A stretch of 35,444 nt of DNA from K189A clade bacterium. GTDB taxonomy: Bacteria > Pseudomonadota > Gammaproteobacteria > Pseudomonadales > Azotimanducaceae. The stretch covers positions 1 to 35,444 of the forward strand of contig QXZU01000098.1 of NCBI GenBank assembly GCA_009886205.1, in the 5' to 3' direction. Positions within the stretch are counted from its first letter, which is position 1, and each line of letters starts with the position of its first letter. The position numbers and the translations under genes are program-made. Shown here one piece after another: positions 1 to 35,444 of this stretch. Under the pieces are notes generated by a model. The model was given only the letters and a program-made list of their open reading frames with translations, was not told the DNA's origin and did no database searches.

Positions 1-55
1 CAGAGAAGGCGGACGCACAGTAGGTGCGGGCGTTGTTGCTAAGGTAATTGCTTAG
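1..55 (+). CDS. tuf: Elongation factor Tu, C-terminal end (partial)
   Basis: Only the last 17 codons are present, read from base 2 and ending REGGRTVGAGVVAKVIA before TAG at 53-55. This matches the conserved C-terminus of EF-Tu, the GTPase that delivers aminoacyl-tRNA to the ribosome. Its position just upstream of rpsJ is the usual str-to-S10 junction in Gammaproteobacteria. The 5' part lies outside the window. The stop codon sits in a 12-base tandem repeat that supplies two further in-frame TAG codons at 65 and 77. Confidence 0.93.
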   Translation, partial: REGGRTVGAGVVAKVIA

Positions 56-79
56 TACGTTGAATAGTACGTTGAATAG
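53..79. repeat. 12-base tandem repeat overlapping the tuf stop codon
   Basis: The unit TAGTACGTTGAA occurs at 53-64 and 65-76, followed by a third TAG at 77-79. Because 12 is a multiple of three, the tuf stop codon is repeated in frame three times. This probably arose by slippage duplication. Confidence 0.9.
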
Positions 80-90
80 TCCTGCCCGTT

Positions 91-112
91 GACCCTCTGC
101 ATAGTGAGGGTC
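91..112 (+). terminator. Inverted repeat downstream of tuf, possible terminator
   Basis: GACCCTC (91-97) and GAGGGTC (106-112) form a perfect 7-bp stem with an 8-base loop, 36 bases after the tuf stop. The position suits termination of the upstream tuf transcript. No U-tract follows, so it is not a standard intrinsic terminator; it may be a processing or Rho-associated hairpin instead. Confidence 0.4.
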
Positions 113-238
113 CATGGGTTTGGCGTCAAAACGGTGCTGCTTTGAGAGGGGTAGCCCGTGATTGGCGAGATTGAAGTAACCGTATTAAAAGTAATTTGAA
201 AATAGTTGCATTAATACTGTTATTCACTCCAAGAAGTG

Positions 239-267
239 TTGCTTGAAATAATTCTACTCTGTATAGT
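239..267 (+). promoter_or_regulatory. Candidate S10-operon promoter with GC-rich discriminator
   Basis: TTGCTT (239-244) and TATAGT (262-267) are separated by 17 bases. The -10 matches consensus at 5 of 6 positions and the -35 at 3 of 6. The bases after the -10, TCGCCTCCC, are GC-rich and resemble the discriminator of rRNA promoters that are repressed by ppGpp/DksA. Transcription would start near 274 and give a leader of about 200 nt before rpsJ. A second possible pair, TTGAAA (196-201) with TGTTAT (218-223), lies just upstream. Confidence 0.5.
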
Positions 268-275
268 TCGCCTCC

Positions 276-329
276 CGCTTTGGAGAGCGTGAAGCCTTAA
301 GTTTAAGCATAGGTTTCGCCGCAAACGGC
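276..329 (+). other. Hairpin-rich 5' part of the S10 leader
   Basis: Three short stems follow one another: CGCT/AGCG (276-279 with 286-289), GAAGCC/GGTTTC (291-296 with 312-317, one G-U pair) and GCCG/CGGC (318-321 with 326-329). The last is followed by AGTTTT. In E. coli the S10 leader is where L4 controls the operon. I cannot show that these hairpins are its equivalent; the sequence is only compatible with a folded leader. Confidence 0.35.
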
Positions 330-357
330 AGTTTTAGAGTCGTGTTTAGTGGGTGTA

Positions 358-392
358 GTTGCCTCAGTGTGGCAACGCAAAGCTCTTTAACA
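358..392 (+). promoter_or_regulatory. rrn-type antitermination site (boxB-like hairpin plus boxA) in the rpsJ leader
   Basis: GTTGCC (358-363) and GGCAAC (371-376) form a perfect 6-bp hairpin with a 7-base loop. Five bases later comes GCTCTTTAACA (382-392), identical to the core of the E. coli rRNA boxA. The order boxB then boxA is that of rRNA operons. A GU-rich stretch at 416-433 lies where boxC would be. boxA RNA is bound by the NusB-NusE dimer, and NusE is ribosomal protein S10, encoded by the next gene. The site therefore suggests autoregulation or antitermination of the S10 operon. Sequence match is clear; function is inferred. Confidence 0.72.
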
Positions 393-399
393 GGAGAAA

Positions 400-411
400 T
401 GCTCTTTTAAC
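400..411 (+). promoter_or_regulatory. Second, imperfect boxA copy
   Basis: TGCTCTTTTAAC repeats the boxA sequence 19 bases downstream with one extra T. It contains a three-codon reading frame (ATG CTC TTT TAA, 399-410) preceded by GGAG only two bases away, too close for efficient initiation. It could be a second NusB/S10 contact or a decayed duplicate. Confidence 0.4.
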
Positions 412-474
412 CATTTTGTGCGTTGAGTGCGGGATGGGGAACGAGTGAATTTTAATTAGGGTTGGAGTTTGTAA

Positions 475-786
475 GTGCAAAATCAGCGTATACGCATTCG
501 CTTGAAAGCATTTGATCATCGTCTTATAGATGTATCGACGCAGGAAATAGTTGATACCGCTAAGCGGACTGGTGCGCAAGTGAAGGGACCTATCCCGCTG
601 CCCACTCGTAAAGAGCGGTTTACAATTCTTGTATCACCTCACGTCAACAAAGACGCGCGGGACCAATACGAGATCCGTACCCATAAAAGACTCCTGGATA
701 TTGTTGAGCCCACAGAAAAGACAGTCGATGCGCTTATGAAGCTCGATCTGGCAGCTGGGGTTGAAGTACAAATTAGTTTGAATTAA
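475..786 (+). CDS. rpsJ: 30S ribosomal protein S10 (NusE)
   Basis: First gene of the S10 operon. The 103-residue product starts [19 protein letters not shown] and is near-identical to E. coli S10 over its full length, including the [19 protein letters not shown] loop. S10 sits in the 30S head. As NusE it also pairs with NusB on boxA RNA and contacts NusG during antitermination. The start is GTG at 475, with GGAG at 464-467 giving a 7-base spacing. The leader upstream contains a boxA site, which ties this gene to its own product. The spacer to rplC is long (176 bases) and structured. Confidence 0.98.
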
Positions 787-854
787 TCGGAGCCTTGCTG
801 ACTCTTTAGGGAGTGAGTGAAGTTTCGAAGTTTTGATACAAAAAGGCTCCGATT
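785..854 (+). promoter_or_regulatory. Long inverted repeat closing a 70-nt structured element between rpsJ and rplC
   Basis: AATCGGAGCCTT (785-796) and AAGGCTCCGATT (843-854) are perfect 12-base inverted complements, starting inside the rpsJ stop codon. The enclosed 46 bases include a smaller ACTC/GAGT stem (801-804 with 811-814). No U-tract follows the right arm, so it is not a standard terminator. It resembles a multi-branched regulatory RNA or a processing site ahead of rplC. Confidence 0.65.
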
Positions 855-866
855 GGGAGCTGGCGA

Positions 867-923
867 TTGGCGAAAGCCGGGCACTGTCCTTTTACTCGAA
901 AGAGTAGATAAGGGTGGAGGCCC
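867..923 (+). promoter_or_regulatory. Two GAAA-capped hairpins ahead of rplC
   Basis: GGC-GAAA-GCC (869-878, extendable by G-U pairs) is followed by a longer hairpin. That hairpin has GGGC/GCCC (879-882 with 920-923), CCTT/AAGG (888-891 with 910-913) and TACTC/GAGTA (893-897 with 902-906), capped by GAAA at 898-901. Two GNRA tetraloops in 60 bases of non-coding sequence suggest a selected RNA fold. Being 40 bases before the rplC start, it could control translation of L3 and the genes coupled to it. Confidence 0.5.
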
Positions 924-962
924 AGCACGCCGTTGTTACCGCACAAAGGTAGGATTAGACCA

Positions 963-1628
963 ATGGCAATTGGACTGGTAGGTAAAAAAAGTGGCATGAC
1001 TCGCATCTTCAATGAAGAAGGTGTGTCTGTGCCGGTCACGGTTATAGAAGCCGAGCCTAATAGAATTACTCAGGTAAAGAGTGTTGAAAGCGATGGCTAT
1101 GTAGCTGTCCAAGTCACCACTGGCGAAAGACGACAAAGTCGTGTGAGCAAGCCCATGGCTGGGCACTTTGCTAAAGCGAAGGCTGGCGCGGGTCGCGGTT
1201 TGTGGGAGTTTCGTTCCATGCAGGCTGATGATTTGAACGTTGGTGGCGAGCTTACGGTTGAGCAGTTCGAGGCAGGTCAAACTGTCGACGTACAAGGCAC
1301 ATCAAAAGGTAAGGGTTTTGCCGGTACCATCAAGCGATGGAACTTTGCAGGCCAAGACAACACTCACGGCAACTCTATCTCTCACCGTGCGCCTGGTTCT
1401 ATTGGCCAATGCCAAACACCTGGTCGTGTATTCAAAGGTAAGAAAATGTCAGGCCACATGGGCGCAGCACGTGTGACAACACAGAATTTAGAGATTGTTC
1501 GGGTAGATACAGAGCGCAACCTGATTATGGTTAAAGGCGCAGTACCTGGAGCCACCGGTGGAGACGTATTTATTCGTCCTGCGGTAAAGGCTCGTCCCGA
1601 AGCGCTGGCTGCGGGAGAAGGTGAATGA
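963..1628 (+). CDS. rplC: 50S ribosomal protein L3
   Basis: The 221-residue product (E. coli 209) begins [16 protein letters not shown] and contains the [15 protein letters not shown] loop that reaches towards the peptidyl-transferase centre. The [11 protein letters not shown] region corresponds to the segment holding the glutamine methylated by PrmB in E. coli. L3 is one of the two assembly-initiating proteins of the 50S subunit. ATG 963 is preferred over the in-frame codon at 933 because AGGA at 951-954 is well spaced and homologues start here. The small C-terminal tail ends in an acidic GEGE. The gene overlaps rplD by 4 bases. Confidence 0.97.
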
Positions 1629-2230
1629 ACTTGAATCTAGCCCTAGACGGCGGCAGCGTAGAAGTAGCTGATACCGCATTCAGTAGAGAATTCAACGAGT
1701 CTCTCGTGCACCAAGTTGTAGTCGCTTACATGGCGGGTGCACGACAGGGTTCGCGCGCGCAGAAAAATCGTTCAGCAGTAAGTGGTGGTGGTAAGAAGCC
1801 ATGGCGTCAAAAAGGTACTGGTCGCGCAAGAGCGGGTACTACTAGATCACCAATCTGGCGTTCAGGTGGTGTGACATTTGCTGCGCAGCCTCAAGACCAC
1901 TCTACAAAAGTTAATCGCAAGATGTACCGTGGCGCACTACGTTGCATCCTTTCCGAACTTATTCGTAAAGAGCGTCTTATCGCGGTCGAGAATTTCTCGG
2001 TTAAAGCGCCAAAGACCAAAGAGCTCTTGTCCCAACTCAAAAGCCTAGATATGAGTAACGTTTTAATCGTTACTGAAGACGGCGATGAGAATCTATTTTT
2101 GGCAGCTCGTAACGTTCGCTTTGTTGATGTTCGGGATGTTGAAGGTGTTGATCCGGTGAGCCTAATCAGTCACGACAAAGTGCTGATCACGGTCGCGGCA
2201 TTGAAGAAGCTAGAAGAGGCATTGGTATGA
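1625..2230 (+). CDS. rplD: 50S ribosomal protein L4
   Basis: This 201-residue protein has the L4 globular domain and, at about residues 40-100, the long basic loop ([19 protein letters not shown]) that lines the exit tunnel with L22. The start ATG overlaps the rplC stop (ATGA), implying translational coupling. In E. coli, L4 represses the whole S10 operon by acting on its leader. Here the candidate structured leaders are before rpsJ and between rpsJ and rplC; whether L4 binds either cannot be read from sequence. Confidence 0.97.
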
Positions 2231-2523
2231 ACCAGGAGCGCATCTTTACTGTTCTACGCGAACCTCACATATCAGAAAAAGTTTCTGTACTAGGTGATGT
2301 GGCTAATCAATACGCTTTTAAAGTATCTGTAGATGCGACTAAAGCTGAGATTCGTGAAGCCATTGAGACTATTTTTAAAGTCTCCGTAAAGAACGTCAGT
2401 ACAGTAAATGTAAAAGGCAAGACTAAGAAGACTGCGCGCGGTATGTCGCGCAAGAAGAATTGGAAAAAGGCATACGTGACCGTAGCGCAGGGCCAAGAGC
2501 TCGACTACATGGTTGCGGAATAA
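2227..2523 (+). CDS. rplW: 50S ribosomal protein L23
   Basis: The 98-residue product opens [18 protein letters not shown], followed by the central basic loop ([20 protein letters not shown]) typical of L23. L23 sits at the tunnel exit and is the docking point for trigger factor and SRP. Length agrees with the family (about 100). It overlaps rplD by four bases (ATGA), the standard arrangement in this operon. Confidence 0.97.
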
Positions 2524-2535
2524 GGGTTTAGCGTA

Positions 2536-3363
2536 ATGGCTGTTGTAAAAACGAAACCAACTTCACCGGGACGTCGATTTGTCGTTAAAGTCGTCAACCC
2601 CGAGTTGCACAAGGGAGCGCCACATAAAGCGCTACTAGTATCGCAATCTAGGACTGGCGGTAGAAATAACGCTGGACGTATAACGACTCGGCATCGAGGC
2701 GGCGGTCACAAGCAACATTATAGAATTATCGATTGGAAGCGCACGAAAGATGGCATTCCAGCAGTAGTTGAGCGTCTAGAGTACGATCCAAATAGAACAG
2801 CAAACATTGCGCTGTTGAAGTATGCGGACGGTGAGCGACGTTACATTATTGCGCCAAAGGGCGTTCACGCCGGCGATCCAGTGATGAGTGGGCCTAGTGC
2901 ACCAATCAAGTCTGGTAACACGCTGGCGCTAAGAAATATTCCAGTGGGTAGCGTTATCCACTGTGTCGAATTGAAGCCAGGCAAGGGTGCCCAGATGGTG
3001 CGTAGCGCCGGTGGTTCTTGCCAGTTGGTTGCTCGCGAAGGTGCACACGCTACCTTGCGTATGCGATCTGGCGAAATGCGCCGTGTACTCAGCGAATGCA
3101 GAGCAACACTCGGCGAAGTAGGTAACAGCGAACATAGCCTTCGTTCATTGGGTAAGGCTGGCGCGCAGAGATGGCGCGGTGTTCGCCCAACGGTTCGTGG
3201 TGTAGCTATGAACCCAGTCGATCACCCTCATGGTGGTGGTGAAGGTAAGACATCAGGCGGTAGACACCCAGTTTCACCTTGGGGAATGCCAACAAAAGGT
3301 CACAAGACCAGAAAGAATAAGCGTACCGACAGCCTCATAGTGCGTCGTCGCGGCAAGCGATAA
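2536..3363 (+). CDS. rplB: 50S ribosomal protein L2
   Basis: The product has 275 residues (E. coli 273). It carries the [16 protein letters not shown] segment near residue 55-70 and the C-terminal [18 protein letters not shown] motif, whose conserved histidine lies near the peptidyl-transferase centre. L2 binds 23S rRNA and is needed for subunit association. AAGGG precedes the ATG, 12 bases after rplW. Confidence 0.98.
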
Positions 3364-3377
3364 ACGGAGTAACCTAA

Positions 3378-3653
3378 GTGCCAAGATCATTATTTAAAGG
3401 CCCATTTGTTGATACCCATCTTTTAAAGAAGGTAGAAAACGCAGTGGCTAACAGTGAACGCCGCCCAATTAAGACTTGGTCGCGTCGCTCAATGGTCATG
3501 CCTGAAATGGTTGGGTTAACCATTGCCATTTATAACGGCCGTCAACATATTCCAGTCGTTATCAACGAAGACATGGTAGGACATAAGTTGGGTGAATTTG
3601 CACCTACTCGTACTTATCGTGGCCATTCGGCTGATAAGAAAGCTAAGCGATAG
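3378..3653 (+). CDS. rpsS: 30S ribosomal protein S19
   Basis: The 91-residue product starts [20 protein letters not shown] and contains [22 protein letters not shown], the S19 signature. S19 lies in the 30S head next to S13 and contacts the A-site finger bridge. The start is GTG at 3378, preceded by CGGAG, and follows rplB by 14 bases. Confidence 0.98.
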
Positions 3654-3678
3654 CGCGCAGATAAGGTAGAGAAAGAAG

Positions 3679-4014
3679 ATGGAAGTCAGAGCGATTGCAA
3701 AACGCTTAAGTATCTCCGCGCAGAAGGTTCGCTTAGTGGCAGACCAAGTTCGCGGCAAGCCAGTGGCTGATGCTTTAGATGTATTGAATTTCAGCACTAA
3801 GAAAGGTGCTGTACTAGTGAAGAAGACTCTTGAGTCAGCAATTGCAAATGCTGAGCATAACGAGGGTGCCGATGTAGACGATCTCCGCATATCGGAAATC
3901 TTCGTCAACGAAGGCATGACAATGAAACGCATTCGTCCACGCGCTAAAGGCCGCGCGGATAGAATCCTAAAACGCAGCTGCCACATAACCGTGACAGTTT
4001 CGGATACGAAATAA
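3679..4014 (+). CDS. rplV: 50S ribosomal protein L22
   Basis: This 111-residue protein (E. coli 110) begins [27 protein letters not shown] by homology, and its C-terminal beta-hairpin ([20 protein letters not shown]) is the part that lines the exit tunnel and is altered in macrolide-resistant mutants of other species. The hairpin looks normal here. Start supported by GAGAAAGAAG just upstream. Confidence 0.97.
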
Positions 4015-4023
4015 GAGAATAGT

Positions 4024-4686
4024 ATGGGTCAAAAAGTACATCCAACCGGTATTCGCTTAGGGATTGTCAAAGATCACACGTCAGTGTGGTATGCGGACAA
4101 GAAGAACTACGCGTTATACCTTCTGAACGATCTAGAGGTGCGCCGTTTTTTGCGCAAGCGTCTTGCTGACGCCTCTGTGGGTCGAATTGAGATTGCTCGG
4201 CCTGCTCAGACAGCACGCGTAACCATTCACACAGCCCGACCAGGTATTGTGATTGGTAAGAAAGGCGAAGACGTAGAACGTCTACGCAATGATTTAAGTA
4301 AGATGATGGGTGTTCCCGTCCACGTAAATATCGAAGAGATCCGCAAGCCAGAATTGGATGCGGTGCTAGTCGCTCAGAATGTAGCTCAGCAGTTAGAACG
4401 CCGAGTACAGTTTAGAAGAGCGATGCGTCGAGTAATACAGAACGCAATGCGCTTGGGTGCCGAAGGTATCAAAGTGCGTGTTGCTGGTCGTCTTGGAGGA
4501 GCAGAGATTGCTCGTTCCGAGGTCTATCATGAAGGAAGAGTGCCTCTGCATACCCTTCGTGCGGATATCGATTACGCAACTTTTGAAGCTGAAACTACCT
4601 ACGGGATTTTAGGCATCAAAGTGTGGATCTTTAAGGGAGAGGTTATCGGGTCACAAGCCCCTGCTCAAGCTTCTCAGCAAGCCTAA
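4024..4686 (+). CDS. rpsC: 30S ribosomal protein S3
   Basis: The product has 220 residues (E. coli 233). It opens [20 protein letters not shown] and has a type II KH domain with the GxxG loop IGKKGEDV near residue 77. The C-terminal half carries [20 protein letters not shown], part of the mRNA-entry helicase surface shared with S4 and S5. The C-terminal tail after residue 208 is short and Ala/Gln rich. The gap from rplV is 9 bases. Confidence 0.97.
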
Positions 4687-4705
4687 GCCGTAATTAAGTA
4701 CGAAG

Positions 4706-5119
4706 ATGTTACAGCCGAAAAGAACAAAATTTAGAAAAATGCACAAGGGACGCAACCGAGGCCTCGCCCTGAGAGGTAGTCGCGTCAGCTTTGGTGAGTT
4801 TGGTCTTAAAGCCGTTGGGCGAGGCAGACTTACCGCGCGTCAAATCGAAGCCGGCAGACGAGCGATGACTCGTCGTATTCGCCGAGGCGGAAAGATTTGG
4901 ATCCGAGTGTTTCCTGACAAGCCAATTACTAAAAAGCCTTTGGAAGTTCGCCAAGGTAAAGGTAAGGGTAGTGTTGAATACTGGGTAGCCCTTATTCAGC
5001 CAGGTCGTGTGCTTTATGAGATGCAGGGAGTGCCAGAAGATATGGCGCGCGAAGCACTCGCATTGGCAGCGGCTAAATTGCCCTTTAAGACAGTATTTGT
5101 TAAGCGGACAGCAATGTAA
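4706..5119 (+). CDS. rplP: 50S ribosomal protein L16
   Basis: The 137-residue product begins [19 protein letters not shown] and contains [20 protein letters not shown], the loop near the A and P tRNAs. The arginine of this loop corresponds to E. coli Arg81, a target of the YcfD hydroxylase. The gene ends TAATG, sharing one base with the rpmC start codon. Confidence 0.97.
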
Positions 5120-5310
5120 TGAAAGTCCAAGATTTGAGAGAAAAGACTGCAGAAGAGCTGCAAAGTGAAGTGGTACGTTTGCGCCGCGAGCATTTTTCGC
5201 TGCGTATGCAAAACGCCAGTGGTCAATTGGGCCAGCCGCATCTTCTTAAAGAAATACGTCGCGACATCGCACGGGTGAAGACAGTAATGAAGGAGAGTAA
5301 AGATGTCTGA
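5119..5310 (+). CDS. rpmC: 50S ribosomal protein L29
   Basis: A 63-residue helical-hairpin protein starting [15 protein letters not shown], with the [17 protein letters not shown] motif in the second helix. It lies beside L23 at the tunnel exit. The start ATG overlaps the rplP stop by one base, and the 3' end overlaps rpsQ by 8 bases, so all three are probably translationally coupled. Confidence 0.97.
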
Positions 5311-5578
5311 AGCAGAAAAAGCACAGACTAATCCGCGTACTGTATCCGGAGTAGTGGTCAGTGATCGCATGCAGAAAGGCATTACGATCAAAGTAGAGCG
5401 TAGGGTCAAGCACCCGGTTTATGGCAAGTACGTACGTAAGTCGTCAAAGATCCATGCGCACGATGAAGAGAATGCTTGCAAGATTGGTGACACAGTGACC
5501 GTTATTGAATGTCGTCCATTGTCAAAAACAAAGACCTGGATGCTGCAAAGCATCGACGTTCGGTCTACTGGAGTTTAA
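5303..5578 (+). CDS. rpsQ: 30S ribosomal protein S17
   Basis: This 91-residue OB-fold protein (E. coli 84) contains [27 protein letters not shown] by position 11-37, followed by [16 protein letters not shown], both characteristic of S17, an early 16S rRNA binder. The N-terminus is a few residues longer than in E. coli. The start ATG overlaps the end of rpmC by 8 bases; GGAG at 5291-5294 supports it. Confidence 0.97.
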
Positions 5579-5584
5579 AGACCA

Positions 5585-5953
5585 ATGATTCAGACAGAAA
5601 CAATGCTCGAGATTGCTGATAACAGCGGTGCTCGAAGAGTTCAGTGTATTAAGGTTTTAGGCGGAAGCCACAGACGTTATGCGGGTATTGGCGACGTGAT
5701 TAAGGTCACAGTTAAAGAAGCCATTCCACGCGGTCGTGTGAAAAAAGGCCAAGTGATGGACGCTGTAGTTGTACGTACGCGCAAAGGCGTTCGTCGTCCA
5801 GACGGTTCGTTGATTAAATTCGATCATAATGCAGCGGTTCTGCTCAATGCTCAGAAGCAGCCAGTAGGTACGCGTATCTTCGGGCCGGTGACTCGCGAGC
5901 TCAGAACAGAAAAGTTCATGCGCATTGTTTCCTTAGCGCCTGAAGTACTTTAA
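5585..5953 (+). CDS. rplN: 50S ribosomal protein L14
   Basis: The 122-residue product begins [20 protein letters not shown] and is almost invariant with the family. L14 sits on the subunit interface, forming bridge B8, and is the binding site for the silencing factor RsfS, encoded at 23362-23727. It is the first gene of the spc cluster in E. coli; here only 6 bases separate it from rpsQ and I see no promoter between them, so S10 and spc may be one transcript. Confidence 0.98.
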
Positions 5954-5994
5954 GTACAAAAACAGATTAATAGAGATCCTAAGAGATTGTCGGC

Positions 5995-6309
5995 ATGTTA
6001 AAGATCAAGAAAAAAGATGAAGTGGTAGTGGTTGCCGGTCGTGACAAAGGACGTCGCGGCGAAGTATTGCGCGTCATGAAAGACGGCAGACTTATGGTTG
6101 CTGGTATTAACATGGTTAAGAAGCACAAGCGCCCTAACCCTAATACAGGCGACCAAGGTGGAATCGTTCCTCAGGAAGCACCGATTCAAGGCTCTAACGT
6201 TGCAATCTGGAATCATGAAAGCGAGAAGGCAGACAAAGTAGGTTTGCGCATTGAAGATGGAAAGAAAATCCGCTTCTTCAAATCAAACGGCAAAGAGATT
6301 GAAGACTAA
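5995..6309 (+). CDS. rplX: 50S ribosomal protein L24
   Basis: A 104-residue protein with an N-terminal KOW motif ([20 protein letters not shown], residues 8-27) and the [12 protein letters not shown] segment. L24 binds the 5' domain of 23S rRNA and initiates assembly together with L3. Length equals the E. coli protein. A 41-base spacer separates it from rplN. Confidence 0.97.
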
Positions 6310-6311
6310 AC

Positions 6312-6851
6312 ATGTCTAATTTATACGAACATTATAGAACAGAGCTTCATCCCAAGTTGCAAAAAGACTTGGCGATTAGTAATCCCATGGAAGTGCCTAA
6401 GATTACTAAAGTAACCCTGAACATGGGTGTAGGCGAAGCGATTACAGACCGTAAAGTAATGGATGCCGCAGTATCAGATATGACTGCCATCGCAGGACAG
6501 CAGCCCGTTATTTGCTTGGCTCGCCGTTCAGAAGCGGGATTCAAGATCCGTGAAGGCTACCCAATTGGCTGCAAAGTGACTTTGCGTAGGGAAAAGATGT
6601 ACGACTTTATCGAACGTCTAGTGAGCATCGCTATCCCTCGTATGCGTGATTTTCGTGGTTTGAATCCTAAGTCGTTCGATGGCCGTGGCAACTTCAGCAT
6701 GGGCCTTACTGAGCAAATCGTATTTGCTGAGATAGATTACGACAAGATCGATAAGATTCGCGGTCTAGACATCTGTGTGACGACCACAGCAAAAACAAAT
6801 GAAGCGGCACTTGAGCTATTAAAAGCATTCAAGTTTCCTTTCCGTACATAG
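6312..6851 (+). CDS. rplE: 50S ribosomal protein L5
   Basis: The 179-residue product, same length as in E. coli, contains [11 protein letters not shown] (residues 34-44) and [19 protein letters not shown]5 binds 5S rRNA and forms the central protuberance. In E. coli the start region of rplE is the S8 repressor target of the spc operon. The two-base gap after rplX suggests coupling; I could not confirm an S8-like fold here. Confidence 0.97.
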
Positions 6852-6865
6852 AGAAGAGATTAGTT

Positions 6866-7171
6866 ATGGCAAAGCGTTCCATGATTGAAAGAGAGAAGAA
6901 GCGTGCAGACATCCGAGGTAAGTTCGGTGCAAAGCGTGCAGCTCTAAAAGCGATTATTTCTGACCGTAACGTATCCGATGAGGATCGTTGGGATGCGCAG
7001 TTGAAGTTACAGGCACAGCCTCGTGACGCCAGCGCAGTTCGACATCAAAGACGTTGTGGCATAACCGGTCGTCCTCATGGCGTTTACCGCAAGTTTGGTC
7101 TTTCGCGAAATATGTTGCGCGAAGCAGCTATGCGCGGCGATGTTCCCGGTTTAGTCAAGGCCAGCTGGTAG
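6866..7171 (+). CDS. rpsN: 30S ribosomal protein S14
   Basis: The 101-residue product is the long, zinc-free form of S14 ([16 protein letters not shown] at the N-terminus). The C-terminal domain reads [20 protein letters not shown], lacking the paired CxxC of the zinc type. It sits in the 30S head near S10 and S19. The gap from rplE is 14 bases, with GAGAAGAGA as the ribosome binding site. Confidence 0.97.
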
Positions 7172-7180
7172 GTAATTATT

Positions 7181-7573
7181 ATGACAATGCAAGATCCAAT
7201 AGCTGACCTGCTTACTCGCGTAAGAAACGCCCAGATGGCGGGTCACGTAACTGTGCAAATGCCCAATTCCAAGGGTAAGCGGGCAATTTTAGATGTGCTT
7301 CAGAGTGAAGGCTTCATTCTAGGGTACTCCGTGAGTGATGAAGTTAAGTCAAACATCACAGTTGAGCTTAAGTATCACAACGGCTCACCAGTCATTGAAG
7401 AGATTTCGCGTGTTAGCCGTCCAGGGCTGCGAATCTACAAAGAAAGTAATGATATCCCTAAGGTCCGCGGTGGGCTTGGGGTGGCGATAGTCAGCACCAA
7501 TAAGGGTGTGATGACCGACAAGAACGCACGATCTCAAGGGATTGGTGGCGAAGTACTTTGTACGGTTTTTTAG
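7181..7573 (+). CDS. rpsH: 30S ribosomal protein S8
   Basis: A 130-residue protein starting [21 protein letters not shown], matching the E. coli MSMQDPIAD start; the internal Met at residue 3 is an alternative. The C-terminal [20 protein letters not shown] contains the RNA-binding STxKGxM motif. S8 binds helix 21 of 16S rRNA and represses the spc operon in E. coli. It ends 10 bases before rplF. Confidence 0.97.
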
Positions 7574-7583
7574 GGGAACTTTA

Positions 7584-8117
7584 ATGTCTCGCGTAGCAAA
7601 CAACCCAGTCGTTCTACCTTCGGGTTTAGAAGTAAAGATCGACGGCCAGCACTTCTCAGTGAAGGGCGGAAAAGGCCAAATGGAAATGAATATCCATGAA
7701 TATGTTGCTCTTAAGCAAGAAGATGGCGAGTTGCGTGTAAGCGCTCAGTCAGAAGCTCGCGAAGCAGATGCAATGGCCGGCACCATGCGTGCATTGGTAC
7801 AGAATATGGTTACAGGGGTAACCACAGGGTTCGAACGTAAGTTAGAACTTCAAGGTGTTGGTTATAGAGCTGCGTCGCAGGGTAGTACATTAACCCTGCA
7901 GTTAGGCTTCTCTCACCCGGTTGTGTATACGTTGCCTGAAGGCATTTCGGCAACCACCCCGAGCCAAACTGAAGTTGTAATTGCCGGTATGGACAAGCAG
8001 CAGGTTGGCCAAGTGTGTGCAGAGATCAGAGCATTCAGACCACCAGAGCCATACAAGGGCAAAGGTGTTCGGTATGCAGGCGAGTACGTACGACGTAAAG
8101 AAGCCAAAAAGAAGTAA
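7584..8117 (+). CDS. rplF: 50S ribosomal protein L6
   Basis: The 177-residue product starts MSRVANNPVVLPSGLEV and has two L6 repeats, ending with the conserved PPEPYKGKGVRYAGEYVRRK. The length matches E. coli exactly. ATG 7584 is chosen over the in-frame codon at 7542, which lies inside rpsH, because AGGGGA at 7572-7577 gives a proper spacing. It is followed by an unusually long spacer before rplR. Confidence 0.97.
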   Translation: MSRVANNPVVLPSGLEVKIDGQHFSVKGGKGQMEMNIHEYVALKQEDGELRVSAQSEAREADAMAGTMRALVQNMVTGVTTGFERKLELQGVGYRAASQGSTLTLQLGFSHPVVYTLPEGISATTPSQTEVVIAGMDKQQVGQVCAEIRAFRPPEPYKGKGVRYAGEYVRRKEAKKK

Positions 8118-8247
8118 TTAGTTTAATAGTCACACTCTTTTGTGGTGCGGGGAAAATCCAAACCTTACTTAGAGATGGACTGTTGAAGAATATAGAAACG
8201 GATCGCGCAGTTTACGAAATGCGCAAAATGGAAACCAGGTTCGAAGC
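8118..8247 (+). other. Long rplF-rplR spacer with a hairpin
   Basis: These 130 bases interrupt genes that are nearly adjacent in E. coli. No credible reading frame is present. GCGCA (8205-8209) and TGCGC (8220-8224) flank TTT/AAA (8211-8213 with 8217-8219), forming an 8-bp hairpin with a bulged G and a 3-base loop, 23 bases before the rplR start. A weak TATAGA at 8191-8196 is the only promoter-like string and lacks a convincing -35. Confidence 0.5.
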
Positions 8248-8598
8248 ATGAACAGTAAGAAATCAAGCAGATTAAGAAGAGCGCGTCGCAGCCGCATGAA
8301 AATGCGCGAGCTGGGTGCTGTTCGTTTATCAGTCAATCGCACACCTCGGCACATATATGCTCAGGTGATTTCTGCCGATGGCGGAACCATTTTGGCTCAA
8401 GCGTCTACCTTAGAAGAGGCATTACGTGGGCCAGCTACTGGTAACGTTGAAACGGCGGCAAAGGTCGGCGCATTGGTTGCAGAGCGAGCGAAAGAGCAAG
8501 GCGTAAAAGCTGTTGCATTTGATCGATCAGGTTTTAAGTATCACGGACGAGTAAAAGCATTAGCAGATGCCGCTCGCGAAGGCGGATTGGAGTTCTAA
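8248..8598 (+). CDS. rplR: 50S ribosomal protein L18
   Basis: The 116-residue product (E. coli 117) opens with the basic [20 protein letters not shown] and then [16 protein letters not shown]; the C-terminal [20 protein letters not shown] is the L18 signature. It binds 5S rRNA together with L5. The stop codon directly abuts the rpsE start. Confidence 0.97.
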
Positions 8599-9102
8599 AT
8601 GGCTTATACCGATAAAGTAGAAGAAGAAGGATTAGTTGAGAAGCTAGTTCAGGTAAACCGAGTTGCCAAAGTTGTTAAGGGCGGCCGAATTTTTGGTTTC
8701 ACCGCACTGACAGTAGTTGGCGACGGCAATGGCCGAGTTGGTTTTGGACGTGGTAAAGCGCGCGAAGTGCCTACTGCAATCCAAAAAGCGATGGAGTCTG
8801 CACGCCGTAATATGGTCGATGTAGATCTCAATGGCGGCACCTTATGGTATGCCACCACAGCACGTCACTCGGCGTCTAAGGTATACATGCAACCTGCATC
8901 GGAAGGTACTGGTGTAATTGCTGGTGGCACAATGCGAGCTGTTTTAGAAGCTGCGGGTGTTCACAACGTTTTAGCTAAGTGCTACGGATCAACAAATCCA
9001 GTTAACGTGGTTAGAGCAACGTTTAAGGCGCTGATGGGTGTTAAGTCTCCCGAGCGTGTTGCTGAAAAGCGCGGCAAGACTGTCGACAATATTGTCGCTT
9101 AA
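8599..9102 (+). CDS. rpsE: 30S ribosomal protein S5
   Basis: The 167-residue product has the N-terminal double-stranded RNA-binding-like domain ([20 protein letters not shown], the loop altered in spectinomycin-resistant mutants elsewhere) and the C-terminal [12 protein letters not shown] motif. S5 is part of the mRNA-entry and decoding-fidelity region with S4. It has the same length as in E. coli and starts on the base after the rplR stop. Confidence 0.97.
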
Positions 9103-9117
9103 GGCTGAGGCAGAGTT

Positions 9118-9306
9118 ATGAGCAGTAAATCTATTAGCGTGACCCAGACTAAAAGTCCGATTGGTCGTTTAAAGAATCACAAAGCCTGTTTGGTAGGTTT
9201 AGGTCTTCGCCGTATTGGTCACACAGTGACTGTTGAAGACACACCTTCCGTACGAGGAATGATTAATCGTGTGCACTACATGGTGCATGTCGAGGGAGAA
9301 TCCTAA
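9118..9306 (+). CDS. rpmD: 50S ribosomal protein L30
   Basis: A 62-residue protein (E. coli 59). After a short polar N-terminus, [24 protein letters not shown] shows the L30 start of family homology, followed by [13 protein letters not shown]. The gene ends TAATG, its last base shared with the rplO start codon. The 15-base gap from rpsE holds GAGGCAGAG as the ribosome binding site. Confidence 0.96.
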
Positions 9307-9812
9307 TGCATTTGAATGATCTACACCCTGCCGATGGCAGTCACAAAACCAAGCGTCGCGTTGGTCGCGGAGCGGGTTCTGGTTGGGGTAAGACCTCTGG
9401 TCGTGGTCAGAAAGGTCAGAAGGCTCGGTCTGGTGGCGGCGTTCGTCCCGGTTTTGAAGGCGGTCAGTTGCCCTTACAAATGCGTATTCCTAAGTTTGGT
9501 TTTCGTTCACGCGTAAGCTTGTCTACCACGGAGGTTCGGTTGAGCGAATTGGCGAAAGTTGAAGGCGACTTGATCACTCTAGAGACGCTGAAAGCTGCAA
9601 ACGTAGTAAGAAGAGACATGAAGCGCGCGCGCATTATGTTGTCAGGTGCTGTAGCTAAAGCTTACAAGGTTGAAGACGCAAACATCGGTGTAACAAAAGG
9701 CGCTCAAGCGGCTATTGAAGCAGCGGGTGGATCTGTAGTCGCTTTCGAAGCGCCAGTTCCAGGCAAATTGCAAAAGAAAGAACGTAAAGAAGAGGCGGCA
9801 GCTGCGGAGTAG
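9306..9812 (+). CDS. rplO: 50S ribosomal protein L15, with C-terminal extension
   Basis: Residues 1-144 match the family: [20 protein letters not shown], the glycine/arginine-rich loop with [20 protein letters not shown], and the C-terminal [13 protein letters not shown] motif, after which E. coli L15 ends within 4 residues. Here the chain continues to 168 with a Lys/Glu/Ala-rich tail ([17 protein letters not shown]). L15 spans 23S rRNA domains during late assembly. The tail is probably disordered and surface exposed. Confidence 0.96.
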
Positions 9813-9882
9813 TCGCTAAGACACCGCACTGAATACTCAACACACTAATCTGAAAACTAGTTAAAGAAACACAGAAAAAATA

Positions 9883-11217
9883 ATGTCCAATAACCAACAA
9901 GATGTAGCTAATCAGCTAGCAGGAAATCAGGCAGGGGTTGCAGAACTCCGCAGCCGCCTGCTGTTCGTGCTGTTTGCCTTGTTGGTTTATAGAATTGGTA
10001 CACACATTCCCGTTCCTGGTATTGACCCCGCGCAGTTGCAGGCCATCTTTAATCAGAACCAAGGCGGCATTCTCGAACTGTTTAATATGTTTTCGGGCGG
10101 TGCGTGGGAGCGTATGAGTATTCTGGCGTTAGGCGTAATTCCTTATATTACCGCCAGCATTATTATGAATTTGTTGACCATGATGTGGCCTCAGTTCCAG
10201 CAATGGCGCAAAGAGGGCGACGCAGGTCGTAGAAAAATTACACGCGCAACCCGCCTTCTAACTTTGGGTATTGCGTTAATTCAAGGCACCTCACTAGCGG
10301 TGACCTTAGCAAATCAAGGCCTCGCTTTTGAAAGTGGTTTTGCATTTACGTTTGTTGCCACTTTGACATTGGTGACCGGCTCCATCTTTATGATGTGGCT
10401 CGGAGAGCAGATTACCGAACGCGGTGTAGGTAACGGTATATCGCTACTGATTTTCTCTGGCATTGTGTCAGGGTTCCCGTCAGCGCTAGGCCAAATGTTC
10501 GAGGCAGCGCGCCTTGGTAATATTAATATCATAGCGCTGTTAGCAATGGGCGTACTTGCCATAGCAATCGTCTGGTTCGTGGTTCGGGTTGAACGTGGTC
10601 AACGTAGGATCACAGTGAACTACGCCAAGAAACAGCAAGGGCGTCGAGTGTTTCAGGCCCAAAGCAGCCACTTGCCCTTAAAGATTAATATGGCCGGTGT
10701 TATTCCAGCTATTTTCGCGTCGAGCCTACTTTTGGCGCCTGCTTCCATGGCCAGTTGGTTTGGTAGCAACCCCGGTATGGGCGCATTACAAGAAGTCGCG
10801 CTTGTGTTATCTCCAGGGCAGCCGCTGTATATAATGATGTTTGCAGCAGGGATCATATTCTTTAGCTTCTTTTATACCGCTATTATGTTTGATCCAAAGG
10901 ATGTCGCAGACAACCTGAAGAAGCAGGGCGCTTATGTGCCAGGCATTCGTCCTGGTCAACAGACTTCTAAATATATCGATGATGTGATCACCCGACTCAC
11001 CGTTTTTGGCGCACTTTATGTGACCTTGGTGTGTTTGTTACCCGAGTTTATGGTGGTCTTTTTTAATACCTCTTTTCAACTAGGCGGAACCGCAGTACTT
11101 ATCGTGGTTGTGGTAGCAATGGACTTCATGTCACAAGTGCAGTCACACCTGATGAGTAGCCAGTACGCGAAGTTGATGGAAAAGTCGAAACTACAAAACT
11201 ATGGGCGGCGTCGTTAA
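9883..11217 (+). CDS. secY: SecY, protein-conducting channel of the Sec translocase
   Basis: A 444-residue inner-membrane protein with ten predicted membrane segments. Recognisable parts are the first helix and plug region (VYRIGTHIPVPGID, about residues 26-39), the GIGNGISLL-like GVGNGISLLIFSGIV, and the cytoplasmic loop PGIRPGQQTSKYIDDVITRL. SecY forms the channel with SecE and SecG. As in E. coli it lies inside the spc cluster. The 70-base leader from rplO lacks a clear ribosome binding site before ATG 9883, so initiation may be inefficient. Confidence 0.98.
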   Translation: MSNNQQDVANQLAGNQAGVAELRSRLLFVLFALLVYRIGTHIPVPGIDPAQLQAIFNQNQGGILELFNMFSGGAWERMSILALGVIPYITASIIMNLLTMMWPQFQQWRKEGDAGRRKITRATRLLTLGIALIQGTSLAVTLANQGLAFESGFAFTFVATLTLVTGSIFMMWLGEQITERGVGNGISLLIFSGIVSGFPSALGQMFEAARLGNINIIALLAMGVLAIAIVWFVVRVERGQRRITVNYAKKQQGRRVFQAQSSHLPLKINMAGVIPAIFASSLLLAPASMASWFGSNPGMGALQEVALVLSPGQPLYIMMFAAGIIFFSFFYTAIMFDPKDVADNLKKQGAYVPGIRPGQQTSKYIDDVITRLTVFGALYVTLVCLLPEFMVVFFNTSFQLGGTAVLIVVVVAMDFMSQVQSHLMSSQYAKLMEKSKLQNYGRRR

Positions 11218-11241
11218 TCGACCCCCATTTGGTAGGAAACT

Positions 11242-11358
11242 ATGAAAGTAAGAGCATCAGTAAAGAAAATTTGTCGGAACTGTAAAGTCGTAAAGCGCAA
11301 AGGCGTTGTACGAGTTATTTGCAGCTCTGAACCTCGCCATAAACAGCGCCAAGGGTAG
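11242..11358 (+). CDS. rpmJ: 50S ribosomal protein L36
   Basis: A 38-residue protein, [20 protein letters not shown] at the start and ending PRHKQRQG. The zinc-binding set Cys11, Cys14, Cys27 and His33 is intact, so this is the zinc-containing form. L36 binds 23S rRNA under the L7/L12 stalk. It sits in its usual place between secY and rpsM. AGGA at 11234-11237 precedes ATG 11242. Confidence 0.97.
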
Positions 11359-11397
11359 TTGGTAGTTATGGCATCAAGTGTAAGACGGAGCGAATAG

Positions 11398-11754
11398 ATG
11401 GCACGTATTGCCGGAATCAATATACCGGATCACAAGCACGCAAGAATCTCGTTGACATATATCTTCGGGATTGGGCCAACCACTGCAGTGAAAATCTGTA
11501 GTCTGGCTGGTGTGCAACCGGAAACTAAGATTGGTGAGTTAGACGAAGCTAACCTGGACGCAATTCGAAATGAAGTTGCAAAGTTCACGGTAGAGGGCGA
11601 CCTACGTCGAGAAACATCCATGAACATCAAGCGATTGATGGATCTAGGTTGTTATCGCGGAATACGTCATCGTCGGCACTTGCCAGTGCATGGACAGAGA
11701 ACAAAAACCAATGCGCGCACCCGTAAGGGCCCGCGTCGTCCGATCCGTAGATAG
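11398..11754 (+). CDS. rpsM: 30S ribosomal protein S13
   Basis: The 118-residue product (same as E. coli) opens [20 protein letters not shown], has the helix-two-turn-helix region and ends with [16 protein letters not shown], the tail that contacts P-site tRNA. GGAG at 11387-11390 supports the start. The 39-base spacer from rpmJ is too short for the E. coli type S4-binding pseudoknot. It contains a nine-codon in-frame mini-ORF (11368-11397) ending directly before ATG 11398. Confidence 0.97.
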
Positions 11755-11774
11755 GACAAGGTAGAGAAACAAAT

Positions 11775-12149
11775 ATGGCTGAACGTAAAAAAGCTAAACG
11801 TGTTGTCGTAGACGGATTGGCGCATATCCATGCGTCTTTCAACAATACGATCATTACGATTACCGATCGACAAGGCAATGCGCTGAGTTGGGCAACTTCT
11901 GGTGGCTCAGGTTTTAGGGGCTCACGTAAAAGTACCCCGTTCGCAGCGCAAATCGCTGCCGAAAAAGCCAGCCTAGTTGCTGTTGAATTTGGTATGAAGA
12001 GTGTAGATGTTTTCGTTAAGGGACCTGGTCCAGGTCGCGAGTCTGCAGTTCGCGCCATAAACGCGGCAGGCCTTAAAATAAACAGCATCGCAGATGTAAC
12101 ACCAATTCCTCACAATGGCTGTCGCCCACCTAAGCGCCGTCGCGTTTAA
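11775..12149 (+). CDS. rpsK: 30S ribosomal protein S11
   Basis: The 124-residue product lacks about five residues of the E. coli basic N-terminus. The core is intact: [36 protein letters not shown], and the C-terminal [18 protein letters not shown]. The asparagine-glycine in this last motif is the site of isoaspartate formation in E. coli S11. S11 is on the 30S platform near the mRNA exit. Confidence 0.97.
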
Positions 12150-12193
12150 GTGCTGGGAATTGTAATGATGCATAATCGAATGGAGAAATAGGT

Positions 12194-12814
12194 ATGGGTC
12201 GGTATTTAGGTCCAAAACTCAAGTTAAGTCGTCGAGAAGGCACTGACCTCTTCCTAAAGAGCGGTGTTCGTCCTATCGATTCAAAGTGCAAGATTGATAA
12301 TGCACCTGGCATGCACGGTCTGCGTCGTGGACGTTTATCGGACTACGCAGTTCAGTTGCGCGAGAAGCAGAAGGTTCGCCGTATCTACGGTGTACTGGAG
12401 AAGCAGTTCCGTAATTACTACAAGAAAGCAGACCGTAAGCAAGGCGCCACAGGCGAAAACTTGTTGAAGTTACTTGAGTGCCGGTTAGACAACGTGGTCT
12501 ATCGCATGGGCTTTGGTTCTACAAGAGCCGAGTCACGTCAGCTGGTTTCGCATAAGTCGGTTACCGTTAACGGTCACTGGGTCAACATTGCGTCATATCA
12601 AGTTAAAGCGGGCGACGTTGTTGCCATTGCTGAAAAATCTCGCGGTCAACTGCGCATCCAAGCCGCATTACAATTGTCTAGCCAACGTGGCGAGATTGAT
12701 TGGGTCGAGGTAAGCGCAGACAAATTTGAAGGTACTTTTAAGCGTCTACCAGATCGCGAAGAGCTACCGTCAGAGATCAACGAAAACTTGATCGTAGAAC
12801 TTTACTCTAAGTAA
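12194..12814 (+). CDS. rpsD: 30S ribosomal protein S4
   Basis: A 206-residue protein, the same length as E. coli S4. [20 protein letters not shown] begins the N-terminal domain, which lacks the four zinc cysteines found in Gram-positive forms. The S4 RNA-binding domain covers about residues 95-160 ([20 protein letters not shown]). S4 nucleates 30S assembly and in E. coli represses the alpha operon. The start follows GGAGAAATAGGT. Confidence 0.97.
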
Positions 12815-12853
12815 TTTATTGGGCGCGCTGGCGCCTCTTTGGGAGACAAATAT

Positions 12854-13855
12854 ATGTCACAGTTGGCAAACGAATTTCTGACTCCACGAAATATTGAAGT
12901 GCAATCTGATAGCCCGTTTCGCTCTAAGGTCACTTTAGAGCCATTAGAGCGCGGCTTTGGTCACACTCTGGGCAACACGCTGCGTAGAATTTTGTTGTCG
13001 TCTATGCCTGGTTGCGCAATCACCGAAGTTCAGATCGACGGTGTTTTGCACGAGTACAGTACTATCGAAGGCGTGCAAGAAGATGTCATTGATATCCTTC
13101 TTAACCTGAAAGACATCAGCATTGTCATGCACAATCAGGATCACGGCACTATTGTCCTGGCTAAGAGCGGCGCAGGCGTGGTTACTGCCGGTGACTTCCA
13201 GTTGTCAGAAGACATTGAGATAGCCAATCCAGATCACGTGGTTTGCAACTTGAACGCCAGTGGTTCGATTCGTATCGAAGCAAAGGTCACTAGAGGTCGT
13301 GGATACGTTCCAGTGGATTCTCAAGCAACAGCAAGCAGCGAAGAGGACACCGGTCGTCCAATTGGCTCATTGCGTTTGGATGCGTCTTACAGCCCATTAC
13401 GTAGAGTCTCCTACAGTGTAGAAAGCACTCGCGTAGAGCAACGTACTGACTTAGACAAGTTAGTTCTAGATTTAGAAACTAATGGCACCATCGATCCAGA
13501 AGAAGCAATTAGAAGAGCAGCGACTATTCTTCAGCATCAACTGGCTGTATTTGTCGACCTTGATAGCGAGAGCGAGCAGGTTGAAGAAGAGAAAGAAGAT
13601 GAAGCCGATCCAATACTCATTCGTCCAGTGGACGATCTAGAATTGACCGTGCGTTCAGCGAACTGCCTTAAAGCAGAAAATATTTACTACATTGGTGATC
13701 TGATTCAGCGCACCGAAGTAGAATTGTTGAAGACACCCAACTTGGGTAAGAAATCACTGACAGAAATCAAAGATGTCTTGGCATCTAGAGGCTTGTCATT
13801 GGGCATGCGCCTAGAAAATTGGCCGCCAGCAAATTTACATGGTGGCCGGATCTAA
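12854..13855 (+). CDS. rpoA: RNA polymerase alpha subunit
   Basis: The 333-residue product has the alpha N-terminal domain with the dimerisation motif [20 protein letters not shown] (about residues 33-52). An acidic linker ([16 protein letters not shown], about 236-252) follows, then the C-terminal domain with [20 protein letters not shown], the helix that binds UP elements and activators. ATG 12854 is preferred to an in-frame TTG at 12839, since GGGAG at 12840-12844 overlaps the latter. It lies between rpsD and rplQ as in E. coli. Confidence 0.98.
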
Positions 13856-13941
13856 TCCAGGCACGACCCACGAGATAACAGGATCTTAGAAATAGGATCG
13901 GCAAAAAAGCGTCAACTCGCTTATAGGTACAGGAACGAATA

Positions 13942-14442
13942 ATGCGTCATCGAAAGAGTGGCAGACAACTAAACCGAAACAGCTCGCACCGTCAGGCTAT
14001 GTTTCGCAATATGGCTACATCTCTAATTGAGTGTGAAGTCATTAAAACTACACTGCCAAAAGCGAAAGAATTGCGTAAGGTTGCTGAACCGCTGATTACG
14101 CTAGCCAAGGAAGATTCGGTAGCAAATCGTCGTTTAGCTTTTGCTCGTACACGTAGCAAGGCTGCGGTAGGTAAGTTATTCACCGAACTTGGTCCACGCT
14201 ACCAAGCGCGCCCTGGCGGTTACACACGCATTTTGAAGTGCGGTTTCCGTACCGGTGATGCAGCGCCAATGGCATACATTGAGCTAGTTGGCCGTCCGAT
14301 TGCTGAGGTAGAAGATTTCGACGCAGATTTAGCCGGTGCTGAAGAGGTGGTAGAAACAGTAGAAGAAACAGAAGCTGTTGTTGAAACCGCAGACGAAGCT
14401 GTAGCTGAGGAAGCTGAACAGGCAGATACAAAGAAGGACTAA
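13942..14442 (+). CDS. rplQ: 50S ribosomal protein L17 with long acidic C-terminal tail
   Basis: Residues 1-117 match L17 closely, from [20 protein letters not shown] to the [23 protein letters not shown] region. E. coli L17 ends at 127, but this protein runs to 166. The extra part is a low-complexity tail in which about 19 of 50 residues are Asp or Glu (for example [20 protein letters not shown]), ending TKKD. The DNA there is a degenerate GAAGCTGT-type repeat. L17 surrounds the tunnel exit, so the tail could project near emerging chains. The spacer from rpoA (86 bases) is without clear features. Confidence 0.96.
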
Positions 14443-14448
14443 ATCGTT

Positions 14449-15564
14449 GTGAGTAGTAGTTTTCACCCGACCCCCAGAACTTTGATGGGCCCAGGCCCAT
14501 CTGATGTACATCCACGAGTTCTGGGAGCCATGGCGAAAGCTACTATTGGACACCTAGATCCTGAATTCATTGCTTTGATGGAAGACATCAAAGACCTCTT
14601 GCGATACACCTTTCGCACCGAGAACAAACTTACCCTACCCCTTTCTGCTCCAGGCTCTGCTGCCATGGAAGCGTCTTTTGCTAATCTAGTGGAAGCCGGC
14701 GATAAAGTAATCGTATGCATCAATGGTGTCTTCGGCATGCGTATGGCAGAAAATGTGCGCCGCATGAATGGCGAGCTTGTCACCGTTGAAGATGAGTGGG
14801 GTACTCAGGTAGACCCAGAGAAGGTCGAAGCCGCGCTCAAAGCCAACCCAGATGCCAAGATTCTTGCGTTCGTTCACGCTGAAACCTCCACAGGTGTGCG
14901 CTCAGATGCACAGACCCTGTGCGCCCTAGCGGAGCAGTATGGTTGTTTAAGCATCGTAGACTCCGTCACTGGCCTAGCTGGCATTGAGTTAGAAGTGGAC
15001 GCTTGGAAAGCTGATGTAACTTATTCCGGCACGCAGAAGTGCTTGTCAGCGCCTCCAGGAATTAGCCTCATCACGTTCAGTGACAAAGCGGCAGCCCAAG
15101 TCAAAGCGCGTAACACCCCAGTACAAAGTTGGTTCCTAGATTTGTCTTTGCTCATGGCTTATTGGGAAGGCGACGGCGCTAGAACCTACCACCACACAGC
15201 CCCAGTCAATGCCATGTACGGTTTGCACGAAGCGCTGCTTATGGTGAAGGAAGAAGGTCTTGAGAATTCTTGGCATAAACACCGAGCAATGCACGAAGTC
15301 TTAGTCGAGAACCTAAATGGCATCGGACTAGAGTTTGTTGTTGACGCCAGTTACAGATTGCCACAGTTGAATTTAGTAAAGATTCCAGAAGGGGTTGATG
15401 AAGCAGCAGTGCGCAAGCGCCTGTTGAGCGAATTCAACTTAGAGATCGGTGCAGGTCTGGGTGCATTCGCTGGCAAGGTTTGGCGTATCGGCCTCATGGG
15501 CTATTCCGCGCGTCACGAGAACATCCAGCTGTGTACTAGCGCTCTGAAACATTGCATGCGCTAG
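14449..15564 (+). CDS. Class V aminotransferase, alanine-glyoxylate / serine-glyoxylate type
   Basis: A 371-residue PLP enzyme. The N-terminal LMGPGPSDVHPRVLGAMAK is the substrate-side signature of the alanine-glyoxylate and serine-pyruvate aminotransferases. IVDSVTGLAG places the PLP-pairing aspartate at 171, and TYSGTQKCLSAPPG places the Schiff-base lysine at 197. The likely reaction is glyoxylate plus alanine or serine giving glycine; ureidoglycine-glyoxylate aminotransferase is a related possibility. Start GTG 14449 follows AAGGA inside the rplQ end, only 6 bases after the rplQ stop, so it is probably cotranscribed with the alpha operon. That is an unusual location for this gene. Confidence 0.88.
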   Translation: MSSSFHPTPRTLMGPGPSDVHPRVLGAMAKATIGHLDPEFIALMEDIKDLLRYTFRTENKLTLPLSAPGSAAMEASFANLVEAGDKVIVCINGVFGMRMAENVRRMNGELVTVEDEWGTQVDPEKVEAALKANPDAKILAFVHAETSTGVRSDAQTLCALAEQYGCLSIVDSVTGLAGIELEVDAWKADVTYSGTQKCLSAPPGISLITFSDKAAAQVKARNTPVQSWFLDLSLLMAYWEGDGARTYHHTAPVNAMYGLHEALLMVKEEGLENSWHKHRAMHEVLVENLNGIGLEFVVDASYRLPQLNLVKIPEGVDEAAVRKRLLSEFNLEIGAGLGAFAGKVWRIGLMGYSARHENIQLCTSALKHCMR

Positions 15565-15618
15565 AGTGGGTTCGAGCTGATGTGCAATCGGCTCAGCAGA
15601 TAATCCACCTACACTTAC

Positions 15619-15648
15619 GTTACCAGCCTGCCTCTGCAAGCTGGTGAC
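15619..15648. terminator. Strong hairpin between convergent aminotransferase and uvrA genes
   Basis: GTTACCAGC (15619-15627) and GCTGGTGAC (15640-15648) pair over 9 positions with one G-U pair. TGC/GCA inside (15629-15631 with 15636-15638) lengthen the stem around a CTCT loop. It is placed where both genes end and could stop transcription from either side. There is no U-tract on either strand, so intrinsic termination is uncertain. Confidence 0.45.
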
Positions 15649-15683
15649 CTAGCGAAATCAACGCGCCCCGCGCTAGTGAAGCC

Positions 15684-18548
15684 TCACTTTGCTACGAGTA
15701 ACGGCTTTAAGAATCGTCCGGTATGGGACTTTTTCACCTTAACGATTTGTTCGGGCGTGCCAGTTGCGACAATGTGACCACCGCCAGAACCGCCCTCCGG
15801 CCCTAGATCAATGACCCAATCCGCAGTCTTCACCACGTCCAGATTGTGCTCAATAACCACCACTGTATTGCCGTCGTCGCGCAATCTATGCAGTACCTCT
15901 AGCAGCTGGGCAATGTCGTGAAAGTGTAGGCCGGTAGTTGGCTCGTCAAGAATGTATAAGGTCTGACCGGTATCGCGTTTAGATAACTCACGGCTCAGCT
16001 TAATTCTTTGCGCTTCACCGCCCGAAAGAGTGGTAGCAGATTGCCCTAGGCGAATGTAAGAAAGACCCACATCTATCAGAGTTTGCAATTTGCGCGAGAG
16101 CATAGGAACCGGCGCAAAAAACTCGCCAGCATCCTCCACGGTCATATCCAATACTTCGTGGATATTTTTACCCTTGTAGCGAATGTCCAATGTTTCTCGG
16201 TTGTAGCGTTTGCCATGGCAAACATCACAGGGCACATAGATGTCGGGCAGAAAGTGCATTTCCACTTTGATCATGCCGTCGCCCTGACACGCTTCACAGC
16301 GCCCACCCTTCACGTTGAAGCTAAAGCGTCCAGGCTTATAGCCGCGCGCCCTAGACTCTGGCACTTGAGCAAACAGCTCTCTGATCGGCGTAAACAGGCC
16401 AGTGTACGTTGCTGGGTTGGAGCGCGGTGTTCGGCCAATAGGGCTTTGGTCAATGTCCACAACCTTGTCCAGGTGCTGCAAACCATCTATCGCTTCATAG
16501 GGTCTGGGTTTAAGGGTGGTTGCCTTATTCAGAACCGTGGCGGTAATAGGGTAAAGGGTATGGTTGATTAGTGTAGATTTTCCAGACCCGGAGACACCTG
16601 TAATACAGGTAAGTAGTCCGCAGGGAATACTGATCGACACGTTATCTAAATTGTTGCCACTGGCACCGGTAAGCACCAAGTTTTTTTCTGGGTTGCGCGG
16701 CACACGCTTGGCCGGAATGGCAATAGACTTTTTGCCGCTCAGGTACTGCCCAGTGATAGATTTCTTGTTTTTGACCACTTCATCATAGGTGCCTTCAGCA
16801 ACAATTTGGCCACCGTGAACGCCAGCGCCAGGGCCAATATCTATGAGGTAGTCTGCCCGACGCATAGCCTCTTCGTCGTGTTCTACAACAATCACCGTGT
16901 TACCTAAATCGCGCAGGTGCTCCAGCGTATGCAGTAGTCTTTCGTTGTCTCTTTGATGCAGACCGATAGATGGCTCATCAAGGATGTACATCACGCCAAC
17001 TAGACCAGCACCAATCTGGCTGGCCAGACGGATTCTCTGCGCCTCACCGCCAGACAACGTATCCGCGCTGCGATCCAACGTTAAGTAGTTGAGTCCCACA
17101 TCTACCAAAAACTGCAGTCGGGCGGTTATCTCTTTGAGAATTTTGTCAGCAATAGTGGCCTTTTGCCCTTTCAACTTCAGGCTGCCCAAATGCTTTAGCG
17201 TGTCTGCCACTGCGCCATGGGTAACACTTGGCAGGTCCGTTTCGCCAATAAAAACGTTTCGTGATTCCTCTTTTAAGCGAGTGCCCAGGCAGCTTGGGCA
17301 ATCAGTGACGCGCATGAACTTTTGCAGATTCTCTCGCACCATAGATGAATCTGTTTCGCGGAAGCGGCGCTGCATATTGGGTAAGACACCCTCAAATCTG
17401 TGGGTGCGGCGAATGACATCGCCACGGTCATTGGCGTAGCTAAAATCAATGCGCGTGCGACCGCTGCCATTCAAAATAACATCTTGGTTCTTTTTGCTGA
17501 GTTTTTTAAACGGCACCTCAACATCAAATTCATAGTGGTCGGCTAAAGACGAAAGCATATGAAAGTAGTAAATATTTCTTCTATCCCAGCCTCGTATAGC
17601 GCCCTCAGCCAGAGTTAAATCGCGGTCAGCCACAACCAGATCTGGATCAAAAAATTGCGTAACCCCTAGGCCATCACAACTGCCGCAGGCACCGGCGGGA
17701 TTATTGAAAGAAAACATGCGCGGCTCAAGCTCTGAAATACTGTAGCCGCAGGAAGGGCAGGCAAAGCGCGAGGAGAAAACTAAGGCCTCGCTTTTTTCGT
17801 CATCCATGTCCATGACCAACGCTACGCCATCGGATAATCCTAGCGCTGTCTCGAAACTTTCAGCCAATCGTTGGGCAACATCCTCTTTAACCCGTACACG
17901 GTCAATTACCGCTTCAATGGTGTGTTTTTTGTTCTTGTCTAATGCCGGAGCGTCATCAAGATCAACAATAAGACCGTTAATGCGCGCGCGCACGTAACCG
18001 TTGCTTATGAGTTCTTGAAATACATGCAGATGCTCGCCCTTCCGCTCATTCACAATAGGCGCAAGAATCATCACACGAAGGTCAGCCATGTTACCTATGA
18101 CTTGGTCGACCATCTGGCTGACGGTTTGTGCGTCCAACGGCAGCGCATGCTCGGGGCAGCGAGGCTCGCCAACCCGCGCATAAAGTAGCCGCAGATAATC
18201 ATAAATTTCGGTAATGGTGCCAACGGTAGAGCGGGGATTGTGCGAGGTAGATTTTTGCTCAATGGAAATTGCCGGCGAAAGACCTTCAATATGATCAATA
18301 TCCGGTTTTTCCATCATCGATAAAAATTGGCGTGCGTAGGCGGACAGCGATTCTACATATCTTCTCTGTCCTTCCGCATAGAGCGTATCGAAAGCGAGGG
18401 AAGATTTTCCCGAACCAGACAGGCCGGTGATGATCACCAGTTTGTCCCGCGGAATGTCCAGGTCGATGTTACGTAAGTTGTGGGTGCGCGCACCGCGTAC
18501 TGAAATCGTGTCCAAGGTTACTGTCGCTCTTGTTCGGTAGAAAGGCAT
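15684..18548 (-). CDS. uvrA: UvrABC system protein A (excision repair ATPase)
   Basis: UvrA recognises bulky DNA lesions and loads UvrB. From ATG 18548 the product has 954 residues (E. coli 940). It has two ABC modules: Walker A GLSGSGKS at 42-49 and GVSGSGKST near 640, two LSGGEAQRI signatures, and LDEPSIGLH and LDEPTTGLH as Walker B. Zinc motifs [13 protein letters not shown]...CGSC and CEACQGDG...CDVCHG are intact. Homology begins exactly at TTG 18515 ([14 protein letters not shown] aligns with the E. coli start), which is an alternative start giving 943 residues. No start has a good ribosome binding site. It is divergent from ssb, as in E. coli. Confidence 0.96.
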
Positions 18549-18775
18549 AATCAACATAGCGCGGGCTTGTGTAAGCGACAAGCTATGACTGACGAAGGGT
18601 ATCGGATATTGCGTGAAATTGTCGTGTAGTTGCGTCAAATCGTTCAGGGCCTGTGTCGCGCAATACTTACCCCAGCAAAGTCATTAGCGCACGGAATCAG
18701 CGGCATTTTAGAGTGGGTGGTATCAGTTTTTTGCACTACACTAATGCCATAGTGTCATCTTATGCGGAGAAGATT

Positions 18776-19276
18776 ATGGCCAGAGGAATTAACAAAGTAA
18801 TGCTCATTGGTAACCTTGGGCGAGACCCAGAAACCAGGTATGCCCAAAGTGGTAGCGCGGTTACAAGGTTCAGTATCGCCACGTCCGAGTCATGGAAAGA
18901 CAAAGCTTCGGGCGAAATGCAAGAACGCACCGAGTGGCACAACGTTGTGTGCTTTGCGCGTTTGGCTGAGATTGCGGGAGAATACTTGCGCAAAGGCTCC
19001 AAGGTGTATATTGAAGGCAGCTTGCGCACCTCCAGTTGGGAAGCGGATGGGCAGAAGAAATACCGTACTGAAGTGAATGCGCGCGAGTTGCAGATGTTAG
19101 ACAGCCGCGGCGGCGCAGACAGTGGTATGGGCGGCGGAGCCAGTGGCGCGCCTAGTGGTTTTAGCAATCAGGCACCAGCTCAGTCAGCTCAGCCAGGAGC
19201 CAGTAGCGCGGTTGCCGCAGACAGTGCGCCTACCTTGTCCGACGACACGGATTTTGAAGACGACATTCCTTTCTAG
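18776..19276 (+). CDS. ssb: Single-stranded DNA-binding protein
   Basis: The 166-residue product has the OB fold at 1-110 ([19 protein letters not shown], then [20 protein letters not shown]). A Gly/Gln/Ala/Ser-rich linker follows, and the acidic tip FEDDIPF that docks PriA, RecQ, Exo I and other partners ends the chain. ATG 18776 is chosen over the longer in-frame codon at 18653 because GGAGA at 18766-18770 precedes it and family members start here. The 227-base region shared with uvrA contains no CTGT-N8-ACAG LexA site that I can find. Confidence 0.97.
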
Positions 19277-19304
19277 CATTCGTCGGCATAGTTCCAATAC
19301 ATCG

Positions 19305-19345
19305 TTATTAGGTCGGGGTATTACGTCTGGGTTATTAGGTCTGGG
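19305..19345. repeat. Triple 13-14-base tandem repeat downstream of ssb
   Basis: Three units follow one another: TTATTAGGTCGGGG (19305-19318), TATTACGTCTGGG (19319-19331) and TTATTAGGTCTGGG (19332-19345). They lie 28 bases past the ssb stop. No reading frame crosses them in a meaningful way. Confidence 0.8.
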
Positions 19346-19428
19346 TTATAAAGAACCAGGCCAGAGGCCGCTAGCCACTGCCTAGCGTATGGGCTCATCC
19401 GGAGTTAGCAGCGTCAAATTCAGCGCTA

Positions 19429-19527
19429 CACGAAAAAGCCGCGAAAAAGCCACGGCAGATTAGCCAAAAGGCTAGCGCATAGATTAACGAAAAGATTAAC
19501 GAAAAGCTAAACGACGACTGACGAAAA
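19429..19527. repeat. 11- and 12-base tandem repeats between ssb and uppP
   Basis: CACGAAAAAGC and CGCGAAAAAGC lie at 19429-19450. GATTAACGAAAA is repeated perfectly at 19482-19493 and 19494-19505, followed by degenerate copies GCTAAACGACGA and CTGACGAAAA to 19527. Between them TAGCC-AAAA-GGCTA (19461-19474) is a small hairpin. With the triple repeat at 19305 this fills most of the 279-base convergent spacer; no other feature is seen there. Confidence 0.75.
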
Positions 19528-19555
19528 GATCTACGCCAGCGCAGTGACTTGCGAG

Positions 19556-20395
19556 CTATATGCCCGCGTAAACAAGCCCGAACAAAACTAATCCCAGTAC
19601 CATGCGATACACAACGTAGGGCAACATCCCTGTTCGTTCCACTAATTGAATAAAGTAGTGGATGCCCAGGTAGGCGCTAACACCAGCAATGGCGGCCCCC
19701 GCGGCTACCTTAGCCAAATCAGTCTCTACACCGCCCTCAGCTAAATCCAAAGACAATAACAATTGGGCGCCAGCAATAGTGGGTATGGCCAGCAGGAAAG
19801 AAAATCTAGCGGCCTCCACTCTACTCAGACCTAGCAGTAGTGCGGCAGTAATTGTTATTCCAGAACGTGAGGTGCCGGGAATCAGTGCAATGGCTTGAGC
19901 AAGGCCGATGAGGCCCGCGGCTTGCCAAGTGATCGCGCTGTTCGATGTTGGCCGTCTATCTGCGTACCAAAGCGCAGCACCAAATAACATTGTCGTAGTC
20001 GCTATTACCGGGACCGTGCGCAGTTGGCCTTGAATAAAGTCTTTGCCCAGCACTCCTATAATGACAACGGGCAATGTGGCTAGCGCAAGTTTCAGTACTT
20101 GCTCTATGCCTAAGGCGGCTCTTTGTGTTTCAGGGTTGTGCGAGGCCTGCCCCGCGCGTGCGGCATATACTGCGGGGGCTTGCCCAACAGCCCACAGCAT
20201 GGCCAATAAATCTTTGCGAAAATACGCCAGTACCGCGATGAGGGTGCCAAAATGCACAGCAACATCAAATGCCAACCCTTGGTCCGGCCAACTTGTCAGC
20301 TGTGCGGGCAGTACTAAGTGAGCTGAGCTTGAAACCGGTAAAAATTCTGTAACGCCTTGTACTAAGGCCAGTACCAGTACTTGTAACCATTCCAA
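19556..20395 (-). CDS. uppP: Undecaprenyl-diphosphatase
   Basis: A 279-residue integral membrane enzyme that removes a phosphate from undecaprenyl diphosphate, recycling the lipid carrier for peptidoglycan synthesis and giving bacitracin tolerance. Residues 10-27 (ALVQGVTEFLPVSSSAHL) carry the glutamate-containing active-site motif, and IPGTSRSGITI near residue 170 the second conserved motif with the catalytic arginine. The start is TTG 20395, supported by AGAGGA 9-10 bases upstream on this strand. It is convergent with ssb. Confidence 0.95.
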   Translation of the reverse strand: MEWLQVLVLALVQGVTEFLPVSSSAHLVLPAQLTSWPDQGLAFDVAVHFGTLIAVLAYFRKDLLAMLWAVGQAPAVYAARAGQASHNPETQRAALGIEQVLKLALATLPVVIIGVLGKDFIQGQLRTVPVIATTTMLFGAALWYADRRPTSNSAITWQAAGLIGLAQAIALIPGTSRSGITITAALLLGLSRVEAARFSFLLAIPTIAGAQLLLSLDLAEGGVETDLAKVAAGAAIAGVSAYLGIHYFIQLVERTGMLPYVVYRMVLGLVLFGLVYAGI

Positions 20396-20530
20396 TGCGG
20401 CTGTTCCTCTGTATGCGAAGTCTATGTTTCAAGTTTGGCTTCAGCTTGAGCTGTCGCCTCAGATATATACGAAAAAGTGTTATTTTGGCTGCCGCTTTTA
20501 GCAGGCCGCGCCGAGGAATGCAGCATAACA

Positions 20531-20560
20531 TTGGCGACGTTAGTCTAGGCTAGTTATAGT
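20531..20560 (+). promoter_or_regulatory. Candidate promoter of the LON-domain gene
   Basis: TTGGCG (20531-20536) and TATAGT (20555-20560) are 18 bases apart, with 4 and 5 matches to sigma-70 consensus. A start near 20567 would give a leader of about 42 nt. The remainder of the 213-base uppP-LON spacer shows nothing else I can support. Confidence 0.4.
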
Positions 20561-20608
20561 TGCGGAAAGTTTCAGTCACCCTAATTAAACTAATTGAGGA
20601 GTCAGCAG

Positions 20609-21247
20609 TTGTCAGAAGCTATTGCTAACGAAGAGGAGCGCGGCGGTTTAGAGCTGCCCGAAATCCCCCTTTTTCCACTGCGCACGGTTTTGTTTCCTGA
20701 AGGCGTTTTGCCTCTGCGTATTTTTGAGCCGCGCTATGTAGATATGATTCGCTGGTGCATGCGTAATCAAGTTAATTTTGGTGTTGTTCTGTTACGCACG
20801 GGTAGTGATGTGGCGGATAAAGATGCGGATGCTGTGCCTGATGTGTTCCGAGTGGGTACTGAGGCAAAAATTGTCGACTTTAATCAGGCCGATAATGGCT
20901 TGCTGGGAATCGTCGCCCAAGGCGCTCGTAAGTTTTCCATCAAAGAATCCTATCTGCAAAAGGACGGGTTGTTAAAAGCCACCGTAGAGTTTGCCAAGGA
21001 GGAAGCCTTGGGCGAATTAACCCCAGTGCATGATCCTTTGGTTGCGGTGTTACAAGACCTGATGCAACACCCGTTGATTCAACAGCTGAATCCGCCCATA
21101 AGATTAGGAGAGGCGCGGTCGGTGAGTTATCGCCTTGCAGACCTTTTGCCGATAGAGCCAGAAATAAAACAGACATTGTTGCAAATGAATGGCGCTAAGG
21201 AACGGCTTACTGAGCTAGAGCGTTTGGTGACCAAATTCGGTCAATAG
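20609..21247 (+). CDS. Stand-alone LON substrate-binding domain protein
   Basis: A 212-residue protein with a PUA-like LON N-terminal domain: IPLFPLRTVLFPEGVLPLRI at about 20-39, FEPRYVDMIRWCMRNQVNFGVVLL, then VGTEAKIVDF and GLLGIVAQGARKF. It has no AAA+ or Ser/Lys protease part, so it cannot be a Lon protease; the family (COG2802-like) has no settled role and may bind peptides or act as an adaptor. The start is TTG 20609, with GAGGAG at 20596-20601 seven bases upstream. An in-frame TTG at 20594 overlaps that ribosome binding site and is rejected. Confidence 0.88.
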   Translation: MSEAIANEEERGGLELPEIPLFPLRTVLFPEGVLPLRIFEPRYVDMIRWCMRNQVNFGVVLLRTGSDVADKDADAVPDVFRVGTEAKIVDFNQADNGLLGIVAQGARKFSIKESYLQKDGLLKATVEFAKEEALGELTPVHDPLVAVLQDLMQHPLIQQLNPPIRLGEARSVSYRLADLLPIEPEIKQTLLQMNGAKERLTELERLVTKFGQ

Positions 21248-21268
21248 GGCGACGCTATGGGTTGCCCC

Positions 21269-21314
21269 AGCTTGCCCTTAAGAGCTTGCCCTTAAAAGAT
21301 AGAACTTAGAACTT
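21269..21314. repeat. 14- and 7-base tandem repeats downstream of the LON-domain gene
   Basis: AGCTTGCCCTTAAG (21269-21282) is followed by AGCTTGCCCTTAAA (21283-21296), then AGAACTT twice at 21301-21314. They begin 22 bases after the stop codon. Confidence 0.8.
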
Positions 21315-21417
21315 AGCAAGCCGGTAGTAAGCCATTGCGTAAATGGAAACCCAATCCGTATTTGATTGAATTCGCATATTCACAGATTGCATAGGTGAGC
21401 GTTGCTGGTTTTACCCC

Positions 21418-21423
21418 TATAAT
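21418..21423 (+). promoter_or_regulatory. Consensus -10 box immediately before proA
   Basis: TATAAT is a perfect -10 hexamer, followed by a GC-rich GCGCGGC and then ATG at 21431. Normal spacing puts the transcription start at about 21430-21431, the A of the start codon. No good -35 lies 16-18 bases upstream. Confidence 0.5.
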
Positions 21424-21430
21424 GCGCGGC

Positions 21431-22693
21431 ATGGATACAAATATTAAAAGTTATATGCAGGGTGTTGGCCGTGCTGCTAGAGAGGCTTCTCGTGTTATCG
21501 GGGCGGCGTCTTCTGCAACCAAATCTGCGGCGCTTAAAGCAATCGCTGAAGCGGTAGACCACGCTCGCAAAGAGATTAAGCAAGCTAATGCTCAAGACAT
21601 GCAGGCCGCGCAATCAAATGCCATAGACCAACCGCTGATCGAACGCCTGTTGCTAGACGACAAAGGCATTGATCAGATGATTGAAGGCCTGCTTCAAGTG
21701 GATGCTTTAAAAGATCCGGTAGGGGAAATGTCGGATTTCAGTTTTCGCCCCAGCGGCATTCAGATAGGCAAAATGCGTGTGCCCCTGGGCGTAATAGGCA
21801 TGATTTACGAATCGCGTCCCAACGTCACAGTGGACGCGGCAAGCCTTTCGCTGAAGTCTGGTAACGCCTGTATTTTGCGCGGCGGCTCCGAAGCCTTTCA
21901 CTCAAATCAAGCAATAGCCAAGTGTGTGGTCGCAGGATTAGAAACTGCCGGCCTTCCGTCTGCCTGTGTGCAGTTGATCAACACCACTGATCGCGCGGCG
22001 GTAGGCGAACTCATTCAGTTAGATAATTATGTAGACGTTATTGTGCCAAGGGGTGGCAAAAGCCTAATAGATCGCATTTCTAAAGAAGCGACTATCCCGG
22101 TAATTAAGCACTTAGATGGCATTTGTCATGTTTTTATTGATGCCGACGTTGATGCAGATATGGCGAAAAGCATAGCCTTCAACTCGAAGGTTGAAAAATA
22201 TGCCGTGTGTAATGCGCTAGAAACCTTATTGATACATGAGGAAAGTGCTGCGGAAATTTTACCCGCCCTTGCTGAGCAATACGTAAATGCAGGTGTTGAA
22301 TTACGCGGCTGCGAGCTTGCCCGTAGTATCGCTCAGATGACACCTGCCACCGAGCAAGATTGGGAGACCGAATATCTAGGTCCAATTTTGGCAATAAAAA
22401 TTGTCGCCGATTTAGATGCGGCAATAGCCCATATCAATGAATATGGCTCCCAGCATACAGACGTCATTGTCACTCAAAGCTTTGCCAACTCCCGGCGTTT
22501 TATCGCTGAAGTAGATTCCGCATCAGTCATGATTAATGCCTCTACCCAATTTGCCGATGGCTTTGAATATGGCCTGGGTGCCGAAGTGGGCATTTCCACC
22601 GATAAAATCCATGCGCGGGGGCCCGTAGGCTTGGAAGGACTCACTTCACAAAAGTACGTTGTCTTCGGTAACGGAGAAATCCGCAATCGTTAA
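21431..22693 (+). CDS. proA: Gamma-glutamyl phosphate reductase
   Basis: Second enzyme of proline synthesis, reducing glutamyl 5-phosphate to the semialdehyde with NADPH. The 420-residue product is of the aldehyde dehydrogenase superfamily. [20 protein letters not shown] (117-136) and the glycine-rich [10 protein letters not shown] mark the cofactor domain, and Cys260 in [12 protein letters not shown] is the catalytic thiol. The C-terminus has [39 protein letters not shown] aligns with the Pseudomonas N-terminus, so ATG 21431 is preferred over GTG 21395 and ATG 21422. There is no ribosome binding site before it. Confidence 0.95.
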
Positions 22694-22714
22694 CGTGCAG
22701 AGAGCGCATAAAGA

Positions 22715-23365
22715 GTGATCGGTATATTCGGCGGCACATTTGATCCGGTGCATAACGGCCATACGCACGCAGCGCTTGCAGTGGCCGCCGAGCTGGGTCT
22801 GAGCGTCATTCACATGCTGCTATCAGCGCGCCCCGGGCACAGAATTGCGTCGCAGACTTCTAATGAGCATCGCTGGAAAATGTTGCAACTGGCCTGCGCC
22901 GAGCACAGCAACTTGATCGCAGACGACCGCGAGCTGAATAGGCCGGGAACCTCTTATACCTTTGACACGCTGACGGCCATGGCAGCAGATCAAAATTCCG
23001 TTGGTGAGAATAAATCTCCTCCAGTGTGGATTCTTGGCTACGATTCCTATGCCACATTGACCTCATGGTATCGCTGGAACGAAATCACTGGTTTATGCAA
23101 TTTGGTTGTACTAGATAGGCCCGGACAAATGACCCCAGAAGACCCCAATCTGGTAGACTTTTTCGCCCAGCGGCAGTGTGAAAAAATAGATCATAGCAAG
23201 GCCGGTCAAATGTTAAGATTGCCGCTGCCAATGCAGGAAGTCTCAGCAACCTTTGTGCGTCAGCAACTGCGCCTAGGCAAGAGTGTCTCTCATCTAGTGG
23301 CGCCGAAAGTGAATCAATACATTGAACAACATCAACTCTATATTACAACGGAGAGTATCGTTTGA
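22715..23365 (+). CDS. nadD: Nicotinate-nucleotide adenylyltransferase
   Basis: Makes deamido-NAD from nicotinate mononucleotide and ATP, the step before NadE. The 216-residue product begins MIGIFGGTFDPVHNGH with the nucleotidyltransferase HxGH motif at His13-His16. WILGYDSYATLTSWYRW matches the substrate loop, and SATFVRQQLRLGK stands in for the usual ISSTxIR motif. The start is GTG 22715, 21 bases after proA; the stop overlaps the rsfS start. The proA-nadD-rsfS-rlmH order is as in Pseudomonas. Confidence 0.95.
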   Translation: MIGIFGGTFDPVHNGHTHAALAVAAELGLSVIHMLLSARPGHRIASQTSNEHRWKMLQLACAEHSNLIADDRELNRPGTSYTFDTLTAMAADQNSVGENKSPPVWILGYDSYATLTSWYRWNEITGLCNLVVLDRPGQMTPEDPNLVDFFAQRQCEKIDHSKAGQMLRLPLPMQEVSATFVRQQLRLGKSVSHLVAPKVNQYIEQHQLYITTESIV

Positions 23366-23727
23366 ACCCAAGTGCATTACGTGACCACGTCACCGCAGCC
23401 ATCGAAGATCTAAAAGGCGTAGACATTGTCTCGCTAGATGTGGCGGCGCTCACACCAATGACAGACTATATGGTGTTGACCAGTGGTAACTCCAACCGCC
23501 ATGTCAAAGCGATAGTGGACAATGTCAGTGAATCCGCAAAGGCCATTGGCATTCAACCTTTAGGTATAGAAGGTCGCGAAAGTTACGATTGGGTGCTTGT
23601 AGATTTAGGCGATGTGCTGGTGCATGTGATGAACATGGAGGCTCGTGGTTTTTATGAGATTGAGCGTCTTTGGACAGAAATGTCGAGCCGCGGCAAACCA
23701 GAAATGGAACGCGTTGAGCCTGAGTAG
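23362..23727 (+). CDS. rsfS: Ribosomal silencing factor RsfS
   Basis: The 121-residue DUF143-family protein binds L14 (encoded at 5585) and blocks subunit joining when nutrients are scarce. DIVSLDVAALTPMTDYMVLTSG and the GIEGRESYDWVLVDLGDVLVHVM segment (about 72-94) are the family signatures. The start is TTG 23362, overlapping the nadD stop by four bases, with GGAGAG at 23350-23355. It ends 83 bases before rlmH, a gap filled largely by 15-base repeats. Confidence 0.94.
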   Translation: MNPSALRDHVTAAIEDLKGVDIVSLDVAALTPMTDYMVLTSGNSNRHVKAIVDNVSESAKAIGIQPLGIEGRESYDWVLVDLGDVLVHVMNMEARGFYEIERLWTEMSSRGKPEMERVEPE

Positions 23728-23743
23728 CTGGCGCTAACAGGCA

Positions 23744-23811
23744 GAGATCACTTTTACCAAGATCAATCTAACTCAGATCAACCTCATCAAGATCAATTTA
23801 ATCAAGATCAA
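23744..23811. repeat. 15-base GATC tandem array running into the rlmH start codon
   Basis: Units are AGATCACTTTTACCA (23744-23758, then one extra A), AGATCAATCTAACTC (23760-23774), AGATCAACCTCATCA (23775-23789), AGATCAATTTAATCA (23790-23804) and a partial AGATCAATG from 23805. Five GATC sites lie at 23745, 23761, 23776, 23791 and 23806, spaced 16, 15, 15 and 15 bases. The last unit contains the rlmH ATG. Confidence 0.9.
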
Positions 23812-24275
23812 TGAAAATACGCATATTATCCATTGGTAATAAGTGCCCCAGTTGGATTAAAACTGGGTTCGAGGAGTATGCTAAACGCATGCCACGAGAA
23901 ATGCCGTTGACCTTGCTAGAAATGCAGGCACCACGCCACCACGCCGATCCGGCAAAGTATCAGCAAGACGAAGCGCAAAAGTTATTGGCGCAAATCGGTA
24001 AAAACGACTGGGTAATTGCGCTAGATGAGCACGGTACCTCGGTGACCAGTGTCGACTTGGCGAAAGGCCTAAAGGACTGGCAAATGGACGGGCGAGATGT
24101 CGCATTTCTTATCGGTGGTGCAGATGGGCTTGCCAAAGAGGTGCTCAGTCGCGCCAATCAAAAAATTTCCCTGTCTAAGTTAACCTTCCCTCACTATATG
24201 GTTCGCGTAATATTAGCCGAAGCTGTATACAGGGCCTGGAGCATCAGCACCGGGCACCCTTATCATCGTGTGTGA
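23811..24275 (+). CDS. rlmH: 23S rRNA pseudouridine-1915 N3-methyltransferase
   Basis: The 154-residue SPOUT methyltransferase modifies pseudouridine 1915 in helix 69 of 23S rRNA, using S-adenosylmethionine. The knot region is FLIGGADGLAKEVLSRA followed by SLSKLTFPHYMVRVILAEAVYRAWSI and the C-terminal GHPYH tail, all typical. ATG 23811 agrees with homologues (MKIRILSIGNKCPSWI), but there is no Shine-Dalgarno sequence; the upstream bases are the repeat array. It ends 10 bases before mrdA. Confidence 0.95.
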   Translation: MKIRILSIGNKCPSWIKTGFEEYAKRMPREMPLTLLEMQAPRHHADPAKYQQDEAQKLLAQIGKNDWVIALDEHGTSVTSVDLAKGLKDWQMDGRDVAFLIGGADGLAKEVLSRANQKISLSKLTFPHYMVRVILAEAVYRAWSISTGHPYHRV

Positions 24276-24285
24276 GGATGGCTAA

Positions 24286-26175
24286 TTGTCAGTAGAATTA
24301 TCGATAAAGGACCCCGGTCGCGAACAGGAACTGTTTGTGGGTCGAGCAATAACGCTATTTGCTTTAGTGGTTATCCTGTTCGCAATACTGGTTGCACGCA
24401 TGCTCACCTTGCAAATTGTTGAGCACGAAACTTACCAGCTTCGCGCCGATAATAATCGCACTCAAATCCAAACCTTAGCGCCGTCAAGAGGCATGATTTA
24501 TGACCGCAATGGGCGCTTGTTAGCAGATAACCAAACCTCCTTCTCACTGGCCATCGTCGCCGAGCGTGTAGAAGACATTGAAAGTCTATTGAGCGCCATT
24601 GTTGAAATTTTGTCGCTCAATACGCAGCAGCTCGAAAGAATTCGCGAAGAGTTGGCGAAGCGGAGTAGACCGGACTCTGCAGTAGTTATTTTAGAAGCCC
24701 TCTCGGAAAAACAAGTGGCGTTGTTAGCAGTGAACCGTCATCGCCTACCGGGTATAGAAGTTGTTAGTCGGCTTATTCGCTCCTATCCAATGGGCGCCAT
24801 AGCTGCTCACGCCGTGGGTTCAGTAAGACGCCTTACCAAAGAGGATTTAGCAACCATAGAGCCCGTTCAATACAGCGGTTCGCAGTTTATTGGTAAACGC
24901 GGAGTTGAAGCGTTTTATGAAAAAAGCCTGCATGGAAAAGTGGGTTACCAAAAAGTAGAAACAGATGCTTATGGCAGAGTGCGCCGAGTATTAGATGTTC
25001 AAGGTGCACAGTCGGGACAAAATTTGACCCTGCATCTAGACAGCAAGCTCCAAGCTGCAAGTGTCGACGCGCTAGACGGTCGGCGCGGAGCAATAGTTGC
25101 GTTAGATCCGACCACCGGCGGAGTTTTAGCAATGGTCAGTCAGCCGAGCTACGACCCCAATCTTTTTGTTAGTGGCATGTCATCGTCTCAGTTCAGTGAG
25201 TTAAGTAGTTCTATTTACTTGCCGCTTTTTAACCGAGCAGTAAATGGTCAATACGCGCCGGGTTCCACATTTAAACCCGTTGTTGGTCTAGCCGGTATCA
25301 GTTCGGCTACAACCGATTGGGACGAGACAATTGAAGACAAGGGTTGGTTCAAACTGCCGGGACAAGATCGCGTCTATAGAGATTGGTCGTGGACCAAGGA
25401 CAACTCAGGTGGGCAAGGTGAAGTAAATCTGCATAGGGCAATTTATCGCTCGTCTAATGTCTATTTTTACGACCTTGCTAGCCGTATGGAAGTGGATTCA
25501 TTGCTTGGCTTTGCAGGCCAATTTGGCTTTGGTCGAAACTTGGCACTAGACATACCTCAGGCAAGCAGTGGTTTATTGCCTACGCCTGAATGGAAACGTA
25601 ATGTTAAAAATCAACCCTGGTACCCGGGAGACTCGGTAAATTTAGGTATTGGTCAAGGAGACCTCTTGGCCACGCCCCTACAAATGGCCACGGTTGCTGC
25701 CACCATCGCCAATCGTGGTCGAGTGGTGCGGCCTAAAATGCTTCTGTCTAGTGATGACACTATTGGTGAAATGAATAGCGTTGAGGAGCCGCCGCAAATT
25801 GTTGGGCTCAGCGAAGAGGACTGGGAGTCCATGGTAGATTCCATGGAAGACGTGGTGCACCGAGGCGATAAAGGCTTCCGTGGCAATGGCACCGCGTGGG
25901 CCTACATTGGTCAAAAGATTGGTTATCGTATGGCAGGCAAATCCGGTACGGCGCAGGTAGTGGAGATCAATCAGGGCGAAGTCTACGACGAAGAGGCATT
26001 AACAGAGTTTCGTCGCAAGCACGCATGGTTTATTGCTTTTGCACCGGTGGATAATCCAACTATCGCGGTTGCGGTGTTGGTAGAAAACGGCGGTGGCGGC
26101 AGTTCTGTTGCAGCCCCCGTAGCAAGGGCCGTGATTGACGCGCATTTGTTCCAAGAAATAGCGAGTATTCGTTAA
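24286..26175 (+). CDS. mrdA: Penicillin-binding protein 2 (elongasome transpeptidase)
   Basis: Cross-links peptidoglycan during rod elongation with RodA. The 629-residue product has a short cytoplasmic end, one membrane helix (about 21-45), a dimerisation/pedestal domain with RGMIYDRNGRLLADN (68-82), and the transpeptidase domain. Its active site is S327TFK330, S389SN391 and K552SGT555. The C-terminal NPTIAVAVLVENGGGG is normal. The start is TTG 24286 with AGGA at 24275-24278. It is followed at once by mrdB, the standard pairing. Confidence 0.97.
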   Translation: MSVELSIKDPGREQELFVGRAITLFALVVILFAILVARMLTLQIVEHETYQLRADNNRTQIQTLAPSRGMIYDRNGRLLADNQTSFSLAIVAERVEDIESLLSAIVEILSLNTQQLERIREELAKRSRPDSAVVILEALSEKQVALLAVNRHRLPGIEVVSRLIRSYPMGAIAAHAVGSVRRLTKEDLATIEPVQYSGSQFIGKRGVEAFYEKSLHGKVGYQKVETDAYGRVRRVLDVQGAQSGQNLTLHLDSKLQAASVDALDGRRGAIVALDPTTGGVLAMVSQPSYDPNLFVSGMSSSQFSELSSSIYLPLFNRAVNGQYAPGSTFKPVVGLAGISSATTDWDETIEDKGWFKLPGQDRVYRDWSWTKDNSGGQGEVNLHRAIYRSSNVYFYDLASRMEVDSLLGFAGQFGFGRNLALDIPQASSGLLPTPEWKRNVKNQPWYPGDSVNLGIGQGDLLATPLQMATVAATIANRGRVVRPKMLLSSDDTIGEMNSVEEPPQIVGLSEEDWESMVDSMEDVVHRGDKGFRGNGTAWAYIGQKIGYRMAGKSGTAQVVEINQGEVYDEEALTEFRRKHAWFIAFAPVDNPTIAVAVLVENGGGGSSVAAPVARAVIDAHLFQEIASIR

Positions 26176-26198
26176 GTGCAAATTTTTGTGGTGTCGCT

Positions 26199-27329
26199 AT
26201 GAGTCAAGATTTTCAAAGAAGTTTGCCAGGTTACTCGGGTGGGTCCGCCTCCAGTTGGTACGCACGAATTCACGTAGACCCTATATTGCTGTTATTAATT
26301 ACGGGCGTAGTGCTCTTTGGTCTGGTTATTTTAAGCAGCGCCGTAGATGGCAATGACGCATTGTTAGATGCCCAAATAAGACGCATGGGAATGGCTTATG
26401 CGGCATTGATCATAGCGGCTCAGTTGCCGCCGGCAATTTACCTGCGCTGGGCACCATTCCTTTATGTGGTCGGCTTGGTGCTGCTAATTTTGGTTTTGCT
26501 TGTTGGCGTTAAAGTAAAGGGCTCGCAGCGCTGGATAGATATTCCGGGTTTGTTTAGATTCCAACCTTCCGAGCTTATGAAGATCGCTGTGCCTATGGCG
26601 GTGGCTTGGTATTTACAGCAAAGGGTTCTCCCGCCTTCCTTCAAACATACGATGTTTAGTTTGCTCATTATTGGCGTGCCTGCGTTTCTTATTGGTGTAG
26701 AACCCGATCTGGGCACCAGTATATTGGTAACTGGCGCGGGGGTGGCTGTTCTTTTGCTGGCGGGGCTATCTTGGCGTTGGATCTTTGGCGCTTTTGCGCT
26801 TATTGCGGCGGCGGCACCGCTGCTTTGGCAGTTCGTACTCAAGGACTATCAGCGGCAGCGAATCTTGACGCTATTTGACCCTGAGAGTGACCCTTTAGGC
26901 GCGGGCTGGAATATCATTCAATCCACCACAGCCATTGGTTCAGGTGGCGTCTTTGGTAAGGGCCTGTATCAGGGCAGTCAGAGCTATTTAGATTTTTTAC
27001 CTGAAGCGAGAACAGACTTCATTGTTGCCGTAGTGGGTGAAGAACTGGGCTTCGTTGGCGTCGCTTTTTTACTCACGCTCTACCTGCTGATTATTGCTCG
27101 AGGTCTATTTTTAGCCTCTCAAGCAGGCAGTACTTTTGGCCGGTTGGTCGCAGGCGCGCTGGTTATGACATTTTTCATCTATTTGTTCGTCAACATTGCC
27201 ATGGTCAGTGGCATACTGCCGGTGGTAGGTGTGCCGCTGCCGTTGGTGAGTTACGGTGGTACCTCGGCGATCACGTTGATGGCAGGTTTCGGCATTATAA
27301 TGTCCATGCGCACGCATAAGGCGTGGTAG
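26199..27329 (+). CDS. mrdB: RodA, SEDS peptidoglycan glycosyltransferase
   Basis: A 376-residue protein of about ten membrane segments that polymerises lipid II for lateral wall growth, partner of PBP2 encoded just upstream (23-base gap). Seen here are VKGSQRWIDIPGLFRFQPSE, IGVEPDLGTSIL, the large periplasmic loop FLPEARTDFIVAVVGEELGF with the essential aspartate (ARTD), and the C-terminal LPLVSYGGTS motif. The ribosome binding site is weak. Confidence 0.97.
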   Translation: MSQDFQRSLPGYSGGSASSWYARIHVDPILLLLITGVVLFGLVILSSAVDGNDALLDAQIRRMGMAYAALIIAAQLPPAIYLRWAPFLYVVGLVLLILVLLVGVKVKGSQRWIDIPGLFRFQPSELMKIAVPMAVAWYLQQRVLPPSFKHTMFSLLIIGVPAFLIGVEPDLGTSILVTGAGVAVLLLAGLSWRWIFGAFALIAAAAPLLWQFVLKDYQRQRILTLFDPESDPLGAGWNIIQSTTAIGSGGVFGKGLYQGSQSYLDFLPEARTDFIVAVVGEELGFVGVAFLLTLYLLIIARGLFLASQAGSTFGRLVAGALVMTFFIYLFVNIAMVSGILPVVGVPLPLVSYGGTSAITLMAGFGIIMSMRTHKAW

Positions 27330-27338
27330 GAGTAGGTT

Positions 27339-28382
27339 ATGTTTTTTCGAATGTTTGGTCCTAACGGCAAAAGTTTTTCCAGCTTGGTGATAGGGGCATT
27401 GATATGCCTCCAACTATCGACAGCCTATGCCGTAAACGATTACGTTGGCCGCCCCGAAGTAGACGCGTATATTGATTCCCTCGTTGCCGAACATGACTTC
27501 TCTCGTCAGGCGCTAGAGGAAATTTTTCGCGAAGCCGAAAAGAAAGATAAAATCATTGAACTCATGTCGCGGCCCGCAGAAAGGCGGTTGCAGTGGCATG
27601 AGTATCGAAAAATTTTGGTCGACCAGCCCAGAGTTAAATTAGGCCTAAAGTTCTGGCAAGAAAATGCAGCCACCCTCGCTCGAGCAGAGGAGGCCTATGG
27701 CGTTGATGCAGCCATTATTGTGGCAATTATAGGGGTAGAAACACGCTACGGTCGTATTACCGGGTCCTACAGGGTAGTTGACGCACTAGCGACACTGGGC
27801 TTCGATTATCCGCCTAGGGCCAAATTCTTTCTGAGCGAACTTACGCAATTCTTATTACTCGCTCGTGAAGAGGGCAAGAGTCCAATGAGTTTAAAAGGCT
27901 CATATGCAGGGGCGATGGGGTACGGCCAATTCATTTCATCAAGCTACCGAAACTATGCGGTAGATTTTGACGAAGATGGCGTCAGAGATATTTGGTCAAA
28001 TAAAGTGGATGCTATTGGTAGCGTTGCTAACTATTTTGCTCGTCATGGCTGGCAGGGTGACAGCGTAGTGACTCAGAAAGTCAGCGTTATTGAGGCTACG
28101 CCAGAGATTTTGGAGGTGGCTAACAGCTCTTTAAAGCCCAATAAGACCCTACAACAGTGGCAAGATCTAGGCGTGAATATTCCTGCCTCTATGAGTGGAG
28201 ACTTGGAGCGTAGCGCCATGTTGATGCGCATGGGGCAACCTGATGGCGCAGATTTTTGGTTAGGCTTTGACGATTTTTATGTCATCACGCGCTACAACCA
28301 CAGCAGGCTTTATGCCATGGCTGTTTATCAGTTAAGCGAGACCATTCGTGAGCTTCGGGCACAATCAGGCGAGGCCGAGTGA
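27339..28382 (+). CDS. mltB: Lytic murein transglycosylase B
   Basis: Cleaves the MurNAc-GlcNAc bond to 1,6-anhydro ends. The 347-residue product has a Sec signal (hydrophobic 14-28, probable cleavage after Ala31 in STAYA), then a Slt35-like domain with catalytic Glu134 in IIGVETRYGR, GSYAGAMGYGQFISSSY, and DFDEDGVRDIW resembling the calcium loop. A clear lipobox is missing (the only Cys in the signal is in ALICLQ), so this copy is probably soluble periplasmic, unlike E. coli MltB. The GTGA junction couples it to rlpA. Confidence 0.94.
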   Translation: MFFRMFGPNGKSFSSLVIGALICLQLSTAYAVNDYVGRPEVDAYIDSLVAEHDFSRQALEEIFREAEKKDKIIELMSRPAERRLQWHEYRKILVDQPRVKLGLKFWQENAATLARAEEAYGVDAAIIVAIIGVETRYGRITGSYRVVDALATLGFDYPPRAKFFLSELTQFLLLAREEGKSPMSLKGSYAGAMGYGQFISSSYRNYAVDFDEDGVRDIWSNKVDAIGSVANYFARHGWQGDSVVTQKVSVIEATPEILEVANSSLKPNKTLQQWQDLGVNIPASMSGDLERSAMLMRMGQPDGADFWLGFDDFYVITRYNHSRLYAMAVYQLSETIRELRAQSGEAE

Positions 28383-29164
28383 AGCAATTAAGTTGGCTTG
28401 TTGCCTCGTTAGGAGTGTTAGGAGTGTTGGTGGGTTGTGCAACGCAAGCGCCAAGTCCGTCCGGGCGTTATGACCAAGATCAAGATGCCGCGCCAACATT
28501 AAGCCCTGCGGCAATAGCGCAGTTGGCAAATTTAGAAAATCCTCAGGTGGTAGAGTTGTCTCCCAGCGCTCGAGGTAATCCAGCCACTTACACTGTGTGG
28601 GGCAAGGATTATGCAGTCCTCCCATCTTCCGAAGGCTACCTTGAAGAGGGTAATGCATCTTGGTACGGGGCCAAGTTCCACGGACACTCCACGTCAAGTG
28701 GCGAGCCGTTCGACATGTTTACCCTCACTGCGGCACACCGTTCATTACCAATTCCTGTATTCGCTCGGGTGACAAATTTGGCTAACGGCAAAAGCACCAT
28801 TGTGCGCATTAATGATAGGGGACCCTTTCACAGTGACAGAATAATCGACCTGTCCTTCGCTGCCGCAGTGAAACTGGGCTTCCATGAAAATGGCACTGCC
28901 CGGGTCCGGGTTGAGACCATTAGCAAAGATGAAAACACGTTCGTGGTTCAGGTCGGCGACTTCACTGATATTGGTGAAGCGCGGTTGGCCAAGGGGCAAT
29001 TGGCGGCTACATCAGGCGCAGCCGTTGAAGTGGTAAAGCTTTTGGGTAGTGGGCTATACCGATTGCAGATTGGGCCCCTGTCTAGTGGCGCACCCATTGA
29101 GCGCTTAAAAGCATTAGTCGCTACCCTAGGTTTGGGGCAGGTAGACATCCGCGCCTCTGAATAA
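28379..29164 (+). CDS. rlpA: RlpA, septal lytic transglycosylase lipoprotein
   Basis: An outer-membrane lipoprotein of 261 residues: signal with lipobox LVGC and lipidated Cys20; a double-psi beta-barrel (about 88-182) with NASWYGAKFHGHSTSSGE; and a C-terminal SPOR domain (about 187-258, FVVQVGDFTDIGEARLAKG). His120 and Asp146 (RINDRGP) correspond to the catalytic pair of Pseudomonas RlpA, which cuts naked glycan strands at the septum. Start GTG 28379 overlaps the mltB stop by 4 bases. Confidence 0.95.
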   Translation: MKQLSWLVASLGVLGVLVGCATQAPSPSGRYDQDQDAAPTLSPAAIAQLANLENPQVVELSPSARGNPATYTVWGKDYAVLPSSEGYLEEGNASWYGAKFHGHSTSSGEPFDMFTLTAAHRSLPIPVFARVTNLANGKSTIVRINDRGPFHSDRIIDLSFAAAVKLGFHENGTARVRVETISKDENTFVVQVGDFTDIGEARLAKGQLAATSGAAVEVVKLLGSGLYRLQIGPLSSGAPIERLKALVATLGLGQVDIRASE

Positions 29165-29188
29165 ATTGAATCATCAGCGGTCACGTCT

Positions 29189-29226
29189 CCGCCGGTACTC
29201 TTAGCTGAGCTAAGGGTTGCAGGCGG
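29189..29226. other. Two-tier inverted repeat between rlpA and dacA
   Basis: Outer arms CCGCC (29189-29193) and GGCGG (29222-29226) enclose the near-perfect palindrome CTTAGCTGAGCTAAG (29200-29214). An eight-base palindrome GTCCGGAC follows at 29262-29269. The first element could end the rlpA transcript or be an operator; there is no U-tract. Confidence 0.45.
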
Positions 29227-29315
29227 TTGGAATACCTCAGTAGTAGTTACTCCTACCTTTCGTCCGGACAGTGAGCAGAAACAGCCCGCAAAATTTAGCT
29301 CCCTTGGTTTATGGA

Positions 29316-29324
29316 TGTTAGAAT
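29316..29324 (+). promoter_or_regulatory. Candidate extended -10 promoter of dacA
   Basis: TGTTAGAAT combines the extended TG motif with TAGAAT (5 of 6 to consensus). Transcription would start near 29331, about 27 bases before the dacA start. No convincing -35 is present, as is common for extended -10 promoters. Confidence 0.4.
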
Positions 29325-29357
29325 GGGACCACCTTCGCAATAGAAACACGCAAAAAA

Positions 29358-30527
29358 ATGCCTAGAGCCTCTATTCTCAATTCTTTGGTCGCCTTTATCC
29401 TTTTGACCGTTTTTGCTGGCTTCTCCGTTGCCCAGAAACCACTCACTTTACCGCCGCCGAATATCCAAGCCACGTCGTTCATATTGCTGGATGCAAAGAC
29501 CAATAAAGTGCTTGCTGAAGAAAATTCAGATGAGCGCAAAGCCCCAGCTAGCTTGACCAAAATAATGACCGGCTACCTAGTTGAGCAAGAAATTAATCTA
29601 GGTCGGCTCGGCGTGGAAGAAGAGGTGCAGATCAGTGTGAACGCATGGCGTACAGGCGGGTCCAAAATGTTTATTCGCGAAGGCACACGAGTAACTGTAG
29701 AAGACCTTTTGAAAGGCGTCATTATTCAATCGGGCAACGATGCAAGTGTCGCATTAGCGGAACATATTGCCGGTAGTGAATTCGATTTTGCTGGCTTGAT
29801 GAACGAGCAAGCAAAAGCGCTAGGCATGAATGATACCAATTTTGAAAACCCTACTGGCCTGCCTAACGATAACCATTACAGTACCGCAACAGATCTAGCT
29901 AAGTTAACTAGGGCCCTGATCAACGATCACCCGCAGCAATATGAGCTATATTCAGAAAAGCGCTTTAAGTACAACGACATTGATCAACCAAATAGAAACA
30001 AACTGCTTTGGCGTGACCGCTCGGTAGATGGGGTGAAGACCGGTTATACCCAAGATGCAGGCTATTGCCTGGTTGCTTCCGCCGAGCGTGATGGTATGCG
30101 CTTGATCAGTGTGGTGCTGGGCACTGCTAGCGACGAAGCACGTCTGCGCGAGAGCCAAAAACTTTTGTCCTTTGGTTTTAGGAATTTTGAAACTCAAACG
30201 CTCTATGAAGCAAATTCTGAGCTGCGTGCGGAGCCCGTATTTTATGGCACCCTTGAAAGTGTTGGTCTAGGTGTTGTTGAAGAGGTCGCCGTTACCGTGC
30301 CGCGAGGCTATTACAAAGATATACAGGCGGAAATTTCTGTCCCCACTCAGTTAGAGGCACCGTTAGTGGCCGGTCAAGTTGTCGGCCAACTCAAGTTGGT
30401 TTTGGCAGACGAAGTGATCTATGAAGGGGAAGTGGTTACCTTAGTGGACGTGCCAGAAGCTGGCGTAGTCTCTAGACTCGGCGACTTTGTTTTTCTTCTA
30501 TTTGAGTCTATGTTTGGCGATGACTAA
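29358..30527 (+). CDS. dacA: D-alanyl-D-alanine carboxypeptidase (PBP5/6 family)
   Basis: Removes the terminal D-Ala from peptidoglycan pentapeptides. The 389-residue product has a signal peptide (cleavage probably after SVAQ or VA near 25), the active site S65LTK68, S125GN127 and K227TG229, and a C-terminal beta domain from about 285. The last 20 residues (VVSRLGDFVFLLFESMFGDD) form the amphipathic helix that anchors it to the inner membrane. The 3' end overlaps ybeD by 8 bases. Confidence 0.96.
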   Translation: MPRASILNSLVAFILLTVFAGFSVAQKPLTLPPPNIQATSFILLDAKTNKVLAEENSDERKAPASLTKIMTGYLVEQEINLGRLGVEEEVQISVNAWRTGGSKMFIREGTRVTVEDLLKGVIIQSGNDASVALAEHIAGSEFDFAGLMNEQAKALGMNDTNFENPTGLPNDNHYSTATDLAKLTRALINDHPQQYELYSEKRFKYNDIDQPNRNKLLWRDRSVDGVKTGYTQDAGYCLVASAERDGMRLISVVLGTASDEARLRESQKLLSFGFRNFETQTLYEANSELRAEPVFYGTLESVGLGVVEEVAVTVPRGYYKDIQAEISVPTQLEAPLVAGQVVGQLKLVLADEVIYEGEVVTLVDVPEAGVVSRLGDFVFLLFESMFGDD

Positions 30528-30783
30528 AGCCCCCGAAATAGAGTTTCCTTGTCGTTATCCCATTAAGGTGATTTGCCGTACCGATGAGGGGGTGGCCAAT
30601 CGGGTTATTGATACGGTGCGTAAGCATGCCCCAGATCTCACGCCGGACGATATAAATATACGTAAAAGTAGCGGCGACAAATTTATTTCAGTGCGGATCA
30701 ACTTGATGGCTCAAGGGCCGGTGCAGCTGAAAGAAATGTATGATGATCTAATGACAGATGGCGCTGTGCGTATGGTTATTTGA
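30520..30783 (+). CDS. ybeD: DUF493 (YbeD) family protein
   Basis: An 87-residue protein, same length as E. coli YbeD, with an ACT-like small alpha/beta fold. The sequence EFPCRYPIKVICRTDE near the N-terminus and SSGDKFISVRINLMAQGPVQL are family signatures. Function is not established; the gene usually lies between dacA and lipB, as here. ATG 30520 is chosen over an upstream in-frame codon at 30487, which lies inside dacA. Confidence 0.92.
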   Translation: MTKAPEIEFPCRYPIKVICRTDEGVANRVIDTVRKHAPDLTPDDINIRKSSGDKFISVRINLMAQGPVQLKEMYDDLMTDGAVRMVI

Positions 30784-30847
30784 ATGATTTTACATAATAT
30801 TTACAGCGTCCAACAGACCTCTTGATCAGAACAGCTGCTTATACCCC

Positions 30848-31504
30848 ATGACAAATCCACCATCTACTTTCTTAAGTGCTAAGTTCAATCAAGTAAAGAT
30901 AGTCGACCTTGGTGAGACCCTCTACGAACCCATATATGAGCGTATGCAAGAATTCACGCGGCTTCGCGGCTCCAGCGCCGTAGATGAAATATGGTTAACA
31001 GAGCACCGACCTGTATTTACTCAGGGTCAGGCCGGTAAGGCGGAGCACATTCTTTTCCCCGGTAACATTCCTGTAGTGCAATCAAATCGCGGCGGTCAGG
31101 TGACCTATCATGGGCCAGGCCAGCTCACCGTCTATTTGCTGTTAGATCTACGGCGTCTAGGCATTGGTGTCAGAGACCTTGTCTCGCGCATTGAAGCAGC
31201 TATTCAGGCTCTGCTTGAGGAATACAAAATTTCCAGTCGGCTGCGCAGTGATGCCCCAGGTGTGTATATAGAGAATGCCAAAATTGCTTCTCTTGGTCTT
31301 CGCGTCAGCAAAGGGTGTAGTTATCACGGCTTAAGTTTGAACGTGGATATGGACCTTACGCCATTCAGCCAAATAAACCCCTGCGGTTTAACAGACATTA
31401 GCGTGACGCATCTTGTGGATCATCACGCTGTCGATATGGCTGAGGTGAAGATGAAATTGAGCAGGTACTTGCTAGGCCAACTTGGTTTAGAGGCGGTATC
31501 TTAG
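30848..31504 (+). CDS. lipB: Octanoyltransferase (lipoate synthesis)
   Basis: Transfers octanoate from acyl carrier protein to lipoyl domains. The 218-residue product has the RGGQVTYHGPGQLTVY motif (81-96), Lys145 in AKIASLGLRV and Cys179 in INPCGL, the catalytic Lys-Cys pair. The 64-base spacer from ybeD has no ribosome binding site close to ATG 30848. The partner gene lipA, which often follows, is absent; the convergent moeB ends 17 bases downstream. Confidence 0.95.
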   Translation: MTNPPSTFLSAKFNQVKIVDLGETLYEPIYERMQEFTRLRGSSAVDEIWLTEHRPVFTQGQAGKAEHILFPGNIPVVQSNRGGQVTYHGPGQLTVYLLLDLRRLGIGVRDLVSRIEAAIQALLEEYKISSRLRSDAPGVYIENAKIASLGLRVSKGCSYHGLSLNVDMDLTPFSQINPCGLTDISVTHLVDHHAVDMAEVKMKLSRYLLGQLGLEAVS

Positions 31505-31521
31505 TCTTCTTGCCACCGGCT

Positions 31522-32274
31522 CTACGAGCATATTGGGCATTCTTTGGCTTTACTCAATTTAAGCCGACGCCATTCCATATACTTACCGTCAAAGAACAGG
31601 GTGTAGCCCACTAGGCTGGTGCCTACACCTGCGAGATATTTTATCGCTTCCAAAGCCTGGCAACTGCCTATGATGCCCACCAATGGGGCGATGACGCCAT
31701 TTTCTGAGCAGTTCAATGCAGTGCCATTGCTGCTCGTATCAGATTCCGGGTACAAGCATTGATAACAAGGAGAGTCAGCGTTTGTAGGGTCAAATACTGA
31801 AATCTGCCCTTCCCAGCGAATAGCGGCGCCAGAAACCAGTGGTGTTTGAGTCTGCCAACAAAGTTGGTTGACCAAATACCTGCTATCGAAGTTGTCAGTT
31901 GCATCAACGACCAAGTCTACATAGTCGATTTGGCTGGCCAGTTCCGCCCCTGCTAAGCGCCGTTCAATAATTGTAACTCGAGTATTGCTGTTGAGGTCTT
32001 TTACGGCCCGTGCCGCTGACTGGGCTTTATTGATGCCCACATCCTGTTCTCTATGCGCAATTTGTCTTTGTAGGTTCGAGGCGTCTACGTGGTCGTCATC
32101 TACTAACACCAATTCACCAACGCCGGCTGCGCCTAGGTACATGGCAATAGGGGAGCCTAAGCCGCCCAGTCCAATCAACAATACTTTGGCACTCAGCAGC
32201 TTTTCTTGTCCGGCAATATCAAAATCCGGCAACATTATTTGTCTACTAAACCTAAGTAGTTGCTCGTCATTCAT
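31522..32274 (-). CDS. moeB: MoeB/ThiF/HesA family adenylyltransferase
   Basis: The 250-residue E1-like enzyme adenylates the C-terminal glycine of a small sulfur carrier. The Rossmann motif LIGLGGLGSP is at 33-42; DDDHVDASNLQRQ and DATDNFDSRYLVN follow, and the zinc cysteines are in CYQCLYP and the C-terminal CPICS. Lying directly after prmC, as in Pseudomonas, favours MoeB (molybdopterin synthase activation, acting on MoaD), but ThiF-type activity on ThiS cannot be excluded. It overlaps the end of prmC by 8 bases. Confidence 0.87.
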   Translation of the reverse strand: MNDEQLLRFSRQIMLPDFDIAGQEKLLSAKVLLIGLGGLGSPIAMYLGAAGVGELVLVDDDHVDASNLQRQIAHREQDVGINKAQSAARAVKDLNSNTRVTIIERRLAGAELASQIDYVDLVVDATDNFDSRYLVNQLCWQTQTPLVSGAAIRWEGQISVFDPTNADSPCYQCLYPESDTSSNGTALNCSENGVIAPLVGIIGSCQALEAIKYLAGVGTSLVGYTLFFDGKYMEWRRLKLSKAKECPICS

Positions 32275-33109
32275 AGAGGTATTGGCCTAAGGAGACGCGC
32301 TCGATATTAGCTAGATCTCTATGCGAGGTCACCGCTTGAAAACCACTTTGTTCTAGCAGTAATCGAACCTGTTGGGCCTGGTCAAAACCATGTTCCAACA
32401 GCAGCCAACCTCCATTGGCTAAATAATTCGGTGCTTCTGTGATGATTTGCCGTAAGTCAGCCAAACCTTTTTCGTCTGCGATCAGCGCGTGCTGCGGCTC
32501 GGCGTGCAGGTGTGCAAGGTGCGGATCAGCCGGATCAATATAAGGTGGGTTGCTAACAATTATTTGCCAACGACCGGTTAGGCTCTCAAGCCAGCGACTT
32601 TCTTGAAACGTCACTTCAATACCAAGCGTCTCTGCATTTTGTTTTGCCACCAGTAAGGCATCAGTAGAAATGTCAGTAGCGGTAACTTTGGCGTCATCAC
32701 GCTCGCTGGCAATAGCCAAAGCGATAGCACCACTCCCTGTGCCCAAGTCCAAAATGCCTGCGCCGTTTTGTAGCAGTGCCAAAGCGCTTTCTACCAGAAG
32801 TTCAGTTTCAGGTCGTGGCACCAAAACGTGCGGAGACACAGCAAGATTGAGGCCCCAAAATTCTTGCTCGCCGGCTAGGTAAGCAAAGGGCACATCATTC
32901 CGTAGTGCGTCAGCCCAGCGGTTTATTTCTACAAGCTGGTTTGCTGAGAGGGATCTTTCTGGGCGAGCCAAAATGCTGGCGCGGTTAACTTCCAATATAT
33001 GGCAAAGAGTTAACTCGCAGTCCAGTCTGGGCAGATCACCCTGCAACTTAATCCACTGGTCAGAAGTCAAAGTCTGTCCAGTGGGGGTATCTGCTTTAGG
33101 TTCCGCCAC
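32267..33109 (-). CDS. prmC: Release factor glutamine methyltransferase
   Basis: Methylates the glutamine of the GGQ motif in RF1 and RF2; its substrate RF1 is encoded just upstream in the same operon. The 280-residue product has an N-terminal helical domain, then a class I methyltransferase domain with DLGTGSGAIALA (121-132) and the NPPY motif at 187-190. GTG 33109 starts two bases after the prfA stop. Confidence 0.96.
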   Translation of the reverse strand: MAEPKADTPTGQTLTSDQWIKLQGDLPRLDCELTLCHILEVNRASILARPERSLSANQLVEINRWADALRNDVPFAYLAGEQEFWGLNLAVSPHVLVPRPETELLVESALALLQNGAGILDLGTGSGAIALAIASERDDAKVTATDISTDALLVAKQNAETLGIEVTFQESRWLESLTGRWQIIVSNPPYIDPADPHLAHLHAEPQHALIADEKGLADLRQIITEAPNYLANGGWLLLEHGFDQAQQVRLLLEQSGFQAVTSHRDLANIERVSLGQYLYE

Positions 33110-33111
33110 TA

Positions 33112-34203
33112 TTAATCTTCAGAAAGGTTTTGTAGTAGGTCCGCTTGGTGTTCCTGAATGAGCGGATCGACTATTGAATTAAGATCGCCCTCTATGACTT
33201 CGTCTAACTTATACAAAGTCAGATTAATGCGGTGATCGGTGACGCGTCCTTGAGGAAAATTGTAGGTGCGAATACGTTCCGAGCGATCACCAGAACCCAC
33301 TAACTGTCGTCGGTTGGCCGCTTGCTCGCTTTGCTGTTTGCTCTGGGCGGCATCTAACAGCCGTGATTGTAGCAACGACATAGCCCGCGCCCGGTTCTTG
33401 TGCTGAGAACGCTCATCTTGGCACTCTACAACCGTGCCAGTTGGCAGGTGAGTTAAGCGAATGGCTGAATCGGTTTTGTTCACGTGCTGTCCACCGGCGC
33501 CAGATGCTCTAAAGGTATCTTCGCGAAGATCCTTCTTCTCAATAGCAATTGCACCAATTTCATCCACCTCAGGCATGATCGCAACGGTGCAAGCAGAAGT
33601 GTGCACGCGGCCTTGAGATTCGGTCTCTGGCACACGCTGTACGCGGTGGGCGCCTGATTCAAATTTCAGCTGACTATAAACATCACGTCCCTCAATGCGC
33701 GAAATGATCTCTTTGTAACCGCCATGTTCCCCGGGGCGCTCATTGAGAATTTCTACACGCCAGCCCTGATTTTCTGCGAACTTGTTATACATGCGGAAAA
33801 GGCTGCCGGAGAACAATGCCGCCTCGTCGCCGCCGGTACCGGCGCGAATTTCCAAAAACACGTTGGAGTGATCGTTTGGATCTTTTGGCAGTAACAGGGT
33901 TTGGAGTTTTTGCGTCAGGTCAGAAAGCTTCTCTTTGCTCTCTTGAATGTCCATTTCTGCCAGTTGGCGAATTTCAGCATCGTCATCGGTAAGTAATACT
34001 TTACTGTCTTCAAGGTCGTCGTTGAGGCCGGTGACCTCTTGGTAGCACAACACCACAGGTTCAATTTCTGCAAACTCTTTAGAGAGCGCGGTAAATTTTT
34101 CTCGGTTAGACATCACTTCTGCATCAGACAGCAGCGCGGATACTTCTTCAAAGCGATCCGTAAGGCTGCCTAATTTAGACATCATGGAGTCGGACAGGAT
34201 CAT
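33112..34203 (-). CDS. prfA: Peptide chain release factor 1
   Basis: Recognises UAA and UAG stop codons. The 363-residue product has the PxT reading motif as PET (192-194) in [15 protein letters not shown] and the catalytic G237GQ239 in [15 protein letters not shown], the site modified by PrmC. Start ATG 34203 lies two bases after the hemA stop; Met7 and Met8 are in-frame alternatives closer to the E. coli N-terminus. No strong ribosome binding site precedes any of them, so coupling to hemA is likely. Confidence 0.96.
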
Positions 34204-34205
34204 AT

Positions 34206-35444
34206 TTAGTCTTCTAGTTTAGTCGATGGGGTGTCCGCAGGCGTGCTCGTTGACCGAGCTTGCTCCTGCTCAGAAGGCGCAATAGGCACAGTAGTGTCTG
34301 CAGCGGGGCCCTCTGAGAGGCCCTCAGAGGGCGCGTAAATGCTACTTAGGTAACCCAGTAGATCTCGACGATCCTCAGCACTGGCCTCGCGCATAGCGGC
34401 AGTAGTTGGATGAATTAACTTGTTAGTTAGGTTTTGGCTTAACCGTAATATTGCCGCCTCGGCGTCACCGTCTTTGGCCAGGTCTCGCAGCGCGCGGGCC
34501 ACTTCGGCCTCGCGAATTTCGTTGGCCTGTGTGCGAAAGGAAGTGAGTAGGTTTTTATCTTGCTGCACGCGCTTCTCCCTTTGAAAATCTTTCGCGCCCC
34601 TTGCCACAATATGTTCGGCATCTGCTGCTGCCGTTTGGCGTTGGGCGAGATTTCTTTCAACAATTTCGGTGAGGTCATCAATGGTGTAAAGGTATGCGTC
34701 TGGCAGTTCTGCCACCTCAGCTTCAATATCTCTTGGCACGGCAATGTCTACCATAAACATGGGCCGTCGCTTGCGCTTTTTAATGGCGGCTTCCACAGCG
34801 CCTTTGCCCAACACCGGAAGGCTGCTGCCTGTGGAGGCAATGACAATGTCATACTCATGCAAAACCCCCGCTATTTCGGTCAGCTGAATAGAGTGCGCAT
34901 TGTATTTTGTCGCCAGTACTTGGGCATTGGCCAAGGTTCTATTGGCAATGGTCATAGAGCCAATGTTTTTTGCGGCCAAGTGGTCTGCGACTAAGCCTAT
35001 GGTTTCACCCGCGCCAAGCAGCAAGGCTTTTTTAGTGCTCAAGTTTTCAAAAATTTTGCCTGCCATAGATACCGCGGCGTAGGCGATGGAAATTGGATTT
35101 CTGCCAATATCTGTTTCACTGCGAATTTGTTTAGCGGTCTGTAGGGTAATTCTAGACAGCAGGTTCAATTCAGGGCCAATGGTCCCGCAAGTGCGCGCCA
35201 TGTCGTAGGCAGATTTAACCTGGCCCATAATTTGTGGCTCGCCGAGCATTTGCGAATCTAAGCCTGAGGCAACTCTGATAATATGCTGAGCGGCGTCATG
35301 GTCCCAATATTGGTAGCTGGCGTTTTCTAGCTCGTTTAAGGCAATGAGGCGTGCGTCAGCCAGCCAGTGTGATATGGCATCACCGCTGCTTGGATCTGCT
35401 GCGCAATAAAATTCTGTTCTGTTACAGGTAGAAATAATGGCCAC
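34206..35444 (-). CDS. hemA: Glutamyl-tRNA reductase (5' end outside window)
   Basis: First committed step of C5 haem synthesis, reducing Glu-tRNA to glutamate-1-semialdehyde. The visible 412 codons begin at [16 protein letters not shown], with the catalytic cysteine in STCNRTE; about 45 N-terminal residues lie beyond 35444. [19 protein letters not shown], the NADPH motif [15 protein letters not shown] and [10 protein letters not shown] follow. After the dimerisation domain there is an extra low-complexity tail of about 40 residues rich in Pro, Ser, Thr and Glu. It leads the hemA-prfA-prmC-moeB operon. Confidence 0.96.

Follow-up and report, generated by a model that had tools for sequence, protein, structure and literature searches.

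A conserved boxA in the rpsJ leader of a marine gammaproteobacterial lineage and its probable role in the autoregulation of ribosomal protein S10

Introduction

Among the closest described systems are genes for Nus factors that carry a boxA in their own leader. The survey of Baniulyte et al. 2017 (PMC5725501) gives GYTCTTTAANA as the consensus of the boxA bound by NusB/S10, and describes boxA autoregulation of suhB in the Enterobacteriaceae and, as a proposal, autoregulation of NusE, with an rpsJ boxA in three genera and, in addition, two genera with rpsJ located downstream in the operon. According to the same text, typically one Nus factor is autoregulated. In E. coli suhB the distance from boxA to GGAG is 6 nt, and repression survives the insertion of up to 100 nt between boxA and the Shine-Dalgarno sequence (SD); the survey itself looked no further than 50 bp from the start codon, its authors allowing for longer distances, and it also reports that translation of λ N is repressed through NutL (PMC5725501). 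The S10 leader of E. coli, on the other hand, is described as the target of L4 (PMC10931766). NusE autoregulation of rpsJ has thus far been a prediction from few genera.

Here, we describe the rpsJ leader found in a 35,444-nucleotide stretch of DNA (hereafter the window) from a bacterium of the K189A clade, and compare it with the leaders of its relatives. In the literature that we reached, which comprised few subscription papers, we found no report of a boxA-bearing rpsJ leader in an operon that also has an L4-type element in its rpsJ-rplC spacer.

Results

Layout of the rpsJ leader and its promoter

The window starts with the end of a tuf-like gene (recognized by eye), and rpsJ is the next gene. 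The encoded S10 is 99% identical to that of a genome labelled marine gammaproteobacterium HTCC2089 (L088), which, along with K189A-clade genomes of the OMG group, is the closest relative that bears a name. The rpsJ leader extends over about 200 nt and contains, in this order, a hairpin, boxA, a second predicted hairpin, TGGAG and the start codon. All structures given here and below are predicted, the genomes compared are mostly fragmented assemblies, and the counts ignore relatedness. The features of the region are the following:

239..267, + strand: sigma70-type promoter, −35 TTGCTT (239-244), 17-nt spacer, −10 TATAGT (262-267)
269..276, + strand: GC-rich stretch CGCCTCCC, rrn-P1-like, directly after the −10 (by eye)
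354..379, + strand: boxB-like hairpin, main stem 358-363/371-376, adjoining boxA on its 5′ side
382..392, + strand: boxA GCTCTTTAACA, perfect consensus match, putative NusB-S10 (NusE) binding site
393..398, + strand: GGAGAA flank (22 of the 30 aligned genus rpsJ leaders show GGAGA here)
396..453, + strand: predicted hairpin in the boxA-to-SD interval, core 401-446, ends approximate
463..467, + strand: SD of rpsJ, TGGAG (GGAG invariant in alignments A1 and A2)
475..786, + strand: rpsJ, ribosomal protein S10 (NusE), GTG start, Pfam PF00338 Ribosomal_S10 (1.1e-35)
787..839, + strand: hairpin-forming stretch 3′ of the rpsJ stop, terminator-like with a U-run in many relatives, without a U-run in the window
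840..931, + strand: L4-attenuator-like element, first hairpin 845-861 (GGCTCC-GATTG-GGAGCT)
963..1628, + strand: rplC, ribosomal protein L3, the next gene of the operon (ATG at 963, PF00297)

The promoter was found by eye, a consensus scan having missed it. The transcription start of the leader would lie at about 274-278 and, with the promoter at 239-267, boxA is therefore expected within the transcript, approximately 106 nt from this predicted start. A strict pattern detects a similar −10 region in 23 of the 32 leaders of the genus; the distance from it to the boxA further downstream is 68-211 nt in the 21 that have both elements. No Rfam family reached its gathering score in the window.

The boxA is conserved in the genus

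The initial annotation had recognized a boxA in this leader, and this point stands, coordinates included: the 382-392 sequence fits GYTCTTTAANA perfectly. It had also named conservation in related rpsJ leaders as a check, and for boxA the outcome is clear. In the genus sample, 32 of 40 genomes gave an rpsJ match, and these 32 leaders were read (one of the two rpsJ copies of G008 being used). A perfect boxA is present in 28 of them, where dinucleotide shuffling predicts 0.035, and the minus strand holds none. Two more carry a one-base variant (L016, at GATCTTTAACA, placed by eye, and L037), and boxA is absent from the remaining two (L042 and L164). When the 30 leaders other than these last two were aligned on boxA, its columns reached 2 bits except for the Y (0.84), one A (1.79) and the C at the N position (1.53), a height that is partly by construction, as 28 of the 30 rows had been picked by their perfect match. 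The flanking and GGAGA columns played no part in the choice of rows: the 45 columns located 5′ of boxA are unconserved (0.00-0.54 bits), and those of the GGAGA flank reach 0.85-1.65 bits.

Outside the genus the site is rarer. Among 200 sampled genomes of the family, 86 matched the window rpsJ DNA, and 64 of these belong to other genera. Without G135 (short partial match) they were 63 and, once L141 (less than 120 nt upstream) had been removed, 62 leaders remained, a sample biased towards similar rpsJ genes. Eight of these 62 have a perfect boxA, where shuffling predicts 0.05, and the minus strand again holds none. Of 390 genomes sampled at the order level, 2 carry the extended form GYTCTTTAACAGGAGA, both from the genus of the window (at most 4 genus genomes being in that sample), and also in four family leaders of other genera outside this sample (L066, L155, L162 and L163). 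A contig scan returned 30 loci: 23 boxA leaders from 22 genomes, which overlap with the genus set, five Zhongshania-type loci and two loci without rpsJ. One side observation of this comparison is that the rpsJ leader of a record titled uncultured Persicitalea sp. (L090) does not differ, in the stretch compared, from that of Zhongshania marina (L079), so that the bin label or contig of L090 is probably wrong.

Could the motif nevertheless be a chance match, a promoter remnant or a site acting at the DNA level? The bare consensus is indeed not rare, with 28 matches in the genome of the window and 37 for the reversed control, and in the five Zhongshania-type loci the boxA look-alike overlaps the −10 box of the promoter. 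However, the near-fixed site on one strand, embedded in unconserved 5′ sequence, led us to reject a chance origin, and we give this whole explanation hardly any credence. The exact GCTCTTTAACA occurs 12 times in the same genome, against twice for the control. Most of the 28 consensus matches fall inside ORFs of a mechanical scan, and those found in same-strand leaders are three: rpsJ, 16S rRNA (L183) and one ORF (L173). The last is GTTCTTTAATA, at about position 1501 of L173, 129 nt upstream of an ORF that resembles an alpha/beta hydrolase (by eye). Two other matches are less clear-cut: the one in L178 is followed, 252-287 nt downstream, by two 100-aa ORFs that overlap each other, and the one in L180 lies inside one ORF, with another 262 nt downstream.

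Hairpins on both sides of boxA

The initial annotation read the leader as an rRNA-type signal, in which boxA was preceded by a boxB and followed by a possible boxC. The hairpin at 358-376 does exist, with arms at 358-363 and 371-376, but as a boxB it is weakly conserved across relatives. Indeed, folding at this position gave a mean z of −0.86 in the genus (11 of 26 leaders below −1), against −0.15 for control stretches located 41-80 nt upstream, and showed no enrichment in seven leaders of other genera (−0.57 against −0.67 for the control). These z-scores and those of the boxA-to-SD interval were obtained on 26 genus and 7 other leaders, after removal of rows with N or with less than 40 nt on either side (L035, L036, L038, L165 and L124). 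The boxC reading of the GU-rich 416-433 stretch was dropped: the stretch forms an arm and the loop of the predicted hairpin at about 396-453, and its sequence is not conserved.

This second hairpin stands out more clearly from shuffles. The boxA-to-SD interval folds with a mean z of −2.32 in the genus (24 of 26 below −1) and of −1.58 in the other genera (5 of 7 below −1). In subgroup A2 (n = 7), 89.7% of the cells are paired and 5 of 18 pairs are changed on both sides; none of 500 shuffles reached its covariation score and percentage paired, but 61 of 500 reached its number of pairs changed on both sides. Subgroup A5 (n = 8) is weaker, with 77.6% paired and a covariation score reached by 11 of 500 shuffles, and sliding its structure by one column yields a score that is no lower (0.168 vs 0.161). 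The consensus fold of alignment A1 is poor (−5.36 kcal/mol). As A5 is weak and A1 poor, the support for the boxA-to-SD hairpin comes from the z-scores and from A2, whose covariation is good.

BoxA is immediately followed by the GGAGA flank, which is Shine-Dalgarno-like, is complementary to boxA and can pair with it. Directly 3′ of boxA, GGAGAAATG (393-411) opens short frames, MLF-stop in the window and approximately 17-25 codons in some relatives, with peptides that look similar by eye in L019, L027, L038 and L165. A conserved leader peptide starting from GGAGAAATG was considered, by eye, and rejected: the ATG is missing in L022, L025, L031, L032 and L034, and lies 2 nt from GGAG. An attenuator with a U-run inside the boxA leader was likewise sought by eye, and none was seen in the genus of the window. 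In two leaders of other genera, L162 and L163, five to six T in a row come after the hairpin 3′ of boxA, an attenuator-like arrangement. Shortly 5′ of boxA, a motif like GATCCTAGC ... GGTTGGAG occurs in L017, L018, L020, L023, L035, L036 and L037, the window being without it; it may correspond to another regulatory element.

The leader as a whole folds better in the window than its shuffles (z −2.10). Such structure is in line with a boxA that would mainly serve the folding or processing of the leader, with the Nus complex acting as an RNA chaperone or with an RNase site, and with no feedback by S10. This explanation leaves unexplained, however, that boxA occurs where rpsJ has no L4-type leader (see below), and that in L035 and L036 boxA sits beside the SD, 6 nt from GGAG. 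We consider it very improbable.

Comparison with the rRNA leader and with suhB

In the rRNA leader of the same genome (L183), a promoter TATTAT-ACGCCTCCC, which the GC-rich stretch 3′ of the rpsJ −10 resembles, is followed by a hairpin and by GCTCTTTAAAA, the 16S gene starting 183 nt from the first base of boxA. The order of hairpin and boxA proposed from rRNA operons thus holds, as it is found in this 16S leader and in those of three relatives, whereas the full boxB-boxA-boxC layout does not, boxC having failed and boxB being weak. Moreover, GGAGA was not seen 3′ of boxA in these four 16S leaders (the genome's own, L103, L104 and L106). The rejection of boxC, the weakness of boxB and a flank particular to rpsJ together argue against a pure rRNA-type role.

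The suhB-like genes were taken as the best PF00459 hit in each of ten genus genomes. None of the ten leaders contains a boxA in the 200 nt upstream, the best matches having 2-4 mismatches, which agrees with the published view that autoregulation typically concerns a single Nus factor.

An L4-attenuator-like element in two positions

In 31 of the 62 genomes of other genera, an element with two or more hairpins is located upstream of rpsJ, with a U-run in 10 of 11 aligned copies. In the boxA lineage, the element sits between rpsJ and rplC. Two covariance models were built, R1 from 11 copies upstream of rpsJ and R2 from 18 intercistronic copies of the genus, the window copy included; the E-values of these models are rough. 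With R1, the intercistronic element is detected in 7 of the 31 genus rpsJ-rplC spacers at a threshold of E 1e-3 (L035 5e-8, L036 1.3e-7, L015 8.1e-7, L016 1.1e-6, L037 2.9e-6, L018 2.6e-5 and L038 7e-4), with weaker matches or nothing in the rest. Reciprocally, R2 finds the other 13 genus copies as well as 11 of the 31 upstream leaders (E 1e-3 or better), none of which is in R2, the best being L122 (5.9e-8), followed for example by L123 (1.3e-7) and L133 (1.5e-5). These reciprocal matches indicate that, for the lineage, the same RNA element occupies both positions.

The window copy at 840-931 scores 86 bits with R2, though the window belongs to this model; under R1 it is weak, with 9.1 bits and E 0.0073 over 1.7 kb (filters off) and E 0.77 in a 180-kb search. 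In the E. coli K-12 region the best R1 match is the S10 leader, but this match is weak as well (7.2 bits, E 0.014, filters off), and with default filters neither R1 nor R2 matched that leader. These matches make the 840-931 element a candidate L4 target.

The distribution of boxA is related to the position of the element. No boxA was found in the 31 genomes where the element lies upstream of rpsJ, against 34 of the 50 in which it is intercistronic (28 of 31 in the genus and 6 of 19 in other genera), and 2 of 13 where neither position was detected; for the other genera alone, and ignoring relatedness, Fisher's p is 0.0017. These counts are phylogenetically non-independent, the classes were set by hand, an R1 or R2 match of at most E 1e-3 being required in all cases but L059 (R1 0.0022 and R2 0.0081), and 18 of the 31 genus copies are themselves R2 members. 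The spacers agree with the classes: with the element upstream, rpsJ and rplC are separated by 16-33 nt (11 resolved by script; of six viewed among the 20 unresolved, five looked short, with at most about 56 nt by eye, and L112 had been read on the wrong strand), and with the intercistronic element by 165-446 nt (41 resolved by script). As boxA is found only where the upstream L4-type element is missing, S10 appears to have left the control of L4 for that of a boxA of its own. The 13 of 19 other-genus genomes that have the intercistronic element without a perfect boxA indicate that the rearrangement does not require boxA.

A terminator-like hairpin after rpsJ and the antitermination alternative

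A strict scan of 31 genus spacers places a hairpin followed by a T-run directly 3′ of rpsJ in 11 of them, and a looser one, which leaves out L042 and L164, in 21 of 30, 17 of the 30 being convincing by eye (L016, L017, L018, L020, L023, L024, L026, L028, L029, L031-L036, L039 and L040); all are raw counts.

These hairpins bear directly on the second function that the same boxA could equally serve, antitermination. Here an rRNA-like boxA would let a Nus/SuhB complex pass the rpsJ-rplC hairpin or terminator and the attenuator-like element, and thereby match the downstream operon to the supply of S10, with or without repression of rpsJ. The rrn-P1-like promoter, the hairpin-boxA order shared with the genome's own rRNA leader and the terminator-like hairpin itself are all in line with such a function, and the E. 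coli rrn complex with SuhB is reported to lower intrinsic termination in vitro (PMC6614801). On the other side, the hairpin 3′ of rpsJ lacks a U-run in the window and in several relatives, and the context of the rpsJ boxA, with its GGAGA flank and a hairpin reaching up to the SD, is unlike that of the rRNA boxA. Moreover, translating ribosomes normally shield mRNA from Rho. The L4-like element and the terminator-like hairpin between rpsJ and rplC, together with the flank, rather argue for a device aimed at rpsJ. The initial proposal that the Nus complex antiterminates the 14-kb ribosomal protein transcript, in the form given, finds no support here, the intercistronic block and the rpsJ-specific flank speaking against it. 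A Nus-modified polymerase may nevertheless pass the block, and we regard antitermination as an alternative to be kept in mind, though an unlikely one.

Discussion

Our comparison suggests that the boxA of the rpsJ leader is functional and that S10, together with NusB, controls its own synthesis, a reading which we consider probable while granting it a substantial margin of doubt. The identity of the boxA and, with it, the likely binding of NusB-S10 and feedback by S10, which the initial annotation had offered as one of two options, are well supported by the conservation of the site and by precedent (PMC5725501). We infer that NusB-S10 binds boxA and represses rpsJ.

The following scheme can be proposed. 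S10 produced beyond the need of 30S assembly would bind, as NusB-S10, to boxA in the nascent leader. Once bound, the complex would bring SuhB and the remaining Nus factors to RNA polymerase. An RNA loop would thereby form, made shorter by the hairpin between boxA and the SD, and would hold ribosomes off the rpsJ start; the uncoupled transcription of rpsJ may then be ended by Rho. In the rearranged S10 operon, L4 would be placed to control rplC and the genes that follow, and S10 would control itself.

Is the distance between boxA and the start codon compatible with this scheme? In the window, 82 nt, mostly folded by prediction, separate the end of boxA from the GTG, which exceeds the 50-bp limit of the published survey; in L035 and L036 boxA lies inside that limit. 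Given the 100-nt tolerance of E. coli suhB and the hairpin that fills the interval, the spacing of the window seems within reach. In L017, however, the distance rises to 220 nt, more than was inserted in the E. coli experiments. We favour feedback on rpsJ itself in view of the rewired operon and of the spacing in L035 and L036, which is like that of suhB.

Repression and antitermination could also be combined, in a cellular counterpart of the λ nutL-N-tL1 arrangement. The λ pL-nutL-N-tL1 layout includes the terminator tL1 and an RNase III hairpin. By analogy, NusB-S10 at boxA would repress the translation of S10 and also let the polymerase pass the intercistronic terminator or attenuator, the operon being rewired so that its remaining genes are expressed only when S10 is in excess. 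We consider this unlikely. The locus shares with λ a boxA, a hairpin, a gene for an antitermination component and, in roughly half of the genus, a hairpin resembling a terminator ahead of the remaining genes. It differs from λ in that neither an N-like protein nor an N-binding boxB is known here, the operon is a cellular ribosomal one and the window lacks the U-run of a terminator.

Returning to autoregulation by NusB-S10, what our study adds to the prediction is a site nearly universal in the lineage of the window, with a defined architecture and a matching change of the operon, the L4-type attenuator being downstream of rpsJ. The predicted NusE feedback loop thereby becomes directly testable, and the question is raised of how a ribosomal protein operon splits its feedback between two regulators.

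The locus resembles several known systems without coinciding with any of them. With the rrn boxB-boxA-boxC site it shares boxA, the rrn-P1-like promoter and a hairpin 5′ of boxA, but it has no boxC, a weakly conserved boxB and a GGAGA flank, and the next gene is translated. Its intercistronic element recalls the L4-regulated leader of E. coli by a first hairpin of the GCTCC..GGAGC type, a further hairpin and, in some members, a U-run; unlike that leader, it lies between rpsJ and rplC and not 5′ of rpsJ, and the sequence match is weak. Finally, the rpsJ of this lineage has in common with the boxA-autoregulated Nus genes of Baniulyte and colleagues a boxA that fits the consensus perfectly, lies in the leader of a gene for a Nus factor and is shared by relatives, and stands apart from the cases of their survey by its longer boxA-to-start interval, by the hairpin between boxA and the SD, by its GGAGA flank and by the L4-type element that separates rpsJ from rplC.
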